Origin: Thermoplasmatales archaeon SG8-52-3
Lineage (GTDB): Archaea > Thermoplasmatota > E2 > DHVEG-1
Assembly (NCBI GenBank): GCA_001595915.1
Contig: LSSG01000018.1
Location: 1 to 43,675, forward strand
Length of the DNA stretch: 43,675 nucleotides
Direction: 5' to 3'
The notes under the pieces were generated by a model, which saw only the letters and a program-made list of their open reading frames with translations, was not told where the DNA came from and did no database searches. Of this stretch, positions 1-43,675 are shown one piece after another (positions within the stretch are counted from its first letter, which is position 1; each line of letters opens with the position of its first letter). The position numbers and the translations under genes were made by a program.

Positions 1-1205
1 GGTCCATCCCATCCACTATTAGTTCCATCACCCCAATCGAAATAATAATAGATATTATCATTATCTGAATCAGTGGAAACAATAGTATAACCATAAATTC
101 CACCAACTCCACCAGAGGATTGTCCAGTAATTATTGGTGTTTCTGGAGGAGCATTACCAATTGAAACTAGATAAGGATCTGACTCACGGCTATCATCCCA
201 TTTATCTTTTGTTTTGGCTCTCATTTCGTATGTTCCTTCATTAGACCATGAATGGCTAGAAGTAACTACAGTACCTGATGGATATGGACCAAACCAATCT
301 TCAAATGTGGTATCATCCCAGTCAATAAAGTACCATATTTCGTCTCCCTCAGGGTCTTCAGCTTCAAAGGTGTACTCATACTCTACTGCAGGAGAGCCAT
401 AAGTTGGACCAGATATATTAGGCGGATTCTGTTCATTTCCTCCAGGATATTTGTTAATCTTAAAATCATCAATGTTTCTTTTATAATAATCAGTTAATTC
501 ATCACTATTTCTTCCTATTTGAGTATATTTAAATTGATCAGAATAAAAAGAGCAAATATATTTTTCATAGGAAATATCTAAAACTCCGTCGACATAGATA
601 TCTATAATGGGCTTCGCGCTAATTCCGTTATAAAGTATTTCAGCATAGTGCCATTCACCATCATTATAAGAGTCAATAGAGCACATTAAAATTCCGCAAC
701 TTAAACGCCACATCTTGACTTCTATAGTACCATTTGGTAATAATGCAATATGAAATCCTGGATTATAACCATAAGTATCTCCTCGACATGAACTATAGAT
801 AATACCTTTATCTGTTGAAGTTGATTTAAAATAAAATGAAAATAACATATCATCAGTTTTATTAAATCCAAGATATTCTGAATGAATATCTAAATCAACA
901 TAATCATCTTGTCCATCAAAATCAAGCGCACAACCAGACTGACCAGTGCCCCATGTCGCCCCATATATTTTCCCATCACGCTCATGTCCAGAAATATCTC
1001 CTAGAGTAGTTCCTGTACAATCATCAAATGTCCAATAGGCTGCCACATAACCATCATTATTCAAAGGAAAATAAGTAGGAGTTTCTATTGTTGATTTTAT
1101 ATTATTAATCCTGATATATCCACCCATAATAGTTGTACTACTAACTCCAATAAACAAAATAAAAATTCCAACTGCCAAGGCTTTCCTATATGATTTTATT
1201 ATCAT
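1..1205 (-). CDS. Exported LamG/PKD surface protein, 3' end cut off by window edge
   Basis: Reading frame open from an ATG at 1205 to the left edge, about 401 residues visible. A GGGAGGAA Shine-Dalgarno lies 5 nt before the ATG. Residues 1-30 form a signal peptide (basic start, then a hydrophobic run). Residues about 45-250 read as a LamG/concanavalin-like domain (FDGQDDYVDL near the start, then GEWHYAEILY and a VDGVLDI strand). Two PKD-type domains follow at about 258-330 and 332 onward, the first with FEAEDPEGDEIWYFIDWDD and a HSWSNEGTY motif, the second truncated. The protein is secreted or cell-surface and probably binds carbohydrate or mediates adhesion. The C-terminus, which would show whether it carries the tail seen on other exported proteins here, is missing. 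Confidence 0.8.
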   Translation of the reverse strand, partial: MIIKSYRKALAVGIFILFIGVSSTTIMGGYIRINNIKSTIETPTYFPLNNDGYVAAYWTFDDCTGTTLGDISGHERDGKIYGATWGTGQSGCALDFDGQDDYVDLDIHSEYLGFNKTDDMLFSFYFKSTSTDKGIIYSSCRGDTYGYNPGFHIALLPNGTIEVKMWRLSCGILMCSIDSYNDGEWHYAEILYNGISAKPIIDIYVDGVLDISYEKYICSFYSDQFKYTQIGRNSDELTDYYKRNIDDFKINKYPGGNEQNPPNISGPTYGSPAVEYEYTFEAEDPEGDEIWYFIDWDDTTFEDWFGPYPSGTVVTSSHSWSNEGTYEMRAKTKDKWDDSRESDPYLVSIGNAPPETPIITGQSSGGVGGIYGYTIVSTDSDNDNIYYYFDWGDGTNSGWDG

Positions 1206-1571
1206 ATTTCTTCCTCCCACATATTATAGATTTAAATTATGTTATATATAATTTTCATATAAATATTTCTTTAACAATCGTAATTTAAAATTTTTTTAAA
1301 CAATAAAAAAAACAACTAAGTCATATTTTATATAACTTTAATCAAAGTTATAACCTATACTTTCAAAATCTATAAATTATTATTATGTAATAAATATGGT
1401 ATGTATGGGAAACTGGTAGATACCAAATATCCCCAATTTCCTAGTGACAATAAGATAGGTAGATACCAAATATCTCCATTCTTACTTGCACATACCAGAA
1501 ATATTTCTTATAATAATCTTATTTAAAATTAGCGGGTTAAAATGTCAAAATGAAATCTTTTTCAAAATCTG
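1206..1571. other. AT-rich intergenic region with short direct repeats
   Basis: No convincing gene. It contains the upstream region of the minus-strand exported gene and, at 1415-1504, two copies of a 17-bp repeat plus one degenerate copy (listed separately). Confidence 0.6.
1415..1504. repeat. Short direct repeat cluster (GGTAGATACCAAATATC)
   Basis: The 17-mer GGTAGATACCAAATATC occurs at 1415-1431 and 1458-1474, and the match extends to 20 of 21 bases. A degenerate copy, ATACCAGAAATAT, lies at 1492-1504. Spacing is uneven (43 and 29 bp), so this is not a CRISPR. It may be a regulator binding array or a decayed repeat. Confidence 0.5.
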
Positions 1572-1718
1572 TTAAAGATGATTTTCATCTTCAAGTCTTC
1601 TTTCTTCTAATTCCTCTTGAGTATAAAATTTACTGTGACAGTTTGGGCATTCTATTGGTGATTCTTGCGAACTTCTGGTCCATCTATGTCCACAAAATGG
1701 ACAGTTTTCTTTTTTCAT
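1572..1718 (-). CDS. Small zinc-ribbon protein, 48 aa
   Basis: ATG at 1718 preceded by GGGGAG about 8 nt upstream; stop TAA at 1572. The 48-residue product has two CxxC knuckles (CPFCGHRW at residues 6-13 and CPNCHSKF at 24-31) and an acidic, charged C-terminal helix (residues 34-48). The pattern is that of a single rubredoxin-like zinc ribbon. Such proteins are common in archaea and usually of unknown role, possibly nucleic-acid or protein binding. It sits alone between an exported protein and the dehydratase-family gene, all on the minus strand. The opposite strand is also open here, but only this strand has a ribosome site and a recognisable domain. Confidence 0.75.
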   Translation of the reverse strand: MKKENCPFCGHRWTRSSQESPIECPNCHSKFYTQEELEERRLEDENHL

Positions 1719-1822
1719 TGTTAATACTCCCCAAAATGAATATAAACACACTGGTTTAAAAATATATCTCTATAAAACCAAAAAAATTTTGAAAATTAGC
1801 CAAAATATTTTTTTTATAAAAA

Positions 1823-3286
1823 TTAAGATTTTTTCTTTATATTTTTAACCTTAATATCTTCTTTTATATCACCGAGTCGCTTTGCAAGATTAATATAATT
1901 TTCAATATCAGTTTTTGCATTAATTATTAACTTTGCCCCATCTGGTGAACCACCACCATGCATACAACCAGGAACACCTGAACCAATTGTTAACCATTCA
2001 ATAAGTCTTGCAATCTTTGCACGTGTCTCACCTGAACAATTTGCCTTTAGATATTTCTTAAGAAGGTCACCATATCTTAAATCATTGATATCCTTACATG
2101 AGGGAAGACAACCTGTTTCAGCAATTCCACCAGATATTTCCTGAGTTAAACGCTTTGTTTCATAAGGAAGTGTTGCAACATGCACTTTGTTTACATTTGA
2201 AATTAATTGATCTGGAATCCATACACCAGAGGGATGTTTTTTTCCAAGAGATCCTGCCGCAATACCCATTCCGAAAGTAGTTTCATTATTAATTATCATC
2301 TGTGTTATTTTTTCCCTAAAAACTTTTTCTGATAGTCCATTTGCTCGTGCCATTAAAACTGCAGCACCAACCATAACGTCTCCTTGTCCAGCTACACAAC
2401 CACCAATGGCGGTTCTATAAGGACCAATGAAATTTAATACTGCTTTACTTGAATATTCAAACTCTCCACTCATAAATACTCTGTCTTTTGGGATAAAAAC
2501 ATCCTCAAATAAGAGATATGCCTGAGTAATACCCCCGATATTTACAGGGTTGTCAAATCCTTCCTCAAGCTCTCTTTCATCACTTGGTCTTCTTGTTTCA
2601 ACAATAGTAAGATTTTCAATATCCCTTGGAATTACAAAAGAAATTGCATATTTTTTATCAACTTCTTTGTAACCTGAACCTGGCATAATAAAAATTTCAT
2701 TTGATGCTGCAACACCACAAATCATTACTTTTGCACCTTTTACAATAATACCATCATCCTTCTTTTTTACTAAGTGAAGGCTCATATCGGGATCTTTTTG
2801 TTGAGAAGGGGATAAAGCTCGCTCACCTTTCGGATCTGTCAATGCGCCTGAAAGAGTTATATCTCTAACTTGAGCATCTTTTAACCAATTTCTAAGGTTA
2901 TTGTGATAATTGGTTCCTAATTCTTTGTCAATATCATAAGTTGTAGCCCACATGGCGTTAATTGCATTGAATCCTACACATCTTCCACCTGTACATGTAC
3001 CTGTTAAATTGAACATAAGGCGCTTCATACGAACGTTTGCTATCATATCCTCAACACTGTTTATAATTGATAAATATCTTGAGATTTGTTTTCCAGTAAG
3101 ATTTGATTTTGTTGTAAGAATATCTTTGTATTCGCCTTTTCTTGCTGCATCAAATATTTGTGCATGACCTTCGATTGTTCTTTTTGTTGCTGGATGAGTT
3201 GTAACATCCTTTATCAATTCACCAAATTTGTAAATATTTGGTCTCATTTTTTTTAGACTCTTTTTATATTCATCTGATGTAATCAT
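1823..3286 (-). CDS. 4-hydroxybutyryl-CoA dehydratase/HpaB-family flavoprotein with altered active site
   Basis: 487 residues, full length for the 4-hydroxybutyryl-CoA dehydratase (AbfD)/4-hydroxyphenylacetate 3-monooxygenase family, and alignable throughout: MITSDEYKKSLKKMRPNIY at the start, GALTDPKGERALSPSQQKDP at about 147-166, CMHGGGSPDGAK near the end. AbfD converts 4-hydroxybutyryl-CoA to crotonyl-CoA with FAD and a [4Fe-4S] cluster. From memory of the Clostridium aminobutyricum enzyme, the ligands are Cys99, Cys103, His292 and Cys299. Here the region reads TGTCTGGRC (C98, C103, so C-x4-C not C-x3-C) and PYRTAIGGCV (Tyr290 in place of the His ligand, C297 kept). The positions of Tyr296, Lys300 and Glu455 hold Ile, Val and Gly. 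The fold is certain; the canonical reaction is doubtful. It stands alone, upstream of the C4 acyl-CoA island. Confidence 0.85.
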   Translation of the reverse strand: MITSDEYKKSLKKMRPNIYKFGELIKDVTTHPATKRTIEGHAQIFDAARKGEYKDILTTKSNLTGKQISRYLSIINSVEDMIANVRMKRLMFNLTGTCTGGRCVGFNAINAMWATTYDIDKELGTNYHNNLRNWLKDAQVRDITLSGALTDPKGERALSPSQQKDPDMSLHLVKKKDDGIIVKGAKVMICGVAASNEIFIMPGSGYKEVDKKYAISFVIPRDIENLTIVETRRPSDERELEEGFDNPVNIGGITQAYLLFEDVFIPKDRVFMSGEFEYSSKAVLNFIGPYRTAIGGCVAGQGDVMVGAAVLMARANGLSEKVFREKITQMIINNETTFGMGIAAGSLGKKHPSGVWIPDQLISNVNKVHVATLPYETKRLTQEISGGIAETGCLPSCKDINDLRYGDLLKKYLKANCSGETRAKIARLIEWLTIGSGVPGCMHGGGSPDGAKLIINAKTDIENYINLAKRLGDIKEDIKVKNIKKKS

Positions 3287-3467
3287 GTCTTGTTTCCCTT
3301 CTATTAAATTTTCTATTATGCTAAAATTAACTTAATAGAATTTTATAAAGATTATATTTTATCTAATAGATTTTTTAGTGTCTAATATGATTATAATATT
3401 TCAATTTTATTGATAGGTTCCAAAAATATTAAACCTATATAGTTTATATTTACATTTACCTTAGGTG

Positions 3468-3710
3468 ATGAATTTGGATGAAAAGGGTAGAAAAATAATT
3501 GTTGAATCTATTGATATTGGAATAGCTATTTTAATTATTGCAATAGGCTTTTTGCTTGTATTTTTTAGTTTTTCTTGGTTTAATTGGTTTATAGAAAGAA
3601 GTACTGGTATTGAGGATTGGTTATCCATATTAAAATTCATTTTTGTAATAACTGGTATTATAATAGTAATATATGGGATTAAAAAAATTTTTCAGGATTT
3701 AATACTTTAA
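3468..3710 (+). CDS. Small two-helix membrane protein
   Basis: 80 residues from the ATG at 3468; a GTG lies directly before it, but ATG with a TATA-like stretch at about 3437-3450 fits a leaderless or very short-leader transcript. Two hydrophobic segments, about residues 15-38 and 55-73, are separated by a short loop containing WFIERSTGIEDW. The C-terminus is short and basic (GIKKIF). No family recognised. It converges with the exported paralogue at 3774-4763, with about 60 bp of AT-rich DNA between them. Confidence 0.6.
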   Translation: MNLDEKGRKIIVESIDIGIAILIIAIGFLLVFFSFSWFNWFIERSTGIEDWLSILKFIFVITGIIIVIYGIKKIFQDLIL

Positions 3711-3773
3711 TTCTTTACTGTTATAACCTTTTTTTCAAAAGATTTTGATAAATAAAAAATCTATAAATATAAT

Positions 3774-4763
3774 TTATTTTAAATGTCTCCTTTTTAAAAA
3801 TATTGATAGATGAATAATTACTATAACTGCCGCAACTAATATAACCAATAAGTTATAATCTGATTCTTCTTCCTCATCTAAACTTCCAATTTTTTGTACA
3901 TTAAATGTTATTGTTTCTGGTTGACCTGTTAAATCAGGTCTTCCTAGATAACTTGGGAAAAATTTCACCTTAAAAATTTTCCTCTCGTTATTCCAATCTG
4001 AAATTTTTTTTGGTTTTATTTTTAAATTAAATGTTTCTTTAGCACTTTCACCATCGTAAACTGCTGAAGATAGCTGAACACTAGAAGGTATATCTATATC
4101 CCATTCTTCGTCTGAAATATCTTTTATTTCAATTTCTATATATGTTGGTCCATTACCCAAATTTTGTATATCAATTATAAAATCTGCTGTATCAAATGGT
4201 TCAATTTCAGCAATAGTTCCATTAGGCAATTCATATGATACTGCTGACCAATAACCAACAATGAATGATACATCAAATTCAACAGTTTCTTCTATTATAT
4301 TGAATAATAACCCTCGTTGTACTTTCGATGTTGCAATTATTCTTATAACACCTTGTGTAAATGCTGGAGCTTTTTCTGTAACAGTAACAGTTAAGGTTGA
4401 TTGGTAAGGTTCTTCTTGATTTAGAGCTAATTGAGCAAGAGGATTTGATATACTTGCTGAACACCAATCTGGAGTTTCAAGAACTTTTAACTCAATTTGC
4501 ATCCCAGTTTTACGTAACAAACTTGACCCCTCAACAATACTTGCAAAAGGACCAGTAAGTTTGAATGTTGTATGTAAAGGAATGTCAAGTACTCCACTAT
4601 TTGGAATGAGAGGCTCATTCTGAATTGGATAAGTTATATTTATTATAGGAGAAATATTTATTAGTCCTGCTGATGCAGTAGGAAAAAAGATAATAGATAA
4701 ACTAAATAGAAACGCTCCAAATATAATTCCAGTTTTAATTGTTCTTAAGGTTTTTTTAAACAT
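3774..4763 (-). CDS. Exported single-anchor protein, paralogue A
   Basis: 329 residues. An N-terminal signal peptide (basic MFKKTLRTIKTG, hydrophobic core, cleavage plausible near TASAG) precedes a beta-rich extracellular region, then an acidic linker (GSLDEEEESDYN) and a C-terminal transmembrane helix ending KRRHLK, so the bulk faces outside. The middle (NLGNGPTYIEIEIKDISDEEW) resembles CARDB/alpha-galactosidase NEW3-like Ig modules in which convergent beta sheets are built around NxGNGP. It is a clear tandem duplicate of the next gene (4898-5884), with the same architecture and length. A TATA-like TTTATACT about 30-37 nt before the ATG and no Shine-Dalgarno suggest a leaderless transcript. 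Function unknown; likely cell-envelope. Confidence 0.75.
   Translation of the reverse strand: MFKKTLRTIKTGIIFGAFLFSLSIIFFPTASAGLINISPIINITYPIQNEPLIPNSGVLDIPLHTTFKLTGPFASIVEGSSLLRKTGMQIELKVLETPDWCSASISNPLAQLALNQEEPYQSTLTVTVTEKAPAFTQGVIRIIATSKVQRGLLFNIIEETVEFDVSFIVGYWSAVSYELPNGTIAEIEPFDTADFIIDIQNLGNGPTYIEIEIKDISDEEWDIDIPSSVQLSSAVYDGESAKETFNLKIKPKKISDWNNERKIFKVKFFPSYLGRPDLTGQPETITFNVQKIGSLDEEEESDYNLLVILVAAVIVIIHLSIFLKRRHLK
3847..3957 (-). repeat. Near-identical 111-bp tract shared by the two paralogues (copy A)
   Basis: Matches 4971-5081 at 110 of 111 positions (single difference A/G in the codon before SGxP-like LTGQPET), although flanking coding sequence is clearly diverged. It encodes the stretch from SYLGRP through the acidic linker to the start of the membrane helix. 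Confidence 0.8.
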
Positions 4764-4842
4764 GATCTTATTATAATTATATTTATAACTAGTATAAATT
4801 TTTTATGATTCAAATTGTTTCGATTAAATATATTATTGAAAC
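4764..4842 (-). promoter_or_regulatory. Promoter/operator of paralogue A with GTTTC-N16-GAAAC
   Basis: The conserved block ACTAGTATAAATT (4788-4800) contains the TATA-like element, 25 nt from the ATG. Upstream lies an interrupted inverted repeat, GTTTC (4817-4821) and GAAAC (4838-4842), 16 nt apart. The same elements occur at exactly the same distances before paralogue B. The arms are conserved while the 16-nt centre has diverged, as expected for a bound operator. Confidence 0.55.
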
Positions 4843-4897
4843 CATTAATTCTAATCAATTATATTATAAAGAAAACTCACATTTATTATTAGTATAC

Positions 4898-5884
4898 TTA
4901 TTGTGAATATCTTCTTTTTAAAATTATTGAAATAAGAATAACTAAAACAGTTGCTATAATTAATATGATTAATAAGTTATAATCTGATTCTTCTTCCTCA
5001 TCTAAACTTCCAATTTTTTGTACATTAAATGTTATTGTTTCTGGTTGACCTGTTGAATCAGGTCTTCCTAGATAACTTGGGGTAAATTTTATCTTAAAGG
5101 TTTGTATTACTTTATTTTTATCAGAATTAACCGAGGGTACAATTCTTAAATGAACAGATTTTGAAGTTCTTCCACCTCCATCAGCTGCTGAATCTAATTG
5201 AACCGTAGAAGTAATACTTACACTCCATTCATCCTCTGGATAATCTAGTACGTCAATATTTACAAGAGTTGGTCCATTACCAATATTTTCAATATCAATT
5301 TGAAAATCAGCGATATCTAGTTGATCTATCTCGATATGATTACCATTTGGTAGTTCGTAGGATACAACACACCAATATCCTATTAAAAATGTAACATCAA
5401 ATTCAACGGTTACTTCCCCAATATTAAATAATAATCCACGTATTGATCTTGAAGTTGCACTTATTCTTATATTTCCTTGTGTATATGCTGGAGCATTTTC
5501 TGTAACAGTAACTGTTAAGATTGTTTCAAAAGGTCCTTTAGAATTTAAAGATAATTTAACAAGTGGATCTGAAAAACTTGCAGAACACCAATTTGGTTTA
5601 TCCATTATCTTTAATTCTATTTCTAAAACTGCATTTCTCAACAAGCTATATCGCTCAATAATATTTGCAAAAGGACCTGTTAGTCTAATAGCTGTTGATA
5701 GTGGTATATCTAATACTCCAATATTTGGAATTATTTCTTCTTCTTGATCTGGATAAGTAATATTAATCAAAGGATCGACTGTAATAATACCAGCTGATGC
5801 ACTAGGGATAAGAGCAACAAATAAACTCAATAATATACTAAATATAATTCCAGTTTTAAATGTTCTAAAACTTTTTCTAAACAT
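4898..5884 (-). CDS. Exported single-anchor protein, paralogue B
   Basis: 328 residues with the same plan as its downstream neighbour: signal peptide (MFRKSFRTFKTG then hydrophobic core, cleavage near SASAG), beta-rich ectodomain with the LPNG and NIGNGPT motifs, EEEESDYN linker, C-terminal transmembrane helix and KRRYSQ tail. Ectodomain identity with paralogue A is moderate, except for a 111-bp tract at the C-terminal side that is almost identical in DNA, pointing to gene conversion. It has its own promoter with a candidate operator, so the two genes are probably separately transcribed but co-regulated. No enzymatic motif seen; envelope or adhesion role is a guess. Confidence 0.75.
   Translation of the reverse strand: MFRKSFRTFKTGIIFSILLSLFVALIPSASAGIITVDPLINITYPDQEEEIIPNIGVLDIPLSTAIRLTGPFANIIERYSLLRNAVLEIELKIMDKPNWCSASFSDPLVKLSLNSKGPFETILTVTVTENAPAYTQGNIRISATSRSIRGLLFNIGEVTVEFDVTFLIGYWCVVSYELPNGNHIEIDQLDIADFQIDIENIGNGPTLVNIDVLDYPEDEWSVSITSTVQLDSAADGGGRTSKSVHLRIVPSVNSDKNKVIQTFKIKFTPSYLGRPDSTGQPETITFNVQKIGSLDEEEESDYNLLIILIIATVLVILISIILKRRYSQ
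4971..5081 (-). repeat. Near-identical 111-bp tract shared by the two paralogues (copy B)
   Basis: Partner of 3847-3957 (110/111 identity). Sits in the same place of the reading frame. Confidence 0.8.
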
Positions 5885-5967
5885 GGTCTTACTATATTTA
5901 TATTTATTACTAGTATAAATTAATTATGATTATATATGTTTCACTTAATTTAAAAATTGAAACATAT
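5885..5967 (-). promoter_or_regulatory. Promoter/operator of paralogue B with 10-bp inverted repeat
   Basis: ACTAGTATAAATT at 5909-5921, 25 nt from the ATG, and an inverted repeat ATATGTTTCA (5934-5943)/TGAAACATAT (5958-5967). The GTTTC/GAAAC core arms are 16 nt apart, as at paralogue A, and start 54 nt upstream of the ATG in both genes. It lies upstream of the TATA-like element, which would suit an activator, but a repressor is not excluded. Confidence 0.55.
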
Positions 5968-5981
5968 CATTCTAAATAATC

Positions 5982-6506
5982 TTATTTTATCGAAAACTCC
6001 CATTCACACCATAAATCTTTTGGATGTTTATCAGGTGGACAAACTTTGCAATTGACTTCGATATTTGGGTTAAATTCTTTAGCAAAGGATTTTAAGAAAC
6101 CAAATCTAACAGGTTTACATCCAAATTCAACTAAACCTTTTTTCTTCCTGGTATTTTGAACTCGACAGTTTGTGTTTCTAACAATTGCCTTATCTTTTTC
6201 AACAATTATCTCTTTATCTTCTAAGTCAAGTGCCCATCCAGAATATCTAAGAGCCTCGATCATTGAAGGTATGTCTGTGCCAGTTATATCAAAGAATTTT
6301 TTTATTCTCTTAGCCTCAATTTTGCCCATTAACTCCCATACTCTTCTATCAATGTCAGTTGCTGCTTCTGTTCCAAAATCTTCTTCAATTCCAAGGTAAT
6401 ATAATCCATCAACAGCCCACATATTGCGTAGATGCATAAAAATAAAGTCAGCAAGCTTATCTTTTGGTATTTTTGAAATAAGATTTTTATCAATTTCTCT
6501 ACTAAT
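5982..6506 (-). CDS. DUF6125-like cytosolic protein, apparent AUU start
   Basis: From the first ATG (6437) the protein has 151 residues. The frame stays open upstream to a TAA at 6519-6521, and the extra 23 codons (ending KIPKDKLADFIF) look like the natural N-terminus of the family, whose members usually have a short helix before LRNMWAVDGLYYLGIEEDFG. There is no ATG, GTG or TTG in that extension. A GGGGGA ribosome site at about 6513-6518 is well placed for ATT (6506) or the preceding ATC. Conserved features: FGTEAATDIDRRVWELMGKI, a Cys-containing C-terminal half (NCRVQ, FGCKPVRFGF, CKVCPPDKHP, LWCEWEF) that may bind a metal. Archaeal and bacterial homologues are uncharacterised. It follows EtfA on the same strand after about 55 bp. 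Confidence 0.65.
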   Translation of the reverse strand: MSREIDKNLISKIPKDKLADFIFMHLRNMWAVDGLYYLGIEEDFGTEAATDIDRRVWELMGKIEAKRIKKFFDITGTDIPSMIEALRYSGWALDLEDKEIIVEKDKAIVRNTNCRVQNTRKKKGLVEFGCKPVRFGFLKSFAKEFNPNIEVNCKVCPPDKHPKDLWCEWEFSIK

Positions 6507-6561
6507 GATTTTTCCCCCTTAGAAGAAAGTTATGTGCACCTTTAAAAGAAGGTGATAAATT

Positions 6562-7518
6562 TTACCCGATTTTTTCTTTTACAGCACTTGTTAGTTTTGG
6601 TAGTATTTCGTAAAGATCGCCTACAATGCCGTAATCTGCTGACTTGAAAATCAATGCTTCTGGATCTTTATTGATTGCAACAATAATTCCAGAGTCTCTC
6701 ATTCCTGCAATGTGTTGTATTTGACCAGAAATTCCTGCGGCAATATAGAGCTTGGGTTTAACCTTATGACCAGATAGTCCAATCCAGTGATCTTCAGAAA
6801 GCCATTTTAGATCTGCCGCAATAGGTCTACTACAACCAACAGTCTTTCCTTTAATTGCATTTGCCAAATCCTGAACCATTTTGATATCTTCTTTATTTTT
6901 AAAACCACGACCACATGATACAATGATTTCTGCATCCTCAACATTAACTCCCTCACTTTTCATCTCTTGAACTTTCAATATCTTGGATTCTGATTTTTCA
7001 ACATCAAATTTCTTTTCAATAACATTACCTTTTCTTTTTTCATCCTTAGGAAGTGGATCAAAGACTTTTGATGGAACAGTGACTATTGCAGGTTTTGAAT
7101 TAAATTGTTCAACAGCAATTGCGTTACCACTATAAACAACACGTTCAGAAGTTAGTTTCTTGTCCTTCAAATATATATTTGTGCAATCAATTATGCATCC
7201 AACATCTAGTTTGCCAGCAAGTCGTGAAGCTAACTCTTTACCATTCTTATTTGACCCAATAATTATTGTTTCAGATTTGGTCTCTTTGATAATATTTTCA
7301 AAATAATTAGCATATTCTTCAGCTTTAAAATTATCAATATCTGTCTCTGCGATAAATACATTTTCAGCTCCATAAGATATATATTCTTGAGCTAGAGCTT
7401 GGTCATTTTTCCCAATAATTACTGCTGTTAGTTTTTCACCAAGTTCCTCTGAAAGCATACCACCCTTATTTAATAACTCAAATGCTAATTTTTTATCATC
7501 AGAATAAACAAGTACCAT
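6562..7518 (-). CDS. etfA: Electron transfer flavoprotein alpha subunit
   Basis: 318 residues, the normal size. The N-terminal domain (to about residue 190) has the ETF alpha/beta fold. The C-terminal FAD domain carries the family signature: SCGRGFKNKED, ADLKWLSEDHWIGLSG, PKLYIAAGISGQIQHIAGM and AINKDPEA followed by ADYGIVGD. With EtfB it takes electrons from the acyl-CoA dehydrogenase encoded two genes upstream and passes them to a quinone or other carrier not encoded here. The gene is the third in etfB order (acd, acs, etfB, etfA), 6 bp after etfB. Whether this ETF bifurcates cannot be decided from the neighbourhood. Confidence 0.95.
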   Translation of the reverse strand: MVLVYSDDKKLAFELLNKGGMLSEELGEKLTAVIIGKNDQALAQEYISYGAENVFIAETDIDNFKAEEYANYFENIIKETKSETIIIGSNKNGKELASRLAGKLDVGCIIDCTNIYLKDKKLTSERVVYSGNAIAVEQFNSKPAIVTVPSKVFDPLPKDEKRKGNVIEKKFDVEKSESKILKVQEMKSEGVNVEDAEIIVSCGRGFKNKEDIKMVQDLANAIKGKTVGCSRPIAADLKWLSEDHWIGLSGHKVKPKLYIAAGISGQIQHIAGMRDSGIIVAINKDPEALIFKSADYGIVGDLYEILPKLTSAVKEKIG

Positions 7519-7524
7519 TTTTTA

Positions 7525-8286
7525 TCACCTCAGAACTCCTTCTTTAGCAAGACTATCAACAAGTTTACCAATGGATTCATCAATGTTATCTTTGTAGACA
7601 ATATTTTTTCTTTCCATTGAAACTCCTTTAAGTTCAAGCATTTCAACTTTTGGATACAAAGAATCAGCAACAGAGTCAGCTTTCATCTCATTTATTGGTT
7701 TATTTGCTGCACCAAGAATCTGCATTAAACTAGGAAGTCTAGGTTCATTGATTTCTTTTGTAACTGTTATAAGTACTGGATATGATGATTCAGTGGTAAC
7801 AGCTGTATCGCCCATATTTCTATCAGCGGTAACCTTATCTTTTTCAACAACTAAATTCTGAGCATATGTTATCTGAGGAATACCAAGAAGTCCTGCAAGA
7901 CGTGGACCAGCTTGACCAGAAAACATATCAATAGATGCTTCCCCACAAAGTATTATATCATATTCACCAATTTTTTTAATTGCACCTGCTAGAAGATTTG
8001 ATACTACATAATAATCGTGTTTTTCTGGTGGAGAAACTAGTACTCCTTCATCAGCACCCATTGCAAGAAGTTCTTTTATTCTTTCTTTTGCATCAGATGG
8101 TCCAATTGTAACGACAGTTAATTTTCCACCATGTTTTTCTTTTATTTTTATTGCTTCTTCCATAGCATTTTTATCTATATCACTAATTTTTTGAGGAACA
8201 CCCTGCAATATAGGTTTTTTAGTGTTTGGATCAACTTTCATTTCAGATACATCAATTACTTGCTTTGCACAAACTATTATATTCAT
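7525..8286 (-). CDS. etfB: Electron transfer flavoprotein beta subunit
   Basis: 253 residues. Starts MNIIVCAKQVIDVSEMKVDP, typical of EtfB, with GADEGVLVS and the nucleotide-binding segment GEASIDMFSGQAGPRLAGLLG at about 113-133; a usual beta-subunit ends as here with LPSLMQILGAANKPI followed by a helix-rich tail. It forms the ETF heterodimer with the next gene, binding AMP or a second FAD. It lies 2 bp downstream of the acyl-CoA synthetase stop; a GGAGGAATGA ribosome site overlaps the end of that gene. Confidence 0.95.
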   Translation of the reverse strand: MNIIVCAKQVIDVSEMKVDPNTKKPILQGVPQKISDIDKNAMEEAIKIKEKHGGKLTVVTIGPSDAKERIKELLAMGADEGVLVSPPEKHDYYVVSNLLAGAIKKIGEYDIILCGEASIDMFSGQAGPRLAGLLGIPQITYAQNLVVEKDKVTADRNMGDTAVTTESSYPVLITVTKEINEPRLPSLMQILGAANKPINEMKADSVADSLYPKVEMLELKGVSMERKNIVYKDNIDESIGKLVDSLAKEGVLR

Positions 8287-8288
8287 AA

Positions 8289-9920
8289 TTATTTCATTCC
8301 TCCTACTTTTCTTTCTATTTCCAATTCTCTTAATTCTTTTCTTTTAATCTTACCACTCTGGGTTTTTGGTAATTCTTCAACAAATTCAATTTCTCTTGGA
8401 TATTTGTAAGGAGCTGCAACCATTTTTGTATGCTCTTGAATATCTTTAATTAAATTATCAGATGCCTTAGATTGATCTAATAAAATTACAAATGCTTTAA
8501 CAATAACTCCTCTCATTTTATCAGGACTTGCAACTACTGCACACTCTAGTACTTCTGGGTGTGATATAATTGCTGATTCAACTTCAAAAGGTGAAATTCT
8601 ATATCCTGCAGCCATGATCAAGTCATCGTCACGTCCACTAAACCAAAAATATCCGTCCTCATCTTGATAAAGAACGTCACCTGAAAGGAAAAAACCATTT
8701 TTAAAACTCTTTTTTGTTTTATCAGGTTTGTTCCAATATTCTTTAAATAAACCAGGATCGCCTTCCTTAATTGCAAGAATTCCAGATTCTCCCTGTGGTA
8801 ACTCCTTTCCATTATGATTGACAATTTTACAGAACCTACCAGGTTGAGGTTTTCCACAGGAACCTGGTTTAATTTTCATTCCTTCAAAGTTTGATAGGTA
8901 AACCATGATCTCTGTCATTCCTATTCCATCATAGATATCAAGACCAAACCTTTTTTTCCAAAGTTGAATAACTCGTGGATTAAGTGGTTCACCTGCTGAA
9001 ATACAGTGACTTAATGCTGATAAATCATATTTTTTATAAGCATTTTTAACTGTTAGAAACATACGATATGCAGTAGGTACTGATGCAAGATTTGTAACCT
9101 TATATTTTTCTAATAGTTCAAACCAATGCTCAGGATCAAACCTACCATCATAGATCAACGTAGAAAGCCCCCATCGCCAAGGGTATAAAAACCCATTACC
9201 TAGAGGAAATATCCAGTTAAGATCACCAGTATGAGTCAATAAATCATCATCTTTTCCTTGTTGCCAAAATAATACACTAGGATCATTACCTGGAACCCAA
9301 TGATGAAGATGAACAGCACCTTTTGGATTGCCCGTTGTTCCAGATGTATAACAAAAAAAAGCCATATCATCCTTGTTTGTTTGTTCAATATCTAAATTAC
9401 TTGATGATTCTTTCATTAAATCTTCATATAAAAGTTGATCATCATAGGCATCATCAACAATTATAATATGTTCAAGGCTTGGACATTTTTTCTTTATTTC
9501 ATTAACTTCCTTAACAAATTTAGATGTTGTAATAACAGCTTTTGAGCTACTGTCATTTAGCCTATATTCAATTTCATGAGCTCTAAACATCACACTTGAG
9601 GGAATAGGAATTGCACCAATCTTTACTCCACCTAAAAAAGAAATTTGAAACTCAGGAAGATTTGGAAGTCTTAATAGATATCTATCACCTTTCTTAAAAC
9701 CAAGTTTTTTTAGAGCATTACCAAACTTGTTTGTAAGTCTTTTCATATCGTTATAGGTAAATTTTTCAGAAATTCCTTCAGAATTCTCCCAATATAATGC
9801 TACCTTATTTTTTTTATTTGTTACTGTATGTTTATCAACACAGTCATAACCAATATTATATTTTTTAGGAATGTCCCATTTCCAATTCTTATATTCCTCT
9901 TCGTAATTAAACTCCCCCAT
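8289..9920 (-). CDS. AMP-forming acyl-CoA synthetase (medium-chain/ACSM type)
   Basis: 543 residues, full length for the ANL superfamily. Motifs in order: P-loop-like YTSGTTGNPKGAVH at about 193-206, GIGMTEIMVYL (A5), SGDVLYQDEDGYFWFSGRDD (A7/A8) then AAGYRISPFEVE, and the C-terminal catalytic lysine in TQSGKIKRKEL. It activates a carboxylic acid to acyl-AMP and acyl-CoA at the cost of ATP to AMP. The sequence style (HHWVPGNDPSVLFWQQGKDD) resembles medium-chain/branched acyl-CoA ligases rather than acetyl-CoA synthetase. Cotranscription with acyl-CoA dehydrogenase and ETF suggests it feeds fatty or branched short-chain acids (butyrate, isobutyrate) into the island. GAGGT lies about 8 nt before the ATG. 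Confidence 0.9.
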   Translation of the reverse strand: MGEFNYEEEYKNWKWDIPKKYNIGYDCVDKHTVTNKKNKVALYWENSEGISEKFTYNDMKRLTNKFGNALKKLGFKKGDRYLLRLPNLPEFQISFLGGVKIGAIPIPSSVMFRAHEIEYRLNDSSSKAVITTSKFVKEVNEIKKKCPSLEHIIIVDDAYDDQLLYEDLMKESSSNLDIEQTNKDDMAFFCYTSGTTGNPKGAVHLHHWVPGNDPSVLFWQQGKDDDLLTHTGDLNWIFPLGNGFLYPWRWGLSTLIYDGRFDPEHWFELLEKYKVTNLASVPTAYRMFLTVKNAYKKYDLSALSHCISAGEPLNPRVIQLWKKRFGLDIYDGIGMTEIMVYLSNFEGMKIKPGSCGKPQPGRFCKIVNHNGKELPQGESGILAIKEGDPGLFKEYWNKPDKTKKSFKNGFFLSGDVLYQDEDGYFWFSGRDDDLIMAAGYRISPFEVESAIISHPEVLECAVVASPDKMRGVIVKAFVILLDQSKASDNLIKDIQEHTKMVAAPYKYPREIEFVEELPKTQSGKIKRKELRELEIERKVGGMK

Positions 9921-9939
9921 TACAAATACCTCAGTAAAT

Positions 9940-11079
9940 TTATCTTAGAAGACTTGCAGCAATAACTAGTCTTTGAACTTCAGATGTCCCCTCATAGATT
10001 TCAGTAATTTTAGAGTCTCTGAATAACCTTTCAACAGTGTATTCTTTAGTATAACCATATCCTCCATGGATTTGAACTGCTTTAATTGCTGATTCAACTG
10101 CAGTTTCTGAAGCAAATAATTTTGCCATTGCAGCTTCCTTGGAAAATCTTTCACCTAAATCCTTTTTATAAGATGCATTATAAACAAGAAATCGTGAAGC
10201 TTCAATTTTTGTTGCCATATCTGCAATCATCCATTGAATTGCTTGCATTTGCGCAAGAGGTTTACCAAATTGCTGTCTTTGTTTAGAATATTCAATACTT
10301 TCATCAAGTGCTGCTTGGGCAATACCAACTGCTTGTGAGGCAATACCAATTCTTCCTCCATCAAGGGTTGCTAAAGCAATTTTGAATCCTTCTCCTTCTT
10401 TTCCAAGAAGATTTTCTTTTGGTACCTCCATATTTTCAAAAAGTAATTCTGATGTTTTAGATGCATTAATCCCTAGTTTTTCAAAGATACTTCCGACTTT
10501 ATAACCTTTAAAATCACTTTCCACGATGAATGCACTGATTCCTTTTGATCCAGCACTTTTATCAGTAATTGCAAAAACAATGATTATTCCTGCTTCAGGA
10601 CCACTAGTAATAAACGTTTTATCTCCGTTTATTATATATTTATTTCCTTTAAGAACTGCTGTTGTTTGCATTGCCCCTAGATCAGAACCTGCGTTTGGTT
10701 CAGTTCCGGCAAATGCACCTATTTTTTCTCCACTTGCAAGTATTGGTAGATATTTTTTCTTTTGTTCGTCTGTTCCATATTTCATTATTGGCCAACTTAC
10801 TAAAGAATTATGAACTGAAGTTATAACTCCAGTTGATGCACATTTTCTTGATATCTCCTCAACAACAATTGAGTAACTTATTGTATCAAGTCCTGCCCCA
10901 CCATATTCTGTAGGTATTATTGTTCCAAGAAGTCCAAGTTTTGACATTTTTTGAAGAATTTTAGTTGGATATTCCTCTTTTTTATCAAGTTCTGCTGCAA
11001 CTGGTGCAATTTCTTTATCTGCAAATTCTCGGACCATTTTTTGTATCATTTTTTGTTGATCATTTAACTCTAATTTCAT
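9940..11079 (-). CDS. Acyl-CoA dehydrogenase (short-chain type)
   Basis: 379 residues, typical of butyryl-/short-chain acyl-CoA dehydrogenases. N-terminal helical domain, beta-barrel FAD site (AFAGTEPNAGSDLGAMQTTA, KTFITSGPEAG), and the C-terminal helices with QAIQWMIADMATKIEASR and IHGGYGYTKEYTVERLFRD. The catalytic glutamate is present in EIYEGTSEVQRLVIA near the C-terminus, the location used by butyryl- and short-branched-chain enzymes. It oxidises acyl-CoA to 2-enoyl-CoA and reduces the ETF encoded downstream. First gene of the acd-acs-etfB-etfA set, transcribed divergently from the adenosyltransferase/mutase operon across a 94-bp promoter region. Confidence 0.95.
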   Translation of the reverse strand: MKLELNDQQKMIQKMVREFADKEIAPVAAELDKKEEYPTKILQKMSKLGLLGTIIPTEYGGAGLDTISYSIVVEEISRKCASTGVITSVHNSLVSWPIMKYGTDEQKKKYLPILASGEKIGAFAGTEPNAGSDLGAMQTTAVLKGNKYIINGDKTFITSGPEAGIIIVFAITDKSAGSKGISAFIVESDFKGYKVGSIFEKLGINASKTSELLFENMEVPKENLLGKEGEGFKIALATLDGGRIGIASQAVGIAQAALDESIEYSKQRQQFGKPLAQMQAIQWMIADMATKIEASRFLVYNASYKKDLGERFSKEAAMAKLFASETAVESAIKAVQIHGGYGYTKEYTVERLFRDSKITEIYEGTSEVQRLVIAASLLR

Positions 11080-11173
11080 GAGGCTGGAATCTAGTTATTA
11101 AAAATAAAGGTTTCTATAGAATCATAAGGAAAGAAATATAATAATGTATACAATACACCGAGGGGAGATTTCA

Positions 11174-11692
11174 TTGAAAAAAGGATATATTCATGTATAC
11201 ACTGGTCCAGGAAAAGGAAAAACCACTGCAGCTTTAGGTCTTGGAATTCGTGCTGCAGGTGCAGGAATGAAGGTTCATATGGTCCAGTTTATGAAAGGTA
11301 GGAGATATAGTGAGATAGATACCTTAGAAAATATTGCTAATTTTACAATTTCTCAGCACGGTAGAGACGATTTTGTATCAAAAGAAAAACCTGATCGAGT
11401 GGATATCGATCTTGCTAAAAAGGGTTTCAACTATTCCAAGGAAATTGTAAACAATGGAAAATATGATATGATTATTCTTGATGAAATCAACGTTGCAGTC
11501 GATTATAATCTTATTCAATTAAAAGATGTTATAAAACTTCTTGAAGGAAAACCTAAGAAACTAGAACTGATCCTTACTGGTAGATATGCCCATCCTGAAA
11601 TAGTAAGGTGTGCTGACCTTGTCACAGAAATGCTTGAAATAAAACATCCTTACCAGCAAGGAGTGGAGGCACGAAAAGGTATTGATTTCTAG
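11174..11692 (+). CDS. cobA: Cob(I)alamin adenosyltransferase, CobA/BtuR type
   Basis: 172 residues from the TTG at 11174, chosen because GAGGGGAG (11160-11167) is 6 nt upstream; the ATG at 11144 would add 10 residues and has no ribosome site. P-loop GPGKGKTTAALG at the N-terminus, then MVQFMKG, DMIILDEINVAVDYN (Walker B), LILTGRYAHPEI and VTEMLEIKHPYQQGVEARKG, all diagnostic of the CobA/BtuR/CobO family. It makes adenosylcobalamin, the cofactor of the mutase encoded next, 15 bp downstream. This placement argues for local cofactor supply to the mutase. Confidence 0.95.
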   Translation: MKKGYIHVYTGPGKGKTTAALGLGIRAAGAGMKVHMVQFMKGRRYSEIDTLENIANFTISQHGRDDFVSKEKPDRVDIDLAKKGFNYSKEIVNNGKYDMIILDEINVAVDYNLIQLKDVIKLLEGKPKKLELILTGRYAHPEIVRCADLVTEMLEIKHPYQQGVEARKGIDF

Positions 11693-11707
11693 AGGGAGGT
11701 TTGTTAT

Positions 11708-13384
11708 ATGTTTGATAAGAATAAAATGATCAATATAAAAAAAAAGAAAGACGAGTGGAGTAAAGAATGTTATTTAAAACATATTAAAAATCATCCTGAA
11801 CGAAAAAAGAAATTTAATAACCTTTCTTCAATAGATATTAAAAGTGTCTATGATCCAGATGATATTTCTCATCTTGATTTTTATGATCATATAGGATTTC
11901 CTGGAGATTATCCATTTTTAAGAGGTATTCATCCAACAATGTATAGAGGTCGTTTGTGGACCATGCGTCAATTTAGCGGTTTTGGTTCTGCTGAAGAGAC
12001 CAATAAACGTTATAAGTATTTGTTAAAGCATGGTGAAACCGGACTTAGTGTTGCTTTTGATTATCCCACTTTATACGGTTATGATACTGATCACACACTT
12101 TCACGTGGGGAATTTGGAAAATGTGGTGTAGCAATTTCTTCACTTAATGATATGGAGATTTTATTTAATGGTATTCCTATTGATGAAGTAACAACTAGTA
12201 TGACTATAAATGGACCTGCTGCTATTGTTTGGGCCTTTTATATTGCAAATGCTGAAAATCGAGGTATTAGTATAAAAAGAATAGGTGGAACAATTCAAAA
12301 TGATATTTTAAAGGAGTATATTGCCCAGAAATCTTTTATTTTCCCTCCAGAACCAAGTATGCGCTTGATAGTTGATACATTTGAATATGGATACAAGGAA
12401 GTCCCACGTTGGAACACTATTAGTATTAGTGGTTATCACATACGTGAAGCAGGTAGCACTGCAATTCAGGAACTTGCATTTACTTTAGGTGATGGAGTTG
12501 AATATGTTAAATGGGCAATCAAACGAGGTCTAAAGATTGATGATTTTGCTCCACGATTAAGTTTCTTTTTTAATGCTCACAATGATTTCTTTGAAGAAAT
12601 TGCTAAATATCGTGCTGCAAGACGTATATGGGCTCAAGAAATGAAAAAATTAGGTGCAAAAAAGGATAGATCACTATACATGCGTTTTCATACTCAAACT
12701 GCCGGTTGTTCACTTACCGCCCAGCAGCCTGAAATTAATATTGCTCGCGTAACGATGCAAGCTCTTTCTGCAGTTCTGGGTGGAACTCAGTCTCTTCATA
12801 CAAATTCAATGGATGAAGCTCTTGCACTTCCTTCTGCAAAAGCAGCTCGAATTGCTTTGAGAACTCAACAGATTATTGCTGAAGAAAGTGGAGTTACTAA
12901 TACAGTTGATCCTCTTGGAGGTTCTTACTATATTGAGTGGCTTACTGATAAGATGGTGGAAGAAACTTACAAATATTTTGATAAAGTTGAAAAATTAGGT
13001 GGTGTTATTCCTGCAATTGAAAAAGGTTTTTTCCAGCGTGAGATTGCTGAATCTGCATATAGGTATCAAAAAGAAATTGATTCAAAAGATCGTATTATGG
13101 TTGGTGTGAATAAGTATCAGATGGATGAACCAATTGAGATTCCAATTCTAAAAATGGATGAAAAGGGAGAGGAACGTCAGATTAATCGATTAAAAAAGCT
13201 TCGTAAAAATAGAAATAATTCAAAGTTTGAGAGAAATCTATCTAATCTTAGAAGTGCAGCAAAAGGTGATAAAAATCTGATGCCAATTATTCTCGAATGC
13301 GTTCATTCATATGCAACTTTAGGTGAGACTTGTGATGTTTTAAGGGAGGTTTTTGGAGAATATAAAGAGCCTGCAATTTATTGA
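11708..13384 (+). CDS. icmA: B12-dependent acyl-CoA mutase large subunit, isobutyryl-CoA mutase signature
   Basis: 558 residues, TIM-barrel substrate domain only; the B12 domain is the next gene. The family is unmistakable: [67 protein letters not shown]. Numbering coincides with the Propionibacterium methylmalonyl-CoA mutase. The two residues that hold the methylmalonyl carboxylate, Tyr89 and Arg207, are Phe89 (RQFSG) and Gln207 (YIAQKSF) here. Phe/Gln is the published pair of isobutyryl-CoA mutase (IcmA Phe80/Gln198); Ala116 argues against 2-hydroxyisobutyryl-CoA mutase, which has Ile and Asp/Gln. Predicted reaction: n-butyryl-CoA to and from isobutyryl-CoA. Size also matches IcmA (about 566). 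Automatic annotation would say methylmalonyl-CoA mutase. Confidence 0.8.
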
Positions 13385-13399
13385 GGAGGTTATTATCAA

Positions 13400-13795
13400 A
13401 TGGATCAGAAGATTAGAGTTTTGGTAGCCAAACCAGGTCTTGATGGCCATGATAGAGGAGCAAAAATTGTTGCTCGTGCTCTTCGTGATGCTGGTATGGA
13501 GGTTGTTTATACTGGTCTTCATCAAACTGCTGAGATGATTGTTGAAACTGCAATTCAGGAAGATGTCAATGTAATTGGTTTAAGTTTGCTATCTGGTGCG
13601 CATATGACATTGTTTATTGATGTTACTAAACTATTGAAAGAAAAAGGTTTGGACGATGTATTAGTTATTGGTGGAGGAATAATACCTGAAGAAGATGTTT
13701 CAAAATTAAAAAAAGCAGGTGTATCTGGAGTTTTTGGTCCAGGTACTCATTGTGATGATATTGTTGAGTTTATTCGCAAGAATGTGAAAAAATGA
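13400..13795 (+). CDS. icmB: B12-binding small subunit of the acyl-CoA mutase
   Basis: 131 residues, a free-standing cobalamin-binding domain. DGHDRG at about 15-20 is the DxHxxG motif whose His coordinates cobalt; SLLSG (about 62-66) and [10 protein letters not shown] supply the other base-off/His-on contacts. It pairs with the large subunit 15 bp upstream; GAGGAGG precedes its ATG by about 10 nt. Length agrees with IcmB (about 136) and with small subunits of archaeal methylmalonyl-CoA mutases, so the substrate call rests on the large subunit. Its stop overlaps the start of the GTPase gene. Confidence 0.9.
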
Positions 13796-14733
13796 ATGAA
13801 TTTGCTGCAAAGGTCTTAGAAGGCGATCCTAGATCAATTGCAAAATTAATAACACAAGCAGAAAACACTTCACCTTTGGCAGCTAGCCAAATGAAGAAAA
13901 TTCATCCTTATACTGGTAAAGCCTATGTTATCGGAATAACTGGTGTAATGGGAAGTGGCAAGAGTACACTCATCTATGAGATGACAAAAGAGTATAGACG
14001 ACAGGGTTTAAAAGTTGGAATAATAGCAATCGATCCGACAAGCCCTTTCAGTGGTGGTGCTTTATTAGGTGATAGAATACGAATGACAGAATTAGCAACC
14101 GACAATGGTGTCTTTATTAGAAGTATGGGTACTCGTGGTATGCTTGGGGGACTTGCAAGTGCAGTTTATGATGTTGTGGAAATATTGGATGCTTCAGGAA
14201 AAGATATTATTTTAGTTGAAACTGTTGGAGTTGGACAAGCAGAAGTTGATATAATTAAAATTGCTGATACTACTCTTGTTGTGCTTATTCCGGGTCTTGG
14301 TGATTCCATACAAACAATTAAAGCAGGTATAATGGAAATTGCAGATATCTATATTGTAAATAAAGCTGATAGGTCAGGTGTAGAACAAGCTGTTGCTGAA
14401 TTGGAATCATTAATAGATATTACTTGTATTGATAAGGACAGAAAAACACCAGTTCTTACAACTATTGCAAAACAAAAAAAGGGTATTATTGAGCTTGTTA
14501 AGGAAATTGAGAATCATAAAAATTATCTGAAAAAAACAAAAATGTTTGAGTTAAAGCGTAGAAAACGATACGAAGCTGAACTTGTTGAAATCATTAGAAA
14601 AAGATTGATGAATTTTATATTTGATGAATCAACTTTTAAGGGCAAAGTTGAATCTTTAATTGATAAAATAAGTAAAAAAGAGGTAGACCCTTATTCTGCT
14701 GCTGAGGAAATTTTAGGTAAGATTTTAAAATAG
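13792..14733 (+). CDS. meaB: MeaB/ArgK-family mutase chaperone GTPase
   Basis: 313 residues. G1 motif GVMGSGKST (the usual Pro is Met), [20 protein letters not shown]3 region [13 protein letters not shown], and G4 NKADRSG. The N-terminal helical arm and C-terminal dimerisation helices ([18 protein letters not shown]) match MeaB. This GTPase gates delivery of adenosylcobalamin to the mutase and rescues inactivated enzyme. The ATGA overlap with the small subunit shows translational coupling. The operon (adenosyltransferase, large subunit, small subunit, GTPase) is complete for an active B12 mutase; no methylmalonyl-CoA epimerase is present. Confidence 0.93.
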
Positions 14734-14736
14734 AAA

Positions 14737-14756
14737 AAAGGTAATTATTTACCTTT
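14737..14756 (-). terminator. Hairpin between convergent meaB and enoyl-CoA hydratase genes
   Basis: Perfect 8-bp stem AAAGGTAA/TTACCTTT with a 4-nt loop. On the minus strand it is followed by CTTTTTTC, giving an intrinsic-terminator-like structure for the hydratase operon. Its loop and right arm include the hydratase stop codon. Confidence 0.45.
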
Positions 14757-15527
14757 GAATTCAGGTTTTCTCTTTTCAAGAAAAGCTTTCATTCCTTCTT
14801 TTTGATCGTTTGTTGAAAAGCTTGATCCGAAATATGAAATCTCTAATGAACAAGCTGTATTAATATCAATATCAGCACCTTTATTTACAAGTGATTTTAT
14901 AAAAGCTGTCTGAACTGTTGATTTACTTGCTATTTGACCTGCTAGTTTTTGTGCTGTTTCCATAAGTTTGTCATCATCTACAACCATGTTTACTAGACCA
15001 ATTTTACAAGCTTCTTCTGCATCAATATTTTTACCTGTAAACATTAATTCCTTAGCTTTCATTCTTCCAACAAGTCTGGGAAGTCTTTGTGTTCCTCCAA
15101 AACCTGGATGAACGCCGAGGTTGATTTCAGGTTGACCTAATTTTGCACTTTTTGCAGCAATGCAAATGTCACATGCCATTAAAACCTCACAACCCCCTCC
15201 AAGAGCATAACCGTTTATTGCTGCAATAAAAGGTATTCGAGAGTTTTCAATTTTCATTAGCATGTTGTGTCCAAGTTCTGCAAACTTTTTACCTTCAAGA
15301 GGTGTCATTTCAGACATTTGTTTGATGTCTGCACCTGCAATAAATGCTTTGTCTCCTTCACCTGTAAAAATTACTACCTTTACGCTTGTATCTTTATCCA
15401 ATTCTTCTACTGCAGATGTAATTTCAGAAATTGTTTCTTTATTTAGAGCATTTAACACTTGGGGTCTATTGATTTTTATTGTTGCAATTCCTTCTTTTTT
15501 TTCAATTTTTATGTTTTTGAAAGCCAT
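14745..15527 (-). CDS. Enoyl-CoA hydratase (crotonase type)
   Basis: 260 residues, standard crotonase length. Oxyanion-hole segment AFIAGADIKQM (about 60-70) and NGYALGGGCEVLMACD, with the first catalytic glutamate in GGGCE; the second is in GQPEINLGVHPGFGGTQRL. Both glutamates are kept, so hydration of crotonyl-CoA-like 2-enoyl-CoA to 3-hydroxyacyl-CoA is well supported. It lies third in a thiolase, 3-hydroxyacyl-CoA dehydrogenase, hydratase set on the minus strand, 11 bp after the dehydrogenase, and converges on the mutase operon. AGGAG precedes the ATG. Confidence 0.94.
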   Translation of the reverse strand: MAFKNIKIEKKEGIATIKINRPQVLNALNKETISEITSAVEELDKDTSVKVVIFTGEGDKAFIAGADIKQMSEMTPLEGKKFAELGHNMLMKIENSRIPFIAAINGYALGGGCEVLMACDICIAAKSAKLGQPEINLGVHPGFGGTQRLPRLVGRMKAKELMFTGKNIDAEEACKIGLVNMVVDDDKLMETAQKLAGQIASKSTVQTAFIKSLVNKGADIDINTACSLEISYFGSSFSTNDQKEGMKAFLEKRKPEFKGK

Positions 15528-15538
15528 AAAATCCTCTC

Positions 15539-16393
15539 CTACTTGCTATAATCATAAAATCCTTTACCTGTTTTTCTACCAAGATTACCTGCCTGAACCA
15601 TCTTTTTCAAAAGAGGACAGGGTCTATATTTTGAGTCATTAAATCCTTCATATAAAACATTCATAATATCCAAACAGACATCAAGTCCTATTAGATCTGC
15701 AAGCTCAAGTGGACCCATTGGATGGTTCATACCAAGCTTCATAACATTATCTATTGCTTCAGCAGTACCTGTTCCATCCATTAAACAAAAAACTGCTTCA
15801 TTAATCATTGGAATCAAGACACGATTTGAAACAAATCCAGGACCATCATTAACTTCTACTGGGATTTTATCCATCTTTTCTGCAAGCTCTTTTATGAGTT
15901 TTGTTGTCTGATCATCTGTTCGAAGTCCTCTTATCACTTCAACAAGTTTCATAATTGGAACTGGGTTCATAAAATGCATTCCAATGAAATGCTTAGGTCT
16001 ATTTGTAACAGAAGCTAGATCAGTTATTGGAATAGTTGAGGTGTTTGATGCAAGAATTGTTTCTTTCTTACATATTTTATCAAGGTCTCTAAACAATTCC
16101 TTTTTTACCTTTATATTTTCAAATATTGCTTCTATTACAAGATCTGAATCCTTCAGATCTTCAAGTTTTGTAGTTCCTTTAATATGAGATAAAATCTTTT
16201 TTTTATCTTCTTCAGCCATTTTTCCTTTTTCAACACTTTTAGATAGAAAACGTTGAATTTTATTCATACCATCTTCAACAAATTCATCTTTAATATCTCT
16301 TAATATAACATCAAAACCTGCTTTTGCAGCAACAAGAGCAATGCCATGTCCCATTTGACCTGCACCAATTACACCAACTTTTTTAACACCCAT
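15539..16393 (-). CDS. 3-hydroxybutyryl-CoA dehydrogenase
   Basis: 284 residues from the ATG at 16393, chosen because GAGGTGA lies 5 nt upstream and overlaps the thiolase stop; an upstream GTG would sit on top of that ribosome site. NAD-binding [22 protein letters not shown], catalytic His/Glu in [20 protein letters not shown], and C-terminal [17 protein letters not shown] with [11 protein letters not shown]. Oxidises 3-hydroxyacyl-CoA (probably 3-hydroxybutyryl-CoA) to the 3-keto compound. Sits between thiolase and hydratase, so the second half of beta-oxidation is complete. Confidence 0.94.
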
Positions 16394-16398
16394 TATTT

Positions 16399-17577
16399 TC
16401 ACCTCTCAATAATCATAGTAACAGCATTTCCTCCACCAAGACAAACTGTTGCTAAACCACGATTTTTATTTAGATTTTTCATAGCATGCATCAATGTGAT
16501 AAGAATTCTTGATCCACTGCATCCAATAGGATGACCAAGTGCCACAGCGCCACCATGAACATTAAATTTTTTCTCTGGAATGCCAATTTCCTTTATGACT
16601 GCAACTGAAGCAGATGAAAAAGCTTCATTATGCTCAAATAAATCAATGTCATCAACAGATAATTTCATCTTTTTCATTAAAGCCTTAACACCAGGAATTG
16701 GAGCGCCCATCACATAGGCAGGCTCAACACCACTTGTATTATATCCCTTAATAGTTGCTAATGGTTCAATTCCATTTTTTTCTGCTTTTTCTTTGCTCAT
16801 AACAACTACAGCCGAAGCACCATCAGTTATTTGAGAAGCATTACCAGCAGTTACTACTCCATCTTTTTTGAAAAAAGGAGGTAGTTTTGCAAGTTTTTCT
16901 AGGGTTGTATCTGCTCTTATACCTTCATCCTTATTAAAAATAATTGGGTCCCCTTTTTTTTGTTTTATTTCAATTGGAATTATTTCGTTTTTAAACCACC
17001 CATTTTCTGTTGCTTTTGCGGCTTTGTGATGGCTACCAAGAGCAAATTTATCACATTCTTCTCTAGTAATATTATGTTTTTCAGCTACATACTCACCTGT
17101 GTTGCCCATATGGAAATTATTGTATACATCCCAAAGTCCATCATTAACCATGGAATCTACAACCTTACCATCAAACAATCTATATCCAAAACGACCCTTT
17201 GGAAGAAGGTAAGGACAATTTGTCATACTTTCCATACCCCCTGCAACAATAACCTCTGCATCCCCTGTTTTTATAGCCTGAGTAGCCAAAATAATTGCCT
17301 TTAAACCTGATCCACATACTTTATCAACATGAAAAGCACCAACTTCATAAGGTAATTCTGCTCCTATTGCTGCTTGCCTAGCAACATTCTGACCAAGTCC
17401 TGCAGAAACAACATTTCCCATTATAACTTCATCGACTTCAGATGATTTAACGCTAGCATGTTTAATAGCTTCCTTAATTGCAATACTACCAAGTTGTGCT
17501 GCTGAAAAATCCTTTAGACCGCCAGCAAACTTACCTTGTGCAGTTCTAACACCAGATACAATTACGACATCTTTCAT
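16399..17577 (-). CDS. Acetyl-CoA acetyltransferase (thiolase)
   Basis: 392 residues from the ATG at 17577, 7 nt after GGAGGAGG; an upstream TTG falls inside that ribosome site. Active-site Cys in [38 protein letters not shown] and [10 protein letters not shown] identify a degradative/biosynthetic-type bacterial-like thiolase with complete Cys/His/Cys triad. This is not the archaeal SCPx/HMG-linked thiolase type. It cleaves acetoacetyl-CoA (or longer 3-ketoacyl-CoA) with CoA to acetyl-CoA. First gene of its three-gene operon; stop overlaps the ribosome site of the dehydrogenase. Confidence 0.94.
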
Positions 17578-17646
17578 ATAAATAACCTCCTCCAAATATT
17601 AAGTTTAATCTGGCAATATGATTAATATTTAAAACATTTTCCAAAA

Positions 17647-18306
17647 TTAATCTACAAAAACTTTTAAAGAACAAATATTGCCGAGTTTTGCTTCTAAAAT
17701 ATCTCCTTTTTTAATTTCATCAACGCCCTCAGGAGTTCCTGTCAAAATTAAATCACCAGGTTCAAGAGTCATAACTTTTGAAATAAATTCAATTATTTCC
17801 TCAATAGAGAAAATCATAAAACTTGTGTTAGAATCTTGTTTTAATTTACCATTTACTTTTAAAGAAATATCAAGATTTTGAGGATCAGAAACAAGTTCTT
17901 TTAATACAACATCACTTATCGGTGCAAATGTATCAAAGCTTTTTGCTATTGTCCATGGCCACCCCTTTTTTTTAAAATCTGATTGAATATCTCTTGCTGT
18001 GATATCCAGTCCAATTAAATAACCCAAAACAAAATTCAAAGCATCTTTTTTATTAACAAGTTTGCACCTCTTTCCAATAATAATACCTAATTCTACTTCA
18101 TGATGTAAGCAATTTGACATTTTTGGAATATTTATTTTATCTCCATTAAAAATTACAGAACTTGCAGGTTTTAAAAAAATAACAGGTTCTTTAGGAACAT
18201 CAGAATTCATCTCTTGGGCATGTTTTTTATATGACCTTGCTAAACAAACTATTTTTCCAATGGTAATATCTCTTTTTACTCCATCTTTAAATTTATAATA
18301 CATCAT
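17647..18306 (-). CDS. Fumarylacetoacetate hydrolase (FAHD1-like) family protein
   Basis: 219 residues, the length of stand-alone FAH C-terminal-domain proteins. Metal ligands are visible in LHHEVELGIIIGK (two Glu) and LGYLIGLDITARDIQ (Asp). Further marks are WTIAKSFDTFAPIS, GDLILTGTPEGV and IKKGDILEAKLG. Family members hydrolyse acylpyruvates or decarboxylate oxaloacetate; which applies here is unknown. It is upstream of thiolase on the same strand with about 70 bp between, so it may be a separate unit. Two adjacent ATGs at the start cannot be distinguished; there is no clear ribosome site, consistent with a leaderless transcript. Confidence 0.85.
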   Translation of the reverse strand: MMYYKFKDGVKRDITIGKIVCLARSYKKHAQEMNSDVPKEPVIFLKPASSVIFNGDKINIPKMSNCLHHEVELGIIIGKRCKLVNKKDALNFVLGYLIGLDITARDIQSDFKKKGWPWTIAKSFDTFAPISDVVLKELVSDPQNLDISLKVNGKLKQDSNTSFMIFSIEEIIEFISKVMTLEPGDLILTGTPEGVDEIKKGDILEAKLGNICSLKVFVD

Positions 18307-18406
18307 AAACCTTGCATTAAATATTTCAATTTAAATTATTTCATAATTTAAGTCAATTTTTTTATAATAGAAATGTTTATATCAAAAACATATTTCTAAT
18401 CCCTTT

Positions 18407-19711
18407 ATGAATAAAAAAGAAATGACGGAATTAGTCAAAAAGAAAGACATAAAGTGGATACAAGTTCATTTTACAGATATAATCGGTGGATTAAGAGTTT
18501 TACATATTCCAGCTAAACGTTTTTTAGATGATAATATTTTGAAAAAAGGGATAAATTTTGATGGATCCTCAATTGGATTTAGAAAGGTAGAAAAATCAGA
18601 TATGATAGCTATACCAGATATTGAGACTTTTAAATATTTGCCTTACAAAAAAGACGAAGCTATGATACGTGCAGATTTATATGATACAGATTATAAAATA
18701 TATCGAGCAGATCCAAGAAATATTTTAAAAAAAGCAGTAGAAAAAGCAAAAAAAGATGGATATGATGAGGTAAGAATATCACCTGAGATGGAATTTTGTT
18801 CATTTAATTTAAAGGAATCTGATCAAGATGTTGATAAAAGAGAAAAAACTAGTTATTTTTCCCCTCCTCCAATGGATAATCTAATGGAATATAGAAAAAG
18901 ATTATCTGATGTATTAATTGAAAGTGGATATCAAGTAAAATATCAACATCATGAGAAAGGAAAATTTCAACATGAAATAGAAGTTAAAGAGTTAGAATCA
19001 TTAAAAGCTGCAGATTTCTGTATTTTTTTCAAATTTTTAGCAAGAGAAATTGCAGCATTATATTATATAGATATTACATTTATGCCAAAACCTCTTTCAG
19101 ATGAAGCAGGTAATGGGATGCATGCACATATTGCCTTGTTTAAAAAAGGAAAAAACATTTTTCTTGATAATTCAAATCAATATAATTTAAGTCAAACAGC
19201 ACTTTATTTTATTGGTGGAATCCTTGATCATTCTAGAGGAATTGCAGCATTGGCAAATCCTACTCTTAATTCTTATAAAAGATTAATTCCAAATTTTGAA
19301 GCACCTATCTATATTGCCTGGGATCAGTATAACAGAAGTAGTTTGATTAGGATTCCTGCTAGAAAAAATGTAGACATTGAAATTAGAAATGCAGACCCTG
19401 CAGCAAATCCATATCTTCTCTTTTCCGCTCTTATTTATGCAGGTTTAGATGGAATTAACAAAAAAATAAGCTACAATCCTGTTTCTAAAAATATATACAA
19501 AATGAGTCCTGAGGAAATTAAAAAATATAAAATTAAACAACTTCCAACAAATTTAATGGAAGCTCTTGAAGAATTTGAAAAGGATGATATTCTTATAAAT
19601 GGTATTGGTAGAGATGCTGCAGATTTGTTTATTGAAAAGAAAAGAAATGAGTGGAATAGATATATGGGTGAAATTACAAATCTTGATTATGAATTCTATT
19701 TTAATTGTTGA
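18407..19711 (+). CDS. glnA: Glutamine synthetase
   Basis: 434 residues, type I length. DIIGGLRVLHIP and NFDGSSIGF near the N-terminus; metal and ATP residues in SPEMEFCSF, HHEKGKFQHEIEVKE, GNGMHAHIALFKKGKN, PTLNSYKRLIPNFEAP, YNRSSLIRIPA and EIRNADPAANPYL. All are close to canonical, so glutamate plus ammonia plus ATP to glutamine is likely. The loop after HHE (KGKFQHE rather than the usual APGQHE) is slightly unusual. No adenylylation-site block is apparent. TATA-like sequence about 30 nt upstream and no strong Shine-Dalgarno suggest a leaderless mRNA. Sits beside the glycine decarboxylase genes, which release ammonia. Confidence 0.92.
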   Translation: MNKKEMTELVKKKDIKWIQVHFTDIIGGLRVLHIPAKRFLDDNILKKGINFDGSSIGFRKVEKSDMIAIPDIETFKYLPYKKDEAMIRADLYDTDYKIYRADPRNILKKAVEKAKKDGYDEVRISPEMEFCSFNLKESDQDVDKREKTSYFSPPPMDNLMEYRKRLSDVLIESGYQVKYQHHEKGKFQHEIEVKELESLKAADFCIFFKFLAREIAALYYIDITFMPKPLSDEAGNGMHAHIALFKKGKNIFLDNSNQYNLSQTALYFIGGILDHSRGIAALANPTLNSYKRLIPNFEAPIYIAWDQYNRSSLIRIPARKNVDIEIRNADPAANPYLLFSALIYAGLDGINKKISYNPVSKNIYKMSPEEIKKYKIKQLPTNLMEALEEFEKDDILINGIGRDAADLFIEKKRNEWNRYMGEITNLDYEFYFNC

Positions 19712-19796
19712 AGATTAAACACTTTATAATTTTGATATAATGGATCAATTACCTAAAGCTTCTTTAACACACTATTAATACCGTGTTGGGGATTTT

Positions 19797-21146
19797 ATGA
19801 AGTTTGTTCCAAACTCCTCTATTAAAACAATAATGCTTGAAGAATTGGGACTAAATAAAATTGAAGATTTATTTTTAGATATTCCAAAGGATATTAAAAT
19901 TAAAAATTTGAATTTACCTTGTGGTCTATCTCAACAAGAAACTGAAAGAAAATTAAGAAAAATTGTTGGAAAAAACAGATCATGTAATGATTTCTTAAGT
20001 TTTTTAGGTGGTGGAATTAAATCTCATTATATACCTGCAATCGTTAAATCGATTACTTCAAGATCAGAGTTTTATACTTCATATACTCCATATCAATCTG
20101 AAGCAAGTCAAGGTTTTTTACAAGCAATGTTTGAGTATCAAAGTATGATTGCTGAAATTACTGGAATGGATGTTGCAAACTGCTCACTTTATGATGGTGT
20201 AACATCACTTTCAGAAGCAGCTCTAATGTGTACTCGTATCACAAGAAAAAAGAATTTCATTATGCCTCATAACATTTCATGGGAGAAAAAATGTGTTTTG
20301 AGTAATTATGCAAAAGGACCTGGAATAAAAATAAAAGAAATATCATATAATTCTAAAACAGGTAAAATTGATATTGATGAACTTAAAAGAAAAATTAATG
20401 GAGATACTTCTGGAGTTTATATTGAAAACCCTAATTTCTTTGGGATATTTGAAGATGATATTGATGAAATCAGTGAAATTGTAAAAAAATCTGGTTCTTT
20501 GTTTGTTGTTGGAGTTGATCCAATTTCTCTTGGTATTACAAAAAGTCCTGGAGAGTATGGAGCTGATATTGTTATTGGTGAAGGTAGAGGTCTTGGAAAT
20601 ACTATGAATTTTGGAGGTTCTTCTTTAGGAATTTATGCTTGTAAAAATGAACTCTTACGGCAAATGCCTGGAAGAATTATTGGAGTTACTAAAGATATCA
20701 AAGATAAAAGAGCATTTTGTATGACATTGCAAACTCGTGAGCAACATATTAGAAGGGCTAAAGCAACAAGCAATATTTGTACAAATGAAGGTCTTTGTGC
20801 TCTTGCTGCCGTTGTTTATCTTTCCTGGTTAGGTTCAGAGGGATTTTTTAATATTTCAAAAATAAATTTTGAGAATGGTGAAAAACTTGCAAAATTAATA
20901 GCTTCTTTACCTGGATTTAAATTGAAATTTAAAAGCACACATTTTAATGAATTTGTAGTAGAATATTCAGATGATGTAAAAAAACTAAATAAAATACTTT
21001 TGCAAAATGGAATTTTTGGTGGTTTAACTCTTGAAGAATTTTATCCAGAGTTAGAAAATTGTATGTTAATTGGTACATCAGAAGTTCATACTGATGATGA
21101 TTTTGAAAAATTTGTTTCATCGTTAAAGGAGGTTTCATATGTATAG
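19797..21146 (+). CDS. gcvPA: Glycine dehydrogenase (decarboxylating) subunit 1
   Basis: 449 residues, normal for the split P-protein. FLGGGIKSHYIPAIV, YTPYQSEASQGFLQAMFEYQ, EITGMDVANCSLYDGVTSL and IGEGRGLGNTMNFGGSSLG are typical. It forms the alpha2beta2 P-protein with gcvPB and decarboxylates glycine, transferring aminomethyl to the H-protein. The 8-nt overlap with gcvPB implies coupled translation. H-, T- and L-protein genes are not in this window. GTTGGGGATTTT just before the ATG provides a weak ribosome site. Confidence 0.95.
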   Translation: MKFVPNSSIKTIMLEELGLNKIEDLFLDIPKDIKIKNLNLPCGLSQQETERKLRKIVGKNRSCNDFLSFLGGGIKSHYIPAIVKSITSRSEFYTSYTPYQSEASQGFLQAMFEYQSMIAEITGMDVANCSLYDGVTSLSEAALMCTRITRKKNFIMPHNISWEKKCVLSNYAKGPGIKIKEISYNSKTGKIDIDELKRKINGDTSGVYIENPNFFGIFEDDIDEISEIVKKSGSLFVVGVDPISLGITKSPGEYGADIVIGEGRGLGNTMNFGGSSLGIYACKNELLRQMPGRIIGVTKDIKDKRAFCMTLQTREQHIRRAKATSNICTNEGLCALAAVVYLSWLGSEGFFNISKINFENGEKLAKLIASLPGFKLKFKSTHFNEFVVEYSDDVKKLNKILLQNGIFGGLTLEEFYPELENCMLIGTSEVHTDDDFEKFVSSLKEVSYV

Positions 21147-22581
21147 ATCAGCAATTTATGAGGAACCTCTTCTAAATGAACTAGTAATATCTAAAAAAGA
21201 AAAAATTAATTCTTTTGATAAAATTCCAAAAACACTGCAGAGGAAAAAAAATATTGATATTCCCAACCTTGATGAAACTCAAATCGTTCGTCATTTTCAT
21301 AGACTTAGCCAGATGAATTATGGAATTGATACTGGTATTTATCCACTTGGTTCATGTACTATGAAATATAATCCAAAATTATGTGAGGAAATTGCTTCTT
21401 GGGGTAAATTTAATAATACACATCCATGTCAGGATATATCAACTGTTCAGGGGAACCTTAAGATCTTATTTGAACTTGAAAGGATGCTTTGTGAAATAAC
21501 TGGAATGGATTTTTTTTCTCTTCAGCCAGCAGCTGGTGCCCATGGAGAATTTTTAGGAATGCTTCTTACTAGAGCCTATCATGAAGATAGAAATCAAGGT
21601 AGTAGAGATGAGGTAATCCTACCTGATACATCTCATGGAACAAATCCAGCAAGTGTTTCAATGGCTGGATATAAATTAATTGAAATTGCTTCTAACAAAG
21701 ATGGCACTGTTGATTTAAAGATGCTTAAGGACGCTCTTTCTGAAAAAACTGCTTGTTTTATGCTTACTAATCCAAACACTCTAGGAATATTTGAATCTGA
21801 AATTTTAAAAATATCAAAAATGGTTCATGATGCAGGTGCTCTTCTTTATTATGACGGAGCAAACATAAATGCAATAATGGGTAAGGCAAGACCTGGTGAT
21901 ATGGGTTTTGATATAGTTCATCTTAACTTACATAAAACTTTTGCAACCCCTCATGGTGGAGGAGGACCTGGAAGTGGTCCTGTCGGTGTTAAAATGAAAC
22001 TTGAAAAGTTTTTACCAATTCCTCGAATTGGAAAAACAAAGGAGGGAAATTATGTTTTTGATTATGATGCTCCTGAATCCATTGGTAAAATAAGAGCATA
22101 TTATGGTAACTTTTCTGTTCTTCTAAAAGCATATATTTACATTCTAATGATGGGAAGTGATGGTTTAAGGGAAGCTTCAGAAATAGCTGTTCTTAATTCA
22201 AACTATATGAAAAAAAAGATACTTGATTCAAAACTTTATGATATGCCTTATAAAGATATCAGAAAACATGAATTTGTACTCAGTTGTGAGAAATTAAAAC
22301 AGGTGAAAGGGATAAGAGCAATGGATGTTGCTAAAAGACTTCTAGATTATGGTTTTCACCCGCCTACCGTTTATTTTCCTCTTATTGTAAAAGAGGCTTT
22401 GATGATTGAACCACCTGAGACTGAGTCAAAAAATGATATAGATAGGTATGTTGATGCAATTCTTAAAATTGCAAATGAAGATCCTGAAATTGTTAAATCT
22501 GCACCAAACAATACTTCAGTTAATCGTGTTGATGAAGTTAGTGCTTCAAAAAATCCAATTTTAACCTGGAAAATGATTTAG
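21139..22581 (+). CDS. gcvPB: Glycine dehydrogenase (decarboxylating) subunit 2
   Basis: 480 residues. The PLP lysine is in VHLNLHKTFATPHGGGGPGS; other marks are PLGSCTMKYNPK, QPAAGAHGEFLGML, DTSHGTNPASVSMAGY and GFHPPTVYFPL. This is the catalytic PLP-binding half of the split glycine decarboxylase. AAAGGAGG lies within the end of gcvPA, 5-6 nt before the ATG. The 3' end overlaps by 4 bp the stop of a convergent small membrane protein gene. Confidence 0.95.
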   Translation: MYRSAIYEEPLLNELVISKKEKINSFDKIPKTLQRKKNIDIPNLDETQIVRHFHRLSQMNYGIDTGIYPLGSCTMKYNPKLCEEIASWGKFNNTHPCQDISTVQGNLKILFELERMLCEITGMDFFSLQPAAGAHGEFLGMLLTRAYHEDRNQGSRDEVILPDTSHGTNPASVSMAGYKLIEIASNKDGTVDLKMLKDALSEKTACFMLTNPNTLGIFESEILKISKMVHDAGALLYYDGANINAIMGKARPGDMGFDIVHLNLHKTFATPHGGGGPGSGPVGVKMKLEKFLPIPRIGKTKEGNYVFDYDAPESIGKIRAYYGNFSVLLKAYIYILMMGSDGLREASEIAVLNSNYMKKKILDSKLYDMPYKDIRKHEFVLSCEKLKQVKGIRAMDVAKRLLDYGFHPPTVYFPLIVKEALMIEPPETESKNDIDRYVDAILKIANEDPEIVKSAPNNTSVNRVDEVSASKNPILTWKMI

Positions 22582-22796
22582 TCTTCAATTTCTTCTTTTT
22601 TCAATAATGATAAAATAAATCCTATAATTCCAGATATTACAAAGACTATTGCTAGTGAATAAATTCCAAGATCATAAACTATACCATATCTAACCATCCA
22701 ATCAATCCAAAGTATGATTCCCGCAAGTAAACATAATATTGATAGTATTGTATAGAAATTGAAATTTTTTATATCGATTTTTTTTATGATTTCCAT
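22578..22796 (-). CDS. Small two-helix membrane protein, 72 aa
   Basis: 72 residues. Basic N-terminus (MEIIKKIDIKNF), hydrophobic segments at about 14-32 and 42-62 separated by WMVRYGIVYDLG, then a charged tail LLKKEEIED. No family recognised. Its stop overlaps that of gcvPB by 4 bp and it begins 24 bp downstream of the tRNA-Trp 3' end, so it could be read through from the tRNA/eL41 side. Confidence 0.6.
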   Translation of the reverse strand: MEIIKKIDIKNFNFYTILSILCLLAGIILWIDWMVRYGIVYDLGIYSLAIVFVISGIIGFILSLLKKEEIED

Positions 22797-22819
22797 ATTT
22801 TTACACCTTTTTAGTCGGA

Positions 22820-22955
22820 TGGGGGCACTGGGATTTGAACCCAGATCGGCGGGTCTCTTCTAAGGTCATCGCTCCAGTTATTCATCACCAAATCAGATGA
22901 CCCTCTTTTAATCATAACTGGAGCCCACAATGATGCCGGGTTACACCATGCCCCC
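22820..22955 (-). tRNA. tRNA-Trp (CCA) with a 63-nt intron
   Basis: Minus-strand acceptor GGGGGCA pairs TGCCCCC, with A as discriminator and no encoded CCA tail. Anticodon stem GTGGG/CCCGC encloses loop C-T-CCA-G-(intron)-A, giving anticodon CCA at 22919-22921. T arm CTGGG-TTCAAAT-CCCAG is perfect. Exon 1 is 22955-22918 and exon 2 is 22854-22820; the intron (22917-22855) lies between positions 37 and 38, the classic site of euryarchaeal tRNA-Trp introns. The only oddity is a U13-U22 mismatch at the end of the D stem. It lies 12 bp downstream of the eL41 gene on the same strand. Confidence 0.95.
22855..22917 (-). ncRNA. tRNA-Trp intron resembling a box C/D 2'-O-methylation guide
   Basis: In the transcript direction: C-like ATGATTA (about 22915-22909), D' box CTGA (22896-22893), C' box GTGATGA (22888-22882), the 11-nt guide ATAACTGGAGC (22881-22871), then a D-like ATGA (22869-22866). 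The guide is a perfect complement of GCTCCAGTTAT spanning the anticodon and the 5' splice site. Counting five nucleotides upstream of ATGA lands on C34, the known target of the Haloferax tRNA-Trp intron. GGGTC before D' pairs with GACCC at the exon 2 junction, and the five-nucleotide rule then points at C39. Known precedent is Haloferax; the assignment here is inference from pairing. Confidence 0.6.
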
Positions 22956-22966
22956 AGTTAGTAACT

Positions 22967-23065
22967 CTATTTCTTCCTAGACCTTTTTTCACGTCGCATA
23001 CGTTTCTTTCGCCATTTCCAACGCATTTTGTGTCTTTTCTTCCAGACCCTAGAACTACGTTTCAT
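22967..23065 (-). CDS. rpl41e: Ribosomal protein eL41, 32 aa
   Basis: 32 residues, about 60 percent Arg and Lys, with the family pattern MKRSSRVWKKRHKMRWKWRK followed by KRMRREKRSRKK. It is a single basic helix in the large subunit near the intersubunit bridge. AAGGAAA lies about 8 nt before the ATG. It lies just upstream of tRNA-Trp on the same strand, so one transcript could carry both. Easily missed because of its length. Confidence 0.9.
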   Translation of the reverse strand: MKRSSRVWKKRHKMRWKWRKKRMRREKRSRKK

Positions 23066-23207
23066 ATTAAGATTTCCTTATGTGTTATAGCTTGCCCTAA
23101 ACAAATTCCAATATATAATAATTTAGGAAAAACAAATCTTATCAATTTTTTTATGAATCTATTTAGAGAAAGATAATTAAATAAGTTTACTATTCATAAA
23201 AATTAAG

Positions 23208-24113
23208 ATGGGATCATTCAAAAATTCTTATGTTCTAGGTGAAATACTAAGGTCTCTTTATCATGTAGCAGGAAGAAGAACAACTGAAACTTTTGCAGCA
23301 AAGGTAATAGGTTCAATTATTAAGACTCTTGAACAAAAACATGAATTTTTAATTTTTGTAAGAATTGATGAAAGGGGTAAATTAATTGATGATGAGGTAA
23401 TTGCTATTTCCCCTGAAATAGATAATATTGAACCAGAACGAGTCGGAAGAGCAATAGAAGCAATAATTAGAATTGTATATATGGACATTATTGGTAAAGC
23501 AGGACTCTTTTTCATTGCAGAACTTAAAAGAAGAGCGGGTGATGATCTTATGAATGCTCTTCTTGAATATGGTGTTGATCTTGCAAGTTTACAAATAGAA
23601 CAACATTATCTATATAGAAGTAGAGAACGAAAGAAAGCAAAACTAGGTAAGGGTACATCTGGAGTAAGTCTACTTGGTTATACTTGGAAAAATGTAGCGT
23701 CTTGGAAATATGATCCTGGAAAAAAGTCTTGTGTTCTATATAATAAGGAAGGTGAAGTTTTAGACAATTTGCATTTGGAGTCAATCATTGAAAACTATGT
23801 AAAAAATTTATCTGATGAGATTACTGATATTCCTGATGAGTTAGAAAAGAAAATTGAGGTAAATGAAAAAGAATTTGAACTTTTAAAGATGCTGCAATCA
23901 AGAGACATGGATGCAGAAACTGCAGTTGTTTTATTACATATTACAAAACAACAATTTAATAATATTTTAAAGAAACTTTTAGAATATGAATTTCTTCAAT
24001 ATATTTCGTACAATGTAATAGAACTTACTGAACTAGGTATAAATTATATTACTAAAAGAGAAGAAGCACTTGAAAAAAAACCTATAACAGAAGAAATTAA
24101 GAAACAAGTTTAA
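23208..24113 (+). CDS. Conserved-looking protein of unknown function with C-terminal winged helix
   Basis: 301 residues, no signal peptide or membrane segment. Residues 1-125 are alpha/beta (ILRSLYHVAGRRTTETFAAK, FLIFVRIDERGKLIDDEVIA, RVGRAIEAIIRIVYMDIIGK). Residues 126-205 include a basic stretch (LYRSRERKKAKLGKG) and FLY-rich strands. Residues about 215-285 read as a winged helix-turn-helix (EFELLKMLQSRDMDAETAVV, FNNILKKLLEYEFLQYI, ELTELGINYI). A DNA-binding or regulatory role is possible; no family name can be given. TATA-like DNA lies about 30 nt upstream and there is no ribosome site, so the mRNA is probably leaderless. Its stop overlaps by 4 bp the stop of the convergent zinc-ribbon gene. 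Confidence 0.7.
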   Translation: MGSFKNSYVLGEILRSLYHVAGRRTTETFAAKVIGSIIKTLEQKHEFLIFVRIDERGKLIDDEVIAISPEIDNIEPERVGRAIEAIIRIVYMDIIGKAGLFFIAELKRRAGDDLMNALLEYGVDLASLQIEQHYLYRSRERKKAKLGKGTSGVSLLGYTWKNVASWKYDPGKKSCVLYNKEGEVLDNLHLESIIENYVKNLSDEITDIPDELEKKIEVNEKEFELLKMLQSRDMDAETAVVLLHITKQQFNNILKKLLEYEFLQYISYNVIELTELGINYITKREEALEKKPITEEIKKQV

Positions 24114-24445
24114 TTTGACTTTTTATCCATCCAAATATATTTGCATCTAGAGCAAAACCAACCTTGTGAAATCCATTTTTGTTTTCCATATTTTGGATTT
24201 ATATGTCTATATAGTCTTACAAGACCCAAACTACATTTTGGGCATTTCTTCTTAAATGAGGAAGAATAAGGGTCTCCTCCCATCTTGTACATTAATGTAT
24301 CCGCAGCAACGTAATATGTATAACCACATTTTGTGCAGTTCCATGCTGTTGGAACCCAGGATCTTTTCCCTTCGAAACTTTTATTTTGATAAAGTTTAAC
24401 AGCCTTTGAACCACATTCTGGGCATTTCTTTTTAATATAAACCAC
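24110..24445 (-). CDS. Double zinc-ribbon protein
   Basis: Two zinc ribbons in tandem: CPECGSKAVKLY...CTKCGYTYY and CPKCSLGLVRLYRH...CSRCKYIW. Their spacing and flanking aromatic residues are alike, so the protein arose by duplication of one module. 111 residues from a GTG at 24445, but that codon overlaps the ribosome site GGAAGGTGG (24450-24442). The better-placed start is ATT at 24436, five nucleotides after it, giving KKKCPECG as N-terminus, common for zinc ribbons. Role unknown, perhaps transcription-related. Downstream of, and possibly cotranscribed with, the histidine kinase gene (18 bp gap). Confidence 0.75.
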   Translation of the reverse strand: MVYIKKKCPECGSKAVKLYQNKSFEGKRSWVPTAWNCTKCGYTYYVAADTLMYKMGGDPYSSSFKKKCPKCSLGLVRLYRHINPKYGKQKWISQGWFCSRCKYIWMDKKSN

Positions 24446-24462
24446 CTTCCAATTGGTAAAAT

Positions 24463-27273
24463 TTAATTTTTATCATTTAGGTTTACAACCATCTTGTGTA
24501 AATATGGTAATTTCACAATAAATTTGCTTCCTTTACCAAGTTCACTTTCAACCCAAATTTCACCATCATGTTTTTGTAGAATTTCTCTGCAGATAAATAA
24601 ACCAAGTCCAGTTCCTTCGTTTTTCCTATCATCACCAGTATACGCTTGATAGAATTTATTGAAAATCTTTTTTAGCTCATCCTTTGAGATACCTATTCCA
24701 GTATCTGAAATTATAATTAATATATGAGCGTCTTTCTTTTGCGCCTCAATTCCTATCGAACCATTATCAGTAAATTTAATGGCATTTCCTATAAGGTTTT
24801 TCAAAACTTGAGATAAGCGATGTTTGTCTCCCATAATATTTGGTAAATTGTTAGGAACTTTTATTAAAAACTTCAAGCCCTTACCTTCAATTGGAGCTCT
24901 CATATCCTCTACAATTTCATTGAGAATTTCTAGGGTTTCAAGTCTTTCCATATCAAATCTCATTGTATCTGTATCAAGCCTTGATACATCTAAGATATCA
25001 TTTACAAGTTTGAGCAATCTTTCAGCATTTCTCAGACTTACCTTTGCCCAGTCCTTTATCCTATCACTTGCATCCTTGTCTGAAATTATTAAATCAAGAT
25101 ATCCTTTTATTGGTGTAACTGGTGATTTCAATTCATGTGCGGCAATATTCATAAATTCAGTTTTGAGGCGTTCTGATTTTTTAAGTTCATCCTCAATATT
25201 TCTTCTTTCAGTGATATCTCTAATTGTACAAACCATACCTGTAAATTCATAATCCTTCTTAAATGGAGCCATATTGACTTCTATTGGAATGATATTTCCT
25301 TTTGCATGCACAAGCTCAAGTTCAACGTTTTCAATTTTTTCATCTTTTTTTCTTGCATCAATAAAAACCTGCTCAAAGAAATATACTGATTCATCTGATA
25401 AATATTCTCTAAATAAAGTTGCTAATATCTGGCTTTTTCTTCTAGCACAAAGTTTTTCAAAAGAAGGATTTATATAAGTTAACCTACCTAAAGAATCTAT
25501 TATTACTACCCCATCTGCTGATGTTTCAGCAAGTACTCGATATTTTTCCTCAAGTTTTACCAACTCTTCCCAAGCTTGATGTCGCTGGGTGATATCTCTT
25601 CCTCTTATTAGTATTCCCTTTATACCCTTAATATCTCTTATACAATCAACTGAGAATAAAAAATTATATTTTTTTCCATCCTTCAAAATCAAATCAGTCT
25701 CGTAATCTCTAACTTTTAATCCTTTACTTGAATTTTTTATTGCCTCTTGATGCTTCTCCATATCCTCATTTGAAAATATCTTCTTTAATTCAGAAATTGT
25801 TTTTCCAATTACCATATCTTTTTTAAAATCACAAAATTTTATAGCAGTTTTGTTGGCATCAAGAATAACACCTTTTTCAATATACAATAGAAAATCACTT
25901 GTGGAATCAAATATATCTCTGAATCTATTTTCTGATTCAACAAGCTCTTTTTCGATTTCTTTTCGTTTATATCTATCTCTTAAATCTCTAATTATTACAA
26001 AATCGCCTATAACTTCATCATTTTCATAGAGTGCACTAGCATTTATTTCAGCAGGTATTAAGTCACCATTTTTTGAAACAATTTCAACTTCATAAGATGA
26101 AACATTTTCACCTTTCATTCTTTTTAAAAAACCATCTAAACTTTTGTTAAGACTATCTTTTGTGAGAATTTCTGTTTCATTAAATTTCTTTCCAATAAGA
26201 TCACTCTTATTATAGCCTAAAATATTTGTTACTTGCTCATTTATATCAATAAAATTTCCATTTTTATCAAGAATTGCTATAGGGTCTATTGCTGTTTCAA
26301 AGAGGTTTTTATATTTCTCCTCAGATTTTTTTAACTTAGTGATATCTCTTGAAATCCCCATAGTACCAATTATATTTCCTTTACTATCATACCTTGGAAT
26401 TTTAGTTGTTAAAACCCATTTTTCAATTCCATTGATATCTTTGATTTTCTCAACTTTATTATAAATGGACTTGCCTGTTTCCATTATTTTTTTCTCATCT
26501 TCAAATCTTTTTTGAGCAATATCTTTTTTAAAAAAATCAAAATCTGATTTACCAATCATTTCCTCAGCAGAAGAGTTACAGTTTTTTGCTATTGCTTTAT
26601 TAACATTGATAAATTTACCTTTTTTATTTTTAAAATATATGGAATCTGGTAGATTATCTATAAGTGATTGTAAAAGATTATGTTTAGATTCAAGTTCAAA
26701 TTCCATTTTCTTTTGTTCAGTTATATCCTTAATTACACCAATTGATCCAATAATTGCACCTTGATTATCTTTTAAAACACTTATTGAAATATCTATATCA
26801 ATAGTTTTATTTTCTTTGTTTAAAATTTTTGTTACAAGATGGTGTTGCATCCCTTTCTGTCGAACATTTTCTTTACGGATTTTCTTCCACTCTTCAAGCG
26901 GATATAGTGATTTAACTGGTTTTAAAAATAAATCTTTTTCATTCATACCAAGAAGTTTCTCGGTATATTTATTCCAAGAGATAATGTTTTCATTTTCGTC
27001 TGTCAAAGTTATTGCTACAGCCGAGTTTTCAAATATTGTTTTATAAAATTCTTCCATTTCAATAAGCTTTTTTTTACTGGTTTTTTCAATTTGGATATTT
27101 TTTATCTTGCTTTTATGAACATCAATATTTTTATTATTTTCAAAAAAATCTAATGAATTTTTTTCTTTGTTATCCATTTTTTGAATTTCTATTTTATTCT
27201 TTATAGCACTTTTCAATTGACCAAGTTTCTCTGCTTCTTTTAACTCTTTGACAATATCTGGTATGTTTTTCAT
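24463..27273 (-). CDS. Soluble multi-PAS sensor histidine kinase
   Basis: 936 residues without transmembrane helices. A charged N-terminus (about 1-70) precedes five PAS domains at roughly 74-192, 195-315, 316-440, 445-570 and 575-700, each ending in a PAC-like IGxxGxxxDIT or VxxIRDIT. HisKA: FMNIAAHELKSPVTPIKGYL with phospho-accepting His713. HATPase: N box LIGNAIKF, G1 ISDTGIGIS, G2 EGTGLGLFICREIL. Autophosphorylation is therefore expected; input is cytoplasmic small molecules or redox state. No response regulator is encoded nearby. GAGGT lies 8 nt before the ATG. Its N-terminal PDIVKELKEAEKLG resembles the start of the unknown protein at 31694. Confidence 0.93.
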   Translation of the reverse strand: MKNIPDIVKELKEAEKLGQLKSAIKNKIEIQKMDNKEKNSLDFFENNKNIDVHKSKIKNIQIEKTSKKKLIEMEEFYKTIFENSAVAITLTDENENIISWNKYTEKLLGMNEKDLFLKPVKSLYPLEEWKKIRKENVRQKGMQHHLVTKILNKENKTIDIDISISVLKDNQGAIIGSIGVIKDITEQKKMEFELESKHNLLQSLIDNLPDSIYFKNKKGKFINVNKAIAKNCNSSAEEMIGKSDFDFFKKDIAQKRFEDEKKIMETGKSIYNKVEKIKDINGIEKWVLTTKIPRYDSKGNIIGTMGISRDITKLKKSEEKYKNLFETAIDPIAILDKNGNFIDINEQVTNILGYNKSDLIGKKFNETEILTKDSLNKSLDGFLKRMKGENVSSYEVEIVSKNGDLIPAEINASALYENDEVIGDFVIIRDLRDRYKRKEIEKELVESENRFRDIFDSTSDFLLYIEKGVILDANKTAIKFCDFKKDMVIGKTISELKKIFSNEDMEKHQEAIKNSSKGLKVRDYETDLILKDGKKYNFLFSVDCIRDIKGIKGILIRGRDITQRHQAWEELVKLEEKYRVLAETSADGVVIIDSLGRLTYINPSFEKLCARRKSQILATLFREYLSDESVYFFEQVFIDARKKDEKIENVELELVHAKGNIIPIEVNMAPFKKDYEFTGMVCTIRDITERRNIEDELKKSERLKTEFMNIAAHELKSPVTPIKGYLDLIISDKDASDRIKDWAKVSLRNAERLLKLVNDILDVSRLDTDTMRFDMERLETLEILNEIVEDMRAPIEGKGLKFLIKVPNNLPNIMGDKHRLSQVLKNLIGNAIKFTDNGSIGIEAQKKDAHILIIISDTGIGISKDELKKIFNKFYQAYTGDDRKNEGTGLGLFICREILQKHDGEIWVESELGKGSKFIVKLPYLHKMVVNLNDKN

Positions 27274-27496
27274 ACTAATACCTCAAAATTCTTAAAAGAG
27301 TTACATTTCTTTGGTCGATTTTCTTTTAAAAAGGATAATCTAGTACTTAAGTAGACTAACTGCGTTTTGCATCCCATCTTGTTTCCCATTATATAAAAAA
27401 TGAAATAAGTTTTTACTATATTAAATAATTGTAATTTAAGAAATATTTATAGTATTTAAAAATAAGAAGTATCTAGTTTTATAAGGCAATGAAATT

Positions 27497-27545
27497 TTTA
27501 TATATTAACACATGTTATTATTATTTACAATAGGGGGAGTAATTC
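27497..27545 (+). promoter_or_regulatory. TATA box and Shine-Dalgarno of the M14 carboxypeptidase gene
   Basis: TTTATATATTA at 27497-27507 is a good archaeal TATA box. GGGGGAG at 27533-27539 is the ribosome site; it is 6 nt before the ATA at 27546 but 33 nt before the nearest conventional start (TTG, 27573). Confidence 0.6.
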
Positions 27546-29708
27546 ATAAAAAAGTTCATTAACAAAAAAATATTGTCAATTATATTGTTGATTCTATTAT
27601 TTGCACTATCTTTTGCACAAGGATCTGTTATTAATTATCAAAAATTCGATAAACTCGACCAAGCTATTGTAAAGATTCCATTATCAAATCCTTCAACCTT
27701 AGGTAAAATAATCGATAATGATTTTGCTATCCTTGAAATAAATGAAAATAATGTAATAATTTTTTCAACAATCCAAGAAATAAAATGGCTTGAAGCTCAA
27801 AATCTTAACCCAAAAATTCTATTTGATGACTATTCTGAAATGATGGGTTGGAAAGAAAATCCTGAACTTCTTGATGATTTTCATTCTTATTCTGAGTTGA
27901 CTTCTGAATTACAAGATATTGCCAGTACATATCCATCAATTGCAAAAATCTACAATCTTGGAAGTAGTGTTCAAGGTAGAACAATTTGGGGTCTAAAAAT
28001 TACAGATTACCCTGATATTGAAGAAAACGAAGCTGAAGTTAGAATCTGCGGATGTCATCATGGTAATGAGTTAATGTCTGTAGAGCTTCCTCTAATGCTT
28101 GCTTGGTTATTGGTTGAAAATTATGAAAGTGATCCTAATATTCAAGATCTTGTTGATGAGAGAGAAATATGGATCATTCCTCTAGTAAATCCAGATGGCA
28201 GAGAAATGACTTCAAGATATAATGCTAATGGTGTAGATCTGAACAGGGATTATGGATATATGTGGGGTGGAGAAGGTGGGAGTCCCTCACCATTTTCCCA
28301 ACCTGAAACCAAAGTTATTAGAAACCATGCAATTGATAATAATTTTGTTTTTTCTCTTTCATTTCACACGTCTGGTGATGTTGTAAATTATATTTGGAAC
28401 TATAAAGGTGATCCTGTTGCTGATAATGAAGTGGTTGCCGCTCTTTCTGAGCAGTATGGTTCTCATAACAATTATTGGGTTGTAGAAGGATATGACTGGT
28501 ACCAAACGAGAGGCGATACTAATGATTTTTCATATGGATGTCGGGGAGATATTGATTGGACTATTGAAGTTCAAAATAGTGATATCCCACAAGCTTGGGA
28601 TTATAATAGGGATGCAATACTTGAAATAATTGATGCTGCAGATATAGGTTTAAAAGGAGTTATTACTGATTTTAATACTGGTCTTCCAGTTGCTGCAACT
28701 ATATGGGTTGAAGAAGTTTATTGGCCTTGTTTTACTGATCCAAAAATAGGAGACTATCATAAACCACTATTCCCTGGTTCATATAATGTAATAGTTAGAG
28801 CAAATGGATATCAGGAACAAACTCATCAAGTTGTTATAAGTGAAGGTGTCACAACGGAACTTGATGTTTCTCTATCCCCTGAGGATAATTTTTATGCTGA
28901 ACAAGTGACATTGTGTAATTTTTATGATCCATATGGTTATCCAAATAATTTTCAGAATAATCCAACTGAAGCAATATCAGCTCTTGGTCCACCAGAAGGA
29001 ATTTGCGCATCTTTGGGTAAAGGTGGTTATATAATTTTAGATATGGGTGAAGAGGGTATAATTATCGATCATGAGGATTCTGTAGATTTTAAAATATATG
29101 AAGAGGGAGGATCAGATGATAGCTATGATGTATATTTATCATCTAATTGGACTGGTCCTTGGACATATTTAGGTCTTGCAACTGGAACAACTGAATTTGA
29201 TTTGAATGATTTTTCAATTGATCAAGCTCAGTTTATAAAAATAGTTGATGACAATGACGGTGATGCTTATGAAACAAATCCTGGTGTTGATATAGATGCA
29301 ATTCAACATATTATTCCATTTGTTAATAATCCGCCATTGATTCCTGAAATCGATGGACCAAAGTCAGTAAATCAAGGAGTTGAATATAATTTTTCATTTT
29401 CAACAACTGATCCCGAATCAGATGCTGTTTATTATTATATAATATGGGATGATGGTTATATTGAGTCGTGGATTGGTCCAAATAATTCAGGTGAAAAAAT
29501 TAATGTCTCACATACATGGGTAAATAAAGGAATACATACAATTAAGGCTAAAGCTAAGGACATTTATAATGAAGAAAGTAAATTTGCAGAATTTGAAATA
29601 GAAATTCCAAGAAGTAAATTTGAGAGTAGAATGTTTTTTTCTAGATTTTTTGAGCATTATCTAAATTTTTTTCCAAAACTAAGAAATATTTTAGATTCAT
29701 TGAAATAA
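27546..29708 (+). CDS. Exported M14-family zinc carboxypeptidase with PKD domain, apparent AUA start
   Basis: 720 residues if started at ATA 27546, which restores a proper signal peptide n-region (KKFINKKILS before the hydrophobic core, cleavage near SFAQG); from TTG 27573 the protein has 711. Catalytic domain about 110-350: zinc ligands in CHHGNE (His172, Glu175) and SFHTSG, substrate residues in LVNPDGREM and NGVDLNRDYG, and catalytic Glu in DWTIEVQ. Next a carboxypeptidase-regulatory-like beta domain (GVITDFNTGLPVAA), a jelly-roll-like region, a PKD domain (FSTTDPESDAVYYYIIWDD, HTWVNKG) and a C-terminal tail (PRSK then hydrophobic FFSRFFEHYLNFFP). It should degrade peptides outside the cell. 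Confidence 0.9.
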   Translation: MKKFINKKILSIILLILLFALSFAQGSVINYQKFDKLDQAIVKIPLSNPSTLGKIIDNDFAILEINENNVIIFSTIQEIKWLEAQNLNPKILFDDYSEMMGWKENPELLDDFHSYSELTSELQDIASTYPSIAKIYNLGSSVQGRTIWGLKITDYPDIEENEAEVRICGCHHGNELMSVELPLMLAWLLVENYESDPNIQDLVDEREIWIIPLVNPDGREMTSRYNANGVDLNRDYGYMWGGEGGSPSPFSQPETKVIRNHAIDNNFVFSLSFHTSGDVVNYIWNYKGDPVADNEVVAALSEQYGSHNNYWVVEGYDWYQTRGDTNDFSYGCRGDIDWTIEVQNSDIPQAWDYNRDAILEIIDAADIGLKGVITDFNTGLPVAATIWVEEVYWPCFTDPKIGDYHKPLFPGSYNVIVRANGYQEQTHQVVISEGVTTELDVSLSPEDNFYAEQVTLCNFYDPYGYPNNFQNNPTEAISALGPPEGICASLGKGGYIILDMGEEGIIIDHEDSVDFKIYEEGGSDDSYDVYLSSNWTGPWTYLGLATGTTEFDLNDFSIDQAQFIKIVDDNDGDAYETNPGVDIDAIQHIIPFVNNPPLIPEIDGPKSVNQGVEYNFSFSTTDPESDAVYYYIIWDDGYIESWIGPNNSGEKINVSHTWVNKGIHTIKAKAKDIYNEESKFAEFEIEIPRSKFESRMFFSRFFEHYLNFFPKLRNILDSLK

Positions 29709-30002
29709 TATTTTATCAAATTCAACTATAAAAAATCAAATAAATTTATTTATCAAATTGTAAATACTGTGAGGTTATGTGGGTCTAGTTCGTTGAAAAA
29801 ATATTTTTTAAAACTTTTTTCATTATTTTCTACCTTCCTCTAAATATAAGCTAGATACTCAAATTTTAATAATAATTAATTATCTTAGATATTGTCATAT
29901 AAAAAAGTCTAAATGGTCTTAAATTATTACATTTGTTGTATTATTAATCAGAAAAAATTATATACAGAATATATAATTAATATTATTTGGGAGGATTAAA
30001 AC

Positions 30003-31490
30003 ATGAAACTGAAGGAGGTTTATATTTATAAAATATTTTTTGTCTTGATTGTAGTTTTTCTTTTTGGGATAAGTGCTGCATCATCAATTGGAAATATTTC
30101 TGAGGATGTAACAAATTATTCTCATAATATTTTATCAATTAATAATGAAGTAATGATGTCTTCAGATCAAATAGCATATTTAATTGGTCAGAGTTATTAT
30201 TGTGGAGCTTGGGATTTTATACTAAATAAACCTATTGATTTGACATGCATCTGTGAGGGTGAATTAGGTAGTGGAAATTTCTTGACTGGAGGTGCTTGGA
30301 CAAAGGATGGTGTGATTGTTACTTCTGAATATAATAGTGGTCTTTTATATGGAATTGACCTAGAAACTTGTGAAATGTGGTCTATTGGTGGCGGTGGAAC
30401 AGATATTATTGCACTTGCATATGATCCTGTAACTTGTTCGTTGTATGGAAGTTCAGATAACAATTATCTATATAAAATCGATCCAGACACTGGTGAACAG
30501 GAACAAATTGGTCCATTTGGGGGAGGTGTTTTGTATATGGTTGGAATGGCATTTGACTCAGAAGGTATCCTTTACGGTTGGGATTTAGGAACTGATAGTG
30601 TATGGATTATTGACACTGATACTGGTGAGGCAACACTAATCGGCTCCTTAGGTATAAACATAACTTATGGTTGTGATGGGGATTTTTGTATCGAAGATGA
30701 TACATTGTATATACCTATCCCAGATGGTCAGCCAAGTAATACCTTCACATTATATGGGTCGGGTGGTGGTTTTTATTATGGTCAATTTCCATATGATGTT
30801 TATTTGAACTTTTTGGTAATTCCCTGGAATTATCCTCCTTATACTCCAAGGAATCCAGCTCCATCTGATGGTGCAACAAATGTTTCAGGGTGCAATGTTC
30901 GGTGGAATGGAGGAGATCCTGATGGTGACTTTGTGTATTATGATGTATATTTTGGAAACACAACTCCCCCTCCAAAGGTTATTAGTAATGGAACTGTAAA
31001 TTATTTTGAATATTCTGAGGATTGTGAACTCAATACAACTTACTATTGGAAGATAGTATCTAGAGATGAACATAATGCAATAGCAGAGGGTCCTATTTGG
31101 AGTTTCACAACAATAGGAAATAATTCACCACTAGTACCTATTATAACTGGTCCTACAAATGGTAGAACCCAGGTATTGTACGATTATTATTTTTTAATAT
31201 ATGATCCTGAGGAAGACGATATGTTAATACATATAGATTGGGAAAATGGGACACCAAGTAAATGGTATGGTCCTTATCCTTCAGGTTCGATTATTATATA
31301 TAATCATTCATGGAAAAATAAAGGAAAATATACTATTAGAGCACAAACTCAGGATATTAATGGTCTTTTGAGTGATTGGGGAACACTTGAAGTTATAATC
31401 CCCAGAAATAGAGCATCTTATAGTCAATTGATTTTATGGTTTTTAGGTCGTTTTACATTACTAGAAAGATTTCTATTTTTGACATTTTGA
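30003..31490 (+). CDS. Exported beta-propeller/Fn3/PKD protein
   Basis: 495 residues. Signal peptide residues 1-25 (KIFFVLIVVFLFGISAASS). Residues about 55-260 contain repeats of the type LYGIDLETCEMWSIG, LYKIDPDTGEQEQIG and WIIDTDTGEATLIG, as in NHL/WD-like propellers, but only about four to five are visible. A fibronectin type III-like domain follows (PRNPAPSDGATNVSGCNVRW), then a PKD-type domain (DPEEDDMLIHIDWENG, HSWKNKGKYTIRA) and the C-terminal tail beginning IPRNRASYSQL. GGGAGGA (29989-29995) and TTATATAC (29958-29965) give ribosome site and TATA. Several Cys could form disulfides. Binding or adhesion role likely, no catalytic motif seen. Confidence 0.82.
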   Translation: MKLKEVYIYKIFFVLIVVFLFGISAASSIGNISEDVTNYSHNILSINNEVMMSSDQIAYLIGQSYYCGAWDFILNKPIDLTCICEGELGSGNFLTGGAWTKDGVIVTSEYNSGLLYGIDLETCEMWSIGGGGTDIIALAYDPVTCSLYGSSDNNYLYKIDPDTGEQEQIGPFGGGVLYMVGMAFDSEGILYGWDLGTDSVWIIDTDTGEATLIGSLGINITYGCDGDFCIEDDTLYIPIPDGQPSNTFTLYGSGGGFYYGQFPYDVYLNFLVIPWNYPPYTPRNPAPSDGATNVSGCNVRWNGGDPDGDFVYYDVYFGNTTPPPKVISNGTVNYFEYSEDCELNTTYYWKIVSRDEHNAIAEGPIWSFTTIGNNSPLVPIITGPTNGRTQVLYDYYFLIYDPEEDDMLIHIDWENGTPSKWYGPYPSGSIIIYNHSWKNKGKYTIRAQTQDINGLLSDWGTLEVIIPRNRASYSQLILWFLGRFTLLERFLFLTF

Positions 31491-31494
31491 TATA

Positions 31495-31611
31495 ATGCAA
31501 AAATGTGGTGTTTGTGGAGTAAATGAACTCCTATATGAGGATGAAATTGAGACTGATATGTGCCGAGATTGTATGGCTAGTTTAATGAATAACGGTGTTT
31601 ATTGTGATTGA
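31495..31611 (+). CDS. Tiny zinc-ribbon protein, 38 aa
   Basis: ATG at 31495, TGA at 31609. The product has CGVC at residues 4-7, CRDC at 23-26 and a final Cys at 37, with an acidic middle (YEDEIETD). Two CxxC pairs spaced by 15 residues fit a small zinc knuckle. It starts 4 bp after the stop of the exported propeller protein, so it may be translated from the same transcript; there is no separate ribosome site. Confidence 0.5.
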   Translation: MQKCGVCGVNELLYEDEIETDMCRDCMASLMNNGVYCD

Positions 31612-31693
31612 ATATTTTTAATTATTATTTTAAAATTGATAATAATTCATAAACGTTAAATAATAATTTTAAATACATTATAACAACAAATAT

Positions 31694-32140
31694 ATGGGAT
31701 GCAGATTGATAGAACCACATATCGTAAAAGAACTTAGAGAAGAGGAAGAAAAGGGACTGCTTTACAAAAAAAATGATAATTCAGAGAAGGAAACTAAGAG
31801 TGAATCAGAGAAATTAAAGGATTTAAAATTTATTTTAGAGTTGCAGAATGGTGTTATTAAGGATTTTTTATCAAAAATTAAACAGGGAAAAATTCAAACT
31901 AATCAATATTTTGTATTATCATTAAATGAGTTATTAAATTATTATAATTCTGAATATTGGAAGATTATATCAGAAAAAAAATCAATAAATAGATACATTT
32001 TATCTTTTATTCATCTTGTCAATATATATATTGAATATCTTGAGCAATCTTCTAATAAGGATGATTCCGTTAATGAAACTAATAACAAAGAAATAATAAA
32101 ATTAAAAAATATTATATTAGCTTTAAGTAACATTATATAA
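31694..32140 (+). CDS. Unknown charged helical protein, 148 aa
   Basis: 148 residues, mostly alpha-helical and very Lys/Glu/Asn rich. The N-terminus EPHIVKELREEEEKGLL resembles the first 18 residues of the five-PAS histidine kinase (IPDIVKELKEAEKLGQL); the rest (NGVIKDFLSKIKQGKIQTNQ, NRYILSFIHLVNIYIEYLEQ) has no family I recognise. No signal peptide. It could interact with the same partner as the kinase through the shared segment; that is speculation. Start without Shine-Dalgarno, TATA-like DNA about 30 nt upstream, so probably leaderless. Confidence 0.6.
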   Translation: MGCRLIEPHIVKELREEEEKGLLYKKNDNSEKETKSESEKLKDLKFILELQNGVIKDFLSKIKQGKIQTNQYFVLSLNELLNYYNSEYWKIISEKKSINRYILSFIHLVNIYIEYLEQSSNKDDSVNETNNKEIIKLKNIILALSNII

Positions 32141-32146
32141 TAAATC

Positions 32147-32278
32147 TTATTCTGCAATATTTCCCCAATCTTTACTTTTACATTTTGGACATACTAAAAA
32201 TCTTTTGTCATAACCAATTGTTATTTCCAATGGAAAATCGAAATTGGACTTACAGTTTCTACAATGACATAATATCAT
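32147..32278 (-). CDS. Tiny zinc-ribbon protein, 43 aa
   Basis: ATG at 32278, TAA at 32147; GAGGTGA lies about 11 nt upstream and a TATA-like ATATATAAATATG farther on (near 32340). The product reads MILCHCRNCKSNFDFP... with CRNC at residues 6-9 and CPKCKSKDWG at 30-39, a single zinc ribbon with a tryptophan after the second knuckle. Function unknown. It converges on the 148-aa gene, ending 6 bp from its stop. Confidence 0.65.
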   Translation of the reverse strand: MILCHCRNCKSNFDFPLEITIGYDKRFLVCPKCKSKDWGNIAE

Positions 32279-32456
32279 TATTAACCATTCACCTCGGTTA
32301 GATACTGAAATTTATATTTATACATATTAATAATATAAATCATATTTATATATTGTTGTTCATTTTTTATCGACGATTGACGTAAAATATAAGTCTTAAG
32401 AAATTGTTAAATGTAATAAGTTGTAAAAATACTATAAAAAAATAAATAATAAAATA

Positions 32457-32531
32457 CGGACGCGGCGGGATTCGAACCCGCGACTACCAACTTAGAAGGC
32501 TGGTGCCATATCCTGGCTAGGCCACGCGCCC
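32457..32531 (-). tRNA. tRNA-Arg (UCU)
   Basis: Acceptor GGGCGCG/CGCGTCC (one G-T pair), D stem GCC/GGC, anticodon stem CCAGC/GTTGG, loop CTTCTAA with anticodon TCT, T arm GCGGG-TTCGAAT-CCCGC, discriminator G. No intron and no encoded CCA. About 60 bp downstream of rpo10 on the same strand. Confidence 0.95.
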
Positions 32532-32592
32532 AAATTAATTCATAAGTAAATTTATGTAATAAATAAAAATTGATAAAAGTATGGATTTAATT

Positions 32593-32817
32593 TTATTCGT
32601 AAGGTGCAGCTTCTCCGATTAAATCGACATGAGTAAGTACCATACGTCTACAACAGTATCTATCGAGTCCAAGATTATCAAGTATCTGTTTAGGTGTTTC
32701 TTTTGGTTTTTCACCAGCATTTATAGATTTCTTATATTCTTCATACCGCTTTTTATATTCTTCATATACGTCACTAATGACCTTTCCACATGTAAAACAT
32801 CTAACAGGAATTATCAC
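32593..32817 (-). CDS. rpo10: DNA-directed RNA polymerase subunit N (Rpo10)
   Basis: 74 residues from the GTG at 32817, chosen because the family invariably starts [16 protein letters not shown] lies 5 nt upstream. The zinc-binding pattern is C7, C10 (CFTCGKVI) and C55, C56 (RYCCRRM), as in Rpb10/RpoN. The middle carries a lysine-rich insert ([14 protein letters not shown]). Last gene of the eL18-uL13-uS9-Rpo10 block, 4 bp after uS9. Confidence 0.95.
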
Positions 32818-32821
32818 AATA

Positions 32822-33226
32822 TCACCTATATGATTTCTGCCTCTTTTTTCTTGCTCCACGACCAAGAGGCTTTTTTGATTCCTTTCTTCTTGAATCACTT
32901 ACAAGCAAACTTCTATCATGATCAAGAAAAGCAATTTTTAAACTTGGATCACCAGTAAACTCAACAAGACCTTTAGCAATAGCAGTTCTTGCTGCATTTG
33001 CTTGGCTCATAAAGCCGCCACCTTCAACACTGACATCAATATTTACTTTGCTAACATGATCTCCTGCAATTTTTAATGGTTCAAGTATCTTCCATCTAGC
33101 AATTTCAGGTTCATAAAGTTCAACTGGTAAACTATTAACTCTTACAAGACCAGTTCCTTTTTGGACAGTTGCTCTTGCTACGGCCGTTTTTCTTTTTCCT
33201 GAAGTATTAACTACCTTTTTTACCAT
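32822..33226 (-). CDS. rpsI: Ribosomal protein uS9
   Basis: 134 residues. [20 protein letters not shown] at the N-terminus, [20 protein letters not shown] in the middle, and the C-terminal basic tail ending KKRQKSYR that reaches the decoding centre. The ATG overlaps the uL13 stop (TAATG). Confidence 0.97.
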
Positions 33227-33639
33227 TAGATCTTTGCTCCTAATGATCTTGATAATTCTTCAATTGTAACATAATCAACAGGTTGTTTTTCAGCTGATTT
33301 AATACTTTCAAATTTCTTTCCTTCAAATTCCTTTGGAACACCAATATAGCATTTCAATCTTTTAAAGGCTGTTCTACCATGAGGTGTTTGATAGGGTATC
33401 ATTCCTCTAATTGTTCTTTTTACAATCATATCAGGCATTCTAGGATAAAAAGGGCCCTTACGATATGTTCCAAGCTCCCTTTTTTCTTTATACCTATTTT
33501 TAATAGAGGATTTCTTTCCTGAAATAATTGCTTTTTCAGAATTTATTACAGCTATTTCTTCTCCCTTAAGCAATCGTTTGGCAGTAAAAGTACTTAGTCT
33601 ACCAAGTATTGCCCCACTTGCATCAATTATAGTTGTCAT
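33226..33639 (-). CDS. rplM: Ribosomal protein uL13
   Basis: 137 residues. [40 protein letters not shown] and [20 protein letters not shown] are diagnostic of the archaeal/eukaryotic uL13. Coupled to eL18 upstream (2 bp gap) and uS9 downstream (overlap). Confidence 0.97.
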
Positions 33640-33641
33640 AT

Positions 33642-34007
33642 CTAACCCAATATCCTAATATCTTTTCCTTTTGGATTGCTTTTCATAAGTTCTTGAATTG
33701 TCAAGAATTTGCCGCCAGCTTCTTTAATCTTTTCTTGAGACTTTTCTGAAAACGACCAAGCTGCAATTAAAACTTTTTTTGTAAGATTTCCATCTGATAA
33801 TACTTTACCAGGAATAAGAGCTGTTTCTTTATCACCAATATATCTACTAATCCTATCAAGATTTACTTCTGACCAGTTTTTAGAGGGTTTCTGTAGTCTT
33901 AATGCAACATCTTTCCAGATAGGTGCATCATTTTCATTTGCCTGTTTCTTCAGCTCATGAATTAATGCTGTAAGAGCAGGATTTGTTTTTGAATATTTCT
34001 TTGCCAT
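33642..34007 (-). CDS. rpl18e: Ribosomal protein eL18
   Basis: 121 residues from the ATG at 34007 (MAKKYSKTNPAL), which lies 7 nt after GGTGAT; a GTG four codons upstream belongs to that ribosome site. IWKDVALRLQKPSKNWSEVN and VLSDGNLTKKVLIAAWSFSE fit eL18. First gene of the block; its promoter faces that of the SLOG-family gene across about 100 bp. Confidence 0.95.
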   Translation of the reverse strand: MAKKYSKTNPALTALIHELKKQANENDAPIWKDVALRLQKPSKNWSEVNLDRISRYIGDKETALIPGKVLSDGNLTKKVLIAAWSFSEKSQEKIKEAGGKFLTIQELMKSNPKGKDIRILG

Positions 34008-34108
34008 AGAGAATATCACCAGATATGCGAATTGTAGTGTAAGGATGAGTTATTTATAATGTTTTTGGGAGAAATAATTAAAAAACAATTTATGATTATG
34101 GCCTTTCA

Positions 34109-34606
34109 ATGAAAAAGGTAATATCCATTTGTGGCAGTGATGTTGATGATAATTATTTATCACAATATGCAATAGATGTCGCTGAGCAGGTTGGTAGACT
34201 TATTGCTAGAAAAGGGGGAGTTCTAGTTTGTGGAGGGCAAGGTGGTGTAATGAAAGCAGCATGCAAAGGTGCAAAAGAAGAAAATGGAATTACTGTTGGT
34301 ATTTTACCTTATACAAAAAAGGATGCTAATGAATGTATTGATATTGCAATTCCAACAAATATCGGTAATGTAAGAAATTATTTAGTGGCAAATTCTGGTG
34401 ATGCTGTTATTGCTATTGGGGGTAGATGGGGAACACTTAATGAAATATCATATTGTATGGTTTCTGAAAAACCTCTTATTTTGATAAAAGGCACTGGAGG
34501 ATGCGTGGATCAGATAATAAATGGTAATCTTATGCAAGATATTGAATCTCATTATTTTATAGCAAATTCTGCTGAAGAGGCAGTTGAAAAAGCTTTTAAC
34601 TTATAG
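34109..34606 (+). CDS. SLOG/LOG-like protein, TIGR00725 family
   Basis: 165 residues, Rossmann-like. VISICGSDVDDNYLSQYA, a glycine-rich GGVLVCGGQGGVMKAACKGA, and DAVIAIGGRWGTLNEIS are typical of TIGR00725 proteins, relatives of cytokinin-activating LOG and nucleotide-sensing SLOG proteins. The LOG PGGxGTxxE motif is GGRWGTLNE here, so glutamate is kept. Likely nucleotide or nucleoside-phosphate binding; substrate unknown. No ribosome site; probably leaderless from the divergent promoter. Confidence 0.85.
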   Translation: MKKVISICGSDVDDNYLSQYAIDVAEQVGRLIARKGGVLVCGGQGGVMKAACKGAKEENGITVGILPYTKKDANECIDIAIPTNIGNVRNYLVANSGDAVIAIGGRWGTLNEISYCMVSEKPLILIKGTGGCVDQIINGNLMQDIESHYFIANSAEEAVEKAFNL

Positions 34607-34657
34607 AAAAAACCAAAATTTAATATTTTAAATTATGATTCCCAATTGGGATTGTAA

Positions 34658-34945
34658 ATGAGAGAATATAGAATAAAGAAAGGTCATAATCAAGATATAA
34701 GTGCATTAATAGAGAATCATTTTGGAACTAAAGGAGACATTTTCAAAGGGATAAATTTTGAGGTCGAAGGTATTGGTAAAGTTGATATGAAACAAGAAAA
34801 AAACTTTCTTATTGTAGATATCGAACCGCCTAAAAAGGTTTATAGCGATCCAAATTTAATAAAAAAATGGAATGAATTCCTTTTTGAAGCAACAGGTATG
34901 ACCTCAAAAGAAAGAAAAAAGGAATTTGGTAAAATAAAAAAATAA
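34658..34945 (+). CDS. DUF5611-family protein
   Basis: 95 residues. YRIKKGHNQDISALIENHFG at the N-terminus and WNEFLFEATGMTSKERKKEF at the C-terminus correspond to the start and end blocks of euryarchaeal DUF5611 proteins. No signal peptide or membrane helix. Function unknown. 51 bp after the SLOG-family gene on the same strand; start lacks a clear ribosome site. Confidence 0.75.
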   Translation: MREYRIKKGHNQDISALIENHFGTKGDIFKGINFEVEGIGKVDMKQEKNFLIVDIEPPKKVYSDPNLIKKWNEFLFEATGMTSKERKKEFGKIKK

Positions 34946-35092
34946 AAATGAATGTTTTGAATAATATTTTTTTCCTATAAATTAAAGATTAATTATAATT
35001 TAATTATACCTGATAAATATGTTTGGATATATTAAAAAAAATCAAAACATATATATATTCAAGTATACATTACAAACTGTGGTGGATGGGAT

Positions 35093-35248
35093 ATGCCTCT
35101 AACTCGTAAGGCTCGAGTAGTAGGAAGTAGTCTAGTTCTGACAATACCTAGTCAGATTGCTAAAATGCATGATATTCAAGATGGAGATGAGATTGAAATA
35201 ATACCTATTGGGATTGGAGAGTTTAAAATTAGAAAAGTTAAAAAGTAA
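35093..35248 (+). CDS. AbrB/SpoVT-type swapped-hairpin DNA-binding protein, 51 aa
   Basis: 51 residues: PLTRKARVVGSSLVLTIPSQ then IAKMHDIQDGDEIEIIPIG. The pattern R-x-V-G-x-S-L-x-V-T-I-P followed by GDxxEI is the AbrB/MazE-like swapped-hairpin beta-barrel. Such proteins are transition-state regulators or antitoxins; no toxin gene follows (tpiA is convergent, 17 bp away), so a stand-alone regulator is more likely. GGTGG lies about 10 nt before the ATG and ATATATATAT about 45 nt upstream. Too short to appear in length-filtered annotation. Confidence 0.8.
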   Translation: MPLTRKARVVGSSLVLTIPSQIAKMHDIQDGDEIEIIPIGIGEFKIRKVKK

Positions 35249-35264
35249 ATTTCTTAAGTTTTAG

Positions 35265-35936
35265 TTATAATCCTGACGCAAGATCCCGGATTACACTTTC
35301 TTTATCTTCAGCTTTTACTATTCCACTGGCTAAAAGAACCCCATCAGACCCTAGTTCTATTGCTTTTGATACATCTTTACCATTTTTTACTCCAGCACCA
35401 CATAGAGTTTTTACCTTATTATCGATTTTTTTTACTACTTCAACGCTACTACTTACAATATCAGGGTCTGCTGTTGTAACTGATATATCACCACCAATGA
35501 GCTCTGGTGGTTCAACTGCAATAAAATTTGGAGAAAATGCAGCTATTGCTCTAGATGTTGCAACATTGTTTGAGCAAATTATATGATCAAGGTTTAGTTC
35601 TTTTGCTCTTGTGATACACACATCAATATCTGCGAGAATTAACCTATGTTCACTATGATTTATTAGTGTTCCAACAGCACCTGCGTTTTTTACTGCTTCT
35701 GGTAGAATCCAACCAGTATGACTTCCTGGTTTTATAGGGTCAATATGTTCTGCAAAAACTGGAATTGATACTTTGTTTGAACAAAGAGAAATATCAGTTG
35801 GTTGTACAGCAATTGCCATACTAACACCTAATTCTTTTGAAATTTTTTCCATTATAATTGCGATATCAAGTGTTTTACTACCGGTTGCTTCAGCATAGGT
35901 TTTGACATTCAATACTATAACTGGGGTTTTTAGCAT
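35265..35936 (-). CDS. tpiA: Triosephosphate isomerase (archaeal type)
   Basis: 223 residues, the short archaeal form. Catalytic residues: Lys in VIVLNVKTYAEATG, His in TLINHSEHR, Glu in FIAVEPPELIG; phosphate loop residues in TLCGAGVKNGKDVSKAIELG. Interconverts dihydroxyacetone phosphate and glyceraldehyde 3-phosphate. AAGGAGAAGG precedes the ATG by 5 nt. Last chromosomal housekeeping gene before the element-like region. Confidence 0.96.
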   Translation of the reverse strand: MLKTPVIVLNVKTYAEATGSKTLDIAIIMEKISKELGVSMAIAVQPTDISLCSNKVSIPVFAEHIDPIKPGSHTGWILPEAVKNAGAVGTLINHSEHRLILADIDVCITRAKELNLDHIICSNNVATSRAIAAFSPNFIAVEPPELIGGDISVTTADPDIVSSSVEVVKKIDNKVKTLCGAGVKNGKDVSKAIELGSDGVLLASGIVKAEDKESVIRDLASGL

Positions 35937-36037
35937 GATCCCTTCTCCTTTCTCTCAAACACGGTAATCGATGGACTTTAATATAATATTTCATTTTCTT
36001 AGCTAAATATTTCCCATTATGGTTAAATACTTCCTAT

Positions 36038-37045
36038 TCACTGAATGTAATCAATATCATTTGTTTGCTTTTCTTGTATTTCTTTTATTGTATCTATTCC
36101 TTTTTTAAATGACTCAGAATCGATTTCACCAGATATGAATTTATCAAGCCAGAGTCTTGCTTTATCCTTTGGACTAAGATTGTTTGTATCAATTTTTGTT
36201 TGTTGTTGGAAATATTCACGTACTGAATTTTCATCAGTTAGATCGTAAATTAATGTAGTTTTGATATTTTTATGACGTGCCATTCTTTGAATAACTCTTG
36301 GATTTGCTCTTTCCTCAAATTTCCTTGTTATTGAACTAGGTTTTATGACATAGGGAGTAACTTTTCTTTTAATATCTGCTTTGATAGCAATTCTTTTTGT
36401 AATATCTCTAATAATCCCTGCTTTAACTGAAAATTTATGACCTGCCAATTTACGTCCTGAAGGAATAATCAGCAAATAATCCTTGTATTTTTCTAAGGGT
36501 TCTGGTCTTTGAAACTTAAAATAGCTTTCAATTGCTTGTTGTAACCTCGGACTGATTATAATATAGTTATCACCTGTTTTTGTATCCTCAAGAAATAACC
36601 GTTGTGTATCAAAATCTATGTTGCTAATCTTAATTTCTGTAATTTCACTCGGTCGTAACAATCCATCAATTTCCAATAAAGCAATGAGATGATGTAAATA
36701 ATCATCTTCACTTGCTTCAAGAAATTTGTCAAGTTGTTCTCTATTTAATGGTGTTTTATTAGTTCTTTTTGGTGGTGGAACTGGAATTTTCCATTCTTCA
36801 TGTTTCCCGATAAATCTTAGAAAAACATTAACTGCAACCACTCTTGAGATATTGCCATTTTGTGCAAATTTTTGATTTATATAACTACGCCATCTTAATA
36901 AATCATCTTTAGTAAGATCTTCAACTGGTTTATCAAGCCATTTTAGAAATTTTCTTAATCGAATATAATAGCTACATATAGTTCCGTATTTCCGATATTC
37001 CCGACAAAGGTATTCCTTAAATTCTTTTAGTATTCTTTCATTCAT
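36038..37045 (-). CDS. Tyrosine recombinase/integrase with unusual box II
   Basis: 335 residues. N-terminal SAM-like core-binding domain (about 1-95; IRLRKFLKWLDKPVEDLTKD) then catalytic domain. Box I Arg in DGLLRPSEITEIK, the beta-hairpin Lys in LEDTKTGDNYI, the second His in MARHKNIKTT and nucleophile Tyr in TLIYDLT are all present. The HxxR of box II reads TPYVIKPSS: His is Tyr, Arg is Lys and the usual following His is Pro. Either activity is lost or this is a subfamily with Lys in place of the second Arg. The C-terminus extends about 65 residues past the tyrosine (DKARLWLDKFISGEID). GGAGGT precedes the ATG. Confidence 0.85.
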   Translation of the reverse strand: MNERILKEFKEYLCREYRKYGTICSYYIRLRKFLKWLDKPVEDLTKDDLLRWRSYINQKFAQNGNISRVVAVNVFLRFIGKHEEWKIPVPPPKRTNKTPLNREQLDKFLEASEDDYLHHLIALLEIDGLLRPSEITEIKISNIDFDTQRLFLEDTKTGDNYIIISPRLQQAIESYFKFQRPEPLEKYKDYLLIIPSGRKLAGHKFSVKAGIIRDITKRIAIKADIKRKVTPYVIKPSSITRKFEERANPRVIQRMARHKNIKTTLIYDLTDENSVREYFQQQTKIDTNNLSPKDKARLWLDKFISGEIDSESFKKGIDTIKEIQEKQTNDIDYIQ

Positions 37046-37046
37046 T

Positions 37047-37361
37047 TTATATTACCTCCATCGAGAGTTCATTTATTTGCAAATGTTTTCCAAATCTCTT
37101 TTTTTCTTTTACTTTACCTCCTTCCTGTTTTCCAGGTAAATTTAAAAGATTTTCCTGATTTATATTATTTATCCCCTTCTGTATACATTTATCATCAAGT
37201 CTCATTTGCTTTCTTAAACCTTGAATTTCACAATTTTCATTCATTTTATCTAATATTTCCATACTTTTTTCGGTAACATTTTTCACATATTCTTCAATAT
37301 AAATTGATAATATCACTACTGCTTTGTCAGAAATTTGACATCCTTTACATTTTTCTTTCAT
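37047..37361 (-). CDS. Small helical protein upstream of the integrase
   Basis: 104 residues, Lys/Glu/Asn rich. N-terminal KCKGCQISDKAVVILSIYIE carries one CxxC; further Cys at CEIQG and DDKCIQ. Helical up to about residue 75, then a basic tail (GGKVKEKKRFGKHLQ). No family recognised. Its stop is one base before the integrase ATG, and the integrase ribosome site lies inside its 3' end, so the two are translationally coupled. It may be a partner or accessory of the recombinase. Confidence 0.6.
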   Translation of the reverse strand: MKEKCKGCQISDKAVVILSIYIEEYVKNVTEKSMEILDKMNENCEIQGLRKQMRLDDKCIQKGINNINQENLLNLPGKQEGGKVKEKKRFGKHLQINELSMEVI

Positions 37362-37682
37362 AATTTTCCTAATAGTTTCAAATGGGAGTATACAACCAAC
37401 TCCTATATACTAAATAATTTAACATTTAAACATTACATTTTTAGGTCCTAGTGTTACACTAATACCTTGTTTTTTTTTTATCGTCTTTTATTATAGATTT
37501 ATAACAATTTTATCATGTTGAAATGGATTATTTTATTTTGATCATTATCCTAAATTATCTCCTTAAAAATTTACTACGTATTTTCTATGACCTTATGTAA
37601 TATATATACCTTGTTTGGATTGTGCATCAAGATAAAATAATTACCATCATTTTGTTTATATATTGAATACATCGTAAACCGT
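37362..37682. other. Non-coding gap inside the element-like region
   Basis: No gene found. Very AT-rich. Contains the inverted repeat 37527-37542/37626-37641 and a repeated TACCTTGTTT (near 37471 and 37607). Presumably holds the promoter for the 104-aa gene and integrase. Confidence 0.6.
37527..37641. repeat. Interrupted inverted repeat, 16-bp arms
   Basis: ATTATTTTATTTTGAT at 37527-37542 and the reverse complement of ATTATTTTATCTTGAT at 37626-37641 match at 15 of 16 positions, separated by 83 bp. Could be recombinase arm sites, a regulator site or a transcript structure; low complexity weakens it. Confidence 0.4.
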
Positions 37683-37886
37683 TTATTTACCCAAATATTT
37701 TGTAACTGATTCTCTTAATTCAACAATCAGTTTTCTCATCCTATCATATTCTTTTGAGCTTATTTCGATTGTAAAATCCTCATGTTTGCACTTGTCACAT
37801 CGTCTATGTCTTTTCTTAATTCTTCTAACATAATAGCTAGCTATAACTCTAAACTCGCCATCACAATCTTTCATTTGACACTTCAT
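37683..37886 (-). CDS. Small zinc-ribbon protein with NrdR-like motif
   Basis: 67 residues. CQMKDC at 3-8 and CDKCKHED at 30-37, with FRVIASYYVRRIKKRHRRCD between them. Spacing and the R-I-K-K-R-H-R-R-C block resemble the DNA-binding zinc ribbon of NrdR (VIDSR..RRRRECxxCxxRFTTYE), but there is no ATP-cone. C-terminal helix EYDRMRKLIVELRESVTKYL. Possible regulator of the element. Start overlaps the preceding gene by 4 bp (ATGA). Confidence 0.65.
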   Translation of the reverse strand: MKCQMKDCDGEFRVIASYYVRRIKKRHRRCDKCKHEDFTIEISSKEYDRMRKLIVELRESVTKYLGK

Positions 37887-38257
37887 AAATTTTTCACCTC
37901 CATTATAAAATTTTCAAAAACATTGTCCTTTACATCTTCTTCAGAATGACTCTTTCTCCATTCAGCTCTCAACTTATCTAAATTCTTAATGGTAAAGCAT
38001 TGTTTTTTCTTGTCAAAAATAATCTCCAAAATTGAGCCATACTTGGAAACGCAAGTATATATTCTGTGTATTCCATTTTTATTTGTAACGATTAAAACAT
38101 CTATCCCGAATTCATAGTTTTTCAATTTCATGTGTCCATAAAACCTGTGTTGATCCATTGAAAATTGCGCATCCAATAGATGTTTGTTTAATTCCTTAAT
38201 ATAATTAGGAATATGATTATACTTCCAAAGTCTTCCAAATCCGTCTAATAATCTCAT
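37883..38257 (-). CDS. Unknown protein of the element-like region
   Basis: 124 residues from the ATG at 38257, 5 nt after GGTGA; an ATG four codons upstream is possible (128 residues). Sequence starts RLLDGFGRLWKYNHIPNYIK, continues through strands (MKLKNYEFGIDVLIVTNKNG, RIYTCVSKYGSILEIIFD) and ends in a charged helix. Mixed alpha/beta, no signal or membrane segment, no family recognised. First gene of a two-gene unit with the zinc-ribbon protein. Confidence 0.6.
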   Translation of the reverse strand: MRLLDGFGRLWKYNHIPNYIKELNKHLLDAQFSMDQHRFYGHMKLKNYEFGIDVLIVTNKNGIHRIYTCVSKYGSILEIIFDKKKQCFTIKNLDKLRAEWRKSHSEEDVKDNVFENFIMEVKNL

Positions 38258-38755
38258 TTTATTCACCATTTTTTATCTAATTTTTTCTGCTTTACAATAA
38301 CCATAAATATCCCGAAAATTTTTTTTTAAATTGTATTATTTGTCTGTTATACTATTACTTAGCAGACTCTAATTGTTGCAAATGATATTTTTTTATATAT
38401 AACTAAAATCATTGCCTTTCTTTTTCAATGGATAATTTTTTAGTTTATTCATCATTCTACAACTCGTTTTTTCTAAATCATATATTTTTATTTAGGTTCA
38501 ACCCACCCTTAATTTAGGTACTGTTCTATATAAAACTTTCTTGTAATAATTACTCAATATTTAGAAATCATCTTATTTTTAAAAACGATATAAAATTTCC
38601 AAACCGCCTATATTTCAAAAATGGGAAAAATTTTTAATATTTTTTAGAAAACTGACTTTGAGATGATTTTTCAATTTTTTTTTTAATAATACGGTTTGTT
38701 GTAAAACATTTATATACTCTTTATATAATTAATTTAATACAGGGAGTTGTAGAAA
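38258..38755. other. AT-rich non-coding stretch before the seven-repeat exported protein
   Basis: No gene on either strand. Near its right end, TTTATATAC (38709-38717) and AGGGAG (38741-38746) form the promoter and ribosome site of the gene at 38756. The remainder shows only short A/T runs and a doubled ATTTAGGT. Confidence 0.6.
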
Positions 38756-40348
38756 ATGAAGAAGAAAATCCTTATCATCACTTTATGTGCAGGTTTAATT
38801 GTAATTTCGCCTTTAACTTTTGGATATAATGTTGAATCAAATATCATAAAATTGGAATCATCATCTAGTAAATCACCTGTTATACAATGGGAAAAAAGAT
38901 TTGGTGGAGAACATACAACCGATGAATGTCACTATGTTAGACAAACATCTGACAATGGATATATTCTTTGTGGAAGATCTGCATATTATAATCCTTATGG
39001 ATGGTATGATGCATGGCTTGTTAAAACAGATGAAAATGGTAAAATGATATGGAATGAAAGCTATGGAGTCTATGGAGGAGATGAGCTTGACGATGCTTGG
39101 TCGGTAGGACAAACCAGTGATGGTGGATATATTTTCTGTGGAAGCAATGCAGGTGGTACATCATGGTTAGTTAAAATAGATTGTAATGGTAGTATAGAAT
39201 GGGAAAAATCATATGATCTTGGAGGTGGACTTTTTTCAGTTAAACAAGTTTTTGATGGTAGTTATGTTGTTGGTGGTTTTAGTGGGTCTGGTAAAGCTCT
39301 TTTGATGAAAACATATGCTAATGGTACTGAACAGTGGAGGAGTTTATGGGTTTTCGGAAGGTATATAAACAGGGTCAACTCAATTGAAGTCACCAGTGAT
39401 AATGGATTTGTATTAACTGGGTGGTATACCCCTTATGATAGTGATTATCGTGGTATTTTCTTAGTTAAAACTGATTCCAATGGTGCTGAGGAGTTTCAAA
39501 AAACCTTTCAAATGCAACATTACTACCAACAAACTAAATCAGTTCACCAGACGTCTGAAGGTGGTTATATTTTAGCAGGTAGTAGAACCTTAGAGAACAC
39601 CCCAACTTTAGTATTATTGATAAAAACAGATAATGAGGGGAATGAAACATGGAATAGAACATATGATAATTCCTTCACAGATAAATGGTTCGGAGAAGAT
39701 GTTCAATTGACATCTGATGGTGGATTTATTATCATTGCAAAAGAAGACGATACTTATGCAGCTTCTTGGTTAATTAAAACAGATGTAGATGGTAATGTGG
39801 AATGGGATTTGATTATCGGAGGATTTGAATTAAATAGGATAAAGTTTGTGTGTGTTCAACAAACCAGTGATGGTGGATTCATCCTTGGGGGAGTTGCAGA
39901 TGGAGTAAATAGCACTCTTGATGATTATTATATTATGAAAATCAATATGATAAATGATAATCCACCTGATAAACCTGAACTTGATGGTCCAAGTTCTGGG
40001 AGAATATTTGTTAAACATACATTTACTGCTTCAACTACGGACCCTGATGGTGATGATGTTTATTATATATTTGACTGGAGTGATGATTCAAATAGTGGAT
40101 GGCTTGGGCCATATAAACCTGGTCAGGAGATCTCTGCATCGCATAGATGGACGACTTTTGAATTATGGGATGGTCTTATTAGAGTAAGGGCTAAGGACAG
40201 TCATAATGTGATGAGTGAATGGTCTGACCCGATACGTTTTACAGTACCTCGTATTAGAATTACAGATAATTTCTTTTTACTAAGATTGTTGGAAAGAATG
40301 CCAGCTCTGGAGAAGTTATTGAATCAAATTTATCACTTGGGTTTATAA
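38756..40348 (+). CDS. Exported seven-repeat propeller protein with PKD domain
   Basis: 530 residues. Signal peptide 1-24 (KKKILIITLCAGLIVISPLT). Residues about 35-400 hold seven copies of a repeat whose core is QTSDGGYILxG, visible as QTSDNGYILCG, QTSDGGYIFCG, QVFDGSYVVGG, VTSDNGFVLTG, QTSEGGYILAG, LTSDGGFIIIA and QTSDGGFILGG, each followed by a WLVKTDxNGxxxW strand. Seven copies fit a closed seven-bladed beta-propeller. Next a PKD-type domain (TTDPDGDDVYYIFDWSDDS, HRWTTFELWDG) and the C-terminal tail starting VPRIRITDNFFLLRLLERMP. No catalytic motif; likely surface binding protein. Confidence 0.85.
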   Translation: MKKKILIITLCAGLIVISPLTFGYNVESNIIKLESSSSKSPVIQWEKRFGGEHTTDECHYVRQTSDNGYILCGRSAYYNPYGWYDAWLVKTDENGKMIWNESYGVYGGDELDDAWSVGQTSDGGYIFCGSNAGGTSWLVKIDCNGSIEWEKSYDLGGGLFSVKQVFDGSYVVGGFSGSGKALLMKTYANGTEQWRSLWVFGRYINRVNSIEVTSDNGFVLTGWYTPYDSDYRGIFLVKTDSNGAEEFQKTFQMQHYYQQTKSVHQTSEGGYILAGSRTLENTPTLVLLIKTDNEGNETWNRTYDNSFTDKWFGEDVQLTSDGGFIIIAKEDDTYAASWLIKTDVDGNVEWDLIIGGFELNRIKFVCVQQTSDGGFILGGVADGVNSTLDDYYIMKINMINDNPPDKPELDGPSSGRIFVKHTFTASTTDPDGDDVYYIFDWSDDSNSGWLGPYKPGQEISASHRWTTFELWDGLIRVRAKDSHNVMSEWSDPIRFTVPRIRITDNFFLLRLLERMPALEKLLNQIYHLGL

Positions 40349-40719
40349 TAATTATAACATTATTAATTGCAACTGTCTTTATTATAATAAAAGCACTTAT
40401 AGAAGATTTATTTATGATTTTATTACATATTAATTATACTTTTGATCTTACTTACCCACTATCCAATCCACTAAATAATTTAATTTCACCATTAAAAACC
40501 ATATTCAATTAAACAAGTATAAATAATATATCATTTTTTAGCAATTGCACCTAATCAACAAGTATAGGGTAAGATAATAAGGAAACATTTTCTGCTAGTT
40601 TTATGAAAGATAAAGATATAATTATCTCGATATATTTTGAAACTTAATTATTATATTAATTTTTTTAAAAAAATAAGTTTAAAAGAATCTCTAATATTAC
40701 GAATATTGGAGGAGGCAAT
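40349..40719. other. AT-rich intergenic region
   Basis: No gene seen. GGAGGAGG at 40708-40715 is the ribosome site of the next gene. Nothing else recognised. Confidence 0.6.
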
Positions 40720-43675
40720 ATGGAAAAATTCAAATATTTTTATAATATAAGAAGTTTAAGATGGAAGATAATAATTTTAAGTATTGTATTAATCATGTGT
40801 GTACTTGTTTTTATGCCATCTGTAACCAGCATAGATTCTAAATATAAGTTCACAGCAAGTATAAAATCAAATGAATTAGATTATAATAATATTAAAATTA
40901 AACCTATAGAGGCTAGTAGCCATTATGATTATGGTAAAAAGTTGTTTGAAAATCACCCAGGATTAAAAGTTTTATTTCGCGTTTGGTCTATTACTTATAT
41001 TTACGACATAAAAGACCTTGAGGATTATATTGATGCTTGGACGAACGATCCAGATCATAAATTTGATGATTTTATTGATGAATTTCAAGGGATAGCAAAT
41101 GCATTAAACCTAAATAAACTTGAAAGAGTGCTTTATATGGGACGTTTATTAACATTTGATACTCCATTAGGTGAAATATTTAGGTTTTTATTTGATGATT
41201 GCACGAATACAGCAGCAACAAAAGATGCAACAGAAGGAGGAGTTAAAACATATATACATCAAAATATTGATCAAGGAGGTGTTTCAGAAAGAATATGGGA
41301 ATTTTTTTCAAAAACTATTAATGTTGCAAAGATAGATGGAGAGTACAATTATGCTTTTTGGGGCCTACCCATTTTTGGGGAATGGCCCTTTTTAAATGAA
41401 AAAGATATCGGATTTGTTGGAAGTGCATTAAGATTTGATCCTGATAAAATTGATACGAGTACAGATCTTACAGATTTGCCATCATTGTGGCTTGTAAGAC
41501 GTTCTATGATGGATTGCGACCATGTTTTTGATCCAGAAGGTCAGCAGGAATCTGGAGATGTACTTGATCTATACAACTCAACAGAAAGAGCATCCGGTGA
41601 AGATTTGTCATGGCCACAAATATGGAATAATCAGAATAGTATTTGGTGTGATGGCTTGGGTAATATACTTGCAATAGAACAAACCCGTCATTATTTTGCA
41701 TTAAAAACTGAAAATCCAAAAGACTCACCAGGTCTTCCCCAACCAGATATCCTTTGGCATACAAATCATCATATGTGGTTAAATCCAAATGAAACTGGTT
41801 CGATACCACTAGGCTATGATGATGAACGCCCTAACTCATTTGTTAGAGCTGAAAGAGCATACAATTTACTTACAGATGAGAACATTTACGGAATACTAGA
41901 TAATGACTATATTGAAAATGAAATTGCTAAAGACCAAGACAACGAAGGATATGATGAAATTGACCAGATATTAAATACAAATACATTAGAATCATATATC
42001 ATTCAATCAAATCCTGATAATGATAAATGGGTTTATTGGAGCCGGGGAAAACCAAGCGAAGATGAAAATTTTGTTAAACGTAGCTTTGATGCTATATTTA
42101 AAAAAGAAGCTACAATTTCCATACCAATGACATCTTATGAGTCTTGCACCGATGGACATTATTATCAATCAGGTTCAATACCTTATGTATTAAACAAATT
42201 AGCAAATTATGATTATCTTTATGATGATTATGTAAATGATACTAATTATACATTTAATATGATAATGTTTGCATCTATATCAGATGATTTATTATGGAAT
42301 AAGGAGCAATCAAATCATGATTACACAATATCAAGAACCAATGAAATAGATACCAATGATACTTTCATGGTAACACTTGTAGCAGATGGAATTGTAAACA
42401 GTAGTCTGAACAATGATGACCCAGCAAACAAAACATGGAATACCATTCAAAAAGCAGTAGACAACATGACAAACCTAGATATTCTTATAGTTGAAAACGG
42501 AACATACAATGAGAATATAGTTTTAGATAAATCCATAATCATCTTTGGTGAAGATGAAGAAACAACAATAATAGATGGTTCCATCACAATGAATAACCCT
42601 CATGACTATGAACTATTACAAGAAACAGATCTTATAGCAAATGTGAACATGACTTCTTTGGGTTTATTAATGCACTTTAACAATCATTCTCTTATCGGTG
42701 AGAATTACTCAAACTCAACAAATATCTTTGATTACTCACCACAATGTAACAATGGTACAAACAACAATGCAACCTTTACAACACAAACAATCAAAGGCAA
42801 TGGCGCATTTATTTTCAATGGAACCAACAACTCAATCAATCTTCCAAGTATCCCAGCTCTCACTGGTGAAAATGTAACAGTTTCAAGTTGGATATACTGG
42901 AAAGAAGGAACAGGTGACACGGATACGATAATATCCCAGTCAAACGATACCCTGGGTTATTGTCTTTATGTGAACAGTACAAATAGTATTCCAATGTTCA
43001 GACTTGATACCACTAGTGTTGTTGCCACAGGTAGTATTGGTGAGGGTTGGCATAATATCGTTGGAACACATAACTCAACAACTCTTAAAATCTACATAGA
43101 TGGAGTACTTAGTAATTCAACTTCAAAATCTGGCTCTGGTTCTGATAGATTTGCATTTATTGGATTTGACAATGTCAGCAGTTATTATAATGGAACAATT
43201 GATGAAATAGCAGTATGGAACAGAACACTAACAGGTGATGAAATCTATCATATCTATGAACAAAATTTTGGAGTTGTAATAGATGGATTCACCATTAGAA
43301 ACGGAAACATTGGAATTAGACCTGTTAATCATACTGATATTACTAATTGTATAATTCAGAATCATACGATTGGTATTTTGCTTGAGAACTTGTCTGATAT
43401 TAAAATCGAGTGTGATTTTTCAGATTGCACAACTAGTTTATCGATCTGTAATAATAACCCTGATGAGTTCAACAAAATAAGAATTATGGATAGTTATCTT
43501 GATGGGATTTCTGATGGTATTATAATTGATAATACGACAAATATTGATATTTGTAGAATAAATCTAAAGAATTTCAGCACGCCTCTTGAAATCACTAATA
43601 GTGACTATAGTATGATCAATATTGATAGTGCTTTTTCATATGGTAATTATTCACCTGATACGCCTGAACTCACTG
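40720..43675 (+). CDS. Large exported protein: C45-like Ntn-hydrolase region, parallel beta-helix and LamG; 3' end beyond window
   Basis: Open from ATG 40720 (GGAGGAGG 4 nt before) to the right edge, 985 residues visible. Residues about 14-45 are a signal peptide (IIILSIVLIMCVLVFMPSV). Residues about 60-545 resemble peptidase C45/acyltransferase Ntn-hydrolases: a candidate nucleophile Cys161 in FDDCTNTAATKDATEGG, DGLGNILAIEQTRHYFAL, the TNHH at 348-351 and FVRAERAYNLL, in the right order. About 547-630 (WNTIQKAVDNMTNLDILIVE, GTYNENIVLDKSIIIFGEDE) start a right-handed beta-helix. A LamG domain (about 645-845; FNGTNNSINLPS, GEGWHNIVGTH, YIDGVLSN) interrupts it, then coils resume (VVIDGFTIRNGNIGIR). 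The hydrolase call is tentative. Confidence 0.75.
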   Translation, partial: MEKFKYFYNIRSLRWKIIILSIVLIMCVLVFMPSVTSIDSKYKFTASIKSNELDYNNIKIKPIEASSHYDYGKKLFENHPGLKVLFRVWSITYIYDIKDLEDYIDAWTNDPDHKFDDFIDEFQGIANALNLNKLERVLYMGRLLTFDTPLGEIFRFLFDDCTNTAATKDATEGGVKTYIHQNIDQGGVSERIWEFFSKTINVAKIDGEYNYAFWGLPIFGEWPFLNEKDIGFVGSALRFDPDKIDTSTDLTDLPSLWLVRRSMMDCDHVFDPEGQQESGDVLDLYNSTERASGEDLSWPQIWNNQNSIWCDGLGNILAIEQTRHYFALKTENPKDSPGLPQPDILWHTNHHMWLNPNETGSIPLGYDDERPNSFVRAERAYNLLTDENIYGILDNDYIENEIAKDQDNEGYDEIDQILNTNTLESYIIQSNPDNDKWVYWSRGKPSEDENFVKRSFDAIFKKEATISIPMTSYESCTDGHYYQSGSIPYVLNKLANYDYLYDDYVNDTNYTFNMIMFASISDDLLWNKEQSNHDYTISRTNEIDTNDTFMVTLVADGIVNSSLNNDDPANKTWNTIQKAVDNMTNLDILIVENGTYNENIVLDKSIIIFGEDEETTIIDGSITMNNPHDYELLQETDLIANVNMTSLGLLMHFNNHSLIGENYSNSTNIFDYSPQCNNGTNNNATFTTQTIKGNGAFIFNGTNNSINLPSIPALTGENVTVSSWIYWKEGTGDTDTIISQSNDTLGYCLYVNSTNSIPMFRLDTTSVVATGSIGEGWHNIVGTHNSTTLKIYIDGVLSNSTSKSGSGSDRFAFIGFDNVSSYYNGTIDEIAVWNRTLTGDEIYHIYEQNFGVVIDGFTIRNGNIGIRPVNHTDITNCIIQNHTIGILLENLSDIKIECDFSDCTTSLSICNNNPDEFNKIRIMDSYLDGISDGIIIDNTTNIDICRINLKNFSTPLEITNSDYSMINIDSAFSYGNYSPDTPELT

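Follow-up and report, generated by a model that had tools for sequence, protein, structure and literature searches.

The window (the whole 43,675-nt stretch of contig LSSG01000018.1 analyzed here) belongs to a draft MAG of Thermoplasmatales archaeon SG8-52-3 (hereafter G000; 1.9 Mb in 84 contigs, with a GC content of 31%), of a lineage that we take to be MBG-D-like. Its ORFs start mostly with ATG and, in a few cases, with TTG or GTG. The gene of main interest encodes an M14 zinc carboxypeptidase (Table 1), with a match to Peptidase_M14 in Pfam (E 4e-48) and with CarboxypepD_reg and PKD domains. Proteins with PKD domains are numerous in the family (the PKD region of this gene matched 16–24 places per genome in many relatives).

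Table 1. Features of the proposed near-cognate start regions (positions in the window) and loci of the apparently split initiator tRNA genes
Feature	Position or locus	Strand	Remarks
Shine-Dalgarno-like site GGGGGAG, M14 gene	27533-27539	+	Duplex energy about -9 with AUCACCUCCU; conserved in both G001 and G002
In-frame stop TAA	27540-27542	+	Part of the 6-nt spacer TAATTC between GGGGGAG and ATA
ATA, proposed carboxypeptidase start codon	27546-27548	+	ATA in G001, ATT in G002
M14 zinc carboxypeptidase gene, 720 aa from ATA	27546-29708	+	Pfam: Peptidase_M14, CarboxypepD_reg, PKD
TTG, first ordinary in-frame start	27573-27575	+	33 nt after the Shine-Dalgarno-like site; TTT in G001
Shine-Dalgarno-like site AAGGGGGA, DUF6125 gene	6513-6520	-
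ATT, proposed DUF6125 start codon	6504-6506	-	ATC in G001, ATT in G002; ATG in that column in other genera
DUF6125 gene, 174 aa from ATT	5982-6506	-	Pfam E 5e-37; next ordinary start 23 codons in
Shine-Dalgarno-like site GGAAGGTGG, zinc-ribbon-like gene	24442-24450	-	In-frame GTG within
ATT, proposed start codon of the zinc-ribbon-like gene	24434-24436	-	ATT in G001 and G002
Small zinc-ribbon-like gene, 108 aa from ATT	24110-24436	-	Pfam matches weak, all below cut-off
Apparently split initiator-tRNA loci	L290, L295, L296, L300, L301, L302, L303, L308, L309, L313

Between the in-frame stop and the first ordinary start, the complete series of in-frame codons is TTC ATA AAA AAG TTC ATT AAC AAA AAA ATA, so that the first ATA is followed by AAA AAG TTC ATT AAC AAA AAA ATA TTG. 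This ATA is a single-base variant of AUG, it lies at initiation spacing behind the Shine-Dalgarno (SD) site, and it is in the frame of the gene. The protein translated from it opens with (M)KKFINKKILSIILLILLFALSFAQG, a lysine-rich basic n-region followed by a hydrophobic core. On our own reading, with no predictor behind it, this N-terminus resembles a signal peptide. The first-pass annotation had described GGGGGAG at 6 nt ahead of ATA, the codons that follow and the TTG at 33 nt, with a signal-peptide-like start from ATA whose basic n-region would be lost with the TTG. The description and the distances are right, and the signal-peptide part held as a reading of the sequence.

The M14 gene is found in two further species of the genus (G001 and G002), with 79%–81% identity. 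The start region reads GGGGGAG TTAATC ATA AAA AAA TTC ATT in G001 (the same gene being in CP070712.1, L035) and GGGGGAG TAAATT ATT AAT AAT TTC GTT in G002 (DAOVGR01, L042). The SD site is thus kept in 3/3 species and the codon, ATA, ATA, and ATT, is ATG in 0/3. Since the arrangement recurs at the same place in both other sampled species, it is more than chance; the pattern and its conservation are shown. The presence of ATG in orthologues had been proposed as a check on the AUA start: its absence within the genus favors that start. Other genera have ATG after a G-rich site (L005, L008, L010, L032, L033, and L037). In the eight codons following the start, G000 and G001 differ by three synonymous changes, at third positions, and no non-synonymous one, while the comparison of G000 with G002 gives three changes, all non-synonymous. 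The latter three count against a start at ATA/ATT.

Two alternatives bear on this codon. Translation could start at the TTG at 27573, with SD and ATA being a coincidence or a relic. TTG is an ordinary start type, both the window and G002 have it here, and TTG starts are known in the lineage. On the other hand, this TTG has no SD of its own and is far from the one present, and starting there would cost the protein its N-terminal lysines. In G001, where TTT replaces it, the next ordinary start lies 14 codons past ATA. With the TTG nine codons into the ORF and missing in G001, no ordinary start is fit to replace ATA, and we consider this alternative unlikely. A base error in the assembly could be suspected in a draft MAG. 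The SD site with ATA or ATT, and never ATG, in the separate MAGs of the two other species makes such an error improbable; with three separate MAGs lacking ATG at this codon, and many genes alike, it is all but excluded.

The 5′ ends of the window ORFs were aligned with homologues from the available parts of G001 and G002. A near-cognate stands at the proposed start of three window genes (27546+, 6506-, and 24436-) in all three species (in the order G000/G001/G002, ATA/ATA/ATT for M14, ATT/ATC/ATT for DUF6125, and ATT/ATT/ATT for the zinc-ribbon-like gene). The last two are probably the "two other genes in this window" that the first-pass annotation invoked, without naming them, for a real use of AUA/AUU starts; both have ATT or ATC across the three species. 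In all three genes, the changes between the near-cognate and the next ordinary start are mainly at third positions. Because of the in-frame GTG inside its SD, the zinc-ribbon-like gene is a less clean case than the M14 and DUF6125 genes. In the DUF6125 gene of G001, an in-frame ATG is present seven codons upstream, before the SD. Another possible near-cognate start occurs at 37047–37409 of the window (minus strand), where AGGAGTTGG and then ATA precede the first ATG.

Four genes (aIF6, IscU, DUF6125, and IorB) were followed through 60 relatives each, and for each aligned locus it was asked whether any in-frame ATG, GTG, or TTG occurs from the upstream stop to codon +6 of the aligned start. L246 and L338, truncated at a contig end, were left out of the counts. 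By this rule, an ordinary start is absent from 3/30 family loci for aIF6 (G001, G003, and G035, all with ATA), 3/23 for IscU (the three species of the genus, with ATT), 5/28 for DUF6125 (G000, G002, G018, G025, and G033, with ATT), and 1/28 for IorB (G008, with ACG). Outside the family, the corresponding counts are 0/22, 0/6, 0/1, and 0/2. Applied to M14, the rule gives 9/24 loci, but with duplicate records and alignment-offset cases among them; the M14 case is made for the genus, with its three species, alone. Summed over the four genes, 12/109 family loci contrast with 0/31 non-family loci, for genes selected because a family member has a near-cognate. As each was chosen for its near-cognate in one genus, the fairer family figure omits that genus and becomes, by our tally, 2/27 for aIF6, 0/20 for IscU, 3/25 for DUF6125, and 0/26 for IorB, or about 5/98. 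Any single gene therefore mostly keeps an ordinary start. The outgroup sample is too small for about 5/98 against 0/31 to demonstrate confinement of the habit to the family.

Some loci went uncounted. In IscU of G021, G025, G028, and G034 and in DUF6125 of G001, G003, G006, G010, and G021, ATT or ATC stands at the expected place with an in-frame ordinary codon upstream, often inside the SD. Such GTG, TTG, or ATG codons in or before the SD, present in the zinc-ribbon-like gene and in several IscU and DUF6125 loci, weaken the case. The next ordinary start is found 23 codons in for DUF6125 of the window and 24 to 104 codons in for aIF6.

In several columns, ATG and a near-cognate stand at the same place in different genera. 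For aIF6, the ATA CTT CAG of G035 is matched by ATG CTT CAG in several other genera. For IscU, the genus has GGTGATAAA ATT CCG and G003 has GGTGAAAAA ATG CCG. For the AsnC-domain gene, ATA GAT TGG AAA AAT in G001 corresponds to ATG GAT TGG AAA AAT in G008. For IorB, the ACG of G008 faces 29 other loci with an ordinary start there or nearby. Among eight scanned proteins, the Pfam domain starts 3–13 residues past the near-cognate in seven; in the eighth, a prenyltransferase, it starts at residue 73. Neither TusA nor PyrD, both with CTG, has an ordinary start near the conserved N-terminus (the first ATG of TusA lies inside the CPMP motif, and the first ordinary start of PyrD is 16 codons in). That relatives have ATG at these columns is shown; initiation at the near-cognate codons is inferred.

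Two candidates were dropped. In FeoB of G001, a TTG immediately precedes ATA. The MiaB-like gene of G002 looked like a switch from ATG to ATA, but G002 is one base shorter there: after the SD, G000 (L101) has ATGAAAAAAACG and G002 (L151, about 2815–2830) has ATAAAAAAACG. No in-frame ordinary start follows for 59 codons in G002, and the loss of one base may be a deletion, a slippage, or an assembly error, each being possible. Separately, a group of exported repeat proteins of G001 and G002 opens with GGAGGTG or GGAGGTA, TTTT, and ACG AAT AAT GAA (several ORFs, in L083–L093 and L154–L173 of G001). ACG seems to be the start codon of that whole paralogous family, an inference from sequence alone.

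The claim of a real use of AUA/AUU starts in the lineage is supported, on sequence evidence only, and is widened to aIF6, IscU, the AsnC-domain gene, IorB, and PyrD, and to AUC, CUG, and ACG. On the same kind of evidence, near-cognate starts are a habit of the lineage and not a property of a single odd gene. RNA editing could restore AUG in the transcript: AUA could be read as AUG after A-to-I editing, and ACG could become AUG by C-to-U editing. Neither reaction, however, converts AUU, AUC, or CUG to AUG, and all of these occur in the lineage. Because the near-cognate codons are too varied, RNA editing is rejected as all but impossible.

Enrichment behind SD motifs was assessed in about 2.0 Mb sampled from four genomes of the family, a strong SD being defined by E <= -8. 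No archaeal SSU (16S 3′ end) was found in G000–G002, and the archaeal consensus anti-SD (the sequence given with the first site in Table 1; PMC7531240) was therefore used. At the start region, the strong-SD ORFs of these four genomes have 319 ordinary codons, 67 near-cognates, and 27 that are neither; restricted to ORFs with a homologue in another genome, the numbers are 228, 54, and 32. The control was a mock motif of complementary composition. Near-cognate versus other ORFs number 54/32 with the real SD and 18/43 with the mock (p=1e-4); counted per codon, near-cognates are 68/252 and 20/182 (p=3e-5). ATA (15 vs. 4), ACG (11 vs. 0), and ATC (8 vs. 0) are raised, while AAG and AGG are not raised behind the SD relative to the mock motif. 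The enrichment over the mock motif is shown. If the mock ratio is applied, chance accounts for about 13 of these 54 ORFs, and the ~41 that remain, beside 228 ordinary starts, amount to roughly 15%; this estimate is rough and holds for strong-SD genes only, with 677 of the 991 family ORFs with homologues lacking a strong SD and standing outside it. A reversed anti-SD, tried as a second mock, still pairs with GGAGG and is unusable as a control. The false positives set aside comprise the GGES motif of PdxT (G008), the TGGAGY motif of an epimerase (G000), PKD repeats, and other internal SD-like sites.

Two outgroup genomes (201 kb) yielded 28 ordinary, 3 near-cognate, and 5 other codons, too few for a comparison. 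A test independent of the SD, homology above the first ordinary start, is positive for 41/991 family ORFs and 2/92 outgroup ORFs, some of them truncated genes, and does not by itself separate the family from the outgroup.

We consider it likely (probability of about 0.82) that the carboxypeptidase of the window is translated from the AUA at 27546 and that the family uses such starts often, although initiation is inferred, without protein or ribosome data. The GGGGGAG site, 6 nt upstream, would position the 30S subunit with AUA in the P site; the initiator Met-tRNA would accept a codon with a single mismatch, and the protein would begin with Met, the first residue being itself an inference from sequence. 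The anchoring by the SD would compensate for the mismatch, by analogy with the AUA/AUU starts of Staphylococcus aureus. AUA, AUU, AUC, ACG, and CUG would then be starts in an appreciable share of the SD-led genes of the family, replacing AUG in housekeeping genes. The output is likely to be below that of AUG, for which we have no measurement.

The tolerance of the initiation machinery to mismatches is likewise inferred. In Pyrococcus and Sulfolobus systems, the mRNA is pre-positioned by the SD, and aIF1 contributes to the rejection of wrong initiation complexes, non-AUG ones included (PMC6237735). A loss of aIF1 as the cause is rejected, since aIF1 is present in 55/60 relatives and intact, with ATG, in the family loci examined. 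An altered initiator tRNA is not supported either: its sequence is ordinary both in the family and at one locus of a sister family, with the GGG/CCC pairs of the anticodon stem kept (G001 gave no match in the initiator-tRNA search). With aIF1 and the initiator tRNA looking ordinary, there is no known cause for a relaxed selection of the start codon; aIF1A, aIF2, and the ribosome were outside the comparison. It is possible that the low GC favors changes from ATG to ATA or ATT, and that tolerance and mutation bias suffice.

In 10/30 initiator-tRNA loci, G000 and G002 included, the tRNA is apparently split after its first four bases: AGCG is found upstream (in CATAGCGAG...), the remainder continues from GGGTGGGG, and another conserved stretch lies upstream. 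From sequence alone, an intron seems to interrupt the acceptor stem, between positions 4 and 5.

A bolder reading is that this Thermoplasmatota family, with its many genera, has a generally relaxed check of the start codon, the near-cognates behind a strong SD being ordinary starts in ~1 in 7 strong-SD genes, aIF6 and IscU included, that drift to and from AUG. We could argue for or against it with equal conviction. A rival is that the near-cognates are attenuators, individually selected to keep output low, like those of ccpN and cvfC1 in S. aureus, where the AUA/AUU starts are conserved and give about 10% of the output of AUG in poor medium (PMC13009471). Selection also fits the conservation of near-cognates across the three species of the genus. 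Against it, the codon varies among relatives (ATA/ATT, ATT/ATC, and ATG in other genera), and the genes form a diverse set, with aIF6, IscU, and PyrD among them; we consider attenuation less likely than not. For any one case, sequence cannot tell tolerated drift from selected attenuation.

If frequent near-cognate initiation in the family is real, gene callers limited to ATG, GTG, and TTG truncate or miss such proteins. If it is common, the annotation of these uncultured archaea is wrong for N-termini, for signal peptides, and for some genes as a whole, and the lineage would also be a natural setting in which to study start-codon checking by the archaeal initiation complex.

Near-cognate starts are regarded as rare in prokaryotes: among 61,358 ancestral AUG starts surveyed over 36 genome triples, two changed to CUG and one to AUU (PMC5622118), a count that rests on annotated starts. 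In the literature searched, mostly at the level of titles and abstracts, there is no report of near-cognate starts as the habit of an archaeal lineage, and "start codon" was not found in the part of the Thermoprofundales/MBG-D literature searched. Archaeal GUG and UUG starts (PMC7531240) are, like those proposed here, cases of non-AUG initiation, SD-led or leaderless; the sections of that work bearing on the question concern AUG, GUG, and UUG only, whereas second- and third-position mismatches occur here. In S. aureus, AUA/AUU starts were mapped experimentally in infC, ccpN, citZ, and cvfC1 (PMC13009471). There, as here, the near-cognate is led by a strong SD (an extended one for infC, ccpN, and cvfC1) and is conserved among relatives (for ccpN and cvfC1). 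Those are, however, four sites in one bacterium, while the present case, which rests on sequence only, extends over an archaeal family, many genes, and several codons, with exchange between ATG and near-cognates across genera. The same class of codons replaces AUG between close relatives in the survey of genome triples, but near-cognates are far more frequent in this family than the rare CUG and AUU recorded there. AUA/AUU starts are thus already known singly in bacteria and, as far as the literature searched shows, what is new is their extent and the archaeal setting.
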